NCBI GenBank assembly: GCA_022402445.1
Contig: JAKRSF010000010.1
Coordinates: 186,001 to 250,000 of the forward strand
Length of the DNA: 64,000 nucleotides
DNA from: Cyanobacteriota bacterium
GTDB taxonomy: Bacteria > Cyanobacteriota > Cyanobacteriia > CACIAM-69d
Direction of reading: 5' to 3'
The notes under the pieces are model-generated. The model saw nothing but the letters and a program-made list of their open reading frames with translations, was not told the DNA's origin and did no database searches. A program made the position numbers and the translations under genes. Position 1 is the stretch's first letter; each line of letters begins with the position of its first letter. This document shows positions 1-64,000 of the stretch, piece after piece.

Positions 1-89
1 CAATCAAGCCTGAGTTGAGAACATTCGAGACATTTAACATAGCGATGTGCGCGAAAAGCGGCGGACTAGCTCAAGTTCGCGACCGATTC

Positions 90-527
90 CTAGGTGTTAG
101 GGTTGACGATCGCGCGCAATGCGTACAGGATTAGGCCCACTTTGTAGGTCAAAAATCCTAGAAATATGGGAAGAATTTCTAGGCTATCGACCCGGGTGGC
201 AAGCACAATAACGGCGATGAACGGAACAAGGCGCGTTTTGCTGAGTTTGCGACGTCCTTGTCCTAGCTGTTCGACGTCACGGGCTAGCATTCGGAGGTAA
301 ATTAACCCAACGGTGGCCCCTAACAGGTAGTTGAGGGCGATGTTGAGGGAATAGACCACCCAGACGGAAATGAATGAAACGGCGAGGACGGCAAAGACTA
401 TGACGTATAGCTCGTATTTGAGCTTGTAATAGTCCTGCATGGCCTGCTGTCGCGTTTCCGGATCTGGTTCCGGTGCTAGTTCAGGTGCGGATTCCACGCG
501 ATCGCGCTCAAGTTGGGAGGTGTCCAT
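90..527 (-). CDS. atpI: ATP synthase protein I (AtpI)
   Basis: This 145-residue membrane protein has a charged, acidic N-terminus followed by three to four hydrophobic segments at about residues 38-58, 62-82 and 103-138. The segment order and the Arg/Lys-rich loop (QGRRKLSKTRL) match cyanobacterial AtpI, the assembly-associated small protein encoded first in the atp operon. AtpI is thought to help form the c-ring of the F-type ATPase in the thylakoid or plasma membrane. The gene reads leftward, so atpB and the other F0 genes would be expected just beyond base 1; that is inference. The 89 bases at the left edge hold no other gene. Function rests on family resemblance only. Confidence 0.85.
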   Translation of the reverse strand: MDTSQLERDRVESAPELAPEPDPETRQQAMQDYYKLKYELYVIVFAVLAVSFISVWVVYSLNIALNYLLGATVGLIYLRMLARDVEQLGQGRRKLSKTRLVPFIAVIVLATRVDSLEILPIFLGFLTYKVGLILYALRAIVNPNT

Positions 528-675
528 GGGTGTGGTTAATCCCGATTTGGCCCAAGGCGGGGAATCTGCATTACATGCCCTTGGCGGTCAATCCTAAAAC
601 CCTGAGCAATCATATCACGCAGGGGTGATCGCTTTTGGCGGGGGCGGCAAGTGGCAATTTTTAGGGGGGTTGGTT

Positions 676-1956
676 TCAGTTTTTTGGCGGGGTGAGGATC
701 AGCAGGCGCTGGTCGATGAGCTGGCGGATGCGATCGAGGTTGAGGGCGGGGCGGTTGAGCTGGGGGAGGATCTCGCCGATGGGGCTGGGGTTGGGGTGAT
801 CGCACTGCTCCAGGAAGGCTTGTTCGTCGGGGTCGAGGCGGATGATTTGGTAGTCGGCGTTGAAGAGGGTGGCACCGGGCCAGCCGTCGAGGCAGGGGTT
901 GAGGGTGGCGATCGCGGCGGCGAGGTTGCCATCATCGCTCCAGTCCTGGCGATCGAGGGGGGGCTTGGCGAGGAAGAATTCGTAGTGGGCGATCGCTTCG
1001 GGGTCGAGCAGTTCGATGAGGCGGTAGCGCTGGCGATCGTCTAGGCGGCTGGCCCGTTCGATCAGGTGGGGGGCTTTGGCGATGAGGCGATCGAGTTGCC
1101 AGATCTGCGGGTTGGAGAAGCCCAGGAAGTCGAGGCCGGAGGCGTCGATCAGGCCAAAGAGGCTGTTGAGGTTGTAGTCGATTTCCTGGGGATGGACGTA
1201 CATGTCGGCGAAACATTCGTCCCGCTGGTTTTCGAGGGACCAGCGATCGCGCTCCCGCTGCACGAGGCGGTTGTTGTCGGGCAGGGCGTTGAAGAGGGCT
1301 CTGCCGATTTGTACGCCGTCGCGGTAGGGGTTGGATTCGTCGCCGTCGGTGCGGGCGCTGCCGAGGAGGGCGATCGCCTCCTGCATCAGTTGAATTTCCC
1401 AGCGCCCCAGTTCGCCGTACACAAAGATGTGCATGAGGCCGCCCGGAGCGAGTTTGGCGGCGAGGGCTTGGATGCCTCGGATGGGGTCGGGCAGGTGGTG
1501 CAGGACGCCGACGCAGTTGATCAGGTCAAATTGGCCGGGGAGTTCGGCGGCGTCGTAGAGGCTCATGTGGCGGAATTGGACGCGATCGCGGTCCTCCGGT
1601 TTGCCCGTGCGGCGGTGGCGTTCCTGGGCGATCGCCAGGGCCTCGCTGCTCAGATCAATGGCCGTGATCTGCGCCTGGGGGTTCAGGTGCATCAAATATT
1701 CCGTGCCGACGCCGGTGCCGCAGCCCGCATCGAGGATCCGAATGTCCTGGCGATCGGGGCCGCGTCCGGTGCAGAACTGGTGGGCCGCCGTCCAGCTCCA
1801 GCGCCAGTTGTAGCCCGGTGGGGGCTCATCGAGGATCGGCTCCGGCGGGAAGGGGTAGGTGTCGTAGAGGCCACGGACGGCGGCGGTGGTGCTGGCCGTG
1901 TGGTCGCTGGCAGTATGGTCGCTGGCGGTGCGATCGCGGGCGTCGGAGACGGTCAC
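676..1956 (-). CDS. class I SAM-dependent methyltransferase
   Basis: A 426-residue protein with a Rossmann-type SAM-binding motif I (ILDAGCGTGVGTEYL, about residues 74-88), an acidic loop (ITAIDLSSEAL) and motif IV region (FDLINCVGVLHHLPDP). The first 40 residues resemble a family common in cyanobacteria (GLYDTYPFPPEPILDEPP). The C-terminal half, after residue 220, has no motif I recognise and may choose the substrate, which is unknown. The start is GTG at 1954-1956, placed by an AGGAG ribosome site at 1966-1970 nine bases upstream; that site lies in the last unit of a 13-bp tandem repeat. The next gene on the strand, the lipoprotein, is 110 bases upstream. Confidence 0.8.
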   Translation of the reverse strand: MTVSDARDRTASDHTASDHTASTTAAVRGLYDTYPFPPEPILDEPPPGYNWRWSWTAAHQFCTGRGPDRQDIRILDAGCGTGVGTEYLMHLNPQAQITAIDLSSEALAIAQERHRRTGKPEDRDRVQFRHMSLYDAAELPGQFDLINCVGVLHHLPDPIRGIQALAAKLAPGGLMHIFVYGELGRWEIQLMQEAIALLGSARTDGDESNPYRDGVQIGRALFNALPDNNRLVQRERDRWSLENQRDECFADMYVHPQEIDYNLNSLFGLIDASGLDFLGFSNPQIWQLDRLIAKAPHLIERASRLDDRQRYRLIELLDPEAIAHYEFFLAKPPLDRQDWSDDGNLAAAIATLNPCLDGWPGATLFNADYQIIRLDPDEQAFLEQCDHPNPSPIGEILPQLNRPALNLDRIRQLIDQRLLILTPPKN

Positions 1957-1960
1957 GGGG

Positions 1961-2009
1961 CAAAACTCCTAAACAAAACTTCTCAACAAAACTTCTCAAC
2001 AAAACTTCT
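1961..2009. repeat. 13-bp tandem repeat in methyltransferase leader
   Basis: On the plus strand three 13-base units (CAACAAAACTTCT or AAACAAAACTTCT) run from 1971 to 2009 and a partial unit CAAAACTCCT fills 1961-1970. On the minus strand, the sense strand of the methyltransferase, each unit reads AGAAGTTTTGTT(G/T). The last, partial unit reads AGGAGTTTTG and is the ribosome binding site. It looks like a slippage-type short tandem repeat. Confidence 0.9.
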
Positions 2010-2066
2010 AAAAGTAGGGCGCTGGACCAAAACATCCATATATATAGACGGCCCTGGCGATCGCCC

Positions 2067-2537
2067 CTAGGGCCTTGGGGAGTCGGCACTCTGGGGGAGG
2101 CGATCGCCCCGCCAGGGCCAGGAGGTGTTGGCATTGTTCGCCGTGCCCTCTAGCCGTTGGCCGTTGGCAACCAAGCGCCCTTCGTAAACGGCATAGCCAT
2201 TATTAAAGGATAAGGTGACGCGATCGCCCCGCTGGGACCAGGTATCGTTGCCCACCGTCGTATCCTGGTCATCGCCATTGAGCAGTTGCCCACCGGGCCG
2301 CAGGCCAATGCGGTAGCGCCGCTCCGTTTCCTCCACCGGATCTCGGTAGCTCAGTCGCCACAGACTGCCCGTCAGATCTGGCGTTGCCGTGGTGGCAGGC
2401 TGGGTCGCCGCGATCGCCCCCCGCCGGTCCGACGGCCCCCCGCGATCGCGGCGAAGCCCCCACCCCTCGCACCCCAACATCCCCACCCCCAGCAGCAGCC
2501 CCAGCCCCCAGACCCACCCCCTCGCGCCCCGCCCCAT
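2067..2537 (-). CDS. small lipoprotein, hypothetical
   Basis: A 156-residue predicted lipoprotein. An AGGAGG site six bases upstream selects ATG at 2537 over an earlier in-frame start at 2579. The N-terminus has Arg, a hydrophobic stretch and a lipobox ending LGC at about residue 23, so signal peptidase II cleavage and an outer- or plasma-membrane lipid anchor are expected. The mature part is short, with repeated polar beta-like stretches (GSLWRLSYRD, WSQRGDRVTLSFNNGYAVYEG). I do not recognise a named domain. Just after the lipidated Cys, bases 2442-2470 match a repeat also found in mutS2; it encodes GWGLRRDRG here, so part of the linker probably comes from a repeat insertion. Confidence 0.65.
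   Translation of the reverse strand: MGRGARGWVWGLGLLLGVGMLGCEGWGLRRDRGGPSDRRGAIAATQPATTATPDLTGSLWRLSYRDPVEETERRYRIGLRPGGQLLNGDDQDTTVGNDTWSQRGDRVTLSFNNGYAVYEGRLVANGQRLEGTANNANTSWPWRGDRLPQSADSPRP
2442..2470. repeat. copy of dispersed GC-rich palindromic repeat
   Basis: These 29 bases (GCGATCGCGGCGAAGCCCCC, then ACCCCTCGC) match 8991-9019 inside mutS2 with about four mismatches. The core GGGGCTTCGCC on the other strand is an imperfect hairpin. Here it lies inside the lipoprotein gene right after the lipobox. Confidence 0.7.
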
Positions 2538-2613
2538 CCCATCCCTCCTCACCTGAACCCTCGATACACTTCTTAACAAACCCCAGTGAACGAGCCGAAT
2601 CGTTTTACGCTAA

Positions 2614-5502
<2,889 letters not shown>

Positions 5503-5589
5503 GGTTGCCTTTACCTAGGACCCATTGACCTAGGGTTTACGTTGAGATTCCTGAAGACTGTGTAACGATCGCGATTCGGCGATCGCGGG

Positions 5590-5619
5590 GCGGGCCAGAC
5601 TGTATGGCCCGCTTTTTTT
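5590..5619 (+). terminator. intrinsic terminator of apcE
   Basis: An eight-base-pair perfect stem, GCGGGCCA (5590-5597) with TGGCCCGC (5605-5612), encloses a seven-base loop and is followed by seven T residues (5613-5619). It lies 87 bases past the apcE stop. Confidence 0.93.
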
Positions 5620-5636
5620 GGTGGGATTTTTGAGGG

Positions 5637-6854
5637 ATGCGGCTGAAACGGTACGCGGCGGGGAGCCGGTTGATAATGGAGTTAGGGTTTGGACCGGGGG
5701 ATCGGGTGCAGGAGGATCAGGTGAAGCGACCGTTGGGGCAAGGGGGGCGATCGCCGGAGCCGGTGGAGCCGCTGCTGCGGTTGTTTGATCGATCCTTGCG
5801 GTTTCGCATTGGGGTGGCGCTGGCGATCGCCTATGGGGCAATTTTGGTGGTCCACGGGGTGGAGCTGCACTCGAATGGGTTGCCCATCTGTCTGCCGGAG
5901 GAGGGGATGGTGTCCTGTCTGGGGCGGCAGATGCTCGCGATCGTGGCGGTGGGCAATGTGGAAAGTTTTAGTATTTTGGCGGCGGGGGTTTTGTATTTGC
6001 TGGAGGCTCGGGAGCGGCGACAGCAGTCGGACTATGAGGCGTGGCAGGCCATTGAACGGGCGACGGCGGCGGGGCTGACCACGAGCTATTCCCGGTTTAA
6101 GGCGCTGCAGGATCTGAACCGGCGGGGGGTGCCGCTGGCGGGCATTGCCCTGGCGCGGGCGGATCTGCGGGGCATTGACCTGACGCGGGCGGGCCTACGG
6201 CAGGCGGATTTGGTGGAGACGGATCTGGGGGGGGCGGATCTGCGGGAGGCGGATCTGTCGGGGGCGCGGCTTCATTTGACCCAGTTTGTGGGGGCGCGGC
6301 TGAGTGGGGCGAATTTGAGTAAGGCGGTGGCGATCGGCTCGGACTGGAGCGCGGTGGAGGCGCTGGGGGGCAATTTCAGTGGGATTGATTGCAGCGGCTG
6401 CCGGGGCATTGAGGGGCGCTGGACCCGGGCGAATTTGAGCCATGCCAATTTTCAAAAGGCGATTTTGCTCAATGCCCACCTGGATGATGCGAACCTCAGC
6501 CATGGGCAGTTCGAGGGGGCGCAGTTGAGTGGGGCGGATTTCCGCGATTCCAATCTGAGTTGGGCGAATTTGCAGCGATCGCTCCTGGACCACGCGGATT
6601 TGCGGGACTGCAATTTGAGCGGGGCGAGTTTGATGGGGGCGAATTTGCAGGGGGCGCAACTGGATCGGGCGAATTTGGGGGGGGCGGATCTGCGATCGGT
6701 GCAGGGGTTGGCGATCGCCCAGGTGCAGTTGGCGCGCAATTGGGAGGAGGCGCTCTTTGATGAGGCGATCGCGGCGGCGCTGGGACCCGGCGATCGCCCA
6801 AATCCGGAGGGGGAGGATGCCAGGGGAGATCGCGGGGCGGATGAAGAGAATTAG
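5637..6854 (+). CDS. pentapeptide-repeat membrane protein
   Basis: A 405-residue protein in two parts. Residues about 50-130 hold two hydrophobic segments (IGVALAIAYGAILVVHGV and SFSILAAGVLYLLE) that should span the membrane. From about 160 to 360 run many A(D/N)LxX pentapeptides (ADLRGIDLTRAGLRQADLVE, ANLSHGQFEGAQLSGADF), which form a right-handed quadrilateral beta-helix. Such proteins are abundant in cyanobacteria and mostly of unknown function. A less regular stretch (SAVEALGGNFSGIDCSGCRG) breaks the helix near 235-255. The start is uncertain: ATG 5637 follows GAGGG with almost no spacing, and ATG 5676 is an alternative. The gene begins right after the apcE terminator, so it probably has its own promoter. 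Confidence 0.8.
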   Translation: MRLKRYAAGSRLIMELGFGPGDRVQEDQVKRPLGQGGRSPEPVEPLLRLFDRSLRFRIGVALAIAYGAILVVHGVELHSNGLPICLPEEGMVSCLGRQMLAIVAVGNVESFSILAAGVLYLLEARERRQQSDYEAWQAIERATAAGLTTSYSRFKALQDLNRRGVPLAGIALARADLRGIDLTRAGLRQADLVETDLGGADLREADLSGARLHLTQFVGARLSGANLSKAVAIGSDWSAVEALGGNFSGIDCSGCRGIEGRWTRANLSHANFQKAILLNAHLDDANLSHGQFEGAQLSGADFRDSNLSWANLQRSLLDHADLRDCNLSGASLMGANLQGAQLDRANLGGADLRSVQGLAIAQVQLARNWEEALFDEAIAAALGPGDRPNPEGEDARGDRGADEEN

Positions 6855-6878
6855 GCCATCGTCTGGACCGTTGCGGCC

Positions 6879-7274
6879 CTAGTCGATCGCGGCGATGCAG
6901 TCAATTTCCACCAGCACATCCTTGGGCAGGCGGGCCACTTCGACGGTGGCGCGGGCGGGGGCGGTGGCTTCGTCGAAGAACTGGGCGTAGATGCCGTTGA
7001 CCGTGGCGAAGTCGTCCATGTTTTTCAGAAAAATCGTAGTTTTGACCACATGCGCGAAGGTGGCCCCGGCGGCTTCGAGGACGGCGGCGAGGTTGTGCAT
7101 CACCTGTTCCGTCTGTTTCGCCACGTCGCCGCTGTGGACCAGTTGGTTGGTGGCGGGGTCGATCGCGATCTGGCCGGAGGCGTAGAGGGTGCGGCCACTG
7201 GCGATGACGGCTTGATTGTAGGGGCCGACGGGGGCGGGGGCGCGATCGGTGCGGATGATTTCGGGGGTAGCCAT
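6879..7274 (-). CDS. ridA: RidA family 2-iminobutanoate/2-iminopropanoate deaminase
   Basis: A 131-residue RidA/YjgF/UK114 protein, the full usual length. RidA hydrolyses reactive enamine and imine intermediates released by PLP enzymes such as threonine dehydratase. The sequence has the family start (RAPAPVGPYNQAV), the ASGQIAIDP strand, and the catalytic region APARATVEVARLPKDVLVEIDCIA, whose Arg contacts the substrate carboxylate. It acts as a cytosolic homotrimer. It is last in a minus-strand run after mutS2 and a NUDIX gene, 78 bases from the latter, so co-transcription is plausible but its job does not obviously link to theirs. Confidence 0.95.
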   Translation of the reverse strand: MATPEIIRTDRAPAPVGPYNQAVIASGRTLYASGQIAIDPATNQLVHSGDVAKQTEQVMHNLAAVLEAAGATFAHVVKTTIFLKNMDDFATVNGIYAQFFDEATAPARATVEVARLPKDVLVEIDCIAAID

Positions 7275-7352
7275 GGGATCTCGCTTGCTCTGGGAACTGG
7301 AATGAAAGTGTTAGAAATTTTGCCCTATGGGGGGCCTTGCCGCTAGCGATCG

Positions 7353-7790
7353 CTAGGGACTCGTCAGGCGGGGCCGCTGGCCGTAGTGGCGATAGTGCCA
7401 ATAGTCCCGGAGGATGCGCTCGTGGTCGAAACACAGGGGGCGCGGCAGTTCCCAGGGCACAAATAGTTTGACGGCCTTGGCATCGTCGGCGGCGCGGGGG
7501 GTGCCGGTGGCGATCGCCAAAAACACAATGCTCAGGGTGTGGCCGCGATCGTCGCGGGTCGGGTCGGAGTAGACGGCGAACTGTTCCAGGAGATGAATCT
7601 CCAGGCAGGTTTCCTCCTGGGCCTCCCGGCGGGCGGCGGTTTCGACGGATTCGCCATAGTCCACAAATCCACCGGGGAGCGCCCAGCCGTGGGGTGGGTT
7701 CTGCCGCTCGATCAGGACGATGGGCCGGTCGGGGCGATCGCCCATTTCAATGACGATATCGACGGTGGGGGCGGGGTTGCGGTAGGCCAT
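7353..7790 (-). CDS. NUDIX hydrolase
   Basis: A 145-residue NUDIX protein. The Nudix box is visible as GGFVDYGESVETAARREAQ followed by EETCLEI; it carries the REx2EE metal-binding glutamates but has Cys where the consensus has Gly after EET. The N-terminal sequence (VLIERQNPPHGWALPGGFVD) resembles ADP-ribose or nucleotide-sugar pyrophosphatases of cyanobacteria, but substrate cannot be read from sequence. The start is 12 bases after the mutS2 stop, so the two genes are almost certainly in one transcript. A housecleaning role (removing toxic or oxidised nucleotides) next to a DNA-maintenance gene would make sense; that is inference. Confidence 0.9.
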   Translation of the reverse strand: MAYRNPAPTVDIVIEMGDRPDRPIVLIERQNPPHGWALPGGFVDYGESVETAARREAQEETCLEIHLLEQFAVYSDPTRDDRGHTLSIVFLAIATGTPRAADDAKAVKLFVPWELPRPLCFDHERILRDYWHYRHYGQRPRLTSP

Positions 7791-7802
7791 GGGGGAAGGG
7801 GG

Positions 7803-10466
7803 TTATTTGAGGTAGGCGATCGTTACGCCGGTGCCGCCGTCATTTTGGGGGGCGTTTTCGTAGCGCTCCACCAGGGGCTGGGTTTGCAGGAAGGACCACA
7901 CCCCCTCGCGCAGTTTGCCGGTGCCCTTGCCGTGGAGGATCCACAGGGCCGCCGAGTCCGCCGCGATCGCCTTGGCAATGGCCTGCTCGATTTCCGGTTC
8001 CGCATCCACGACGCGATAGCCGCGAATATCAATGGTATTGCTGCTGGTGCGGACGGTGGTGCGCTCCCGCTGGACGACGGCGACGGGGGGTTTGGGCACC
8101 TTCGGCGGCGGTGGCGGCACGGTTTGGCCATCGAGGGATTCGATATCCGCCAGGGAGACGGTGGTTTTCATCAGGCCCATGCGAATGACCAGTTGGCGGG
8201 CGTCGGCATCGATCGACAGCACTTCCCCCTTGCTGGCGAGTTTGGGGATGCGGACCCGTTCGCCCACCACGGGATGGTAGGCGGGTTTGGCGGGTTTGGG
8301 CTGCTGGGAGGGGAGGAACTGGGCGGCGATCGCGTCGATGGCGGCCGTGGCGCGCTGGGCATCTTGGCCCGTGGGGGTGCCCCGCTGGAGCTGGCGGATG
8401 GTGCGGGCGATTTCCTTGCGGGCGTCGCCGATCGCGGTGCGGACGGCCTCTTCTTGATCCAGCCGCAGTTTTTCCTCCCGTTCCTTGAGATCCTTGGCCT
8501 TGCGATCGATCTGGGCGTGGAGATGTTCGGCCCGCTCCAGCAGGTGGCTCACTTCGTTGGCCTTGGCCTCCTGTCGCCGCCGTTCCGCCTCTAGGCCCGC
8601 GATCGTCCGGTTGATGTCCTCGGATCCGCCGCCGACGCGATCGCTCGCCATCTGCAAAATGCCCTGGTCGAGGCCCAGCCGCCGCGCGATCGTCAGGGCA
8701 TTGGAGCGGCCCGGAATGCCCCAGAGCAGGCGATAGGTGGGACGCAGGGTTGTGTCGTCAAATTCCACCGAGGCGTTTTCAAAGCGATCGTCGCGATATT
8801 TCAGGGTTTTCAGTTCGCCGTAGTGGGTGGTGGCCACCGTCAGGCGGGCGCGATCGGCCAGGGCCAGCAGCAACGCTTCCGCCAGGGCGCTCCCTTCGGC
8901 GGGATCGGTCCCGGCCCCCACTTCATCGAGCAGGATCAGGGCATTGCTTAAATGGGCATTTTGAGATCCATTAGCTGTCAAATCTTGGGCGCGATCGGGG
9001 CGAAGCCCCCACTCATCGCCCCCTTGGCTGAGGCTGGCGAGGCGATCGCCAATGGCATCCGCTTCGAGGGTTTCGGCGGCCTCGCGATCGGCGGATTCCG
9101 GTAAAACTTCACTTGGATCGGTGGACTCGGGGGTGACGAGTGGGGACTTGGCCCCGATCGCCGTGAGAATCCGCACAATCCGACTCACATGGCCCGAAAA
9201 CGTCGATAGGTTTTGTTCAATGGACTGCTCATCGCCAATGTCCGCCAGCACCCAGTCAAACCAGGGCAACTCCACCGGCTCCCGCGCCGGCACAAACAGC
9301 CCCGCCTTCGCCATCAACGCCGCCAGCCCCAGGGTTTTGAGGGACACGGTTTTGCCCCCCGTATTCGGCCCCGTAATCGCCACCACGCGGGTTTGGGGCG
9401 CGACGGTCACATCGATGGGAATCACCGTTTCCCCCGATCGCGCCGCCTGATCCACCAGGAGCGGATGGCGCAACTGCCGCAGGGTCACGGCCTCGTGGGG
9501 CTCCACGAAACGCGGCGCATTGGCCCCGAGCCAGCCGGAATAGCGCGATCGCGCCACCGCCAGATCCAGCGTGGTGACGATCGCCAACAGCAGTTCCAGA
9601 TCCGGCAGCACCTGGGCCACCTCCTGGGTCAGCCGCCGCCGCACCGCCTCCTCTTCCGCCGCCTCCTGCCGATGGAGTTGCCGCAGGCGGTTGTTGGCCT
9701 CCACCGTGGAGTGGGGTTCGATATAGAGCGTTGCCCCGGACGCGGACGCATCGTGGACAATGCCGCGAATGGTGCCCTTGTGTTCCGCCTTCACGGGCAG
9801 GGTGTAGCGATCGCTGCGGATCGTAATGGTCGGTTCCTGGACCGCGTGACCCTGCTGCTGGATGATGTTCTGCAACTTTTGCTGGATGCCGTCGCGCACC
9901 TGCCGCAGGGCGTCCCGCAGGCCCCCGAGTTTTTCACTGGCCCGGTCCGCCACCCGAGCGCGATCGTCAATGCAGTGGTGAATCTCGCGCTCCAGATCCG
10001 GCAGGGTCCGCAGGGGCTCGATCAGGCCATTGAGAACCACGAGATCCTCATGCTCCGCGATCGCCCGCCGCAGATTCCGCGCCGCCGCCAGGGTCGTGGC
10101 GATATCCAGCAACTCCTCGCCCGAGAGCACCCCCTGCCGTTCCGCCCGCTCCAGGGAGACGCCAATATCCCGCACGCCGCCAAAATTCAGCGCTGCCGCC
10201 GATCGCCGCTCTAGATCCGTCACCTCGCGGGTTTGGGCCAGCAACCGTTCCGTCTCGATCCGGTCGCCAGGGATCCGCAGCCGCCGCGCCGCGATCGCCC
10301 CCAATGCTGTCGCCGCAAAGGCCGCCACGCGATCGCACAGCCGCCCCCACTCCAGCAACTCCAGCGTCTCAGCCTGGGCACGATCCTGCGCCGCGATCAG
10401 GGCTGTGCCCCCACCCATCGGGGCTGTGCCCCCACCCATCGCCTCCCGCCTCGACCCATCCCCCAT
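7803..10466 (-). CDS. mutS2: MutS2 family ATPase/endonuclease with internal repeat-bounded insert
   Basis: MutS2 acts in suppression of recombination or rescue of collided ribosomes. This copy has the MutS core/clamp region, a Walker A (GPNTGGKTVSLKT), a signature region (NLSTFSGHVSRIVRIL), Walker B (ALILLDEVGAGTDP), a coiled-coil, a KOW-like segment (GERVRIPKLASKGEVLSI) and a C-terminal Smr nuclease domain (TIDIRGYRV, HGKGTGKL). Between signature and Walker B, where family members have about ten residues, it has roughly 80; the centre (8991-9161) is bounded by inverted repeats. The start is uncertain: ATG 10466 is used, TTG 10490 or ATG 10439 are alternatives, and the extra N-terminus partly comes from a 21-bp tandem repeat. 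Confidence 0.93.
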   Translation of the reverse strand: MGDGSRREAMGGGTAPMGGGTALIAAQDRAQAETLELLEWGRLCDRVAAFAATALGAIAARRLRIPGDRIETERLLAQTREVTDLERRSAAALNFGGVRDIGVSLERAERQGVLSGEELLDIATTLAAARNLRRAIAEHEDLVVLNGLIEPLRTLPDLEREIHHCIDDRARVADRASEKLGGLRDALRQVRDGIQQKLQNIIQQQGHAVQEPTITIRSDRYTLPVKAEHKGTIRGIVHDASASGATLYIEPHSTVEANNRLRQLHRQEAAEEEAVRRRLTQEVAQVLPDLELLLAIVTTLDLAVARSRYSGWLGANAPRFVEPHEAVTLRQLRHPLLVDQAARSGETVIPIDVTVAPQTRVVAITGPNTGGKTVSLKTLGLAALMAKAGLFVPAREPVELPWFDWVLADIGDEQSIEQNLSTFSGHVSRIVRILTAIGAKSPLVTPESTDPSEVLPESADREAAETLEADAIGDRLASLSQGGDEWGLRPDRAQDLTANGSQNAHLSNALILLDEVGAGTDPAEGSALAEALLLALADRARLTVATTHYGELKTLKYRDDRFENASVEFDDTTLRPTYRLLWGIPGRSNALTIARRLGLDQGILQMASDRVGGGSEDINRTIAGLEAERRRQEAKANEVSHLLERAEHLHAQIDRKAKDLKEREEKLRLDQEEAVRTAIGDARKEIARTIRQLQRGTPTGQDAQRATAAIDAIAAQFLPSQQPKPAKPAYHPVVGERVRIPKLASKGEVLSIDADARQLVIRMGLMKTTVSLADIESLDGQTVPPPPPKVPKPPVAVVQRERTTVRTSSNTIDIRGYRVVDAEPEIEQAIAKAIAADSAALWILHGKGTGKLREGVWSFLQTQPLVERYENAPQNDGGTGVTIAYLK
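8991..9161. repeat. 171-bp inverted-repeat-bounded in-frame insert in mutS2
   Basis: The 24 bases at 8991-9014 and the 24 at 9138-9161 are reverse complements with two mismatches (cores GGGGCGAAGCCCCC and GGGGACTTGGCCCC). The whole is 171 bp, exactly 57 codons, and keeps the mutS2 reading frame. It sits in the loop between the ABC signature and Walker B. The structure is like a miniature inverted-repeat element, though no target-site duplication is evident to me. Confidence 0.75.
10400..10440. repeat. two tandem copies of a 20-bp repeat at mutS2 N-terminus
   Basis: GGGCTGTGCCCCCACCCATC occurs twice, at 10400-10419 and 10421-10440. In the mutS2 frame it gives MGGGTAP-MGGGTAL. It has the same plan (hairpin GGGGC-N-GCCCC flanked by CACCC) as the repeats at 8991, 2442 and 33171. 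Confidence 0.85.
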
Positions 10467-10567
10467 CACGCTTTCCAGCCGCTCCCTCAAGCCAACACCT
10501 CAACCCGTTATCCCAGCCCAGCCCCAGGGATCAGCCCAGCCTGATCCACCTAACCCAAGCAATCCGC

Positions 10568-10927
10568 CTAGCCCTGGGCCGGCTCGTACAAGTACTCAAA
10601 CCAATTGTCATCCAGATCCCGCCCATAGAACGACGCCGTACCGTCGCGGTGCTCGTGGATCTCCGTCACCCGCACCCCCTTCTCCTTCAGCTCCCTGTAG
10701 GCCAGCTCCATCTGCGATCGCGCATCAAACACAAAGCCAAAATGCGGCCCCGCCTGCTCATAGCCCGGTCCCATCAGCGCCAGCCCATCGATCCCCGCCT
10801 TGAGATAGGCCCAGTCCTCATCCTGCCAGACCACCTCCAGCCCCAGATCCCGATAGAACGCCACCGACTGCGCCACATCCTGCACACAGACGGCCACATG
10901 GCCCAGACGCTTCAACTGCATTGCCAT
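10568..10927 (-). CDS. VOC (glyoxalase/bleomycin resistance fold) family protein
   Basis: A 119-residue protein with the vicinal-oxygen-chelate fold: an opening strand LKRLGHVAVCVQDVAQSVAF, then YRDLGLEVV, and a closing RDLDDNWFEYLYEP with the usual C-terminal metal-ligand Glu. It could be a metal-dependent lyase, dioxygenase or binding protein; the substrate is not readable. ATG 10927 is chosen because GGGAGG lies about seven bases upstream; an in-frame extension to 11086 is low-complexity and has no likeness to the family. It is 100 bases upstream of mutS2 on the same strand. Confidence 0.85.
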   Translation of the reverse strand: MAMQLKRLGHVAVCVQDVAQSVAFYRDLGLEVVWQDEDWAYLKAGIDGLALMGPGYEQAGPHFGFVFDARSQMELAYRELKEKGVRVTEIHEHRDGTASFYGRDLDDNWFEYLYEPAQG

Positions 10928-12293
10928 CGCTCCACCTCCCGTGCCGATTTCGATTCCTTTCAGACAGATCCAAGCCGTGTTGCGGGCGCGCGGCCCATCC
11001 CCAGCCTCCCCCGAAGCGGTCAACGGTCCGGGGCGCTCCATTCTACTGCGCTGGGCCACCGTCGGGCACGGCCCCACCCCCGCCACTTCTCCATTCTAAA
11101 AGCTCCCCAAGCGCCAAAAGCCCCCCACCCAAAAGCCCGCCGCGATCGCCCGAGCCCCCCGGTCCGCCGACCCCGCCCCCGGTCCAGTAGGATAGGGATG
11201 CACAAAGGTGTACGCGATGTGTATATCTTAAGGATTAGTTCAGGGTTTAGAGAGATAAGCAACAGTGGCAATTGAATGTTTATGCGGAAACTGATTCAAT
11301 CAAAGGCAATCAAAAATTAGGCCGTTGCCGAACTTTTTGGAGAATTAGTGCTGTTTGGTTATGGAGTTGTGAGCATGGGTGATGCGATCGCCCCGCCGCC
11401 TCCCCAAAGCGCCCTAAGGCCCCATGGCAGGGGGATCGTTCCCCTAGGCCAAAACGCAACAGGCAGCCCCGCCGCGATCGCCCCGGTTCCCATAACCCCC
11501 ACTTAATCGATCCCTGGGCGCGATCGCCATTCCCCCCGCGATCGCCCCCTAGGAACCCGATCGGCACTATTTTCGTCCCCCTCGGGGCGTGTTTCAATCA
11601 CGACATCAACGGATCAGCATCACACCCGATGACGTCAAGTTAAGTTAAGCTAAGGAACGTGGCAAAATGATCAACCCCCATTAAAAACGTTTGATTTAAT
11701 ACACCATTCCCCGATTTTGAAGGCTAGCCTTGGCGAAGATTAAAAGGGTGATCTCATGGGTGAATTCACGCTTTGCGACCAGGGGAATAGCCCCTATCAA
11801 CCCACCCTAAACCCATCGCTCCCAACTCCGCATCTACACAATCTCCACGAAGCGCCCCAACCCATTCCTGTCCCCCTAAAGTGATCCAGGGGCCATGCCA
11901 ACCCGATGAATTGCCCGATGGATGGATGGATGGCCTGACCGGATCCGGGACCGTGGACACAATTCCCCTTATTTCTGGGTTTAGGGTTTGGGCGAGATGG
12001 CTAAGGCTAGTGGCCGATGGCCGCCCGACAATGTGCCCCTCGATGAGCGCCCTAGGTCGTCTGGATAGGTTGCTGCCCAAGGGGGAAGTTTTTCAGAAGC
12101 GGTAGCGGGGGAGCCTAGACCGGCGGATGGATGGTTAGCTCTGGAAATGCCCTAGACATGGGGATTCGCCGGTGGTGATGGATGGAAATTAGCCTGGAGT
12201 GTATTGGATCAGAACGTTGTTGGACCGTTGATTGACTGCTTCGGCGCAAAGTCGCCTAGAGCAATGCCCTGTAGCCCTAGCGAAGGAACTGCG
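10928..12293. other. gene-free stretch of 1.37 kb
   Basis: This region separates the VOC gene (-) from the response regulator (+). Short ORFs here have no ribosome sites or family likeness, and I call none. It contains AT-richer patches at 11210-11330 and 11630-11740, a fragment at 11571-11599 reminiscent of a CRISPR repeat end, and GATG repeats near 11920. Regulatory or non-coding RNA content is possible but not shown. Confidence 0.5.
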
Positions 12294-13550
12294 ATGCAAT
12301 CCCAGTCGAGCGATCAGTTAGTTACACCGTCGGATTTTTTGCGATTGGCGGCGGCCCTCTACCGTCGGCAGGGGACGGGGGTGTTGACGTTGGGTCGTGG
12401 GGGGGATCGATGGCGGTTTTATTTTTGCCAGGGGCGGCTGACCTGGGCGGAGGGGGGCTGCCATCGGGTGCGGCGCTTTAGGCGGGCGTGGGGGTTCCAT
12501 TGCCCGGAGGTGCGGCTGGAGTCCCTGGTGGAGTGCTACCGCGATCGCGTGGGGTCGGAGGATCGGGGCCTGTGGGAGTGTTTTTATTTGCGGCGGGCGC
12601 TGGAGGCGGATCATCTGTCGGCGACGGTGGCCCGGTCCATGGTGCAGCAGGTGTTTCGGGAGGTGGTGTTTGATGCGTTGCGATCGCCCGTGAGTTTCCA
12701 GTGGGCGTCGGGGCGGCTGTCGGGGGCGAGTGTGCATTTGTCCCTGACGGGGCAGGATTTGCAGGGGGCGTTGCAGTCGGTGCAGGTGCTCCAGCAGGGG
12801 TGGCGATCGCTGGGGCTCGGGGCGATCGCGGCGGACCAGGGCATTCAGGTGCTGGCGGAGGCGACGGAGGCCAGTGCGGGCACGTCCCAGTCGGTGCTGC
12901 ACTTGCAGAATTTGTTTGATGGGCAGCATACGTTTTGGGATGCGGTGCTGCTGTTTGGGGACTCGAATAAGGCGGTGCTGCGGCTGTTGCACCATTTCCG
13001 GCAGCAGAATCGGCTGGTGTTTCAACCGTTGGCGGATCTGCCGTCGGAGGCGCTGCTGCCCCCGGCCCCGTCGTCGTGGTACGGCACGGTGGTGTGCATT
13101 GATGACCATCGCCCCACCTGCCGCTTGATCGAGAAAATTACCCAGTCCCTGGGCTACCGCTGCGTTAGCTGCCATGATCCGCTCCAGGCGGTGCCGACGG
13201 CGATCGCGGCGAAGCCGGACCTGATTTTCCTCGATGTGATTATGCCGATCGTCAATGGCTATGAGGTCTGCACCCAACTGCGGCGGGTGAGCACCTTGGC
13301 GGATACGCCGGTGGTGATTTTGACGGGGCGCGATGGCCTTGGCGATCGCCTGCGGTCAAAATTTGTGAAGGCATCGGGGTTTGTCTCGAAGCCGGTGACG
13401 CCGGACAAGGTGCGTGAGGCCATCGCCCGCCATGCCCTCGCCCCCAAAAGCCTAGGAATGGTGGAGACGCGATCGGCGGGGGCAACGGATCCGGACCCTG
13501 ACCCTGGATTTGCGCCCTCCCAGTGGCTAGGGGTGGGCAGTACGGCCTGA
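12294..13550 (+). CDS. PatA-type response regulator (PATAN/DUF4388 plus CheY-like receiver)
   Basis: A 418-residue two-part regulator. The N-terminal 250 residues resemble the PATAN/DUF4388 region of cyanobacterial PatA, PixG and PilG proteins. The C-terminal receiver begins near residue 263 with acidic pocket DD (270-271), the phospho-acceptor Asp at about 314 (IFLDVIMP), Thr 344 (ILTGRD) and Lys 366 (SKPVTP), so all catalytic positions are kept. Relatives act in phototaxis, motility and heterocyst pattern. ATG 12294 is chosen by GAAGGA upstream; an earlier in-frame start at 12204 has no such site. No CheA- or CheW-like partner is next to it. Pilus motor genes lie 25 kb away. Confidence 0.88.
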   Translation: MQSQSSDQLVTPSDFLRLAAALYRRQGTGVLTLGRGGDRWRFYFCQGRLTWAEGGCHRVRRFRRAWGFHCPEVRLESLVECYRDRVGSEDRGLWECFYLRRALEADHLSATVARSMVQQVFREVVFDALRSPVSFQWASGRLSGASVHLSLTGQDLQGALQSVQVLQQGWRSLGLGAIAADQGIQVLAEATEASAGTSQSVLHLQNLFDGQHTFWDAVLLFGDSNKAVLRLLHHFRQQNRLVFQPLADLPSEALLPPAPSSWYGTVVCIDDHRPTCRLIEKITQSLGYRCVSCHDPLQAVPTAIAAKPDLIFLDVIMPIVNGYEVCTQLRRVSTLADTPVVILTGRDGLGDRLRSKFVKASGFVSKPVTPDKVREAIARHALAPKSLGMVETRSAGATDPDPDPGFAPSQWLGVGSTA

Positions 13551-13632
13551 GGCGAGGCCCCTTTCGCGATATCCTGAAGGGCCAAGTCCCCCCGCTGGGA
13601 CATGCCGCCCGTAACCTTGAGTCCCCATAGCC

Positions 13633-14022
13633 ATGGGTGTTTCCGCCGTGCAACCGAGTCGCCAGGATATTGATGCCGCCCTCTCGAAACGTGAATTGAT
13701 CCTTGATCCGGGGGGCTATTTTGTGATTTATCTTGATCGCGAGGCGGCGACCCTCTGCGCAAAGCACTACACGAATGTGATTGATGATCAGGGCTTTGCG
13801 GTTGATCCGGAAACGGGGGAACGAATTCCGGCCCGTGGAACGGTGCAGCGGCAGGCGACGACGCTTTTTGTGGGCCGCACGGCGAAGGAGTTGTGCGTCA
13901 AGATTTTTGAGGAGACGGATCCGTGCCCGGTGACGCGCCTGGACCATGCGGCCTACCTGGGGCGGGAGTTTGAACGGGCGATCGCGGCCCTGGAAACGGG
14001 CGACGACTACCTCCAAGATTAA
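13633..14022 (+). CDS. DUF4346 domain protein, conserved in cyanobacteria
   Basis: A 129-residue cytosolic protein with no signal peptide or membrane segment. The sequence (DPGGYFVIYLDREAA, CAKHYTNVIDDQGFAVDPETG, RTAKELCVKIFEET, CPVTRLDHAAYLGREF) matches the cyanobacterial DUF4346 family almost end to end. Function is unknown. Three Cys, one beside a Pro (PCPV), and several His are conserved-looking, which leaves room for metal binding, but that is speculation. It lies 82 bases after the response regulator on the same strand. Confidence 0.85.
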   Translation: MGVSAVQPSRQDIDAALSKRELILDPGGYFVIYLDREAATLCAKHYTNVIDDQGFAVDPETGERIPARGTVQRQATTLFVGRTAKELCVKIFEETDPCPVTRLDHAAYLGREFERAIAALETGDDYLQD

Positions 14023-14716
14023 GACCCAAGATTTAAGCACCTAAGATCCGGCGCGGGGGCGGTTTGGACCTCCGGCGGTCCGGGCGATGGCGATCGCCGA
14101 AGCCGACCCCTACGGAACCATGATCGCCTCAGGATTTTCTATAAGGGTTTGGGCGGTTGGGGCGCGATCGCGGGAATCGCCCCCATATTCTTGAAATCTT
14201 CTTCAAAAAATTACCAAAAATTATCCGGCGGTTTAAGCCAGATTTACACTTCTGTGCCTCTTTTGGGGCCGTTTATCAAAAAAAGGGCCGGTTTGAAGTG
14301 GTATCTCATGGGGGTTGCTGTGGCGCTTGAGCATCTGCGATCGCCAGGGCTTCCCATGCTAGCGTGTAAAGATTACCGTGCTTAAAGCACCTGAAGCGAA
14401 ATTGATCGCCGCCTCCCGAATTCATGGAGTTGCCTAGAGTCCGTGGAGCTGTTCAGGGATAGGCCACTAGGCGCGGTGAGCAACAATTTGGGGAATTGGA
14501 GTCTTGGCCGTTGGGGACGGTTAAGGCTCGGATATGGGAATGGAAGGGATTGTTTTCCGCCATTTCCCACCAGGGGAATAAGGCCGATCATCGGTTTCCA
14601 TCGGAATCTTCACCGCAGGGGAGTGAATGGACAGGGGTTGTTCCGGCGAAATGCGAAAACCGTTTGATCGCAGCAGTGATACGCGATGAAGTTGTAGGAA
14701 GGGGGATGGTTTAACG
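14023..14716. other. gene-free stretch of 0.69 kb
   Basis: It holds several short ORFs without support. It contains AT-rich tracts at 14190-14290 and a promoter-like patch near 14365-14385 (GTGTAAAGATTACC). I see no tRNA fold or family hit. It probably carries the promoter of the CHAT-domain gene. Confidence 0.45.
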
Positions 14717-16081
14717 ATGGCTTTTCAAGGGAAGCATGGCCTATGGCGGGGGCGTCGGCCCATGGGCTGGAGAGCGGGGCTCCCACTGCTGTCGATGCTG
14801 CTGACGGTTTTGGTGCCGACGGCGGCGCGATCGCAGACCCTCAGTGAAAAAATCCTGGCGATGGAGCGCGGTCAGGAGCAGGAATTTGAAGCCTATTTTG
14901 GTGAAGATCTCGCGGAGGTGACCCAATCGCCCGAGGAGATCGCCAAGACCCTAGGGCGGCTGGCCCAGGAAACGGGGAAACGGCCGGCGGTGATCTGGGC
15001 GATTCCCAGGGGCGATCATTTGCATTTGGTGGCGATCGCCCCAAACCGTGAGCCCTTTGTGCTGGATTTGTATGACGTGCCCGATCGGCGGCTGCGATCG
15101 GTCGTCCAGGCCCTGCAATGGGAACTGCACCGATCGCCAGAGGCGGCCAAGGCGTCGGGGGAGATTGGGGCGGCGGCGCAGCAGCTTTATCAATGGATCG
15201 TTGAGCCCGTGGAAAAGGGCTATCTGGACGGGGCCGCGATCGATACCCTGCTGTTTTGTTTGGGCAATGGCCTGCGGGGGTTGCCCCTGGCGGCCCTCCA
15301 CGATGGGCAACGGTTTCTGCTGGAAAAGTATCAACTGACCCGCATTCCCGCCTTCAATCTCATCCAGACCGACTATGCGCCCCTGCGGCCCGGACACTTT
15401 CTGGCGGCCGGGGTTTCAGAATTTGACCATCTCCGTCCCCTGCCGGGGGTTCAGGCGGAATTGGCGGCCATCGAGTTGGCTCTCCGGGGCAAGGCGGCGC
15501 GGCGGCATCAGTGGTCCGTGCGATCGCTCCTCAACCGGGCCGTGACCTTGACCAATGTCCGGCGATCGCTCCAAGCCAACCCCAGCGTGGTGCATTTGGC
15601 CACCCATGCGGACTTTAGGCCGGGGAATCCGTCCGCCTCCTACATTCAACTGTGGGATGGATCCCTGGGGCTCGATGAGCTCGATCGCCTCCCCTGGAAC
15701 CACCGCAACCCCCTGGAACTGCTGGTGCTGAGCGCCTGCAAGACCGCCCTCGGGGACGATCGCGCGGAGCTGGGGCTGGCGGGGGTGGCCCTGCGCAGCG
15801 GCGTCAAATCCGTTGTGGCGAGCCTGTGGGATGTGAGCGATGTGGGCACCTTGGCCCTGATGGGGGAGTTCTATCAGCAGTTGGGCCATACGGCCACCAA
15901 GGCGGAGGCCCTGCGGCAGGCGCAGCTTGGCCTGTTGACCGGGCGGGTGCGCATTGAGGGCGATCGCCTGATCCTGTCGCGGGGGTCCGTGGCCCTGCCG
16001 TCATCCCTGGCGATCGAGGCGGCGGATTTCTCTGCGCCCTACTTCTGGGGCAGTTTTACGATGATCAGTAGCCCCTGGTAG
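14717..16081 (+). CDS. secreted CHAT-domain (caspase-like) protein
   Basis: A 454-residue protein with an N-terminal signal peptide (Arg-rich start, hydrophobic LPLLSMLLTVLVPTA, likely cut near Ala-Arg-Ser at 37-39). The rest is a CHAT domain: HLATHADF with the catalytic His at about 297 and LSACKTALG with the catalytic Cys at about 341, followed by GLAGVALRSGVKSVVASLWDV. CHAT domains are caspase/separase-related proteases. Most cyanobacterial members carry N-terminal TPRs; here about 130 residues without clear repeats precede the domain. Both catalytic residues are present, so it is probably active outside the cytoplasm, with unknown substrate. No adaptor or effector gene sits beside it. Confidence 0.85.
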   Translation: MAFQGKHGLWRGRRPMGWRAGLPLLSMLLTVLVPTAARSQTLSEKILAMERGQEQEFEAYFGEDLAEVTQSPEEIAKTLGRLAQETGKRPAVIWAIPRGDHLHLVAIAPNREPFVLDLYDVPDRRLRSVVQALQWELHRSPEAAKASGEIGAAAQQLYQWIVEPVEKGYLDGAAIDTLLFCLGNGLRGLPLAALHDGQRFLLEKYQLTRIPAFNLIQTDYAPLRPGHFLAAGVSEFDHLRPLPGVQAELAAIELALRGKAARRHQWSVRSLLNRAVTLTNVRRSLQANPSVVHLATHADFRPGNPSASYIQLWDGSLGLDELDRLPWNHRNPLELLVLSACKTALGDDRAELGLAGVALRSGVKSVVASLWDVSDVGTLALMGEFYQQLGHTATKAEALRQAQLGLLTGRVRIEGDRLILSRGSVALPSSLAIEAADFSAPYFWGSFTMISSPW

Positions 16082-16165
16082 GTGGGTCAGCGCGGGCCTG
16101 AAGGATGCGGCTGGGGTATGATGAAGGGCGATTCATGCACCTTTTGAAGCACGGCAAGTAGCGCA

Positions 16166-16255
16166 ATGGATATCGTTTCCCTCGGCTGGGTTGGGTTGGT
16201 CACCACGCTGTCGTTCTCGATCGCCATGGTGGTGTGGGGACGCGGCGGCCTGTAG
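16166..16255 (+). CDS. petN: cytochrome b6f complex subunit 8 (PetN)
   Basis: A 29-codon gene easily missed by length cut-offs. The product begins [12 protein letters not shown] and ends [12 protein letters not shown], matching PetN, a one-helix subunit at the edge of the cytochrome b6f dimer in the thylakoid. The length of 29 residues is exactly that of the family. A possible extended -10 box TATGAT lies at 16117-16122, with no good -35. It follows the CHAT gene by 84 bases and stands apart from other pet genes, as is usual in cyanobacteria. Confidence 0.95.
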
Positions 16256-16415
16256 GTGTGCTGGGCTCCGGTATCGGAGTGCTGAGGCGCTGGGGCGTTG
16301 GCGGTCGGGCGATCGCGCGATCGCCTGCCCTCCGGCCCCCGGTGGCGACCCCTGGCGGTTAATCCGCCGACTTGTTTCCTAACCCATTGATTATTTAAGA
16401 CCCCCCGACTGTCCC

Positions 16416-16568
16416 GTGGATCTTTCTTTCAATTCCCTGTCGCTCAATACCGTTTTGGCGACCTTGGCCCTGCTGCTGATGGTGGTGGTGACCGGTGGCG
16501 TGGCCTATCTGACGGCGGCGGAGTGGCGCGATCGGCGGCGGCAGCAGCGCGATAAGAAACGGCGCTAG
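16416..16568 (+). CDS. 50-residue single-span membrane protein
   Basis: A GTG-started ORF of 50 residues. After DLSFNSLSLN comes one hydrophobic helix (TVLATLALLLMVVVTGGVAY), then LTAAEWRDRRRQQ and a Lys/Arg-rich tail, giving an expected cytoplasmic (stromal-side) C-terminus. The composition and position 160 bases after petN suggest a photosynthetic or NDH-1 accessory small subunit; NdhP-like is one candidate, but I cannot confirm it. The ribosome site is weak. Coding status rests on the clear helix-plus-basic-tail design. Confidence 0.6.
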   Translation: MDLSFNSLSLNTVLATLALLLMVVVTGGVAYLTAAEWRDRRRQQRDKKRR

Positions 16569-16849
16569 GCGATTCAACGATCAACATAACGATCAACAGA
16601 TTGATTTGGGCCGGACGATCGCGCGATTGTCCGGCCCCCTGTGCGTTGGGGAGCGATCGCCGCAGTCCCCGCGAGCATGTCCCCTTGAGCCGCCGATCGC
16701 CCCATCGCGCCTTAAGAATCGGTGCGACTCGAACAGTGAAACCCCAACCTTGCTCTTAGAATGTTCTGGATCGGCACGACCCCACGCGATCGCGCCGATC
16801 GCCGTTCAAGACGCCTGCACCATCCGCCAACCTAGGGTTTGGGAAATCT

Positions 16850-20155
<3,306 letters not shown>

Positions 20156-20163
20156 GCCCCCCT

Positions 20164-20196
20164 GACCCCGGACGATCGCGCGATCGATTCGGGGTC
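20164..20196 (+). other. hairpin between carB and ureA
   Basis: GACCCCG (20164-20170) pairs with CGGGGTC (20190-20196), and the loop itself contains the palindrome GATCGCGCGATC. No T tract follows, so it is not a standard terminator. It could stabilise the carB 3' end or act as a processing site. Confidence 0.4.
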
Positions 20197-20236
20197 CGCG
20201 TTTGGTTGAAAGTCTCCACCCCTCCCCCCACCGCCC

Positions 20237-20539
20237 ATGCAACTGTCACCCCAGGAAAAGGACAAACTGTTGATCTTCACCGCCGCCCTGCTGGCGGAAC
20301 GGCGCAAGGCCAAGGGCCTCAAACTCAACTACCCCGAGGCGATCGCCTACCTCAGCGCCGCCATCCTCGAAGGGGCCAGGGAGGGGCGCACCGTCGCGGA
20401 ACTGATGACCTATGGCACCACCCTCCTGGGGCGCGACGACGTGATGGAGGGCATCGCCGAAATGATCCACGAGGTGCAGGTGGAGGCCACCTTTCCCGAC
20501 GGCACCAAACTGGTGACGGTCCATGACCCGATCCGCTAA
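20237..20539 (+). CDS. ureA: urease subunit gamma
   Basis: A 100-residue protein matching UreA over its full length: [36 protein letters not shown] and the C-terminal [21 protein letters not shown]. With UreB and UreC it forms the nickel enzyme that splits urea to ammonia and carbamate. It opens the structural gene set ureA-ureB-x-ureC. Accessory genes ureD, E, F and G needed for nickel insertion are not in this window and must lie elsewhere. Confidence 0.97.
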
Positions 20540-20583
20540 ATCCAGCTTCCCAGTCCAGGCATGACGCCTACGGAGGTTTTCTG

Positions 20584-20910
20584 ATGATTCCCGGTGAACT
20601 GATCGTGGAGGAGGGCGCGATCGCCCTCAATGACGGCAAACCAACCACGACGCTAATCGTGGCCAATGGGGGCGATCGCCCGATCCAGATCGGCTCCCAC
20701 TTCCATTTCTTTGAGGCGAATCCGGCCCTGCAATTTGATCGCGCCGCCGCAAGGGGCCAACGGCTGGACATTCCCGCCGGGACCGCCGTGCGGTTTGAAC
20801 CGGGGGACGAGAAGGAAGTGACCCTGGTGCCCTTTGCGGGGCGGCGGGAAATTTATGGGTTCAATGGCCTCGTGGAAGGCCCCCTCGACGCCCCTGGCGA
20901 TCGCGCTTAG
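20584..20910 (+). CDS. ureB: urease subunit beta
   Basis: A 108-residue UreB ([55 protein letters not shown]). A clear GGAGG site precedes the ATG. It follows ureA by 44 bases. In the usual arrangement ureC follows at once; here another gene of 168 codons and 155 bases of spacer intervene. Confidence 0.97.
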
Positions 20911-20949
20911 GTTGGGGAAAATCCCTATTGATTTGGCCCCGTCCTCGCC

Positions 20950-21456
20950 ATGAAGCCATTCCCTTACCTCTTCGGCGCGATCGCGATCATCGCCCCCCTA
21001 AGCATCTCGGCGGCCCCCGCGATCGCCCAGGACATCAGCCTCGAAACCCTCCTGCAAGGGGACCCGTACCCCACCAGCCGCCCCCTGGGCAGCCTCGATG
21101 ATCGCTGGCGCATCGTCACCGTCGTCGGCCAGCCGGAAACCGCCTCCATGATGCAGTTCACCGGAGCCATGTTCGGCATTGGCCCCAACACGTTCTATAC
21201 CCGGGGCGAAACGGTGGAAATCGCCGGGGAATCGTTCCTGGTGGCCTACCGCCAGCCCAAGGCGGAACCGGGGGTGATCATCGATCCGAGCCTGGAGGTG
21301 CCCCTGTCGCTGATCAACCTGCGGCTGACCGCCAGCTTCAATGACTTCAAACCCTTCAGCCTGCCGGGGGAACTGGCCCGCCTGCGCCAGCAATCGGAAC
21401 AGCAGTCCGGGTTCCCATTCCCGTTCCCGGTGCCGCCGCCCAGTGCAGCCCCCTAG
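20950..21456 (+). CDS. secreted hypothetical protein inserted in urease operon
   Basis: A 168-residue protein of unknown function. It starts with a classical signal peptide (MKPFPYLFGAIAIIAPLSIS, cut after AIAQ). The mature part has no motif I recognise: a region DDRWRIVTVVGQPETASMMQ, a beta-like middle, and a Pro/Phe-rich tail (GFPFPFPVPPPSAAP). It lies on the same strand 39 bases after ureB and 155 bases before ureC. It is not a known urease subunit or accessory factor. Codon use looks like the neighbours. It may be a periplasmic protein co-expressed with urease or simply a later insertion; context alone cannot decide. Confidence 0.75.
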   Translation: MKPFPYLFGAIAIIAPLSISAAPAIAQDISLETLLQGDPYPTSRPLGSLDDRWRIVTVVGQPETASMMQFTGAMFGIGPNTFYTRGETVEIAGESFLVAYRQPKAEPGVIIDPSLEVPLSLINLRLTASFNDFKPFSLPGELARLRQQSEQQSGFPFPFPVPPPSAAP

Positions 21457-21511
21457 GGTGCATTTGAGGAGTCCTCGGGACAGTCGCCAACTCGTCCAAA
21501 TATCCCTCAGA

Positions 21512-21531
21512 CAAGGGGTTTAAACCCCTTG
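21512..21531. repeat. REP-like perfect palindrome, copy 1
   Basis: CAAGGGGTTTAAACCCCTTG is a perfect 20-bp palindrome in the spacer before ureC. Related 20-mers lie at 40597-40616 and 58117-58136. In RNA it would form a 3' hairpin for the upstream message, without a T tract. Confidence 0.8.
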
Positions 21532-21611
21532 CCTCCACCGATTGCCACTCGATCATTGATCGTCAGCTATCCCTCCCTAGCTTTTCCGTTTCATTCAATC
21601 AGGACCGTGCC

Positions 21612-23336
21612 ATGAGCTACCCCATGAACCGCCGCGCCTATGCGGAAACCTATGGCCCCACGGTGGGCGATCGCGTGCGTTTGGCGGATACGGATCTGCT
21701 GATCGAGGTGGAGCGGGACTACACCACCTATGGCGATGAGGTGAAATTCGGCGGCGGTAAGGTGATCCGCGATGGCATGGGCCAGTCGCCGATCGCCAAT
21801 GGGGACGGGGCGGTGGATACGGTGATCACCAATGCCCTGATCCTGGATTGGTGGGGCATTGTCAAGGCGGATGTGGGGATTGTGGGGGGCAAGATCGCCG
21901 CGATCGGCAAGGCGGGCAATCCCAATACCCAGGATGGCGTCGATATCATCATCGGGCCGGGGACGGAGGCGATCGCGGGGGAGGGCTGCATCCTCACGGC
22001 GGGGGGCATCGATAGCCACATCCATTTCATCTGTCCGCAACAGATCGAAACCGCGATCGCCTCCGGCGTCACCACCATGATCGGCGGCGGCACGGGACCG
22101 GCCACGGGCACCAACGCCACCACCTGCACCCCCGGCCCGTGGCATTTGCACCGCATGTTGCAGGCGGCGGACGCCTTCCCCATGAACCTGGGCTTTTTGG
22201 GCAAGGGCAACAGCGCCCAACCGGCGGCCCTGGCGGAACAGATCCGGGCCGGAGCCTGCGGCCTCAAGCTCCATGAGGACTGGGGCACCACCCCCGCCAC
22301 CATCGACACTTGCTTAGCGGTGGCGGACGAGTTTGATATTCAGGTGGCGATCCACACGGACACCCTCAATGAGGCGGGGTTCGTGGAGGCGACGATCGCG
22401 GCGTTTAAAGACCGCACGATTCACACCTATCACACAGAGGGGGCCGGGGGCGGCCATGCGCCGGACATCATCCGCGTGTGCGGTTTGGCGAATGTGCTGC
22501 CGTCTTCGACGAATCCGACGCGCCCCTACACGGTCAACACCCTCGAAGAACACTTAGACATGCTGATGGTGTGCCACCACCTCGATCGCGCCATTCCTGA
22601 AGATGTGGCCTTTGCGGAGTCGCGCATCCGGCGGGAGACGATCGCGGCGGAGGATATTCTTCACGATCTCGGGGCGTTCAGCGCGATCGCGTCGGACTCC
22701 CAAGCCATGGGCCGCGTGGGGGAAGTGGTCTTACGCACCTGGCAAACGGCCCACAAAATGAAGCAGCAGCGGGGCTGGCTGACGGGCCGCGAGGGCATGG
22801 AAGCGCGCGATCGCAACGACAACTTCCGGGCCAAACGCTACGTGGCCAAATACACGATCAATCCGGCCCTGATGCACGGCATTGGCGATTACGTCGGCTC
22901 GATCGAGGTGGGTAAAATCGCCGACCTGTGCCTGTGGAAACCGGCCTTCTTTGGCGTCAAACCGGAAATGGTCCTCAAGGGCGGCGCGATCGCCTGGGCG
23001 CAGATGGGCGACCCGAACGCCAGCATCCCCACCCCCCAGCCCGTCCACATGCGGCCCATGTTCGCCAGCTACGGCGGTGCCCAAAGCGCCACCAGTTTTA
23101 CCTTTGTGTCGCAAGCCGCCGCCGAAACGGACCTGGCCCAGCGCCTCGGCCTCCAGAAAACCCTCCTGCCCGTTCGCAACTGCCGCGCGATCGGCAAGAG
23201 CGCCATGAAACTCAATGACGCCACCCCCGCGATCGCGGTGGACCCGGAAACCTACGAAGTGCGCGCCGACGGGGAACTGCTCACCTGCGAACCCGCCCAG
23301 GTCTTGCCCATGGCCCAGCGCTACTTTTTGTTCTAG
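21612..23336 (+). CDS. ureC: urease subunit alpha
   Basis: The catalytic urease subunit, 574 residues against about 567-572 in the family. Nickel and catalytic residues are all visible: His 136 and 138 (DSHIHF), carbamylated Lys 219 (GLKLHEDWG), His 248 (AIHTD), His 274 ([13 protein letters not shown]), the flap Cys 321 and His 322 (VCHHLD). The protein should be active once the accessory proteins load nickel. Ammonia from urea can feed glutamine and, through it, the carbamoyl-phosphate made by the CarB encoded just upstream. It starts at ATG 21612; an alternative at 21624 would lose only four residues. Confidence 0.98.
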
Positions 23337-23354
23337 GGAGCTGGGGGTCCGCCG

Positions 23355-23846
23355 ATGAACGGCCTGAAATTATCCCTGCCATTGCTGTTTTCGCTCCCGT
23401 TCCTGGGCATTGGCGTCCTCCTCCTCCTCCTGGGGAGCCGCGAGGTCATCAGCGCCTGGGAAAGCGTCCACTGGCCCACGGCCCAGGGGCAGATCACGGC
23501 CTCCAGCATCAGGGAGCGCCACCGCCGGAGCCGCCGAAGCACCCTCGGAACCGCCACCCACTCCGCCCAGGTGCGGTATCAATTTGTCGTGGATCGCCAA
23601 CGGTTCGAGGGTGATCGCATTGCCTACGGGGATCACGGATCGAGCGATCGCCGCCACGCCGAAGGCATCATCAGCCGCTACCCCCAGGGCAAAACCGTCA
23701 CGGTCCACTACCGCCCCGGCCAGCCCACAGACGCCCTCCTAGAGCCCGGAATTCAGCTTCAAACCTGGTTTCTGCCGGGATTTGGCCTCATCTTCACGGG
23801 CGCGGGCCTCTGGGTCGTGGTCCGCGCCATGGCCAAACCCACCTAG
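23355..23846 (+). CDS. DUF3592 membrane protein
   Basis: A 163-residue protein with a hydrophobic helix near each end (about 6-27 and 136-158) and a soluble middle. The middle (WPTAQGQITASSI, VRYQFVVDRQRFEGDRI, YPQGKTVTVHYRPGQPTDALLEPG) matches the DUF3592 family, predicted to place a small beta domain outside the membrane between two spans. Function unknown. It begins 18 bases after ureC and may be co-transcribed with it, but nothing ties it to urea use. Confidence 0.8.
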   Translation: MNGLKLSLPLLFSLPFLGIGVLLLLLGSREVISAWESVHWPTAQGQITASSIRERHRRSRRSTLGTATHSAQVRYQFVVDRQRFEGDRIAYGDHGSSDRRHAEGIISRYPQGKTVTVHYRPGQPTDALLEPGIQLQTWFLPGFGLIFTGAGLWVVVRAMAKPT

Positions 23847-23965
23847 CCCAGGCCACCGATCCCATGGGCACCCCATCTCCTCACCCAAAAGCGGCACACC
23901 GCACCACAACCCCCGCGCCCCCTAAAGTAAACTAGCGAAAGTCTCGATCCCCATCGCTCGCCCCC

Positions 23966-24442
23966 ATGGCCCTTCATCCCCTCCGCGCGATCGCCCTGCG
24001 TTGTTTGCCCCTTTGGCTCCTGGGGGTGGCCGCCGCCCCCGCGATCGCCCAGGACACCCCCCCCGTCCGCAGCCCCATGACCGTCACCTCCGACCTCCAG
24101 GAAGCCAACAGCACCCTCGGCATCGTCACCGCCCGGGGCAATGTCCGCGTGGACTACCCCGCCCGCCAACTGCAAGGCACCGCCGCCCAGGCCCAATACT
24201 TCAGCAACGAACGGCGGCTGATCATGGCCGGCGACGTGCTGATCATCCAGGACGGCAATACCCTCCGGGCCGAAACCGTCACCTACTGGGTAGACGAAGG
24301 CCGCACCCTGGCCCTGCCCCTACCCGGCGAACAGGTCGAAGCGGTGTACCTCGTCACCGAAGCGCCCGCCGCCCCCGACGCCGCCCCCACCCTGGATGAA
24401 TCGCTCCTGAACACGGAGCCAGGGGGCGATCGCCCCTTCTGA
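23966..24442 (+). CDS. lptA: LptA/OstA-like periplasmic LPS transport protein
   Basis: A 158-residue protein with a signal peptide ending AIAQD and an OstA-like N domain: MTVTSDLQEANSTLGIVTAR, GNVRVDYPARQLQGTAAQAQ, GDVLIIQDGNTLRAETVTYW. LptA oligomers form the bridge that carries lipopolysaccharide across the periplasm. It precedes lptB by 147 bases and an lptF/G-type permease, which supports the assignment. The C-terminus after about 130 is Pro/Ala-rich and not part of the jellyroll. The gene symbol is by homology and context. Confidence 0.85.
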   Translation: MALHPLRAIALRCLPLWLLGVAAAPAIAQDTPPVRSPMTVTSDLQEANSTLGIVTARGNVRVDYPARQLQGTAAQAQYFSNERRLIMAGDVLIIQDGNTLRAETVTYWVDEGRTLALPLPGEQVEAVYLVTEAPAAPDAAPTLDESLLNTEPGGDRPF

Positions 24443-24589
24443 GGCCAGCCCCAATTCCCCTAGACCCCAAGCCCCAGGGCCAAGGCAACCGGGGAAATTG
24501 ACAACTCCCTTGCCCCAGACCAGTCCCGGATCACGCCCAGATCATTCTTTTAGAAGGCCGGTGCATACCAGCCCGCCGAGAGGGTAGCG

Positions 24590-25318
24590 TTGAAAATCGT
24601 TCTCGAAAATGTCCAAAAAGCCTACGGCGATCGCACCGTCGTCAACCGGGTCAGCCTCTCCGTCGCCCAGGGGGAAGTGGTGGGCCTGCTGGGGCCAAAC
24701 GGCGCAGGCAAAACCACCGTTTTCTACATGGCCACGGGCCTAGAGCGCCCCGACAGCGGCAAAGTCTGGCTCGACGAAACCGAAATCACCCACCTGCCGG
24801 TCCACCAGCGGGCGCGGCTGGGCATTGGCTACCTGGCCCAGGAACCGAGCGTCTTTCGCCATTTGTCCGTGCGGGATAATTTGATGCTGGTCCTAGAGCA
24901 AACCCAGGTGCCGCCCCACCTGCGGAAACGGCGGCTCAATGAACTGCTCCATGAATTTGGCCTTGAGCGGGTGGCCCGCACGCCGGGGTTGCAGGTGTCC
25001 GGCGGCGAGCGACGGCGCACGGAAATCGCCCGGGCCTTGGCGGTGGGGATGCAGGGGCCGCAGTTTCTCCTGCTCGATGAACCCTTTGCGGGCATTGACC
25101 CGATCGCCGTGGCAGAGTTGCAGCGCATCGTCGCCAGCTTGCGGGAGCGGTCCATGGGCATCTTGATCACGGACCACAACGTGCGCGAAACCTTAGAAAT
25201 TACCGATCGCGCCTACATCCTGCGCGATGGCCAGGTGCTCGCCGCCGGGAGCCCCGAAGAACTCTACGCCAACCCCCTGGTGCGGCAATATTACCTGGGG
25301 GAAAAATTCCAGCGCTAG
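24590..25318 (+). CDS. lptB: LPS export ABC transporter ATP-binding protein
   Basis: A 242-residue ABC ATPase with Walker A (GPNGAGKTT), Q-loop (YLAQEPSVFRHLSV), signature (VSGGERRRTEIARAL), Walker B (FLLLDEPFAGIDP) and the switch His (LITDHNVRETL). The sequence is typical of LptB, which powers LPS extraction with LptF and LptG. The start codon is TTG, supported by a GAGAGG site at 24578-24583 and by the family N-terminus MKIVLENVQK. It sits between the lptA-like and lptF/G-like genes. Confidence 0.95.
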   Translation: MKIVLENVQKAYGDRTVVNRVSLSVAQGEVVGLLGPNGAGKTTVFYMATGLERPDSGKVWLDETEITHLPVHQRARLGIGYLAQEPSVFRHLSVRDNLMLVLEQTQVPPHLRKRRLNELLHEFGLERVARTPGLQVSGGERRRTEIARALAVGMQGPQFLLLDEPFAGIDPIAVAELQRIVASLRERSMGILITDHNVRETLEITDRAYILRDGQVLAAGSPEELYANPLVRQYYLGEKFQR

Positions 25319-25519
25319 GGCATCGGTGCCGGTGGGGGCGTGTCAAAATGCAGTTACTCCGGTCGGGAGCGCGATCGCCCCTCGGGCCAATGCTCCCTTT
25401 GCACCTGGGGCCGCCCCTGCGATGCCTTGCGGTCTAGATCTAGGGTCTAGATCCGGGCTTGAACCCTGGGGAAATTGGTCCCCGGTGACGCAGGCCGGTA
25501 TTCCTTATCGTCTCCCCCC

Positions 25520-26707
25520 ATGACTTCCGCGCCCTACCGTACTCCCGCTGCCCCCCCGCGATCGTGGCTGCCCACCCTGTCGGTGATGGACCGCTACCTG
25601 GCCCGCGAACTGATTATGCCGTTCCTGTTTGGGGTGGCGGCCTTTTCGTCCATTGGTTTGGCGGTGGGGACCCTCTTTGAACTCGTGCGCGAGGTGGTGG
25701 ATCAGGGGCTGCCGATCGCCCTGGCCATTAAGGTGCTGCTGCTGCGGATGCCCTACTTCCTGGTGCTGTCGTTCCCCATGTCCACCCTGTTGGCGACGCT
25801 GATGGCCTATGGGCGGCTCTCTAACGACAGTGAACTGGTGGCCCTGCGCAGTTGCGGCATCAGTATCTATCGGCTGGTGATGCCTGCGCTGGTGCTGAGT
25901 GCCTGCGTGACGGCGCTGACTTTTGCGTTCAATGAGGCGATCGTCCCGGCGGCCAATGCGGAGGCCAAGGCAACCCTAGAGCGGGCCTTGGGGCAGGATG
26001 AGGCCCCCAGCTTCCGGGATGAGAATATTTTCTATCGGGAATACGGCAAGGTGGATCTGCCCGATGGCAGCGACAAGACTACCCTGACGCGCATGTTCTA
26101 CGCGGAACGCTTTGATGGGGAGTTCATGAGCGACATCACGGTGGTGGATCGCTCGCAGTATGGCATTGCGCAAATTATTACGGCGAATCGCGCCCGCTGG
26201 GAGGCGAGCAGTAGCCAGTGGGAGTTTTTTGACGGGACGATCTATATCGTGTCGCCGGATGGGGGCTACCGCAATGTGGCGACCTTTGCCCAGCAGACGA
26301 TTCGCCTGCCGAGGACGGCGCTGGATTTGGCGGTGCGGGGCCGTTTCCGCTCGGATGAGATGAATATTGCCCAGCTTGCGGACCAGATCGAGCTGTTGCG
26401 CCCCAGTGGCGATCGCTCGGCGATCGTGAAGTTGGAACTGCGACTCCAGCAGAAATATGCCCTGCCGTTTATTTGTTTTGCCTTTGGGGTGGTGGGGTCT
26501 GCCCTGGGGAATCGGCGTCACCAGCGGCTGGGGCGGGCGACGAGTTTTGGTATTAGCGTGGTGATGATTTTTAGCTATTACCTGTTTGCGTTTGTGATGG
26601 ATGCGTTGGGGCTTAAGGAGGTGCTGTCGCCGGTGGTGGCCACCTGGACGCCGATCGCGGTGGTGACGGGGGTTGGGGGGCTGCTGTTGATGCGGGCGTC
26701 CCGGTAG
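25520..26707 (+). CDS. LptF/LptG family (YjgP/YjgQ) permease
   Basis: A 395-residue membrane protein with hydrophobic segments near the N-terminus (LIMPFLFGVAAFSSIGLAVG), at about 90-110, 125-150 and three in the last 130 residues, with a periplasmic jellyroll-like middle (about 160-290). This is the YjgP/YjgQ fold, the membrane half of the LPS exporter. Cyanobacteria often have one such gene, so I do not choose between lptF and lptG. ATG 25520 is used; ATG 25586 (MDRYLAREL) would match many homologues. A 200-base gap follows lptB. Confidence 0.88.
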   Translation: MTSAPYRTPAAPPRSWLPTLSVMDRYLARELIMPFLFGVAAFSSIGLAVGTLFELVREVVDQGLPIALAIKVLLLRMPYFLVLSFPMSTLLATLMAYGRLSNDSELVALRSCGISIYRLVMPALVLSACVTALTFAFNEAIVPAANAEAKATLERALGQDEAPSFRDENIFYREYGKVDLPDGSDKTTLTRMFYAERFDGEFMSDITVVDRSQYGIAQIITANRARWEASSSQWEFFDGTIYIVSPDGGYRNVATFAQQTIRLPRTALDLAVRGRFRSDEMNIAQLADQIELLRPSGDRSAIVKLELRLQQKYALPFICFAFGVVGSALGNRRHQRLGRATSFGISVVMIFSYYLFAFVMDALGLKEVLSPVVATWTPIAVVTGVGGLLLMRASR

Positions 26708-26735
26708 GTCCGGCGATTAGGCGGTATCTTTTGCG

Positions 26736-26800
26736 TGGTCAGTTTGCCTGGTCAGTTTGCCTGGTCAGTTTGCCTGGTCAGTTTGCCTGGTCAGTTATCC
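26736..26800. repeat. 13-bp tandem repeat, four and a half copies
   Basis: TGGTCAGTTTGCC is repeated perfectly at 26736, 26749, 26762 and 26775; a fifth, altered unit at 26788-26800 (TGGTCAGTTATCC) supplies the stop codon of the minus-strand membrane protein. It lies between two convergent genes. Confidence 0.95.
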
Positions 26801-28579
26801 CTGGGGCTGTTGGGGCTGTTGGGGTGGTTGGCCGGTTTGGATGCAGCGGGCGTCGAGGAGGTAGCGATCGCGCTCCTCTAGGATTTTGCAGGGGATGATG
26901 AAGCCATTGAGGGCGGGGATTTGGCCGGCGCGCAGGTTGGCGAGGGCGGGCTCGACGGCTGCTGGGTAATGGTGGAGCCACTGCTGTTTTTCCAGTTGCT
27001 CGGCGGTGAGGATCCAGGGCTCCACGAGCAGGTAGTCGATGGAGTATTTCGTCAGGTAGGCGCGCAGTTGGTTGGGGTCGGCGGTGTAGTGGGCGGCGAT
27101 CGTGTCTTCGATCCGCTGGCGCATCAGGTTTCCATAGCCCCGGTGGTAGGGCACGGCAAATTCGCGGCCCAGGAGGACGGAGCGGCGGGCGAAGGTGGGA
27201 ATGGCGTCGGATTCTTTGCTGAGGGAGGCCACGAGGGCGGTTTTGGGCTGCTGCCGCAGGAAGGCGTAGGTTTGCTCTAGGCGACCCGGCACTTGCAGGT
27301 GGCTGGGGATGACCATGCTGGGTAGGGCGGGGATGACGATCAGGGGGATGGCGATCGCGAGGGCGAGGGCGATCGCGGCCCTCCGTTGCCAAAGGGTGTG
27401 GGGTTGTTGCCACCATCGCCACAGTTTGCCCCCCAGGACCGTCATGGCGATCGCCCCGCCGGGGATCAGGACCAGCAGCAGGATGTAGTGGGTGTAGCGC
27501 GCCGGTAAATGGAGGCGAAACAGCAGCAGGTGGGCGGCGGTCCACAGCAGGAGCGCTGAGGCTAGAAAATGGCTGAGCAGGCGAATTTGCGGCGAAATCT
27601 GCGCCAGGATGGGATCCGTCGCCTCCGGGGAGCCCGTAGCTTGATCGCGCCGCCGCAGCCAAAGGGGTAGGGCGATCGCCGTCAGAGCCAAGGGATTAAT
27701 TACTCCGGTGAAGAGTAACCCACTGCGGGGGCTCAGGAGCCAGAACAGCAGCGGATTTGGGTCAAAGAAGAGCGATCGCCCCGGTTCCCCCAGGACATAG
27801 CCAAATTCCGGCAAAGTCCTGGCCTCCGCCGCCGTGAGGGCTGGCCCAAATCCCGCCGCCGCCAGGGCCGCCCCCCCCTGACCCCGCAACAGCACCACCC
27901 AGGCCACCGCGATCGCACTGCACCCCCAGGCGATGGTTTGGGCCGCGCGATCGCCCCGCCACCGCCAGCGCCCCGGCTGCCAATGCCAGCGCACCAGCCC
28001 CAGGACCGCCGCCAACCCCGCCAGCAGCATCGCCTGGGGATAAATGCCCCCCACCAGGGCGATCGCGATCCAGCAGGGCCACGGACGGCGGCGCACCAGC
28101 CCATCGGCAAACATCAGCAGCAGCACCTCCGCAAAGGCCCTGGGCGTTCCGGAAATGAGGTCATCCTCCAGCCACAGACTTTGGTTCGCCAGCAGCGCCG
28201 CCACAAACCCCGCGATCGGCAGGGGCAGCAGGGCCACCGTGAGGCGATAGGCATAGGCGGTGGCCGCAAATCCTAAAAACACCGGCAGCAGTTTGGCCGC
28301 CAGCAGGGGATCGATGCCCAGGGTCGCTAGGCTTTGATAGATTGCCCCATAAATCGGCGGCGCAATGGCTTGGAAATAGTCCGCGATCGCGTCATTCGGA
28401 AACAGGGCCGGATCCAGATAGCGCCCCATCCAAAACACATGCTGGCGGGCATCGTCCTGGATGAGGTAGGGCCGCGAGAAGCCCCCGATCAATCCCAAAA
28501 GGCCGTAAAAAGCCGCGATCGCGCCGCTGGCCCACGCCCAGCCCTGGCCCCCCATTCCCCTGCGCCAACGATCTCCCAT
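26795..28579 (-). CDS. polytopic membrane protein, glycosyltransferase-C-like
   Basis: A protein of about 594 residues with some ten hydrophobic helices through residue 430 and a soluble C-terminal domain. The first loop carries acidic residues in DDARQHVFWMGRYLDP, where membrane-embedded glycosyltransferases of the GT-C type place their catalytic Asp, and the C-terminal soluble part has YAFLRQQPKTALVASLSKES and a Tyr/Arg-rich segment. That suggests lipid-linked sugar transfer, but substrate and family are unproven. ATG 28579 is chosen; a TTG 12 codons earlier is possible. The C-terminus PQQPQQPQG comes from a 9-base repeat. Confidence 0.7.
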   Translation of the reverse strand: MGDRWRRGMGGQGWAWASGAIAAFYGLLGLIGGFSRPYLIQDDARQHVFWMGRYLDPALFPNDAIADYFQAIAPPIYGAIYQSLATLGIDPLLAAKLLPVFLGFAATAYAYRLTVALLPLPIAGFVAALLANQSLWLEDDLISGTPRAFAEVLLLMFADGLVRRRPWPCWIAIALVGGIYPQAMLLAGLAAVLGLVRWHWQPGRWRWRGDRAAQTIAWGCSAIAVAWVVLLRGQGGAALAAAGFGPALTAAEARTLPEFGYVLGEPGRSLFFDPNPLLFWLLSPRSGLLFTGVINPLALTAIALPLWLRRRDQATGSPEATDPILAQISPQIRLLSHFLASALLLWTAAHLLLFRLHLPARYTHYILLLVLIPGGAIAMTVLGGKLWRWWQQPHTLWQRRAAIALALAIAIPLIVIPALPSMVIPSHLQVPGRLEQTYAFLRQQPKTALVASLSKESDAIPTFARRSVLLGREFAVPYHRGYGNLMRQRIEDTIAAHYTADPNQLRAYLTKYSIDYLLVEPWILTAEQLEKQQWLHHYPAAVEPALANLRAGQIPALNGFIIPCKILEERDRYLLDARCIQTGQPPQQPQQPQG

Positions 28580-28682
28580 AGGACCCCTGCGATCGCCGTG
28601 ATCACCCTGAATCAATACCTGAACAGATTAATGGCTGTTAATGGCTAAATCTTTGCCGTTGCCTGAAGCCCTAGCCCTAGCC

Positions 28683-28994
28683 CTAGTCCTGCGCCCCACT
28701 CCAGTCCGGGCAGGGGCCATCGCCAGGGCCGCTGGGGTGGAAGCCGCACACCAGGAGCGATCGCCGTGCCTTGCTGGTGCCGTAGGCGATGCCGTGGTAG
28801 TGGATGCAGTGGTGGCAGGGGGCGGGCTGGGGGGCGGTGGCGTCGTCGTCGGTGCGGTGGAAACCCAGTTGCGATCGCAGGAGGTAGCGTTGGGCGCGAT
28901 CGCGCTGCCAGCGATCATAGGTTTTGCGGATGCACCGAAGGTTCGCCCGCTGGAAGCTGGACTGTAGCTGATGGAGGTTTCCGGTGGAGGCCAT
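28683..28994 (-). CDS. Cys-rich conserved cyanobacterial protein
   Basis: A 103-residue soluble protein. The C-terminal half has CHHCIHYHGIAYG, then LLVCGFHPSG and GPCPDW, a spacing of four Cys and several His that looks like a zinc site. Similar small proteins of unknown function occur widely in cyanobacteria. Two ORFs overlap here on the minus strand; this one is preferred because of its Cys/His pattern and a GGAGAG site upstream of ATG 28994, while the other is Pro/Ala/Thr-rich and looks like a frame shadow. Confidence 0.7.
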   Translation of the reverse strand: MASTGNLHQLQSSFQRANLRCIRKTYDRWQRDRAQRYLLRSQLGFHRTDDDATAPQPAPCHHCIHYHGIAYGTSKARRSLLVCGFHPSGPGDGPCPDWSGAQD

Positions 28995-29116
28995 GGTGCT
29001 CTCCGTGGGGGGCTAAGGGGTGGGGATAACTGCAAGGGGATCGTTCAATCCAAGGTAGCTCAGGGCGTGCGCGAGGGCAGAGGGGAGATTTGCGATAATG
29101 GGGGCGGCAGTGTGGC

Positions 29117-30475
29117 ATGGCAAAGGCGGCACCCATGGACAATGGCGAGATGGATCCGTTTCAGCGGGGAATAGAGCGGGCGCAGCAGGGGGATCTGCGG
29201 GGGGCGATCGCGTGTTTTGATGCGGCGATCGCGGCGGATCCAAACCGGGCAATGGCCTATTACCGGCGGGGGCTGGCCCGGTTTGACTGCGGTGAGGTGG
29301 CTCCGGCGGCCTTTGATTATGCCAAGGCCCTGGAGCTGGATCCATCCCTGGCGGAGGCGTGGCGGGCGCGGGCTCTGGCGCGGATGGTGCTGAAGCATTT
29401 TGATGGGGCGATCGCGGATTTGGATCAACTAAAGCCGTTGCAGGGCGATCGCGCCGGGGACTGGGAATTGCGGGCGACGGTGCTCCGGAAACAGGGGAAT
29501 TTGACCGCCGCGATCGCCGCCCTGCGCCGGGCCGGTGAACTGTATGTGGCGGCCCGCGACGCCGACAGCGCCCGCCGATGCCTCACCCTGCTCGAACAGC
29601 TCAAGCCAAAATCCTCCCCCCCAGCCTCCAGTTCAACGCCCACAACACCAACGCCATCAACATCTGCCCCCAACGGCTCGAGTCCCCTGCCCAGCCCCCG
29701 GACCATCTACGGCCATCTGCTGGCGCGGGTGGAGGCGGGGGAACGGACGGCGGTCCTGCGGGAGTTGGACTGGGCGGTGCAGGTGGATCCGAACGACGGC
29801 GACGCGCGGCTCTGTCGGGGGGTGGTCCGCACGAAATTGGGGGACTATCCGGGGGCGATCGCGGATTTGAACCATCTCCTGCGCCAGGATCCGAACCGGG
29901 CCGAGGGCTATCGGAATCGGGCTAAGGCGCGGCTGGCCCTGGGCGATCACGCGGGGGCCATGGCGGATCTCGATCGCGCGGCGGCGGCAGGCGACCAAGA
30001 TCCCCTCCTGCATGTGGCCCGGGGGGAGGTGCTGCAAGCGTCGGGCCAATACCTAGAGGCGATCGCGGCCTACGGCAAAGCCATTGAAGCTAACCCGGAC
30101 TGTGCGATCGCCCACCTGGGCCGCGCCAGCAGCTTTGTGCGCCTCGAAGACCTCAAGGCCGCCACGGAGGACTACCAGCGGGCCGCCAGCATTTTCTGCG
30201 ATCGCGAAGCCTGGGATGACTACAAAAGCACCCTCGACCTCCTCAAAAATCTCACCTCCTCCAACGGCCCTGCCCCACGCCCGACCAGCGGCGGCTCCAC
30301 CCCGCCGGATTTGGCTCCCCTGCGCCAGCGCCTGCGGATGCTCGTGGGGGGCCATTGGGAAATTGCCGAACGGCTCCTCAACCAGGCCCGCTTTGACTAT
30401 CCCCAACAGGAGGAAATTTGGTACCTCGCCAAGGTGATTGATGACCTGGAGCGCGATCGCGGCCTCGACCCCTAA
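29117..30475 (+). CDS. tetratricopeptide-repeat protein
   Basis: A 452-residue soluble protein built of TPR-like helical pairs: residues about 14-130 (GDLRGAIACFDAAIAADPNR, AMAYYRRGLARFDCGEVAPA), a Ser/Thr/Pro-rich linker at about 170-195, and more repeats from 200 to 380 (GDYPGAIADLNHLLRQDPNR, GQYLEAIAAYGKAIEANPD). TPRs serve as binding scaffolds; the partner is unknown. No catalytic domain or signal peptide is present. It ends six bases from the convergent rsgA stop. Confidence 0.85.
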   Translation: MAKAAPMDNGEMDPFQRGIERAQQGDLRGAIACFDAAIAADPNRAMAYYRRGLARFDCGEVAPAAFDYAKALELDPSLAEAWRARALARMVLKHFDGAIADLDQLKPLQGDRAGDWELRATVLRKQGNLTAAIAALRRAGELYVAARDADSARRCLTLLEQLKPKSSPPASSSTPTTPTPSTSAPNGSSPLPSPRTIYGHLLARVEAGERTAVLRELDWAVQVDPNDGDARLCRGVVRTKLGDYPGAIADLNHLLRQDPNRAEGYRNRAKARLALGDHAGAMADLDRAAAAGDQDPLLHVARGEVLQASGQYLEAIAAYGKAIEANPDCAIAHLGRASSFVRLEDLKAATEDYQRAASIFCDREAWDDYKSTLDLLKNLTSSNGPAPRPTSGGSTPPDLAPLRQRLRMLVGGHWEIAERLLNQARFDYPQQEEIWYLAKVIDDLERDRGLDP

Positions 30476-30481
30476 ATGCCC

Positions 30482-31654
30482 CTAGTCCGTCTCCACCCAG
30501 TCCTCCGGATCCCCGTCCAGCGTTTCCAAGGTTTCTAATCGCTGCCAATCAATTCCCTCAACGGTCTGATCGAGGGCCTGATGGCGCGATCGCCGCGATA
30601 TCCGCCGATAGCGCTTACTTTCCAGGCGCGGTTCATAGGTGTCCTGGCCATCCCGGCGGGTTTTGCGTTTTAGGGTCGCCTCCCCATCCGCCGTGGACCG
30701 CTGCCGATCGCGGTAGGCGATCGCCTCATCGAGCAGCGCCAAATAAAACCCATAGCGATCCCAGTCCCCCCGCACCGCGCAACCGGGCTCATCCCGGTGC
30801 AAACAGTCCCCGTAATAGCACTGGCCCAGTTTCAGGCGATCGCGAATTTCCGGGAAACAGGCCGCCAGCGCCTCCGGGCCACAGTCCAGGGCCGGTTGAT
30901 TAAATCCGGGCGTATCCGCCAACAGCCCCCCACCGGGCAGCTCGAACAGCTCCACATGGCGCGTCGTGTGCCGCCCCCGCTCCAGCCGCCCCGACACCCC
31001 CGCCACCCGCAGCTCCAGCGCCGGAATCAGGCGATTGATCGTACTCGACTTCCCCACCCCCGACGGCCCACACAGCACCGACGTATAGCCCGCCAAAGCC
31101 CCCCGCAAACTCCCCAAGCTCGGATCCGTCAACGCACTCGTCAAAATGGGCCGATAGCCCCACCCTGCCAGCCGTTCCTTCCACGCCTCCTGGGTCGCCC
31201 CATCCACCAGATCCGCCTTATTCAAACACAGGAGCACCGGCACCCCCGTCAATTCCGCCTTCACCAAAAAGCGCCCCAACTGCACCGGATCCAACGCCGG
31301 TTGCGCCAGGGAAAACACCAATAAAATGCGATCCACATTCGCCACCGGCGGCCGATCCAAACTGCTGCTGCGGGGCAACACCTGGGCGATCGCCCCCCGC
31401 TGCCCCTGCCAGTCCGGCTCCTCGACCACCACGCGATCGCCCACCATCACCTGCTGACCGATCTTTTTGAGCCGCCCCCGCCGCAGACACAGCAGCCTTG
31501 CGGGCACCGGCTCATCTGCCCCCAACCCCAACCGCCGCGCCTGAAGCTTCAGGGCCGCGCGATCGCCCGTCAACCGCACCCAGTAATAATTCGCCTGGAC
31601 CGCCACCACCACCCCCCCCAGGGCCAGCGGATCCAGCGGCGCATCCCCCGTCAA
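30482..31654 (-). CDS. rsgA: ribosome small subunit biogenesis GTPase RsgA
   Basis: A 390-residue circularly permuted GTPase. The order G4 (LCLNKADLVD), then G1 (GPSGVGKSSTINRL) and G3 (DTPGFNQ) marks the RsgA/YjeQ permutation. An OB-fold lies at the N-terminus and the zinc motif (CYYGDCLHRDEPGC) follows the G domain. RsgA checks late 30S assembly. The C-terminal 60 residues are basic and Arg/Lys-rich (LKRKTRRDGQ, KRYRRISRRSRH), longer than in E. coli. Its ATG overlaps the tusA stop by four bases, so the two are translationally coupled at the end of the grpE-dnaK-dnaJ run. Confidence 0.96.
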   Translation of the reverse strand: MTGDAPLDPLALGGVVVAVQANYYWVRLTGDRAALKLQARRLGLGADEPVPARLLCLRRGRLKKIGQQVMVGDRVVVEEPDWQGQRGAIAQVLPRSSSLDRPPVANVDRILLVFSLAQPALDPVQLGRFLVKAELTGVPVLLCLNKADLVDGATQEAWKERLAGWGYRPILTSALTDPSLGSLRGALAGYTSVLCGPSGVGKSSTINRLIPALELRVAGVSGRLERGRHTTRHVELFELPGGGLLADTPGFNQPALDCGPEALAACFPEIRDRLKLGQCYYGDCLHRDEPGCAVRGDWDRYGFYLALLDEAIAYRDRQRSTADGEATLKRKTRRDGQDTYEPRLESKRYRRISRRSRHQALDQTVEGIDWQRLETLETLDGDPEDWVETD

Positions 31655-31905
31655 GGATCCGAATCCAGCGCCGGCCGGGGCACCCGCAGGGCAAAAAAGC
31701 CCTCCCGCGCCTCGATCGCCGCCACCGGAAAACCCGCCATCGCCAAACTATGGGGCACCTGCTCCACCGGCTCCCCCCCATCGAGCCACACCTCCAGCAC
31801 CTGACCCGCCGCCATCTGCTGAAGCTTCAGCTTCGTCCGCACAAAATTCAGCGGGCAGGGGGTCCCCCGCAAATCCAACTGCTCATCGATCGCCTGCATC
31901 GTCAC
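31651..31905 (-). CDS. TusA-family sulfur carrier
   Basis: An 84-residue protein with the TusA/SirA signature CPxP: LDLRGTPCPLNFVRTKLKLQ, where the Cys carries persulfide sulfur. TusA proteins pass sulfur to tRNA 2-thiouridine synthesis or other acceptors. The chain fits the family length of 75-85. It lies between dnaJ (61 bases upstream) and rsgA (four-base overlap), an order I recall as common in cyanobacteria. The tRNA-modification role here is inferred from the family. Confidence 0.9.
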   Translation of the reverse strand: MTMQAIDEQLDLRGTPCPLNFVRTKLKLQQMAAGQVLEVWLDGGEPVEQVPHSLAMAGFPVAAIEAREGFFALRVPRPALDSDP

Positions 31906-31965
31906 CGCCCCATGCCCTCACCGCACACCCAACCCCGATCACCCAATTGCCCGAGACCAACCGCC

Positions 31966-33099
31966 CTAGGTAAACAAATTACCAAACAGACCCCGGCCCC
32001 CCTTGCCCGTGCGATCGCCCCGCAGGCTCGCCAGCTTTTCGAGCAACTCCCGCTCCTCGGACGACACCTTCGACGGAATCGACACCCGCACCGTAATCAA
32101 ATGATCCCCCCGGCTCACGGGATTACCCAAACGCGGCACCCCCTTCCCTTCCAGGGTGAGCACCGTCGCGGGCTGGGTTCCGGCGGGAATTTCTAGCTCC
32201 GCCGTCCCATCAATGGTTTCCACCTCCAGATGGCAGCCCAAAATCGCCTGAAGGTAGCTAATTTCCAGCTCCGACAGCACATTGATGCCATCGCGCCGGA
32301 ACCTCAGATCCGCATTCACAAACAGGTAAACGTACAGATCCCCCGAGGGGCCGCCCCGCTTGCCCGCGTCCCCTTCTCCCGACACCCGCAGCCGCGTGCC
32401 GTCGTCCACCCCGGCGGGGATGGCGATTTTGAGGGTTTTGCTCTCCTGCTTCATGCCGCGCCCGCCGCAGTCGCCGCACTTGTCCTCAATGGTCTGGCCG
32501 GTGCCATTACAGGCGGGGCAGACGGACACCTGCGCGAAACTGCCAAAGGGGGTCCGCGTCGCCCGACGCACCTGGCCGGAGCCGCCGCAGGTGCCGCAGG
32601 TTTTGGGCTGGGTGCCTGGTTTTGCGCCGGAGCCGTCGCAGGTGCGGCAGGTTTCCAGGTGGCTGATGCGGATTTCTTTTTCGCCGCCGAAGACCGCTTC
32701 CTTAAAGTCCAGCTTCAGGTCCAGCCGCAGGTCATCGCCGCGTGTGGGACCCGATCGCCGCCGCTGGCCCCCGGCCGCCGCCCCCGCAGGGCCACCAAAC
32801 CCGCCAAAGAAACTTTCAAAAATATCGGCAAAGCCGCCAAAGTCGCCGAAGTCGGCCGCCCCCGGTGCCCCCGCCGCGCCGGATACCCCCGCTTCGCCAA
32901 AGCGATCGTAGCGGGCGCGCATTTCCGGCTCCGAGAGCACCTCATAGGCGCGGTTGATTTCCTTGAACTTTTCCTCGGCCCCGGCTTCTTTGTTCACATC
33001 CGGGTGGTACTTACGGGCTAACCGACGGTAGGCCCGCTTGAGCTCGTCCTTGTCCGCATCGCGGGAAACGCCGAGGAGGTCGTAGTAGTCAGCAGCCAT
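31966..33099 (-). CDS. dnaJ: chaperone DnaJ
   Basis: A 377-residue full-length type I J-protein. The J domain has the HPD motif ([13 protein letters not shown]), followed by a Gly/Phe-rich linker ([20 protein letters not shown]), four CxxCxGxG zinc repeats ([32 protein letters not shown]) and the C-terminal substrate-binding domains. It delivers unfolded proteins to DnaK and stimulates its ATPase. The dnaK gene is 222 bases upstream, the gap being filled by a 20-bp tandem repeat. Confidence 0.98.
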
Positions 33100-33170
33100 A
33101 GGGCGGGTTCGGTGGGTGGGTGTGGGTCGTCGTGGGGAGGGGGGCGGTGGGGGCCGGGGGCGGCTGCGAT

Positions 33171-33250
33171 GGGTAGGGCTGCGCCGCGAGAGGTGGGGCT
33201 ACGCCGCGATGGGTGGGGCTGCGCCGCGAGGGGTGGGGCTACGCCGCGAT
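33171..33250. repeat. four tandem 20-bp units between dnaK and dnaJ
   Basis: Four adjoining units at 33171, 33191, 33211 and 33231 follow the pattern GGGTGGGGCTRCGCCGCGAK, with A and G alternating at the R position. The last unit runs into a GCGATCGCGG. The core is related to the repeats in mutS2 and the lipoprotein gene. Confidence 0.92.
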
Positions 33251-33321
33251 CGCGGTCGCCAATTTACCCTATTTTTATCAATTATTTTTAGCAGTCTTTA
33301 ACAATTGCCCCACATTTGCCC

Positions 33322-35472
33322 CTAATCTTCCACCGCTTCGTAGTCCGCTGAGATGGTGGAGTCGTCAAATTCAGGATCCTCCCCTTCGATTTCCTGGCTC
33401 AGTTGGGCCAGCAGTTCCTCCATGCTTTGCTGGGTGGCGGCGGTGGGGGGCGGCGGCGGTGGCACCTGGGATTCAATCCCCGGCCCGAGGGGCGGCGGCT
33501 GGCGGTTGCCCCGGGCGGCGCTGCTGGCGGCCATCATCTCGGTCCCCGCGATCGCGGTGGCATCCGCATCAAACACCATCTCCGACTCGGGGACCGCTAC
33601 GGTGGCTTCCCCCGCGATCGCGGGCGTCCCCGACACGGGCGGCACCCCCGCCGACGGCCCACCCGTCTTCCCATAGACCGCCTTGCCAATATTCAGCAGG
33701 GCCGCCTGGAGCGCATCGCACTGCTGCTGGAGCATCTCCACCGTCGCGTGGGGCGAGGCCAGGGCCTGCCGCAGCCGCGTCACGCACTCGTCCAAATTGG
33801 AGCGGCTAGCGGCATCGAGCAAATTGGCATTATTTTCAATCGTCGATTCGTAGCTGTAGAACAGGTTCTCCGCCAGGTTTTTGATGGCCGCCAACTGCTG
33901 CCGCTGGCGATCCTCATCGGCGTAGGCTTCCGCCTCCTGGCGCATCCGTTCCACCTCTTCGCTGCTGAGGCCGCCGGTGTTCGTAATGCGAATCCCCTGC
34001 TGCTTGCCCGTGCCCTTGTCCGTGGCGGCCACATTCAAAATGCCGTCCGCGTCAATCTCAAAGGACACCTCAATCTGCGGCATCCCCCTCGGGGCCGGGG
34101 GAATCCCCGTCAGCAAAAACCGCCCCAGGCTCTTGTTATCCTCCGCCATGGCCCGCTCCCCCTGGAGCACGTGGATCTCCACGGAGGTTTGGCCGTCCAT
34201 GGCGGTCGAAAAGACCTGGCCCCGGCTGGTGGGAATGGTGGTGTTGCGCTCGATGACCTTGGTGAAGACGCCCCCGAGGGTTTCAATGCCCAACGAGAGG
34301 GGGGCCACGTCCAGCAGCAGCAGATCCTGCACTTCGCCCCCGAGGACCGCCGCCTGGATCGCTGCCCCGAGGGCCACGGCTTCGTCGGGGTTGACGGAGC
34401 GATCGGGGCTGCGGCCCCCAAAGAACCGGGCGATATTGTTCTGGACGGCGGGAATGCGGGTGGAGCCCCCTACGAGGATGATGCGATCGATGTCGTCCGC
34501 CGTGAGGCCGCTGTCCTTGATGGCCTGGGCCACCGGATCGATGGTGCCCTGGAGCAGGTGGGCGGCCAGTTCTTCAAACTTGGCGCGGGTGAGCTCCATC
34601 TCCAGGTTTTTCGGCCCCGTGGCGTCGGCGGTGATGAAGGGGAGGTTTAGGGAGGTGCTCACGGCCATCGAGAGTTCGATTTTGGCGCGCTCGGCCGCTT
34701 CCCGCAGGCGCTGGAGGGCCATTTTGTCTTCGGAGAGGTCGATGTTTTCCTGGGCCTTGAAGGCGTCGATCGCCCAGTTGACGATGCACAGGTCAAAGTC
34801 ATCGCCCCCGAGGTGGTTGTTGCCCGCCGTGGCGAGGACTTCAAAGACGCCGCCCCCCAGTTGCAGGACGGACACGTCGAAGGTGCCGCCGCCCAGGTCA
34901 AAGACGAGGATTTTGACGTCTTCCCCCTGCTTGTCGAGGCCGTAGGAGAGGGCGGCGGCGGTGGGCTCGTTGACGATGCGCAGGACTTCGAGGTCGGCGA
35001 TTTTGCCCGCGTCCTTGGTGGCTTGGCGCTGGGCGTCGGTGAAGTAGGCGGGGACGGTGATGACGGCCTGGGTGACGGTTTCCCCGAGGTAGTTTTCCGC
35101 GTCCTGCTTGAGTTTTTGCAGGACCATGGCGGAGATTTGCTGGGGGGTATAGGTGCGATCGCGCACCTGCACATCGACCGTATCGTCCTTACCGGCGACG
35201 CAGTGATAGGGGACGCTGGCGCGCTCTTGGCTGGTGTCTTCCCAGCGGCGGCCGATGAAGCGCTTGATGCTGAAAACCGTATTTTCTGCGTTGGTGACCG
35301 CCTGCCGTTTGGCGAGCTGGCCAATCATGCGATCGCCGCTCTTGCCGAAGCCGACGATACTGGGTGTGGTGCGAGCCCCTTCGGAGTTGGGAATGACGAT
35401 GGGCTGGCCGCCCTCGAGAACGGCCACACAACTGTTGGTGGTGCCAAGATCGATCCCAATAACTTTACCCAT
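33322..35472 (-). CDS. dnaK: chaperone DnaK (Hsp70)
   Basis: A 716-residue Hsp70. The ATPase domain starts [20 protein letters not shown] and has [14 protein letters not shown] and [13 protein letters not shown]; the substrate domain has [20 protein letters not shown]. After the helical lid (to about 600) there is a roughly 100-residue Pro/Ala/Gly-rich linker and an acidic end ([13 protein letters not shown]), so the chain is longer than the usual 635-640. Cyanobacteria have several DnaK paralogues; position beside grpE and the long tail suggest the DnaK1 type, which is a tentative choice. AAGGA upstream supports ATG 35472. Confidence 0.97.
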
Positions 35473-35692
35473 GGGGCAATAATTCCTTCTGTGAGTCGCG
35501 ATCGCGGGGAGCTATGGCGGACGAGGGCAGTGGAACGGGGGCAGATGGGGGCCAGGGGCGGCATTTCGGGTGAACCCGTCCCCCCACGGTTCCAGACGGG
35601 GCCAGAAATGCACAACCGTCCGATCAGCCAAGCGCCAATCGGAACGGTTAGGGGTGGACCCAACGGAGGCCACAGGGGTCCGTGGCGCGGCC

Positions 35693-36493
35693 CTAATTTT
35701 CCTCAGAAGCTATCACGGCTTCACCGGGGGCGGCAACTTTGACCATGGCGTGGCGCAGGACGCGATCGCCGAGGACATAGCCCCGCTGTAGCTCTTCGAT
35801 GACCGTATCTTCCGGGTGCTCGTTGCTGGGCTGACGCATGACCGCCTCGTGGAGATTCGGGTCAAAGGGCTGGCCCTCGGGCCGCATGGGGGCCACCCCG
35901 AGGCGCTTGAGGGCATCCACCAGTTGCTTATAAATCCCCTGGTAGCTCTTGTGGATGTTCATTTCCGCGTCGGTTTGGGGCTTGATGAGCGATCGCGCCC
36001 GCTCAAAGTTATCCACCACCGTCAGCAGTTCCCGCAGGGTGTCGCAGCGCGATCGTAGATCGAGCTCCTCCTTCTCCGTTTGAGTGCGTTTGCGGAAATT
36101 TTCAAAATCCGCATTCAGCCGCAGGTATTGGGCCGTGCGATCCTCCACCTGGCTGCGCAGGGCTTCCACCTCGCGCATCAGGTCGGCCATGGCGGCTTGG
36201 TACCCTTCGGCGGCGGCATCGGGCACGTCCGTGGCCCCCTCGGGGGTGGCGGTGGGGCCGTCCCCGGCTGCGTCGCCGCCGCCGTCCACCTCCAGGTCCA
36301 GATCCCCCTCCGAGAGATCCAGCTCATCGAGGGTGGCCGGAGCCGCGTCTGGGGCGGGGGCGTCCTCCGCCGATGTGGGAACGGTCCCGCCTTCCGCAAC
36401 GGGTTCGCCCGTCACCGCATCTACTGACGTTTCCGCCGCTGCGGCCGCTGACGTTTCCAGCGTTTCTTCGGTGCGATTTTCCTCGTCAATCAT
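35693..36493 (-). CDS. grpE: nucleotide exchange factor GrpE
   Basis: A 266-residue GrpE. The N-terminal 85 residues are acidic and of low complexity; a long coiled coil follows (YQAAMADLMREVEALRSQVE) and then the typical core (LNADFENFRKRTQTEKEELD, LTVVDNFERARSL) and beta domain (EDTVIEELQRGYVLGDRVLR). It exchanges ADP on DnaK and acts as a dimer. ATG 36493 (MIDEENRTEE) is preferred over 36520. No CIRCE operator is visible upstream, so heat control, if any, uses something else. Confidence 0.95.
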   Translation of the reverse strand: MIDEENRTEETLETSAAAAAETSVDAVTGEPVAEGGTVPTSAEDAPAPDAAPATLDELDLSEGDLDLEVDGGGDAAGDGPTATPEGATDVPDAAAEGYQAAMADLMREVEALRSQVEDRTAQYLRLNADFENFRKRTQTEKEELDLRSRCDTLRELLTVVDNFERARSLIKPQTDAEMNIHKSYQGIYKQLVDALKRLGVAPMRPEGQPFDPNLHEAVMRQPSNEHPEDTVIEELQRGYVLGDRVLRHAMVKVAAPGEAVIASEEN

Positions 36494-37056
36494 GACCCCA
36501 TCAATCAACCAGTGCGACACAGTACGTAACTAGCAAAGGAGCGAAACGCAGCGGCAGGTGGCTCCGGCTCTACCTTCCCTCGACACGGGCTCGGGCTGGG
36601 GAGCGGGGCCGACTCTGAAATTCCATGCGCTAGCCCACTGTATATCGTAGGACGCAACCCGAGCGGCGCGGGCCCCGGGGGGGGGATTTACGGGAATCTT
36701 CACTATCGGGGCGATCGCGCGCGCGGTGCCCCAAGGGGGCGATGGGCGGTAACCCAGGTAACGGGCGGCCCCAGGGCGATCGCGTATGGTAGGCCCATCA
36801 GGAATGACTGCATGGCCGCAGGGGGCGCTGCTGGGACCGGGGTTCAGATGGCCCTAGCCCCTGAACGCGCCAAAAAGGCGATGATAAGCTGGAACCGGAC
36901 TGCCCGCTGGGCAACCGCGATCGCATCTACCGCCCACCGTTGCCGTTCCCCCCGAGCCCCGTCCCCGTCGGATCGATCACCTCACCATCGCTCCGGCTCC
37001 CCACCCCGTTCCGCTTCCCAATCCATTCCCCCTTCTTCCGCACGCGTGTACCGGCC
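36494..37056. other. divergent promoter region grpE / pilB
   Basis: About 560 bases between the two divergent genes. It is very GC-rich with a run of nine G at 36678-36686 and several GCGATCGC sites. I find no CIRCE inverted repeat, no further gene and no clear -35/-10 pair. Confidence 0.5.
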
Positions 37057-39057
37057 ATGACCATAAATCGACGCGCCCTAGTCGTTCAGAGCAATTTTTC
37101 CCCCTTCGGCAACAAAATCGTCCAGGCGGGCTATGCCGACCCCGCGCAGATGAGCCGCGCCCTGGCGGAAAGTCGAAAGTCTGGCCGGACCCTGGTCAAT
37201 GTGCTCGCGGAAATTACCGGCAAGGAAATGCCCCCGGAATTGCTGCGCCAGTACAAAAAGCAGCAACTCTTTGAACTCAAGGTGCTCTACGGCGTCGAAA
37301 CCATTGACCCGGAGGTGACCCCCATCACGCCGGAGCAGGTGGAGCGCGCGATCGAAAGTTTTGTGGCCGTGGACATCTGCCGCCGCTATCAACTGCTGCC
37401 CATTGGCCGCACCGATACGGACCCCGGAGCCGTGATCGTGGCCATGGTGGATCCGGACAACCTCGACGCCCAGGATGACCTCAGCCGGGTGCTGCGATCG
37501 TCCGGGTTGGGTATCATCCGCCGCGCGATCGCCCCGGAGGACTACCAAGCCCTCATCTCCCAATACCTGGACGACGCCGCCCGCAAAACCAACCAAACCA
37601 TGCGCCAGAGCGTGGACGTGGCCCTGGGCGAGAGCGACCTCCAGGGCCTCGAAGCCATGTCCATCGAGGAGGCGGGCGACGATGTGGACGAGGCGGACCT
37701 GGCCTCTTCCCTGGGGGATGCGGAATCGGGGCCGATCATCCAGTTGGTCAACAAGGTTTTAATTAAAGCTCTCCAGGAAGGGGTGTCCGACATCCACGTG
37801 GAGCCCCAGGAGGAGGACATGCGGATCCGCTTCCGGAAGGACGGGGTGTTGCAGGAGGTGTTCCGCCTGCCGAAGAAGGTGGTCCCGGCGGTCACGTCCC
37901 GCTTCAAGATCATTGCCAACCTGGACATTGCCGAACGGCGCGACACCCAGGATGGGCGGATTCGGCGGGTCTTTTCCGGGCGTAAGGTGGACTTCCGGGT
38001 CAATAGCCTCCCCAGCCGCTACGGCGAGAAGATCGTGCTGCGGATTTTGGATAACTCCTCGACCCAGTTGGGCCTTGATAAGCTCATTGGCCGTGCGGAG
38101 GTGCTGGATGTGGTGCGGGAGATGGCGGCGCGCCCCTTTGGGTTGATCCTGGTGACGGGGCCGACGGGGTCGGGGAAATCGACGACCCTCTATTCGGTGC
38201 TGGCGGAGCGTAATGATCCGGGCATTAATATCAGCACCGCTGAGGATCCGATTGAATATGCCCTGCCGGGGATTACCCAGGTGCAGGTGATCCGGGAGAA
38301 GGGGCTGGATTTCTCGAAGATTTTGCGGGCGTTCCTGCGGCAGGATCCGGATGTGATTCTGGTGGGGGAAACGCGGGATAAGGAGACGGCGAAGACGGCG
38401 ATCGAGGCGGCCCTGACGGGGCACTTGGTGCTGACGACGCTCCACACAAACGATGCGGCGGGGGCGATCGCGCGGCTCGACGAAATGGGCATTGAACCGT
38501 TCATGGTGGGCGGTGCCCTGCTGGGGGTGGTGGCCCAGCGGCTGGTGCGGCGGGTGTGCGATGAATGCCGCATTGCCTATCAACCCACCCAGGAGGAGCT
38601 GGCCCGCTTTGGCATGACCTCCTCCCAGGATTTGGAGTTGACCCTGTATCGGGCCAATACCCTGCCGTCGGAGCAGCGCAAGGGGGCGATCGATAGCGGC
38701 ACCGCCTGCCCGAAGTGCAATGGGGTGGGCTACAAGGGCCGCTGCGGCGTGTATGAGGTGCTGCGGAACACCGACAAGGTGCAGGCCCTCATCACCGAAG
38801 GGGCCACCACCGATCGCATCAAGGAGGCGGCGGTGGAGGAGGGCATGATGACCCTGCTGGCCTATAGCCTGCAACTGGTGCGCGATGGGCTCACCACCCT
38901 TGAGGAGGTGGAGCGGGTGACCTTCACCGATTCGGGCCTGGAGGCGGAACTGAAGGCCAAGCGCAAATCATCCCTGACGTGCCGGGTTTGCTCAGCGGAG
39001 TTGCAGCAGGAATGGCTCGACTGTCCCTACTGCATGACGCCCCGCTTCACGGACTAG
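37057..39057 (+). CDS. pilB: type IV pilus extension ATPase PilB
   Basis: PilB hydrolyses ATP to drive pilin assembly for motility and DNA uptake. The 666-residue protein has an N-terminal GspE/MshE domain, Walker A (GPTGSGKSTT), an Asp box (EDPIEYALPGITQVQV), Walker B (DPDVILVGETRD), a His box (LVLTTLHTNDA) and the PilB zinc motif (CDEC ... CPKCNGVGYKGRCG). A further C-terminal zinc-ribbon-like end, CRVC ... CPYC, lies in the last 35 residues. ATG 37057 begins MTINRRALVVQ; a longer in-frame extension upstream is Pro-rich and rejected. The gene heads a pilB-pilT-pilC cluster. Confidence 0.96.
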   Translation: MTINRRALVVQSNFSPFGNKIVQAGYADPAQMSRALAESRKSGRTLVNVLAEITGKEMPPELLRQYKKQQLFELKVLYGVETIDPEVTPITPEQVERAIESFVAVDICRRYQLLPIGRTDTDPGAVIVAMVDPDNLDAQDDLSRVLRSSGLGIIRRAIAPEDYQALISQYLDDAARKTNQTMRQSVDVALGESDLQGLEAMSIEEAGDDVDEADLASSLGDAESGPIIQLVNKVLIKALQEGVSDIHVEPQEEDMRIRFRKDGVLQEVFRLPKKVVPAVTSRFKIIANLDIAERRDTQDGRIRRVFSGRKVDFRVNSLPSRYGEKIVLRILDNSSTQLGLDKLIGRAEVLDVVREMAARPFGLILVTGPTGSGKSTTLYSVLAERNDPGINISTAEDPIEYALPGITQVQVIREKGLDFSKILRAFLRQDPDVILVGETRDKETAKTAIEAALTGHLVLTTLHTNDAAGAIARLDEMGIEPFMVGGALLGVVAQRLVRRVCDECRIAYQPTQEELARFGMTSSQDLELTLYRANTLPSEQRKGAIDSGTACPKCNGVGYKGRCGVYEVLRNTDKVQALITEGATTDRIKEAAVEEGMMTLLAYSLQLVRDGLTTLEEVERVTFTDSGLEAELKAKRKSSLTCRVCSAELQQEWLDCPYCMTPRFTD

Positions 39058-39275
39058 GGATGATGGGGGGGCTGCTGGCCAGCGATCATTTGCGCGGGCC
39101 CCCTGGGCATCCTAGTGAGACCGGTGGCCCTTGGGGGTGATCGATCGCCCGTTGCCCCATGCCCCGGTGCGTGGATGCCGGATGCAGAGCCCAATGCCAC
39201 GCAATTCTACTTTCGTCAGGGGCTGGGTCTCCACCGCGATCGCGCCCCCGAACCTATCCCAGGAGGACTCTTCCT

Positions 39276-40370
39276 ATGCCATTGGACTACATGATTGAAG
39301 ACGTGATGGAGTCTTTGGTCGAGATGGGCGGCTCGGATATGCACATCCAGGCCGGTGCCCCCATCTACTTCCGCGTCAGCGGTCGCCTCACCCCCCAGCC
39401 GCAGTTCGGCGAAGTCCTCGATTCCCAGGACTGCCAGAAGCTGATCTTCAGCATGCTCAACAACAACCAGCGCAAAGATCTAGAGCAAAACTGGGAGCTA
39501 GACTGCGCCTACGGTGTCAAGGGCCTGTCGCGGTTCCGGGTCAATGTCTATCGGGAGCGGGGCTGCTGGGCCGCCTGCCTGCGGGCTTTGGCGTCGCAAA
39601 TTCCCAACTTTGAAAAACTCGGTGTTCCCGAGGTGATCCGGGAAATGGCGGAGCGCCCCCGGGGCATGGTGCTGATTACGGGGCAAACGGGATCGGGCAA
39701 AACCACCACCCTCGCCGCCGTGCTGGATTTGATTAACCGCACCCGCGCCGAACATATCCTGACGGTGGAAGATCCCATTGAATACGTGTTCCCCAATATC
39801 AAGAGCCTGTTCCACCAGCGCCAAAAGGGGGAAGATACCAAGAGTTTTGCCAATGCCCTGAAGGCGGCCCTGCGGGAGGATCCCGACATCATTCTGGTGG
39901 GGGAAATGCGGGATTTGGACACCATTTCCCTGGCCATTTCGGCGGCGGAAACGGGCCACTTGGTCTTCGGGACCCTGCACACCAACTCCGCCTCGGGCAC
40001 CATTGACCGGATGCTGGATGTGTTCCCGCCGATTCAGCAGCCGCAGATCCGCGCCCAGTTGTCCATTTCCCTGGTGGGCATTTGTTCCCAAAACCTGGTG
40101 AAGAAGGTCGGCGGCGGACGCTGCGCGGCCCACGAAATTTTGGTGAATAATCCCGCGATCGGCAACCTCATCCGGGAGGGGAAAACCTCTCAGATTTATT
40201 CCGCCATTCAGATGGGGGGCAAGATGGGGATGCAAACGATGGAATCGTCCCTGGCGAAACTCTATCAGGATAAGAAAATCACCTACGAAGATGCCCTCGG
40301 GAAGAGCTCCAAACCCGATGAGCTGATCCGTCTCATTGGTGGGTCGCCCCAGAAGGCGGGCGCGCGCTAG
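39276..40370 (+). CDS. pilT: type IV pilus retraction ATPase PilT
   Basis: PilT pulls pili back and powers twitching. The 364-residue protein begins MPLDYMIEDVMESLVEMGGS after a perfect AGGAGG site (39261-39266) nine bases upstream, which decides the start. It has Walker A (GQTGSGKTTT), the Asp box (TVEDPIEYVFPN), Walker B (DPDIILVGEMRD), the His box (HLVFGTLHTNSA) and the C-terminal AIRNLIRE-like segment (AIGNLIREGKTSQIYSAIQM). It lies 218 bases after pilB and before pilC. Confidence 0.97.
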   Translation: MPLDYMIEDVMESLVEMGGSDMHIQAGAPIYFRVSGRLTPQPQFGEVLDSQDCQKLIFSMLNNNQRKDLEQNWELDCAYGVKGLSRFRVNVYRERGCWAACLRALASQIPNFEKLGVPEVIREMAERPRGMVLITGQTGSGKTTTLAAVLDLINRTRAEHILTVEDPIEYVFPNIKSLFHQRQKGEDTKSFANALKAALREDPDIILVGEMRDLDTISLAISAAETGHLVFGTLHTNSASGTIDRMLDVFPPIQQPQIRAQLSISLVGICSQNLVKKVGGGRCAAHEILVNNPAIGNLIREGKTSQIYSAIQMGGKMGMQTMESSLAKLYQDKKITYEDALGKSSKPDELIRLIGGSPQKAGAR

Positions 40371-40738
40371 GGCGGAGGGTGACCCTCGGGGCTGGGGGCC
40401 TCGGTTAGACTGGTGGCTATCCACCGGCTCCCCCCCTAGGGCTGCGTGACGTTCTGCATCGGACGGCGATCGCCACTGTGCTCTGACCTCTGGGGGCCGC
40501 GTTTGAAATTGACACTCAAAATCGACACCAGTGAGGAAGTCTGAAGGGCCAACGGCAAATCTTGTCTTGATCTGAATCTCCATTGAACCCCAAAGACAAG
40601 AGGCTTCAGTCCCTTGGCTCCAGCGGGATTCCAGCATGGGTCAAGGCTTAAAAAGCGCCTTAAAAGCACCTTTTCAGACTTCCTCGAAGACCGCATTCAT
40701 GTCCACCGTGCCCGTGCCAACCTTGAGGGGAATCCGCC
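40371..40738. other. spacer pilT-pilC with REP-like element
   Basis: This 368-base gap inside the pilus cluster has no gene. It carries one copy of the 20-bp REP-like sequence (40597-40616) and an AT-richer stretch at 40640-40680. A GAGGGG ribosome site stands before pilC. Confidence 0.5.
40597..40616. repeat. REP-like imperfect palindrome, copy 2
   Basis: CAAGAGGCTTCAGTCCCTTG has the same length, ends and central layout as the perfect palindrome at 21512-21531. Confidence 0.65.
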
Positions 40739-41998
40739 ATGGCTAAGTTCAAGGCCACCATTGCCAATCCGGACGGCACCGCCCGCCGGGAATTCGTCGA
40801 AGCAGAGAGTATTAACGGGGCGCGAAATATCCTGATTTCCCAGGGGATTTCCCAGGCGCAGATCCGTGAGCTGAAGGAGTCGAAGGGGGGGCTTGATATT
40901 GATATCAATGCCCTGATGGCGTCGGTGACGGTGAAGGATATGTCGGTGTTTTCCCGCCAGTTTGCCGCCATGTTTAATGCGGGCATTGCCATGGTGAAAT
41001 GCCTAGATATTTTGAGCGACCAGTGTGAGAATCCAAAGCTCAAAAAGGCTCTCTTGCAAATTAATGCGGATGTGCAGGAGGGGAGTGATCTGTCTTCTTC
41101 CCTGCGAAAGCATACGGATATTTTTGATAATCTCTACTGCGCCATGGTGGAGGCCGGGGAGGTCGGCGGGGTGCTCGATGAGGTGCTCAACCGTTTGGCG
41201 ACGCTGCTAGAGAACCGGGCGCGGCTCCAGAACCAGATTAAGTCGGCCATGTCCTACCCGACGACGGTGGGGTCGTTGGCGGTGATTATTTTCCTGGGGA
41301 TGACGATTTTCCTGCTGCCGACGTTTACGGGCATTTTTGATGATCTGGGGGCGGAGCTGCCGGCGTTTACCCAGGCGATGATTAATATTAGTGAGTTTCT
41401 GCGGGGGCCGACGTTCCCGGCGGATGATGAGAAGGGCCGCCGCAGTTTTGGGGTGGTGTTTTTGGTGGCGGGTTTGGTGGTGGCGAAGATTGCCTACGGC
41501 ATGTGGTACAAGACCCCGGCAGGCAAGCTGACGATGGATAAGGTGTATTTGAAGGTGCCGATTTTTGGGGATTTGATCCAGAAGACGTCGGTGGCGAGTT
41601 TCTGTCGGATTTTTGGGACGCTGACGCGATCGGGGGTGCCGATTATTTCGGCGCTGGAAATTTGTAAGGATACGGCGAGTAATCAGGTGGTGTCGGACGC
41701 GGTGGGGGCGTCGATTGTGGAGATTCAGGGGGGGGGGAATATTAGTGCGGCGATCGGGCGTTTTGGGGTGTTTCCGCCGATGGCAATTCAGATGATGGCG
41801 ATCGGGGAGGAGACGGGGGAAATTGACAAGATGTTGATGAAGGTGGCGGATTTTTATGAGGATGAGGTGGAGCAGGCGGTTAAGGGTTTGACGAGTATGT
41901 TGGAGCCGCTGATGATTGTGGTGATTGGGGGGATGGTCGGTTCGATTTTGCTGTCGATGTATTTGCCGATGTTTGCGGTTATGGATGCGATTGGTTAG
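40739..41998 (+). CDS. pilC: type IV pilus inner-membrane platform protein PilC
   Basis: A 419-residue GspF-type protein with two T2SSF domains (about 80-200 and 285-405) and three membrane helices (VGSLAVIIFLGMTIFLLPTF, FGVVFLVAGLVVAKIAYGMW, MIVVIGGMVGSILLSMYLPM). Each domain has the family pattern FSRQFAAMFNAGIAMVKCLD or FCRIFGTLTRSGVPIISALE. PilC couples the cytoplasmic motors PilB and PilT to the pilus base. The order pilB-pilT-pilC is typical of cyanobacteria. Confidence 0.97.
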   Translation: MAKFKATIANPDGTARREFVEAESINGARNILISQGISQAQIRELKESKGGLDIDINALMASVTVKDMSVFSRQFAAMFNAGIAMVKCLDILSDQCENPKLKKALLQINADVQEGSDLSSSLRKHTDIFDNLYCAMVEAGEVGGVLDEVLNRLATLLENRARLQNQIKSAMSYPTTVGSLAVIIFLGMTIFLLPTFTGIFDDLGAELPAFTQAMINISEFLRGPTFPADDEKGRRSFGVVFLVAGLVVAKIAYGMWYKTPAGKLTMDKVYLKVPIFGDLIQKTSVASFCRIFGTLTRSGVPIISALEICKDTASNQVVSDAVGASIVEIQGGGNISAAIGRFGVFPPMAIQMMAIGEETGEIDKMLMKVADFYEDEVEQAVKGLTSMLEPLMIVVIGGMVGSILLSMYLPMFAVMDAIG

Positions 41999-42015
41999 GG
42001 AGGGCGTTGACGACG

Positions 42016-42753
42016 ATGGCCGTTAGACCGTCGGATTATGAGGAGCTGTTGGCCCGGTTTAGCGATCGCCGGGCGGCGATCGCGCTGCTGAAGCAACACC
42101 GGCCGTATTTGGAGCTGTTGCCGAGTATGCGGCGGCCGTCGGAGAGCTTGATTGCGATTCCCCTGCCGCTGATCCGGGTGGATACGGCCCTGCTGAGCCC
42201 GGATCCGCTGGGGATGATGGGGGGCCAGCGGGGCGCGTCCGGGGCGGCGCGGCCGATCGCGGATCGACCGGGGCGCTATCCGGTGCAGTTGCCGTGCGAT
42301 GTGGCGCTGCTGATGTGCGATCCGGAATGGAAGGTGAAAACCGGGGCGGACGTGTTCGTGTTTGTCCATCGGCCCGAGGAGGATTTTTATGATCTGCTCG
42401 GGCGGTGGCGGCGGACCCAGTTGCTGCTTGATCGCGAATATGAATGGATCATGCCCCTGGCCTATCGCCACGTGATGAGTGAATGCGCCGAGCGGATCTA
42501 TCCCCTGTTCGTGCTGTTTTCGGAAACGCCGCCCCGCATTGCACGGGGGTTGCGGGGTGCCCATTTGCCCTTTGTGATCCATCCCACCCCGTCGGCGCGC
42601 GATCGCGGCGGAGCCGAGCCCGAGCCCGAGGACACCCCAGAATCGCCTGACCCCTCCCCCCAGCGCGCCCCCATCCCCAGCGGCAACCGGAACGACTGGA
42701 TGGGGCAACTGGACTGGGAAGCGATCGACCCCGATCGCGACCTCTGGACCTAA
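42016..42753 (+). CDS. hypothetical cyanobacterial protein downstream of pilC
   Basis: A 245-residue soluble protein with no motif I know. It starts at ATG 42016, eleven bases after a GGAGGG site; the TTG at 42007 in the same frame would be too close to that site. The N-terminal two thirds look folded (YEELLARFSDRRAAIALLKQ, VDTALLSPDPLGMMGG, VALLMCDPEWKVKTGADVFV); the last 60 residues are acidic and Pro-rich, ending DWMGQLDWEAIDPDRDLWT. Only 17 bases follow the pilC stop, so it is probably transcribed with pilC. Confidence 0.7.
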   Translation: MAVRPSDYEELLARFSDRRAAIALLKQHRPYLELLPSMRRPSESLIAIPLPLIRVDTALLSPDPLGMMGGQRGASGAARPIADRPGRYPVQLPCDVALLMCDPEWKVKTGADVFVFVHRPEEDFYDLLGRWRRTQLLLDREYEWIMPLAYRHVMSECAERIYPLFVLFSETPPRIARGLRGAHLPFVIHPTPSARDRGGAEPEPEDTPESPDPSPQRAPIPSGNRNDWMGQLDWEAIDPDRDLWT

Positions 42754-42864
42754 ACCACCCCCCATCGCTGCCAGCCCCCCAGACCCATCGACCAACCCCA
42801 CCCCCTTGGTTAGGATAAGGGGCACGATCAGGCTCAATTCACGGTCACAGGGGCAGTCACTGGG

Positions 42865-44241
42865 ATGGATCTACTGGAATATCAAGCCAAAGCACTCTTC
42901 GCCGAAGTGGGCATCCCCGTCCTGCCCTCCCAGCAGATCGGCTCCCCCAAGGAACTCAAGGGCCTCAGAATCCCCTACCCCATCGTCCTCAAATCCCAGG
43001 TGCGCGCCAGCGGACGCGGGCGGGCCGGGGGCGTCCGCTTCGCCGCCAACACCATCGACGCCGTCGCCGCCGCCCAGGTCATCTTCAAACTGCCGATCGC
43101 CGGGGAACACCCCGAAGTCCTACTCGCCGAAGCCAAATACGACGTCGAACGCGAGCTCTATCTCGCCGTCGTCCTGGACTACAACGCCCGCCGCCCCGTC
43201 CTGCTCGGATCCGCAAAAGGGGGCATGGCCGCCGAACTCTCCCCCGACTGGGTGCAGCAGGTGGTCGTCGAAGAAACCTTCTCGCCCTACTACGCCCGCC
43301 GCCTCGCCCTCGCCATGGGCCTGAGCGGTCCCCTGGTGCGCACCGTCAGCGACACCCTAGAGCGCATGTATCGCCTCTTCGTCGAGAAGGATCTGGACCT
43401 GGTGGAAATTAATCCCCTCGGCGTCGCCGCCAACGGTGACCTCATGGCCCTCGACGGCAAGGTCACCGCCAACGACAGCGCCCTCAACCGCCACCCGGAC
43501 CTCCTGCACCTGCTGGCCCATCTGGAGGTCAATGGCGACACCGAAGGCGGCGACGGCCCCATCGCCATGACCGTACCGGAACGCAGTTGGCTGCGGCGGG
43601 TGGATCCGGATGGCCAGTTGATGATCCTCTGCAACGGCATGGGCCTGACCCTGGCGACGCTGGATCTGGTGCGGCGGCAGCGGGGCACCGTGGCGGGGTT
43701 TGTTAATTTGCGCTGGGCCAGTGGGGGCGACTTCATGGCGGATTTGTATGGGCAGCTCAAGCGGGGCCTGTCGGTGGCCCTCGACAGCCAGCCGGAGGCT
43801 ATTTTGGTCAATCTCATGGGCAGCGGCATTTCCGTCAGCCGCACCCTGGAGACGATCGCGGCGGCCCTGCGCCATCGGGGCCATTGGGTCGGTCCCCGGA
43901 GATCTACCCCCCGCAGCGGTGAGAGCCTGCGGGATCCGATGCCCACGGCCACCAAAAGTCAGGTGCGGGCGCGGCGGCAGGTGACGGCCAAGGCTCCGGC
44001 GGTCCTGGCGGCGGGCATGGGTATGGATGGAACCACGGGCCTTGCGGCGGGGGCGGAGGAGGCGGGCGTGCTGGGGACTTTCCAGGGGGCGATCGCGCCC
44101 CGGTTCATTTTGCGGGTGCCGCGTTTGGAGGATGAGGCGGCGGCCCTGGCGGCGGAAATGGAGGCCGTTGGGGCGATCGCGGTGGCCGATCTCGAGGAGG
44201 CCGTCAAGTTGGCGGTGCGGGCAGCGGTGGTGGCACACTAG
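42865..44241 (+). CDS. succinyl-CoA ligase beta-like ATP-grasp protein with insert
   Basis: A 458-residue relative of SucC. The N-terminal ATP-grasp region is clear (MDLLEYQAKALFAEVGIPVL, VLKSQVRASGRGRAGGV, LDLVEINPLGV, DGKVTAND). The CoA-ligase half is divergent: GMGLTLATLDLVRRQRG and NLRWASGGDFM replace the usual GAGLAM..NFLDxGGGA. About 80 extra residues lie near 345-425 (basic, then Gly/Ala-rich), which E. coli SucC lacks (about 388 residues). It may act in the cyanobacterial succinyl-CoA step or on another acid. No sucD-like alpha gene is beside it. The symbol sucC is withheld because of these differences. Confidence 0.8.
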   Translation: MDLLEYQAKALFAEVGIPVLPSQQIGSPKELKGLRIPYPIVLKSQVRASGRGRAGGVRFAANTIDAVAAAQVIFKLPIAGEHPEVLLAEAKYDVERELYLAVVLDYNARRPVLLGSAKGGMAAELSPDWVQQVVVEETFSPYYARRLALAMGLSGPLVRTVSDTLERMYRLFVEKDLDLVEINPLGVAANGDLMALDGKVTANDSALNRHPDLLHLLAHLEVNGDTEGGDGPIAMTVPERSWLRRVDPDGQLMILCNGMGLTLATLDLVRRQRGTVAGFVNLRWASGGDFMADLYGQLKRGLSVALDSQPEAILVNLMGSGISVSRTLETIAAALRHRGHWVGPRRSTPRSGESLRDPMPTATKSQVRARRQVTAKAPAVLAAGMGMDGTTGLAAGAEEAGVLGTFQGAIAPRFILRVPRLEDEAAALAAEMEAVGAIAVADLEEAVKLAVRAAVVAH

Positions 44242-44458
44242 GCAAGGTTCGGGGGAAGGGCGGGCTTGGGATTGGAGATCCGACGGCGGGTTGGGCTGGG
44301 ACAGGGACGTTGCGTATTAATCACGTCCTGCCCTGGTCAGCAGATTGACCTGGAATTCCCGCCGGAAAATTACGGTTTTGGGCCACCGCCTCAGTAGGTA
44401 ACAGGGGGGAGACGAGAAAACGGCGTTTGACCTGGCCCGAAGACTGGCTGAGGAAAGC

Positions 44459-45862
44459 ATGGCGATGGCATCACATCGATCGCGTCGGTGGCAGCATCGA
44501 TCGCGGCAACGGCGGCGACGACTCTGGACCTACCGGTTGGAGACGTGGCGACAGTGGGTGAGGCTGTCCTGGGAGCGGGGCGGGGTTTCGGAGGCTCCGG
44601 GGCGATCGCCGGGGTCCACGGGGGCGGTCCATCTGGCCCTGGTGGTGCAGGGGTTGGAGGATTGGGCCACGGGGCGCTCGATGGTGGCCCTTGCCAATGG
44701 TCTGGCCCAGCGGGGCTGGCGGGTGCATCTGGTGCTGGGACGATCTCCCCGGCGGCGGGTTCCCCAGGCGTCTGGGCTAGGGCCGGTGGCGGCGGCGGTG
44801 CAGGTGGTGGATTTGGCCGATGCCCGTGGCCCTTGGGGGCTAGCCCTGGGGCGCTACCTGCGGCGGGAACAACCGGCGACCCTGTTGGCCACCGATCCGG
44901 AGGGGGCGATCGCGGCGATCGCGGCCAAATACCTCGCCCAGGTGGAGACGCGGGTCACCATCCTTGAACGCTATCCCCCCTCGAAGGCGCTGCTGCATGG
45001 GCAGCCCCGGTGGCGGCGGTGGGTCCAGACCTGGGGGCTGCGGCTGATCTATCCCTGGGCCGATACCCTACTGGCGGCGTCGGCGGGGGTGGCGGATGAT
45101 CTGGCCCGGACGGCGCGGCTACCGCGATCGCGCATTGTCCCCGTTGCCCCGATCCCCCTGCCCTCAGATCTGCGCACGGTGCAGGCCAGCGCCCCGACCC
45201 ACCCCTGGCTCCAGGAACCGCCAATTCCCGTCATTTTGGCCGTCGGTCGCCTCGTGCCCCAGAAGGATTTTGCGACCTTTTTGCGGGCGATCGCCCAGGT
45301 GCGGGCGCGCCATCCCCTGCGGGCGGTGATTTTGGGGGAAGGACCGGAGCGACCGGCCCTGGAGCAGTTGGCGGAGGAGCTGGGCATTGGGGCAGCGGTG
45401 GACTTTCCGGGCTTCAGGTCCGATGCGATCGCCTGCATGGGCCAAGCGGCGGCCCTGGTGCTCTCATCCCGGTGGGAGGGCTGCCCCGCCGTGGTTCTTG
45501 AAGCGATGGCCGTCGGCACCCCCGTGATCGCCACCAACTGTCCCCATGGACCGGCGGATCTGTTGGCGAATGGGCGCTATGGCCATCTGGTGCCCGTGGG
45601 GGATGCGATCGCCCTGGCGACGGCCCTTGAACGGGTGTTGGGGGGCGATCGCCGCCTGCCGCCGCCCCATTGGCTCGATCCCTTTGGGGAACAGCGGTTG
45701 CTCGATCGCCATGAAATCCTCCTGGGGCTCAACGACCTGCGGCAACCCCTGGCCCGCCGATTGCGCGCCGTGCCCGAGGCCCCCTGGGGGGGCGATCGCA
45801 GTAGGCTAGGAGCAATGGGAAGGAACCTGGGCACCGGCCTGGGCACCGATGGATTGATCTAG
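44459..45862 (+). CDS. glycosyltransferase family 4-like (GT-B fold)
   Basis: A 467-residue GT-B glycosyltransferase. The N-terminal domain begins after a basic stretch with HLALVVQGLEDWATGRSMVA. The C-terminal nucleotide-sugar domain has the usual blocks: ILAVGRLVPQKDFATFLRAI, AVILGEGPERPALEQLAEEL, FPGFRSD, and SSRWEGCPAVVLEAMAVGTP with the E-x7-E type pair, then VIATNCPHGPADLL. It should transfer a sugar in glycan or lipid synthesis; donor and acceptor are unknown. A good GAGGAAAG site precedes ATG 44459. The next gene starts 18 bases after its stop. Confidence 0.88.
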   Translation: MAMASHRSRRWQHRSRQRRRRLWTYRLETWRQWVRLSWERGGVSEAPGRSPGSTGAVHLALVVQGLEDWATGRSMVALANGLAQRGWRVHLVLGRSPRRRVPQASGLGPVAAAVQVVDLADARGPWGLALGRYLRREQPATLLATDPEGAIAAIAAKYLAQVETRVTILERYPPSKALLHGQPRWRRWVQTWGLRLIYPWADTLLAASAGVADDLARTARLPRSRIVPVAPIPLPSDLRTVQASAPTHPWLQEPPIPVILAVGRLVPQKDFATFLRAIAQVRARHPLRAVILGEGPERPALEQLAEELGIGAAVDFPGFRSDAIACMGQAAALVLSSRWEGCPAVVLEAMAVGTPVIATNCPHGPADLLANGRYGHLVPVGDAIALATALERVLGGDRRLPPPHWLDPFGEQRLLDRHEILLGLNDLRQPLARRLRAVPEAPWGGDRSRLGAMGRNLGTGLGTDGLI

Positions 45863-45880
45863 GCGCTGGCGGGCAAACCT

Positions 45881-47497
45881 GTGGACGAGCCGAAATACGA
45901 CCTGATTTTGCGCAATGGCAATTTGCTCCTGGGGCCGCAGCGCCTGATTGTGGGCGATCTGGCGGTTCAGGATGGGCGCATCGCCGCGATCGTGGAGGCG
46001 GGCACGGCCCCCCCGGAGGCCCTGGGGACAGCGTGGCGAGAATTGGATGGGCGGGGGCGGCTGGTGAGTCCCCCCTTTGTGGAATCTCACTTACACCTGG
46101 ATTCCGCCCTGACGGTGGGGCAACCCCGCTGGAACCAAAGCGGCACCCTGTTCGAGGGCATTGAAATTTGGCGCGATCGCAAAGCGGCCCTCACGCCGGA
46201 GGAGGTGGAGGAACGGGCGATCGCGGCCCTGCGGCAGTTGGCGGTGCGGGGGGTGCTGTTCGTGCGATCGCATGTGGATGTGACCGACCCGGACCTGGTG
46301 GCCCTGCGGAGCTTGATCAGCGTGCGCGATCGCGTGGCGGACTGGATGACGCTGCAACTGGTGGCCTTCCCGCAGGATGGGCTCTTCGGCCACCCGGACC
46401 ACGAAACCCTGATGGAAATCGCCCTGGATCTGGGGGTGGATGCGGTGGGGGGCATTCCCCACTACGAAATGACGCGGGAGGACGGCACGCGCTCCATCCG
46501 GCGGCTGTTTCGTCTGGCGGAGCAGCGGGATCTGCTGGTGGATATGCACTGCGATGAAATTGATGATCCCAATTCTCGCTTTTTGGAGGTCATGGCGGCG
46601 GAGGCGATCGCGTCGGGCCTGGGCGATCGCGTCACCGCTAGCCACACCTGCGCCCTGGGATCCTATGACAATGCCTACGCCACCAAGGTGATGGGGTTCG
46701 TGGCGCGATCGGGCCTGCAAATTGTCGCCAATCCGGCCATTAACCTGGTGTTGCAGGGGCGCGGCGACAGTTACCCGAAGCGGCGCGGCCTCACTAGAGT
46801 GAAAGAGCTTTGGCAAATGGGCATCAATGTGGCCCTGGGGCAGGACTGCCTACAGGATCCCTGGTACCCCCTGGGCACCGGCAGCCCGCTGGATGGGGCC
46901 TATCTGGCAGTCCACGGCTGCCACATGACCGGCGCGGCGGAAATTGACGCCTGCTACGACATGGTGACCTGGCACGGGGCGCGGGTGCTGCAACTGCCCG
47001 CCTATGGCCTGATGGTGGGGGGGCCAGCGGATTTTGTGGTGCTGGATGCCGAAAGCCGCTACGAGGCGATCCGCACCCGTGCCCTGCCGCGCTATGTGAT
47101 TGCCAGGGGGCGGCTGTTGCTGGAAACCCAACCGGCCCAGGTGCAGTGGCATCAGCATACGTCGGAGGTGGAGGCCATTTCCCGCGCGATTGAACTGGCC
47201 CTGGAGGCGGGGGCGGTCCGGGATGATGGCCTCGATGACGATGAACTGAGTAGTAATGACCCGCGTGATGGGGGGCTATTGCGGGATCCCCTGGGGCCGC
47301 CGATCGCTGCCCCCGAGCCGTTCCCAGCCCAGGATGACCGCCCCCCGGCCCGCCCGGAACGGGCGATCGCGCGGCCCCTGTCCACCGATGGCCCCGCCCC
47401 CGAAGTGCCCCCGGAATCATCGCCGCCAAATCCCTCGCCGCGCCGCCCCCGCGATCGCCCCCGGAACTACGGATCTGGGCGGTTTTGGGAACCCTAA
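45881..47497 (+). CDS. cytosine deaminase-like metal-dependent amidohydrolase
   Basis: A 538-residue amidohydrolase. It has the first metal motif SHLHLDSAL, the cytosine deaminase signature HCDEIDDPNSRF, the SHT motif, and the Asp region GQDCLQDPWYPLGTGSPL, all as in E. coli CodA, so it may turn cytosine to uracil or act on a related ring. About 110 residues after 425 are acidic and Pro-rich and have no counterpart in CodA (about 427 residues). The start is GTG 45881, without a strong ribosome site, and translation may be coupled to the upstream glycosyltransferase. No cytosine permease is adjacent. Confidence 0.82.
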   Translation: MDEPKYDLILRNGNLLLGPQRLIVGDLAVQDGRIAAIVEAGTAPPEALGTAWRELDGRGRLVSPPFVESHLHLDSALTVGQPRWNQSGTLFEGIEIWRDRKAALTPEEVEERAIAALRQLAVRGVLFVRSHVDVTDPDLVALRSLISVRDRVADWMTLQLVAFPQDGLFGHPDHETLMEIALDLGVDAVGGIPHYEMTREDGTRSIRRLFRLAEQRDLLVDMHCDEIDDPNSRFLEVMAAEAIASGLGDRVTASHTCALGSYDNAYATKVMGFVARSGLQIVANPAINLVLQGRGDSYPKRRGLTRVKELWQMGINVALGQDCLQDPWYPLGTGSPLDGAYLAVHGCHMTGAAEIDACYDMVTWHGARVLQLPAYGLMVGGPADFVVLDAESRYEAIRTRALPRYVIARGRLLLETQPAQVQWHQHTSEVEAISRAIELALEAGAVRDDGLDDDELSSNDPRDGGLLRDPLGPPIAAPEPFPAQDDRPPARPERAIARPLSTDGPAPEVPPESSPPNPSPRRPRDRPRNYGSGRFWEP

Positions 47498-49263
47498 TCA
47501 TCCTCTAGAACATCATCGTCATATTCATCGTCTTCATCGTCCTCATCCGGCCCATCCATGGCATCACGGGGAGGCGGGGGCGCGATCGCCAACTGTTGAC
47601 CCTGGGGTGTTTCCCGCTGGGCGCGTTTGAACGTCAATTCCCCCAAACTCATATCAAAAAACTCCGGCTGTGATCGCCCCTCTAGCAAATCCGCGATCGC
47701 CAGCACCTGCAAACGGGGATATTCTCGCCCATTTCCCGCCCGGTAAAACCCTGCCCGCGCTGCCTCCTGAAGCATCGCCTTCGTCGGTGGAGTCAATGTC
47801 ACAAACAGACCCATTTCCGCCTTCGCTGTGGCCATGGTGCCTCGCAGATCCCGCACCATCGCCACACCAATATTCTTACCCCCCTTAATGCTGACCACAA
47901 TCTTCTTAATTTGAGGTTTCAAACGCTTACGGCTTGTCCGATCTTCCCTATTTAAATCACTGAAATAAATGATGCCATCAATACCCCCATCGGCCCCCTT
48001 CTTCTTCTGTTGAAAAGGTTGAGCATTGACCAGCGAACAGGCCCACCATTGAAACTGATAGGGATCCCGGTCAAACAAATCCTGAGCCCCCGCCAAGTCC
48101 TTAGGTGTTCCCTCCACTTCAAATTCAACACCTGCCACCAGGCGTGTCCCCTCTTCTTCCTCCAGACGACGTTTGGGGAACGCATCCCGCAGGCGTTTTT
48201 CCACCAATGAAATCGCTAAATGGGTGATATCAATGCCGATCCACTGGCGTCCGAGACGCTCCGCCGCATGGACTGCTGTCCCACAGCCACAGAAGGGATC
48301 TAGTACAACGTCACCGGGATTACTGCTGGCCGAAAGAATTCGTTCTAGCAGTGCCAGGGGCTTTTGGGTGGGATAGCCCAACCGTTCAGCCGCCTGGGAG
48401 TTGATGGGGCTGATGTCGGTCCAGATATTGCCCATCAAATTACCTGGCATTTCATCGAGATAGCGCTTTAATCTTGGTCGTAACTTGGTCGTTTTTGGAT
48501 ACCAAATTCGCCCTTCTGAATCCAATGTCGCCATGGTTTCCTGAGAATAGCGCCAGCCATTGATCGGATGAGCATGACCTTTCCATTCATACATCATCCT
48601 GGGCCGTGGGGATGGGCTTGTCATATTATCGAGACAATATCGGCGGCCATTTTCATCCACATAGCGATATTTATCGGCGATATATTGAGGATCATGGGGC
48701 ACATAAATTGGGTTCCAGCAAAACTGCTGCGACTTGGTATAGAAGAAAATAGAATCGCTCAGGCGACTCCAGGTTTTGCTGTCGCTGTGGGAGTTAGTCC
48801 GCTGCCAGATAATTTCATTCCGAAAGCTTTTGGCTCCAAAAATGATATCTAGCATCATTTTCAGGTAATGACTAGCCACGGTGTCGCAATGGAGATAAAG
48901 GCTACCGGTTTTCCGCAGAACACGGTGTAGTTCTACGAGGCGGATCGCCATCATCACCAGGTAGGCCGACAGGGAGTTTTGGCCCAGGGTCCGCACCAAT
49001 AGATCCAGCAGTTGGGCCAGTTCGCCCCGCGATCGCTGAAGCTCTAACAGGGCTTGTTCTGATTGAATGCCCCAGGCCCAGGTATCTTCAAAGGCGGTGA
49101 TTTGGGCTTCGGAGCGATCGCCCCCAGAGCTTTTGAAGAGGACGTTATAGTTCGCCTTGGAATTAAAGGGTGGATCTAGATAAATTAGGTCAATGCATTC
49201 ATCGGGAATAGAGTCCCGAAGAACATTGAGATTGTCGCCATAGTAAAGACGCTTAATAGACAC
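47494..49263 (-). CDS. DNA methyltransferase fused to Mrr-like nuclease domain
   Basis: A 589-residue protein with two activities. Residues 1-340 form a beta-class DNA methyltransferase: catalytic motif DPPFNSKANYN first (about 31), a target-recognition region, then YPTQKPLALLERIL and the SAM motif DPFCGCGTAVHAA, an order typical of N6-adenine or N4-cytosine enzymes. Residues about 390-500 resemble Mrr-type nucleases: FQWWACSLVNAQ, GADGGIDGIIYF and VVSIKGGKN give a D...SxK active site. The end is very acidic. Thus modification and cutting may lie in one chain. GTG 49263 has GAGGAG upstream. The middle is AT-richer and lacks GCGATCGC from about 47.70 to 49.02 kb, hinting at transfer. Confidence 0.88.
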   Translation of the reverse strand: MSIKRLYYGDNLNVLRDSIPDECIDLIYLDPPFNSKANYNVLFKSSGGDRSEAQITAFEDTWAWGIQSEQALLELQRSRGELAQLLDLLVRTLGQNSLSAYLVMMAIRLVELHRVLRKTGSLYLHCDTVASHYLKMMLDIIFGAKSFRNEIIWQRTNSHSDSKTWSRLSDSIFFYTKSQQFCWNPIYVPHDPQYIADKYRYVDENGRRYCLDNMTSPSPRPRMMYEWKGHAHPINGWRYSQETMATLDSEGRIWYPKTTKLRPRLKRYLDEMPGNLMGNIWTDISPINSQAAERLGYPTQKPLALLERILSASSNPGDVVLDPFCGCGTAVHAAERLGRQWIGIDITHLAISLVEKRLRDAFPKRRLEEEEGTRLVAGVEFEVEGTPKDLAGAQDLFDRDPYQFQWWACSLVNAQPFQQKKKGADGGIDGIIYFSDLNREDRTSRKRLKPQIKKIVVSIKGGKNIGVAMVRDLRGTMATAKAEMGLFVTLTPPTKAMLQEAARAGFYRAGNGREYPRLQVLAIADLLEGRSQPEFFDMSLGELTFKRAQRETPQGQQLAIAPPPPRDAMDGPDEDDEDDEYDDDVLEDD

Positions 49264-49351
49264 CGCGAGGGAGACTCCTCAAGGACGAGAATGAAAGGAA
49301 TGAAGGTGAGGCTGATGGACCATTTTACAATAGAAGATTTTATGGGAAAAC

Positions 49352-49374
49352 AAAAAAGGGATCCAATGGACCCC
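49352..49374 (-). terminator. intrinsic terminator of glgP
   Basis: On the minus strand GGGGTCC and GGATCCC (49374-49358) pair as seven base pairs with one G-T, around a three-base loop, followed by six T. It lies 100 bases past the glgP stop and before the methyltransferase start, so the two minus-strand genes are separate units. Confidence 0.8.
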
Positions 49375-49474
49375 ATACGTCTCAAGCTAAAGCTAACGAA
49401 TGTCGAACCGCGATCGCGCCCTCAACCCCACGGCCAAGGGCAGGATAGATGACTAGTGATTAACTAGCAATTAA

Positions 49475-52093
49475 CTAGCGATCGCCATTGCGGTGGGCCA
49501 TGGCCGCGTCCGGTGGCACACTCAAGCCAGCCCGATCCTGGGAATAGGTTTCTAGGCTCACCTCCACCGGCTTCGCATCCCAGATCTGGGAGCAGTATTC
49601 GCGGATGGTGCGATCGCTGGAGAAAAAGCCCGATCGCGCCGAATTCAAAATCGACTTACGGACCCAGGTTTCGCGATCGCCATAGGCCACACTCACCTCT
49701 TTTTGGCAATCCGCATAGGCTTGATAATCCGCCAGCAGCACATACTCATCGTGGTAGAGCAAATTCTCCACAATCGGGCGGAATAGTTCCGTATCGCCGC
49801 GCGAGAAATCCCCCGCCGCAATGCGATCAATAATCTCCCGCAGCTCAGGATTCCCCTCGTAGTAGCCGTAGGGATAGTAGCCACGATTCTTGAGATCCAG
49901 CACCTCCTGAGCCGTCATGCCAAACAGGAAGAAATTATCATGGCCCACCAGATCGCGAATCTCAATATTCGCCCCATCCAGCGTCCCAATCGTCAACGCA
50001 CCATTGAGGGCAAACTTCATATTGCCCGTCCCCGACGCTTCCTTACCCGCCGTAGAAATCTGCTCCGACAGATCCGCCGCCGGATAAATTTGCTGCCCCA
50101 GGGAAACGGAATAGCCCGCTAGGAAGACCACCTTAATGCGGCCCGCCACATCGGAATCTCGATTCACCACTTCGGCGACCGAATTGATCAGGCGAATAAT
50201 CAACTTCGCCATGAAATAGCCCGGAGCCGCCTTACCCGCAAAGATGAACGTGCGGGGCTGAATTTCCATGTTGGGATTGCGCTTGATCTGGTTATACAGG
50301 CCAATCACATGGAGAATATCCAACAGTTGGCGCTTGTATTCGTGGATGCGCTTCACCTGCACGTCGTACATGGAATGGGGATCAATTTCCTCATCGTTGT
50401 ACAGCAGCACATATTCCGCCAATTCCCGCTTGCATTGGTACTTAATTTCCCGCCAGCGGTTGCGGAAATCTTCGTCGTTGAGATGATCTTCGAGGCCCCG
50501 CAGGCGATCGAGATCCACCACCCAGCCATCGCCCACCTTTTCGGTGATCAGCTTCGAGAGGCGGGGGTTGCTCAGGAGCATCCAGCGGCGCGGGGTGACG
50601 CCATTGGTTTTGTTCTGGAATTTCTTGGGCCACATGTCATTGAAGTCATGGAGCACCTGTTCCTTGAGCAGTTCCGTGTGCAGGGCGGCGACGCCGTTGA
50701 TGGCATGGCTGCCGACGCAGGCCAGGTGGGCCATGCGCACCATTTTGGGCTCGCCCTCTTCGATGAGGGACATGCGGCCAATGCGCGATTCGTCGTTGGG
50801 GTAGTTCAGGCGCACTTCGTCGAGGAAGCGGCGGTTGATTTCGTAGATGATTTCCAGATGGCGCGGCAGGAGCGATTCAAACAGGGGCACGGGCCACCGC
50901 TCCAGCGCTTCGGTGAGCAGGGTGTGGTTGGTGTAGGCGAGGCAGTTGCGGGTGACGTGCCACGCGCGGTTCCAGCCCATGCGGTATTTGTCCATCAGCA
51001 GCCGCATCATCTCGGCGACGGCGATCGCGGGGTGGGTGTCATTGAGCTGGATGGCGGCATTTTCCGTCAGACGATCGAGGGGCTTGTTGGGGCGATCGCG
51101 GCGGAAGCGATTGATGATGTCCTGGAGGGAGCAGGATACAAAGAAATACTGCTGCTCCAGGCGCAGGCGCTTGCCCTGTTCCGTGTTGTCATTGGGATAG
51201 AGCACCTTAGAGATATTTTCCGACGTGATCTGGTCGGCCACCGCGCCGGTGTAGTCGCCGCGATCGAACACCTCGAAGTTGAACACCTCACTGGCGCTGG
51301 CCCGCCACAGGCGCAGCGTATTGACCGTATTGGTGTTGTAGCCCGCCACGGGAATGTCGTAGGGCGTGCCCAGGACCTTGCGGCTCGGCATCCAGCGGCT
51401 GCGCAGTTCCCCTTCCTCGTCCGTGTAGGTTTCCGTGTGGCCGCCGAAGCCTACTTCCACCGTCAGTTCCGGATGGCGAATTTCCCAGGGGTTACCGAAG
51501 CGGAGCCACTTGTCGGGCCGCTCCACCTGGGCTCCATCCTTGATTTGCTGGTCAAAAATGCCGAATTCATAGCGAATGCCGTAGCCCATGGCGGGGATCT
51601 GCAACGTCGCCAGCGATTCCATAAAGCACGCCGCCAAACGCCCAAGGCCCCCATTGCCCAGGCCCGGTTCCGGCTCCAGTTGCATCAGCGCTTTAAAATC
51701 GAGCCCCGACTCGCGCACCACCTGTTCCGCCCGGTCATACATGCCCAGGTTCAGGAGGTTTTTGCCCAACTGTCGCCCCAGCAAAAATTCCGCCGAAAAG
51801 TAGCAGACGGTTTTCACGTCCTGCTTCATATAGGTGGTGTTGCTGGCGATCCAGCGGTGCAGCAGGCGATCGCGCACCGTGTAGGCCAGGGCCATGTAGT
51901 AGTCAAACGGCGTCGCCGTCAGTTCATTCTTGCCCTGAATGTAGTAGAGGTTATCGGCAAAGGCCCGGTGCAGGGTCTCCACCGTCATGCCCGTGCGATC
52001 GTCCTCCACGTGGATGGTGATGGGACAGGCGGCATTCGCCTGCATTTCAAAGGAACTGGCGTAATTGGAAAGGGGGTTCCCTGTCGTGGTCAT
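49475..52093 (-). CDS. glgP: glycogen phosphorylase
   Basis: An 872-residue alpha-glucan phosphorylase that releases glucose-1-phosphate from glycogen with PLP. The sequence has [60 protein letters not shown] and the PLP-lysine block [28 protein letters not shown]. The family length is 830-850; the extra residues are at the ends. ATG 52093 is used; a start at 52045 (M17) is possible. The leader carries an 11-bp repeat. A terminator ends it at 49352. Confidence 0.98.
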
Positions 52094-52718
52094 AACCGAC
52101 TCCGAAATACTCTGAAATAACGGACAACTGTCAACAAGTTCAGCGGAAATTCAAGGGGAATTCAAGGGGAATTTAGGGGGGATTCAACGGTAAAATCCAA
52201 CTAAAATTCAAGGGGAATTCATGGAAACCTAAGGCAAAAGGGGCTGGAGTGGAGGCGGCGGCGACCTAGGCCCTGCGGCGCGGGCGGGATGGCCCCTTGT
52301 CCCCCAGGGGCAGTTGCGATCGCGGCGGACGGACAGCCCACCCCCCGGCGATCGCCCAGGGCGGGGAAACAACGCCACCGCTGATCGCGTCAACGGTTGG
52401 GGTTTCCCAGGGGCGGCGGCGGGCGGATTGGGGCAAATCCCGTTGGGGGATGGTGGTACGCTGCAAGGGCAATGGTGGCCTCAGCCGTGGGCTCCGGCGG
52501 TGGGGTCGATCAACCGGTCAAATGGGGCTGGGGGGCGATCGCACCGGTCGAAGGGGCAAGGGCTCCGCAGGGGCCGCGACTCCGCCGTCGTGTGGGCGTG
52601 GTTCCGACGTTTTGCGGGGATGGGCAACGGCCCGTTGCCGAAGCTGCCCCCAAGTTTAGCTGAGTTATTAGGACTGCTTGCGATTGTGTCTGAAAGTTTT
52701 AATCTCGACGAGGCGGTG
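52094..52718. other. spacer glgP / VWA gene with 11-bp repeats
   Basis: The glgP side holds AATTCAAGGGG at 52148-52158, 52159-52169 and 52205-52215. The rest, 52230-52718, is GC-rich; an ORF runs through it in frame with the VWA gene, but its translation is low-complexity and unlike any family, so I treat it as untranslated. Promoters for both divergent genes must lie here. Confidence 0.5.
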
Positions 52719-53360
52719 ATGTTTGCGGAGAATCCGGAACCCCGCTGCCCCTGTGTTTTATTGCTGGATCGATCGGGATCAATGGCAGGCCCTCCTATGG
52801 CCGCGTTGAATGAAGGTCTACGCACCTTTCAGGCGGATCTCAATCGCGATGATCTGGCCCGAAAACGGGTGGAAATTGCCATTGTTACGTTTGATGACCG
52901 GGTGCAGATTCTGCAAGATTTTGTAACGGCGGATGGGTTTGAAGCGCCCACCCTGGAGCCGGGGGGTATGACCTATATGGGGGCGGCGATCCATGCGGCC
53001 CTCGATGCCCTTGAGGCCCGCAAGCGCCAGTACCGGGCCAATGGGGTGGCCTACTATCGCCCGTGGGTGTTTTTGATTACGGATGGGGCTCCGTCCGATG
53101 AGCCGGGGACGGTGGAGAAGGCGGCGCTGCGGATCCGGGCGGCGGAGGATGCGAAATCCCTGGCGTTTTTTGCGGTGGGGGTGGAGGACGCGGATATGGG
53201 GAAATTGCGGGAGATTGCGGTGCGTGATCCCCTGAAGTTGCGGGGGTTGCAGTTTCGGGAATTGTTCCTGTGGCTGTCGGCGAGTATGCAGCGGGTGTCC
53301 CAGTCCCGGACGGATGAACAGGTGCCCCTGCCGTCGCCGGCGGGCTGGGGTGAGGTGTAG
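52719..53360 (+). CDS. TerY-like von Willebrand factor A domain protein
   Basis: A 213-residue single VWA domain. The metal-ion-dependent adhesion site is complete: DRSGSM (DxSxS), Thr in GGMTYMGAA, and Asp in LITDGAPSDE. The sequence, from FAENPEPRCPCVLLLDRSGS on, is of the TerY/YegL type (COG4245). TerY proteins go with a PP2C phosphatase and often a Ser/Thr kinase in TerY-P modules of signalling or metal/defence stress. Here the PP2C gene follows after five bases, but no kinase is in sight. ATG 52719 is used for its fit to the family; an upstream in-frame start adds low-complexity sequence. Confidence 0.85.
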   Translation: MFAENPEPRCPCVLLLDRSGSMAGPPMAALNEGLRTFQADLNRDDLARKRVEIAIVTFDDRVQILQDFVTADGFEAPTLEPGGMTYMGAAIHAALDALEARKRQYRANGVAYYRPWVFLITDGAPSDEPGTVEKAALRIRAAEDAKSLAFFAVGVEDADMGKLREIAVRDPLKLRGLQFRELFLWLSASMQRVSQSRTDEQVPLPSPAGWGEV

Positions 53361-53365
53361 GGGGG

Positions 53366-54232
53366 ATGGATCGGCTAGGGACGGTGGAAAGGGGGCAGGC
53401 TTGGCGGGCGATCGCGGCGTCGGTGGCGGGGACGGGCCATGAGCGGCGATCGCTGCCGAACCAGGATGCGGTGGCGTGGCGATCGCGGGGGGGCTGGCTG
53501 TGGGGGGCCGTGGCGGATGGGGCCGGGTCGGCGGCGCGATCGCAGTGGGGTGCCCAGCGGGCGGTGGAAACGGTGACGGCGGTCCTGGGGGTCCAGGTGG
53601 CGGCGGCGTTGGCAACCTCAAGGGCGGGGAGCGATCGCCCGGATCCAGAGCCCCAAAATTCCCTGGCGGCGCGGCTGCGGGATGGCCTTAAAACCTCCCT
53701 AGCCCTGGCCCGGGCGGATCTAGAAACCCTGGCGCGGCAGGAAAACATTCCCCTGCGGGAGTTGGCCTGCACGACGATCGCGATCGCGGCGGGACCGAAC
53801 CTGGCGATCGCGGCGCAAATTGGCGATGGGGCGGCGGTGGTGGCGGACGCGGCGGGCCAGTGCCACACCCTCACCCGCCCGCAACAGGGGGAATATGCCA
53901 ACGAAACCGTATTCCTGACGGGGGATGGGGCGATCGCCGCGATCGTCTATGGGGAATTTCAAGGCACCCTCGCCCATGTGGCCCTTTTTTCCGACGGCCT
54001 CCAGCGCCTCGCCCTCGAACTGCCCAGCGGCGATCCCTTTGGCCCCTTCTTTGCCCCCCTGTTTCAGTTCGTGCAGGCCAGCGACGATCCCGCAGCGGCC
54101 CAGGAAACCCTCAGCGCCTTCCTGCGATCGCCCAAGGTCACCGCCCGCACCGACGATGACCTCACCCTCCTGCTCGGCAGTTTGCATCCGGGGCAAGGCG
54201 ATCGCCCTACAGCAGAAAACGCACCCCAATGA
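53366..54232 (+). CDS. PP2C-family protein phosphatase
   Basis: A 288-residue PP2C. It keeps the metal-binding motifs: NQDAVAW, VADGAGSAARS, QIGDGAAVV, LFSDGLQ and RTDDDLTLLL. These place Asp residues for two Mn/Mg ions. It is of the bacterial type that pairs with TerY-like VWA proteins, five bases upstream here. The likely substrate is a phosphoprotein, perhaps the VWA protein or an unlinked kinase. The end of the gene overlaps the convergent transporter gene by 26 bases. Confidence 0.88.
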   Translation: MDRLGTVERGQAWRAIAASVAGTGHERRSLPNQDAVAWRSRGGWLWGAVADGAGSAARSQWGAQRAVETVTAVLGVQVAAALATSRAGSDRPDPEPQNSLAARLRDGLKTSLALARADLETLARQENIPLRELACTTIAIAAGPNLAIAAQIGDGAAVVADAAGQCHTLTRPQQGEYANETVFLTGDGAIAAIVYGEFQGTLAHVALFSDGLQRLALELPSGDPFGPFFAPLFQFVQASDDPAAAQETLSAFLRSPKVTARTDDDLTLLLGSLHPGQGDRPTAENAPQ

Positions 54233-55544
54233 ACAGGGCCGAAATCCCCAACTGGGCCAGCATCACCGGCATCCCGTAGCGCAGAAACCGCTTGAAGGAA
54301 ATGGGATGACCGTGCTGCTCCGCGATCCCCGCCGCCACAATATTCGACGACGCCCCCACCAGGGTGCCATTGCCCCCCAAGGTCGCGCCAAACATCATGG
54401 CGTAGAACAAAGGCAGCACCGCCGGCGGCAGCGATCCGCTGTAATCCGTCGCCAAAATCTCCGGCGGCGCAAGGTTTACCTGCACCACATACTCCTTCAG
54501 CAGGGGCACGGCGGCCACCACCAGGGGAATGTTGGGGATCAGCGTCGAAATGCCCCCCATCAGGAACAGCAGCAGAATCGACCCGATGAAAATGTTTTGC
54601 CCCAGGACCAGGGCCAGCAAGCCCGACAGTTGGCTCAGGACGCCGGTTTTTTCTAGGGAGCCGATCAGCACAAAAATCGCCATAAAAAACAGCAGGGTGC
54701 TCCAATCCACATCCGCCAGGATGCGATGGACCGTATCGATTTTGCTGTGGTGGGCGAGGAAGAGGGCCAATGCGGCCCCCATCAGGGCGGCGGCGGCGGG
54801 GGGCACGGGGCTCGGCAGCAGTTCCCCCACCACGAAGAGGATGAGCATGAAGGCCGCGATCGCGCTGCCGACGATCAACATGCGCGGATGCTCAATGGTG
54901 GGCAGGGGAATTTCCTCCGGATGCTCCAACTTCTGCCGCCACAGGCGCGGGAACAGCCACGGCAGCATGACAACAATCACCGCGATCGACAGCACCCCGC
55001 CGATCGCCAGCCGCTCCAGATATTGCAAAAAGGTGACATTCACCGCATCCCCCACGATGTAGGTGGCCGGATCCCCCACCAGGGTCAGCAGGCCCGCGCT
55101 ATTGGCCACCAGCACCAGCAAAATCAGCAGCGGCACGAAATCCACCCCCAAATCCATCGCCAGGGGCGGCAGCAGGGGAGCTAAGAGGGCCACGGTAGTT
55201 GCGTTGGGCAGCACGGCACAGATGGGGGCGGTGATGCCCACGATCGCCAGGAGCAAGCGTCGGCCGCTGCCCTGGGCCATCTGGACCATGCGCCCCGCCA
55301 GGTAGTCAAACACGCGGGTGGGTTGGAAGGCCCGCACCGTCACCATCACCCCAAACAGCAGGGTCAAGGTGGGGTAGCCGCGCCCGATGAAATCAATGGC
55401 CTCCGTCAGGGTGAGCACATGGCCGAACACCAGCAGCAGCGCCCCCATCAGGGCGGCAACGGTGAGGTGAACGGAGTCGGTGGCTACTACGAAAATGACC
55501 GCCACGAAGACCGTGGCGGAGGCGACCGCTTGTAGATTTTCCAT
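54207..55544 (-). CDS. ArsB/NhaD or SLC13-type transporter
   Basis: A 445-residue membrane protein with about eleven hydrophobic helices. The sequence (LLFGVMVTVRAFQPTRVFDY, VLPNATTVALLAPL, LVGDPATYIVGDAVNVTF, LIPNIPLVVAAVPLL and MMFGATLGGNGTLVGASSNI) has the two NP-containing hairpins and GGN..LVGASSNI end of the ion-transporter superfamily (ArsB, NhaD, P-protein). It could move Na+/H+, arsenite or organic anions; no ars regulatory genes are near, so I do not choose. It overlaps the PP2C gene tail to tail. Confidence 0.88.
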   Translation of the reverse strand: MENLQAVASATVFVAVIFVVATDSVHLTVAALMGALLLVFGHVLTLTEAIDFIGRGYPTLTLLFGVMVTVRAFQPTRVFDYLAGRMVQMAQGSGRRLLLAIVGITAPICAVLPNATTVALLAPLLPPLAMDLGVDFVPLLILLVLVANSAGLLTLVGDPATYIVGDAVNVTFLQYLERLAIGGVLSIAVIVVMLPWLFPRLWRQKLEHPEEIPLPTIEHPRMLIVGSAIAAFMLILFVVGELLPSPVPPAAAALMGAALALFLAHHSKIDTVHRILADVDWSTLLFFMAIFVLIGSLEKTGVLSQLSGLLALVLGQNIFIGSILLLFLMGGISTLIPNIPLVVAAVPLLKEYVVQVNLAPPEILATDYSGSLPPAVLPLFYAMMFGATLGGNGTLVGASSNIVAAGIAEQHGHPISFKRFLRYGMPVMLAQLGISALFIGVRFLL

Positions 55545-55884
55545 AGATTTGATCCCAATGGCCGACGAGGTTAGCTGGCGGGCTAGGAAATGGGATTTTC
55601 CTTTTCCAGGGTTTGGAAATGCGCCCCAAGTATCAGGTGGGTCCCCCGTTCGCCGGATGCCCGAAGGGTCCGGTCAATTAGGCACGATGAATGGTGGTGG
55701 TTTTAGAGGGTTGACGGATCCATAGGGCTGTGGAGCAGCGGCTATGGATTTCCATTGAGTGTATCGAAAATGCTGGTGAAATGCTGATGATGGGGGGGAT
55801 CTAGGGGACGGTTGGGGGGATGGGGGCGCGGGGGGTTTTAAGGTGGGGCTAACGAATCAATGCCCCATGGAGATTTGAGCCACC
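55545..55884. other. divergent spacer, no gene seen
   Basis: Some 340 bases between the transporter (-) and the secreted helical protein (+). It contains G-rich tracts (55790-55850) and no ORF, hairpin terminator or repeat I can support. Confidence 0.5.
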
Positions 55885-56460
55885 ATGATTGTTTGCTGCC
55901 CTCGGAGTCGCTTTGCCGTTCGCTGCGTTGCCCTGGCCGTCGGTGCGATCGCGGGTCTACCCGTTGCCCTTGGAGCCCGCGCGGCGATCGCCCTGCCCGA
56001 GGCTCCCCTGGGGGCTGGGTCCGTTGCCCATCCTGGCCTGAAACAGGTCAACCGCGATCGCGTCGAGCAGTGCAACCGTCTGGTGGAGGTGCTGAACCGC
56101 CGCACCGGCCTCGACAGCAGCCTCACCCCCGACCAGCAGCCCACCGCCCGCGAACTGTCGGATCTGGCCACCCGCGCCACCGCCCTCGCGGGCACCATCG
56201 GCACCGTGCCCCTGGGCGATCGCACCCTGTTGCGGTACCGCAATGACTTCGCCACCCTCTATCGGGATCTCGGCAGTGCCATGGCCGTCCTCGCCAACGC
56301 CATTGGCCGCATTGAATCGATTCCCCGCACCCCCGAAGGCCGCGCCGAGGCGGAACGCATCCTCGAACAGGTGGCCCAGGCGGAACGCGCCTTTGACGAA
56401 ATTCCGATCCGTGAGGAGCGGCTAGTCAATGGCCTCAATGGCTACTGCGCTGGCCGCTAG
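55885..56460 (+). CDS. secreted helical protein, hypothetical
   Basis: A 191-residue protein with a signal peptide (MIVCCPRSRFAVRCVALAVG-AIAGLPVALGARAAIA, cut near Ala-Ile-Ala at 34-36). The mature part is mainly helical with Arg/Glu/Leu periodicity (GLKQVNRDRVEQCNRLVEVL, LLRYRNDFATLYRDLGSAMA) and two Cys (positions about 63 and 188) that could join. Similar small secreted proteins of unknown function occur in cyanobacteria. It ends 100 bases before glcD on the same strand. Confidence 0.7.
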   Translation: MIVCCPRSRFAVRCVALAVGAIAGLPVALGARAAIALPEAPLGAGSVAHPGLKQVNRDRVEQCNRLVEVLNRRTGLDSSLTPDQQPTARELSDLATRATALAGTIGTVPLGDRTLLRYRNDFATLYRDLGSAMAVLANAIGRIESIPRTPEGRAEAERILEQVAQAERAFDEIPIREERLVNGLNGYCAGR

Positions 56461-56560
56461 GATCCCCGGTGTTTGGGGCGATCTGCCCTGCGCCCCTTCG
56501 CTAGAATGGGGGACGCCCCCGCCGTTTCCCCTGCGTTCCCCGTCGTCCCCTGTTCCCCCC

Positions 56561-58057
56561 ATGACTGCCACTGCCATCCCCCCCCAATCTCGACCCCAGC
56601 CGATCCCCTGGGATGCGATCGCTGCGGATCTGATCGCTGCCCTGGGCGATCGCGCCGTCATCCGCCGCAGGGAAGAACTGCTGGTCTACGAATGCGACGG
56701 CCTCACCAGCTACTGCGAACGGCCCGCGATCGTCGTTCTGCCCACCAGCACCGAGCAAGTGGCCGCCGCCGTCAAAATCTGCAACCGCCACCGTATCCCC
56801 TTCGTGGCCCGTGGGGCTGGCACCGGCCTGTCCGGCGGAGCCCTGCCCGTGCCCGACTGCGTGCTCATCGTCACCGCCCGCATGAACCGCATCCTGGCGA
56901 CGGACCTGGAGAACCAGCGCATCACGGTCCAGCCCGGTGTGGTCAATAACTGGGTGACCCAGGCCGTCAGCGGTGCGGGATTTTATTACGCCCCCGACCC
57001 GTCGAGCCAAATCGTCTGCACCGTCGGCGGCAACGTGGCCGAAAACTCCGGTGGCGTCCATTGCCTCAAATATGGGGTCACCACAAACCATGTCCTGGGC
57101 CTCAAGGTGGTGCTGCCGGACGGGGCGATCGCGGACTTTGGCGGTTCCATTGCCGAAATGCCCGGTTATGACCTCACGGGCCTGTTCGTCGGCTCCGAAG
57201 GCACCCTGGGCATCGCCACGGAAATCACCCTCAAAATTCTCAAAACCGCTGAATACATCAAAGTGCTGCTGGCGGATTTTGCTTCCATGGCCGCCGCAGG
57301 CCAAGCCGTCACCGACATCATCAGCGCGGGCGTCGTCCCCGGCGGCATGGAAATCATGGACAACTTTAGTATCAATGCCGTCGAAGATGTCGCCAAAACC
57401 AACTGCTATCCCCGGGATGCGGCGGCGGTCTTGCTCATTGAACTGGACGGCCTGGAGGTGGAAGTGGAAGCCTACAGCGCCAAGGTGACCGACCTTTGCC
57501 GAGCCAATGGGGCCAGACAGGTGACGGCGGCCACGGATCCGGCGGAACGGCTCAAGCTCTGGAAGGGACGCAAGGCGGCCTTTGCGGCGGCGGGCCACAT
57601 CAGCCCGGACTATTACGTGCAAGATGGGGTGGTGCCCCGCACGAAGCTGGCCTGGGTGCTGGAGGAAATCGCGGCCCTGAGTGAGAAATACGGCTACCGG
57701 GTTGCCAATGTGTTCCACGCGGGGGATGGGAATTTGCATCCGCTGGTGCTCTACGATCGCCGCATTCCCGGCGAGTTGGAGGCGGTGGAGAAGCTGGGGG
57801 GCGAGATTTTGCAGCGGTGCGTGGCGGCGGGGGGTGCCCTGTCGGGGGAGCACGGCATCGGCACCGATAAGCAGTGCTACATGGGCCAGATGTTTTCCGA
57901 GGTGGACCTGGAGACGATGCAGTGGGTGCGATCGGCCCTGAACCCGGAGGGGCTCGCCAATCCCGGCAAGATTTTCCCGACGCCGCGCCTGTGCGGGGAA
58001 TCGGCCAATGCGGCGAAGGCGGCGGGGCTTGAGTTTAAGGGGCTTGAACAGTTCTAG
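56561..58057 (+). CDS. glcD: glycolate dehydrogenase FAD subunit (GlcD)
   Basis: A 498-residue FAD-linked oxidase of the GlcD type. The FAD domain has RGAGTGLSGGALPVPDC, YAPDPSSQIVCTVGGNVAEN and VGSEGTLGIATEITLKIL; the C-terminal cap has VFHAGDGNLHPLVLYD and GEHGIGTDK. In cyanobacteria this enzyme turns photorespiratory glycolate into glyoxylate, partly at the membrane with GlcE and GlcF, which are not here. D-lactate dehydrogenase is the nearest alternative. ATG 56561 is chosen; the upstream ORF extension overlaps the preceding gene. Confidence 0.92.
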   Translation: MTATAIPPQSRPQPIPWDAIAADLIAALGDRAVIRRREELLVYECDGLTSYCERPAIVVLPTSTEQVAAAVKICNRHRIPFVARGAGTGLSGGALPVPDCVLIVTARMNRILATDLENQRITVQPGVVNNWVTQAVSGAGFYYAPDPSSQIVCTVGGNVAENSGGVHCLKYGVTTNHVLGLKVVLPDGAIADFGGSIAEMPGYDLTGLFVGSEGTLGIATEITLKILKTAEYIKVLLADFASMAAAGQAVTDIISAGVVPGGMEIMDNFSINAVEDVAKTNCYPRDAAAVLLIELDGLEVEVEAYSAKVTDLCRANGARQVTAATDPAERLKLWKGRKAAFAAAGHISPDYYVQDGVVPRTKLAWVLEEIAALSEKYGYRVANVFHAGDGNLHPLVLYDRRIPGELEAVEKLGGEILQRCVAAGGALSGEHGIGTDKQCYMGQMFSEVDLETMQWVRSALNPEGLANPGKIFPTPRLCGESANAAKAAGLEFKGLEQF

Positions 58058-58116
58058 GGCTGGGGCTTTTCCTGGAAACCCAAGCCTCACTGCAGAAGGG
58101 CTCTAGCCGACGGGGA

Positions 58117-58136
58117 CAAAGGGCTTCAGCCCCGCG
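58117..58136. repeat. REP-like degenerate palindrome, copy 3
   Basis: CAAAGGGCTTCAGCCCCGCG is the third member of the 20-bp family at 21512 and 40597, with a decayed right end. Confidence 0.55.
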
Positions 58137-58153
58137 CCGAAAAAAATATCGCC

Positions 58154-58179
58154 AAAAAAAACCGACCTCTTCGGGTCGG
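58154..58179 (-). terminator. intrinsic terminator
   Basis: On the minus strand CCGACC and GGTCGG form a six-base-pair stem with a six-base loop, followed by eight T. It can end the candidate sRNA and the NFACT transcript, whose stop is 230 bases upstream. Confidence 0.88.
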
Positions 58180-58319
58180 CGGTGATGCTAAAAAACTGGT
58201 TGTCTACTGCATTTCGCAAGAAGCTCGGAAAAATTCTGGGGGACGGGGCGATCGCGCTTCCCACGGCACAATCTGACCACGGCACAGGGTGGGTCCGACC
58301 CGTCAGTGCTGCTCCTGCT
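58154..58319 (-). ncRNA. candidate small RNA of about 165 nt
   Basis: A minus-strand unit with its own promoter and terminator but no ORF. Transcription should start near 58319 and end at the terminator (58179-58154). Inside is a direct repeat TGTGCCGTGG at about 16-base spacing. The 5' segment CGGGTCGG (58302-58295) is an exact complement of CCGACCCG (58179-58172), which contains the terminator's 5' arm, so the RNA can close an 8-bp long-range stem or form the terminator. This fits a stand-alone regulatory RNA or an attenuator-like switch. No minus-strand gene follows within 2 kb. It does not look like Yfr1 (no ACTCCTCACAC). Confidence 0.5.
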
Positions 58320-58325
58320 GGACTG

Positions 58326-58355
58326 ATTGTAGTGGCGGATACGAAAAATATGCAA
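58326..58355 (-). promoter_or_regulatory. sigma-70-type promoter of candidate sRNA
   Basis: On the minus strand -35 TTGCAT (58355-58350), an 18-base spacer and -10 TACAAT (58331-58326). Confidence 0.55.
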
Positions 58356-58408
58356 CAAAAGTTAACAGGGTTCCCTGACATTGTGTAGCGATCGTTACGG
58401 TGTGGTCC

Positions 58409-60145
58409 CTAGGGGGTGGCGGGGGCGATCGCGATCGCCCGTTGGGGGTTGGCCCAGAGGACGGTTTCGCGGCGGTAGAGGACGGTGCCGGGGCTAGCGC
58501 CCTTGGGTTTGTAGACGTGGCGGGGGTGGGTGTAGACCACCGGTACGGCGTCGCTGTGGCGGGCGCGGCTGTGGCGGGCGGCAAGGTCGGCGGCGGTTTG
58601 GAGGTCCGTGTCGGTGGGGGCGGTGCCCGGTGGCAGGCGCAGGAGTACGTGGCTACCGGCGATTTCCTGGGCGTGGAACCACAGGTCATAGTCCCCGGCG
58701 AGGCGGAAGGTGAGGCGATCGTTTTGGCCGTTGTTGCGCCCGACCCAAATGTTGTGGCCGCTGGGGGTTTGGTAGCGGTGGAATCCTTCGGCGCGATCGC
58801 GATCGGGTCGTCGATAGCCCGGATCGGCGAGATAGCCTTGGTTGATTAATTCGTCGCGGATTTCTTCGATCGCGGCGAGGTCGTCCGGGTGGCGGTAGCG
58901 ATCGCAGTCAAGCAAAGCCGTTTCTACCCGCTCTAGATAATTGAGTTCATCGGTGACCGCCGCCAAAAGGGGTTCAATGGCTTGACGCGATCGCTTGAGT
59001 TTTTGGTGTTTTTTATAGAATTTTTGGGCATTGCTGACCGCGTCGAGGGCTGGGTCAAGGGGAATGGAAATAGGCGCTTCCGTCTCAAAGTCCGGCAGGG
59101 TAATCGCAGCCATTCCCGGCTGCCAATGGTGCAAATGGGCCATCAGTAAATCCGCCTGGGCGCGCATTTGATCGGCTTCATTGGACAGGGCGAGGCGATC
59201 GCGGAATTCATCCCGTTTCTTGGTCAATTTCGCCGTTTGATTCGCCACCTTCTGGCGCAATTGATGCACTAGCCGCTGGAACGTGTCCCCATTGAGGCGA
59301 TCGCCATAGTACCGATCCAATAGCTCCTGCACCGTCGGCGCGGCCTGCCCCTGGGGTGCCCCCACGACGCTATAGCCCGTGGCGGTCCAGACCGGATCAA
59401 AGGTTTCTGTTTCTAGGGCCTTCAGCCAGCCTCGCCAAACGTCAAAGAGTCGCCGCCATTCAATCTCCGTTAAGTTCGCCGTGGCCTGATCTGGGTCCAG
59501 GTCTGCCATCTGGGCCAGCGATCGCGCCAGGGTCGAACTGAGGCCCCGATAGCTTTTCACCAACTGCCGCGCGATCGCCCCCGGCACCAGCCCCACGCGA
59601 TCGCGCCAGCTTTCAAAGGGCTCCTCGATCCGGGGCGTCGTATCCACCAGCGGCGGCGGCAACTCGTAGGGCTGCCCCGTTTGGATGGGCCGAATGCGGG
59701 ACTGCTGGGAACTCACCTGATGGGCCGCCGTTACAATCACATTCTCTGCCGTGCAGAGAATCACATTGCTGTATTTGCCCATGATTTCCACATACAAATG
59801 CCACTGCACCGGATCCCCCGGCCGCCGCGCGAATTGCAGATCCACCACCCGTTCCCAGGGGGTAACCCGGTCAAACTTCACAATTGCTAGCCCCTTCAAC
59901 TGGTGCAAAAGCTGCTGGCTGAACGTAAACGTATCCGGCTCCTTCGGCGGTGCTTCCCCCATATGGATGCGCGCCGCCTCCGGGTGCCAGCCGATCGCCA
60001 GCCAGCCCCGCCGCTCCAGGGTCCGCAAACAGAGATAGACCGTGAAGCGATCGCGCTGAAACACCTGTTCCAACCGGGCAGGGCACCAATCTCGCCCCAA
60101 CTCCGCCACGGCGGCGGCAAAGGTGGTGTAGTCAACGGGTTGCAT
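58409..60145 (-). CDS. NFACT family protein (RqcH/Rqc2 homologue)
   Basis: A 578-residue protein with the NFACT layout: N-terminal domain (MQPVDYTTFAAAVAELGRDW, VDLQFARRPGDPVQWHLYVE, MGKYSNVILC), helix-hairpin and coiled-coil (NQTAKLTKKRDEFRDRLALS, FYKKHQKLKRSRQAIEPL) and C-terminal NFACT-R domain (GHNIWVGRNNGQNDRLTFRL, DLWFHAQEIAGSHVLLRLPP). Relatives bind stalled 50S subunits and add alanine tails to nascent chains for decay. Older annotation as fibronectin-binding protein is misleading for a cyanobacterium. ATG 60145 is chosen over 60193 because it begins the conserved MQPVDYT. Confidence 0.92.
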   Translation of the reverse strand: MQPVDYTTFAAAVAELGRDWCPARLEQVFQRDRFTVYLCLRTLERRGWLAIGWHPEAARIHMGEAPPKEPDTFTFSQQLLHQLKGLAIVKFDRVTPWERVVDLQFARRPGDPVQWHLYVEIMGKYSNVILCTAENVIVTAAHQVSSQQSRIRPIQTGQPYELPPPLVDTTPRIEEPFESWRDRVGLVPGAIARQLVKSYRGLSSTLARSLAQMADLDPDQATANLTEIEWRRLFDVWRGWLKALETETFDPVWTATGYSVVGAPQGQAAPTVQELLDRYYGDRLNGDTFQRLVHQLRQKVANQTAKLTKKRDEFRDRLALSNEADQMRAQADLLMAHLHHWQPGMAAITLPDFETEAPISIPLDPALDAVSNAQKFYKKHQKLKRSRQAIEPLLAAVTDELNYLERVETALLDCDRYRHPDDLAAIEEIRDELINQGYLADPGYRRPDRDRAEGFHRYQTPSGHNIWVGRNNGQNDRLTFRLAGDYDLWFHAQEIAGSHVLLRLPPGTAPTDTDLQTAADLAARHSRARHSDAVPVVYTHPRHVYKPKGASPGTVLYRRETVLWANPQRAIAIAPATP

Positions 60146-60560
60146 AGGGCGATCGCGCCACGGACGCGGAGAAGGCGACGCCCATTTTAACAAGGCTGCC
60201 TCCCCGCCACCGCCCCACCCATGCCGAACGCTCCCCCGCGATCGCCCAATATCACCTTAAGAACCCTTAAAGGAAAGGTTAAAGTCCGTCTAAAGCTATC
60301 CCCAAAGCCATACTCAAGGTCAGCCCCAAAAACCGCCCAAAATCATCCCCTAAAAATCCCCTAGGTCATCCCTTAGAGCCGTCTTAAAAGGCAAAAGTTG
60401 CTAACACCTAAGCTCGCCCTTGAGTTCCCCTAAGGGCAAATTTGCCCCGCAACAATTCTCTCCCGAAGGATTTCCTTAATCCCCGTAGGAATCAAAACCG
60501 AACGGTGAATAATACTAAATACTCTCCATAGCCAGTCCAGCGCTGGCCCAACCGCAACCC
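60146..60560. other. long leader before the channel gene
   Basis: About 400 bases, AT-richer than the neighbours, with many short CCCTTAA/CCCCTAA-like words between 60240 and 60440 and a palindromic GGGCAAATTTGCCC at 60437-60450. A TAATAC box lies near 60510. It is likely the promoter and untranslated leader. Confidence 0.45.
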
Positions 60561-62507
60561 ATGGCCCAAAAAATGCCCCGCGCCCGGTCCGCCCGCCGCC
60601 GTGATCACAACAGCACCCTCGCGGAACAGGTGCGCTACCAATTTGATAACTTCATGGCCCAGGGGACCGTCGCCCTCATCAGCGGCCTTGCCCTGGTCTC
60701 CTTCGTCTTCATCCTCCTCATGGCCGCCCTGGTCAGCCTTTTGGGCGTCACGCCGGAAGGGGGCGATCGCCTCACCCTGGCCGAAGCCCTATGGGGGGTT
60801 TTGATGCGCACCCTCGATTCCGGCACCGTCGGCGGCGACAACGGCTGGAGCTTCCGGCTGACCATGCTGTTTGTCACCTTCGGCGGCATCTTCGTGGTCA
60901 GTACCCTCATCGGTCTCCTCAGCAGCGGCATCGAAGCCAAACTTGATGACCTGCGTAAGGGGCGATCGCGGGTCATTGAAAGCGATCACATCGTTATTTT
61001 GGGCTGGTCTTTACAGATCTTTACCCTCATTTCCGAACTGGTTTTAGCCAATGCCAATCAACCGGACACCTGTATCGTCATTCTGAGTGAGCAGGACAAG
61101 GTGGAAATGGAAAATGCCCTGGCGGAAATGCTCGGTAAATTGTCCCGAACCCGCCTCGTTTGCCGCACCGGCAGCCCCAGCCACATGGCGGATTTGGGCA
61201 TGGTCAGTGTCCAAACGGCCCGCTCCGTGATCATCCTTCACCCGTCCCAGGAAGGGGGCGATGCCTCCCTGGTCAAAACCCTACTGGCGATCACCAATAT
61301 TCCGCGATCGCACCCCCAGCCCTATCATCTCGTCGCCCAGGTCCAGTCCGAGAAAACCCTGGATGTGCTGCGACTGGTGGCCCAGGATGTGATTGAACCG
61401 CTGCTGATTAATGACCTGATTTCACGCATTGTGGTCCAGACCTGCCGCCAGTCGGGCTTGTCCACCGTTTATATGAACCTGTTGAGCTTCAGGGGGGTTG
61501 AAATTTACCTGCGCGAGGAACCGGCCCTCCAGGGGAAAACCTATGGTCAGGCGCTTTTGGCCTATGACAATTCTTCGGTGATTGGCCTCCAGGATCCGCA
61601 GGGTGCGATTTATATCAATGCCCCCATGGATCGCCTCATCCAGGCGGGCGATCGCCTCATTATAATCAGCGAAGATGATGACACAATGGTCCTCAACCAG
61701 GGCCAAGTCTCCATCGACCCAGTCGCCATTCAACTGACCGATTCAGGGGCCGATGTTGCGGAAAATACCTTGATTTTGGGCTGCAATAATCGCCTCGATA
61801 CCATTCTCGAATTGCTCGATCAATACGTTGCCCCCGGTTCCACGGCGACCATCATTGCCGAGTCCGCCGATTCGCTCCTTAAGCTGGATCCTGAATCCCA
61901 TAAGGGGCAACCTCCACTGCAACATCAAACGATTGACTATTACCCCGGAGATCCAACCGATCGCGAGGTTTTAGATCGCCTTGATCTGAAGCGCTATGAC
62001 CATGCCCTGGTGCTGTGTAACCTGGATCTAGATCCCCAACAGGCGGACGCTCAAACCCTGGTGACCCTTTTACATTTGCGGGATATTTGCAATCAGGGGG
62101 GGCACGATCTTCAAATCGTGACGGAGATTTTGGATGTGCGCAACCAGGCCCTGGCCCAGGTGGCCCGCCCCGATGATTTTGTCATTAGCGAACAAATTAT
62201 TAGTTTGATGATGGCCCAGGTGGCGGAGCAAAAGAACCTGAATGCGGTGCTGACGGAGTTGTTTAGCCCCGAAGGTTCAGAGATTTATCTCAAGCCGGTG
62301 GGGCATTATGTGACCCTGGGGCGTCCGGTCAATTTCTATACGGTGGTCGAGGCGGCGCGCCAGCGGGGGGAATCAGCCATTGGCTATCGGTGTCAGGCCC
62401 AGGCGGGCAGCATGGCCCAGGATTATGGGGTGGTGCTCAATCCGCCGAAGGGGGAGCCGATCGCGTTTCAGGCGGGGGATTCGGTGATTGTGGTGTCCCA
62501 GTCCTAG
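60561..62507 (+). CDS. CASTOR/POLLUX-like ion channel
   Basis: A 648-residue membrane protein with two to three helices near the N-terminus (GTVALISGLALVSFVFILLM, FRLTMLFVTFGGIFVVSTLI), a pore-like stretch between them (MRTLDSGTVGGDNGW), and two regulatory nucleotide-binding (RCK/TrkA-N-like) domains starting HIVILGWSLQIFTLISELVL and TLILGCNNRLDTILELLDQY. This is the plan of plant CASTOR/POLLUX and their bacterial relatives. It probably conducts K+ or Ca2+ under ligand control; ion and ligand are not known. It ends 24 bases from the convergent thiD. Confidence 0.87.
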   Translation: MAQKMPRARSARRRDHNSTLAEQVRYQFDNFMAQGTVALISGLALVSFVFILLMAALVSLLGVTPEGGDRLTLAEALWGVLMRTLDSGTVGGDNGWSFRLTMLFVTFGGIFVVSTLIGLLSSGIEAKLDDLRKGRSRVIESDHIVILGWSLQIFTLISELVLANANQPDTCIVILSEQDKVEMENALAEMLGKLSRTRLVCRTGSPSHMADLGMVSVQTARSVIILHPSQEGGDASLVKTLLAITNIPRSHPQPYHLVAQVQSEKTLDVLRLVAQDVIEPLLINDLISRIVVQTCRQSGLSTVYMNLLSFRGVEIYLREEPALQGKTYGQALLAYDNSSVIGLQDPQGAIYINAPMDRLIQAGDRLIIISEDDDTMVLNQGQVSIDPVAIQLTDSGADVAENTLILGCNNRLDTILELLDQYVAPGSTATIIAESADSLLKLDPESHKGQPPLQHQTIDYYPGDPTDREVLDRLDLKRYDHALVLCNLDLDPQQADAQTLVTLLHLRDICNQGGHDLQIVTEILDVRNQALAQVARPDDFVISEQIISLMMAQVAEQKNLNAVLTELFSPEGSEIYLKPVGHYVTLGRPVNFYTVVEAARQRGESAIGYRCQAQAGSMAQDYGVVLNPPKGEPIAFQAGDSVIVVSQS

Positions 62508-62531
62508 TAGGGGCATAGGGGACGATCGCGG

Positions 62532-63404
<873 letters not shown>

Positions 63405-63458
63405 AGCTCCTCACCGTTCACCAATGCCGCCCCACAGCTTCCGCCGCGATCGCGCCCC

Positions 63459-64000
63459 CTACAGCCCCAAGGCCGCCAGGGTTTCCGCCCCCACGACCCC
63501 ATCCGCCACCAGCCCCCGCTGCCCCTGGAATTGCCGCACCGCCGCCGCCGTACCGGGACCGTAGAGGCCATCGATCGCCACCGAAAACCCCGCCTCCCCC
63601 AAGGCCCGCTGCACCTGCCGCACGCGATCGCCCCCCATCGGCGGCACCGTCAACCGCAGCACCCCCGTCCCCTGGGCCAGATCGGCGGGGGCCGACGGTT
63701 CCCAGGTCAAAAACCCCTCCCAGGGCTCCCCCAAAAACAGCGCCCGCTCCGCCCGCCGCCGCCGCGACAGCCCCAGAAGCGATCGCCCCCCCGCCTTATC
63801 CCAGCGCAAAAACTCGTCCGCCGCCGCCCCATAATCCCCGCCATTCAACCGCTTGCGCAGGGTCGATCCCCCCAACGCCCCGTCCCCCACGTTGTAGGCA
63901 AACACCACCAACGCCGAATATTGATCATCCGTCAGGGGCACCGTCACCAGCGATCGCACCACCCCCTCGAACCGATCCAAATCCTTCCGCAGGAGCACCT
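63459..64000 (-). CDS. GH24 lysozyme with peptidoglycan-binding domain, partial
   Basis: The 3' part (about 180 residues) of a phage-type lysozyme. It begins in the family's second half (LLRKDLDRFEGVV, PLTDDQYSALVVFAYNVGDG, STLRKRLNGGDYGAAADEFL, WDKAGG, GLSRRRRAERALF) and then has a peptidoglycan-binding type 1 domain (VRQVQRALGEAGFSVAIDGL-YGPGTAAAVRQF) to the end. The catalytic Glu/Asp region lies beyond the right edge, so the gene is cut by the window, and activity cannot be judged. It may be a cell-wall remodelling enzyme or a domesticated endolysin; no phage genes are seen in the window. Confidence 0.85.
   Translation of the reverse strand, partial: VLLRKDLDRFEGVVRSLVTVPLTDDQYSALVVFAYNVGDGALGGSTLRKRLNGGDYGAAADEFLRWDKAGGRSLLGLSRRRRAERALFLGEPWEGFLTWEPSAPADLAQGTGVLRLTVPPMGGDRVRQVQRALGEAGFSVAIDGLYGPGTAAAVRQFQGQRGLVADGVVGAETLAALGL

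Follow-up and report, generated by a model that had tools for sequence, protein, structure and literature searches.

A probable diverged member of a widespread, often rqcH-linked cyanobacterial small RNA family carrying an NtcA-type box

It seems reasonably likely that the minus-strand segment 58319-58154 of the window (the whole 64-kb stretch of DNA analysed here) is a diverged member of a widespread family of small RNAs that are linked to rqcH and carry an NtcA-type box, and that its terminator also ends rqcH, as the RNA unit lies directly behind this gene. Comparison of genome sequences makes the existence of the family itself appear well supported: a cyanobacterial small RNA that is widespread, occurs mostly as a single copy and in about half of its hosts is found just behind rqcH. 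The features of the locus are as follows.

58409..60193, minus strand: rqcH/NFACT gene (Pfam NFACT_N, 7.6e-125, and NFACT-R_1)
58385..58398, minus strand: second strict match to the NtcA consensus (GTAN8TAC), GTAACGATCGCTAC, just past the rqcH stop and upstream of the first box
58329..58342, minus strand: NtcA-type box GTATCCGCCACTAC overlapping the -10 element, in the same register as in 46/51 family members
58326..58331, minus strand: -10 element TACAAT, near-invariant in the family; start expected near 58319
58154..58319, minus strand: putative small RNA of ~166 nt, proposed from synteny and motif order; the best model match in 64 kb falls here and is weak
58261..58286, minus strand: direct repeat TGTGCCGTGG, present twice (58286-58277 and 58270-58261); P about 0.008 in dinucleotide shuffles, post hoc
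58253..58263, minus strand: TGGGAAGCGCG, corresponding to the core TGGGAACGCGC of the family; TGGGAA in the interval, P 0.017 in shuffles
58199..58205, minus strand: AGACAAC, corresponding to the motif GACAACG of the family, aligned by both covariance models (R1 and R2, below); P 0.016 in shuffles
58154..58180, minus strand: intrinsic terminator with T-run, from terminator scans, common to rqcH and the RNA

The locus behind rqcH

The rqcH/NFACT genes form a ribosome-rescue family, and rqcH was found in 59/59 relatives. In the window the gene ends at 58409, only ~230 nt ahead of the terminator of the RNA and on the same strand. This terminator, consisting of GCCGACCCGAAGAGGTCGGT and T8 at 58180-58154, is as strong as a first-pass annotation of this DNA had claimed, and (at 58180-58161) no other intrinsic terminator of the minus strand turned up on the way from rqcH to the convergent glcD. 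Since rqcH stops at 58409 on the same strand, the terminator therefore has a plain purpose. The first-pass annotation had presented the segment as a promoter-to-terminator unit: the parts are indeed present, but the unit is not isolated, and the rqcH gene directly upstream on the same strand had been omitted. Its statement that there is no credible open reading frame agrees with our finding no frame with a family match in the segment, and it is equally borne out that no minus-strand gene follows, so that nothing on this strand lies downstream for read-through to serve.

The promoter is less convincing than the good -35/-10 pair that had been described. The -10 element TACAAT matches the consensus at 5/6 positions and the 18-nt spacer is as proposed, but the -35 element TTGCAT is poor (3/6), and a pair with the resulting total of 8/12 is present in 28% of shuffled 170-nt stretches (P about 0.28). 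A stricter promoter scan found no promoter in the segment.

At the DNA level, the whole region has no homologue among 388 genomes of the class, and searches with it against sets of 59, 6 and 388 genomes, plasmids and phages returned short matches only, mostly at or beside the GCGATCGC repeat. One match, at 58199-58173, where the sequence resembles a coding segment in another genome (G311), was taken as chance, and a repeat-element origin of GTCCCCCAGAATT was rejected on account of too few copies. The pairing of rqcH with glcD is not kept in the family relatives examined for synteny. At 58124-58136, adjoining an A/T run, lies the palindromic GGGCTGAAGCCC, which is probably a small dispersed intergenic palindrome, because another locus (L006) has GGGGCTTAAGCCCC copies. 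Elsewhere in the window, a c-di-AMP riboswitch (RF00379, 66.6 bits) occupies 55545-55694 on the minus strand, directly ahead of a CitMHS/ArsB-type transporter gene (54207-55544, minus strand). The Rfam family 5_ureB_sRNA, described as antisense to ureB, matches 21767-22053 on the minus strand with 119.5 bits, a match which may simply stem from the conservation of ureB as coding sequence on the opposite strand.

A conserved small RNA family and its copy in the window

An intrinsic terminator was found within 400 nt behind rqcH at 41/75 loci, as against 1/240 stretches inside the gene. The units ending at such terminators share a layout, TGTTACAAT, a variable stretch and CCCGCTGCA..TTTGGGAACGCGCAG..GGTTT.CTC..TTGAGAAGACAACG, followed by the terminator, and correspond to RNAs of ~110-130 nt with the -10 element TACAAT, the core TGGGAACGCGCAG, the motif GACAACG and a covarying terminator. 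We built a covariance model (R1) from 24 rqcH-linked units and a broader one (R2) that starts at the promoter box. R1 matches 51/79 cyanobacterial rqcH loci, downstream of the gene and on its strand, with E values from 1e-12 to 1e-32; R2 matches 140/291 genomes and 81/130 genera, nearly always in a single copy, and recovers the held-out members of S. elongatus and of a further genome (G019) at the syntenic place behind rqcH. In the 59-genome set about half of the family matches fall at most 300 nt behind rqcH and the rest elsewhere. No Rfam 15 family reaches its gathering score, and neither Rfam 15 nor the open literature that was searched offered a name for the RNA; start-site catalogues (e.g. 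Table S3, PMC4734099) may list it unnamed. The nearest relatives of the window genome (G001-G005) have no clear family copy. At the rqcH loci of two of them (L264 and L265, in G001 and G003) a strong hairpin, AAAGCCT..AGGCTTT, directly follows the gene, with no recognisable small RNA.

The NtcA consensus GTRN8TAC overlaps the -10 element in 46/51 rqcH-linked members (39/44 when these are made non-redundant), its G and T, 11 and 10 bases ahead of TACAAT, being each 93% conserved, and family copies away from rqcH carry the box as well. In the window, box and -10 element together form GTATCCGCCACTACAAT (58342-58326), in the family register. The combination of GTRN8TAC and a -10-like NNT occurs at two places in 64 kb, and the other motifs follow only the copy at 58342-58326. 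Boxes placed over the -10 element are associated with repression, and binding of NtcA to such a box was demonstrated by gel shift for NsrR1 (PMC6166021). Because the box covers the -10 element, in the layout of NsrR1, where both binding and NtcA-dependent repression have been shown, NtcA would be expected to bind the putative box and to repress the RNA under nitrogen shortage. Under nitrogen-replete conditions the RNA would then base-pair with mRNAs, perhaps through its C/U-rich UUUCCUC segment, which resembles an anti-Shine-Dalgarno sequence.

The only two GTAN8TAC sites of the 64 kb sit here, both within 70 nt (post hoc, P 0.0006 against local shuffles); across the genome this motif is not enriched, with 109 sites in 4.08 Mb, a density near that of shuffled sequence (1.4 per 64 kb). 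An NtcA-activated promoter, made of the upstream box and TAACTT at N20, was considered and rejected, as this spacing is not enriched genome-wide (5 cases vs 10 in the control).

The order of elements in the window is that of the family: box and -10 element, TGGGAAGCGCG, AGACAAC and terminator, behind rqcH and on its strand. A box plus RRACAAC ahead of a terminator arose in 2/40,000 shuffles, and TGGGAA between box and RRACAAC carries a further P of 0.017 in shuffles. The best model match in both 64 kb and 50 kb falls exactly on the window RNA and on the right strand; its score of 8.0 bits comes mostly from the terminator (E 0.97 over 50 kb, 0.0056 over the intergenic region), and plain terminators elsewhere reach 14 bits. 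With plain terminators scoring as high, it is synteny and the order of the motifs that carry the case for membership. As to its divergence, the window core TGGGAAGCGCG is an imperfect match to TGGGAAcGCGC, there is no extended -10 TG, and the spacer from the -10 element to GACAAC measures 126 nt, longer than in the aligned members. The best R1 match elsewhere in the same genome (C8:93193) was discarded as noise, having neither terminator nor box and a low R2 score. Taken at the sequence level, the window RNA is thus a probable diverged member of the rqcH-linked family. The first-pass suggestion of a free small RNA and not a leader finds support in the comparison: many cyanobacteria have, in the corresponding position behind rqcH, a conserved promoter-to-terminator RNA with the same -10 element, NtcA-type box, GGGAA core and GACAAC.

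Folding and alternative readings

The idea that the RNA can mask its own terminator arose from an exact pairing between its 5' segment and the first terminator arm. This 8-nt complement, CGGGTCGG (58302-58295) with CCGACCCG (58179-58172), is indeed present and uncommon (P about 0.009 in dinucleotide shuffles, post hoc), and the alternative helix dominates the predicted fold only when the RNA is truncated directly past that arm. In the full-length RNA, however, the terminator forms with P about 1, as against P about 0 for the alternative helix, and the fold of the whole RNA is no better than that of shuffles (z -0.08). The terminator covaries, all 7/7 modelled pairs showing two-sided changes in the family; an 8-nt complement to the first arm was found in 0/36 members, the mean longest complement being 4.5 nt vs 4.7 nt in shuffles. 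Given the absence of the helix in these 36 members and the terminator P of about 1, masking would be at most private to this strain, and with no minus-strand element downstream that read-through would serve, we regard terminator self-masking as highly improbable. The 10-nt direct repeat previously pointed out was likewise found; it is not shared by the aligned family members and gives the impression of a local duplication adjoining the conserved core.

Another reading holds that the segment is only the 3' untranslated region of rqcH with its terminator, which stops transcription ahead of the convergent glcD, and that the promoter-like and complementary segments are due to chance. The proximity of the rqcH stop, with no other minus-strand terminator in between, agrees with it, and so do the chance level of the promoter pair, the lack of a fold excess and the lack of DNA matches for the whole region in the 388 genomes. 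Nevertheless, many genomes conserve an independent RNA in this position, and in the window box, -10 element, core and GACAAC follow one another as in the family, so that this reading appears unlikely. The common terminator and strand would also suit an RNA processed from the rqcH 3' untranslated region instead of made from its own promoter, and 3'-derived small RNAs of cyanobacteria are indicated in PMC8136909; but no part of the family is better conserved than the -10 element and the box, in copies away from rqcH too, which makes such processing very unlikely. That the RNA is an orthologue of NsrR1 or PsrR1 is highly improbable. NsrR1 has the same arrangement of NtcA box over -10 element and a similar length (PMC6166021), yet it follows alr1709, encoding an alpha/beta hydrolase (PMC12923008), and its U51, C63 and C66 misfit the Nostocaceae members tested, whichever start is taken from 0 to 11 bases past the -10 element; it was rejected on neighbour gene and nucleotides despite the shared box. 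PsrR1, a conserved RNA of 131 nt, has published positions in S. elongatus PCC 7942 and UTEX 2973 (PMC6091082). In S. elongatus, a unit near 1,063.8 kb has an HLR1-type promoter and CTCCTCCTC and is, by these and by map position, a PsrR1 candidate, whereas the rqcH-linked RNA lies near 580.9 kb and differs in sequence; PsrR1 was rejected on separate locus, sequence and promoter.

Significance and comparison with known small RNAs

The preferred reading is that of a diverged family member behind rqcH. To our knowledge, few cyanobacterial small RNAs are conserved phylum-wide, namely Yfr1, Yfr2, PsrR1, NsiR4 and IsaR1. Judged from sequence comparison, the present family may well be an undescribed, widespread, single-copy cyanobacterial small RNA, often anchored at rqcH and under NtcA control, with a strongly drifted copy in the window. 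If so, nitrogen status would be tied to an RNA regulon extending well past the heterocyst-formers, the group in which NsrR1 was identified, and a further conserved single-copy small RNA with an NtcA box on its promoter would add to nitrogen control a second arm that can be tested. The covariance model makes the family easy to annotate.

Among known systems, NsrR1 of PCC 7120 (PMC6166021) resembles the family in that it is intergenic, measures ~110 nt, ends in an intrinsic terminator and has GTRN8TAC overlapping the -10 element; it differs in its neighbour, the hydrolase gene alr1709, in nucleotides 51, 63 and 66, and in its reported range, which covers only heterocystous strains and two close ones. 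PsrR1/SyR1 is, like the family, a conserved cyanobacterial small RNA, of ~130 nt, with a C/U-rich segment resembling an anti-Shine-Dalgarno sequence, but it has a separate locus in S. elongatus and a promoter of the RpaB (HLR1) type, and no sequence similarity was seen. NsiR4, likewise small and intergenic, belongs to the NtcA network according to the literature; it is set apart by its description, being induced by nitrogen stress, whereas the RNA proposed here would be repressed.
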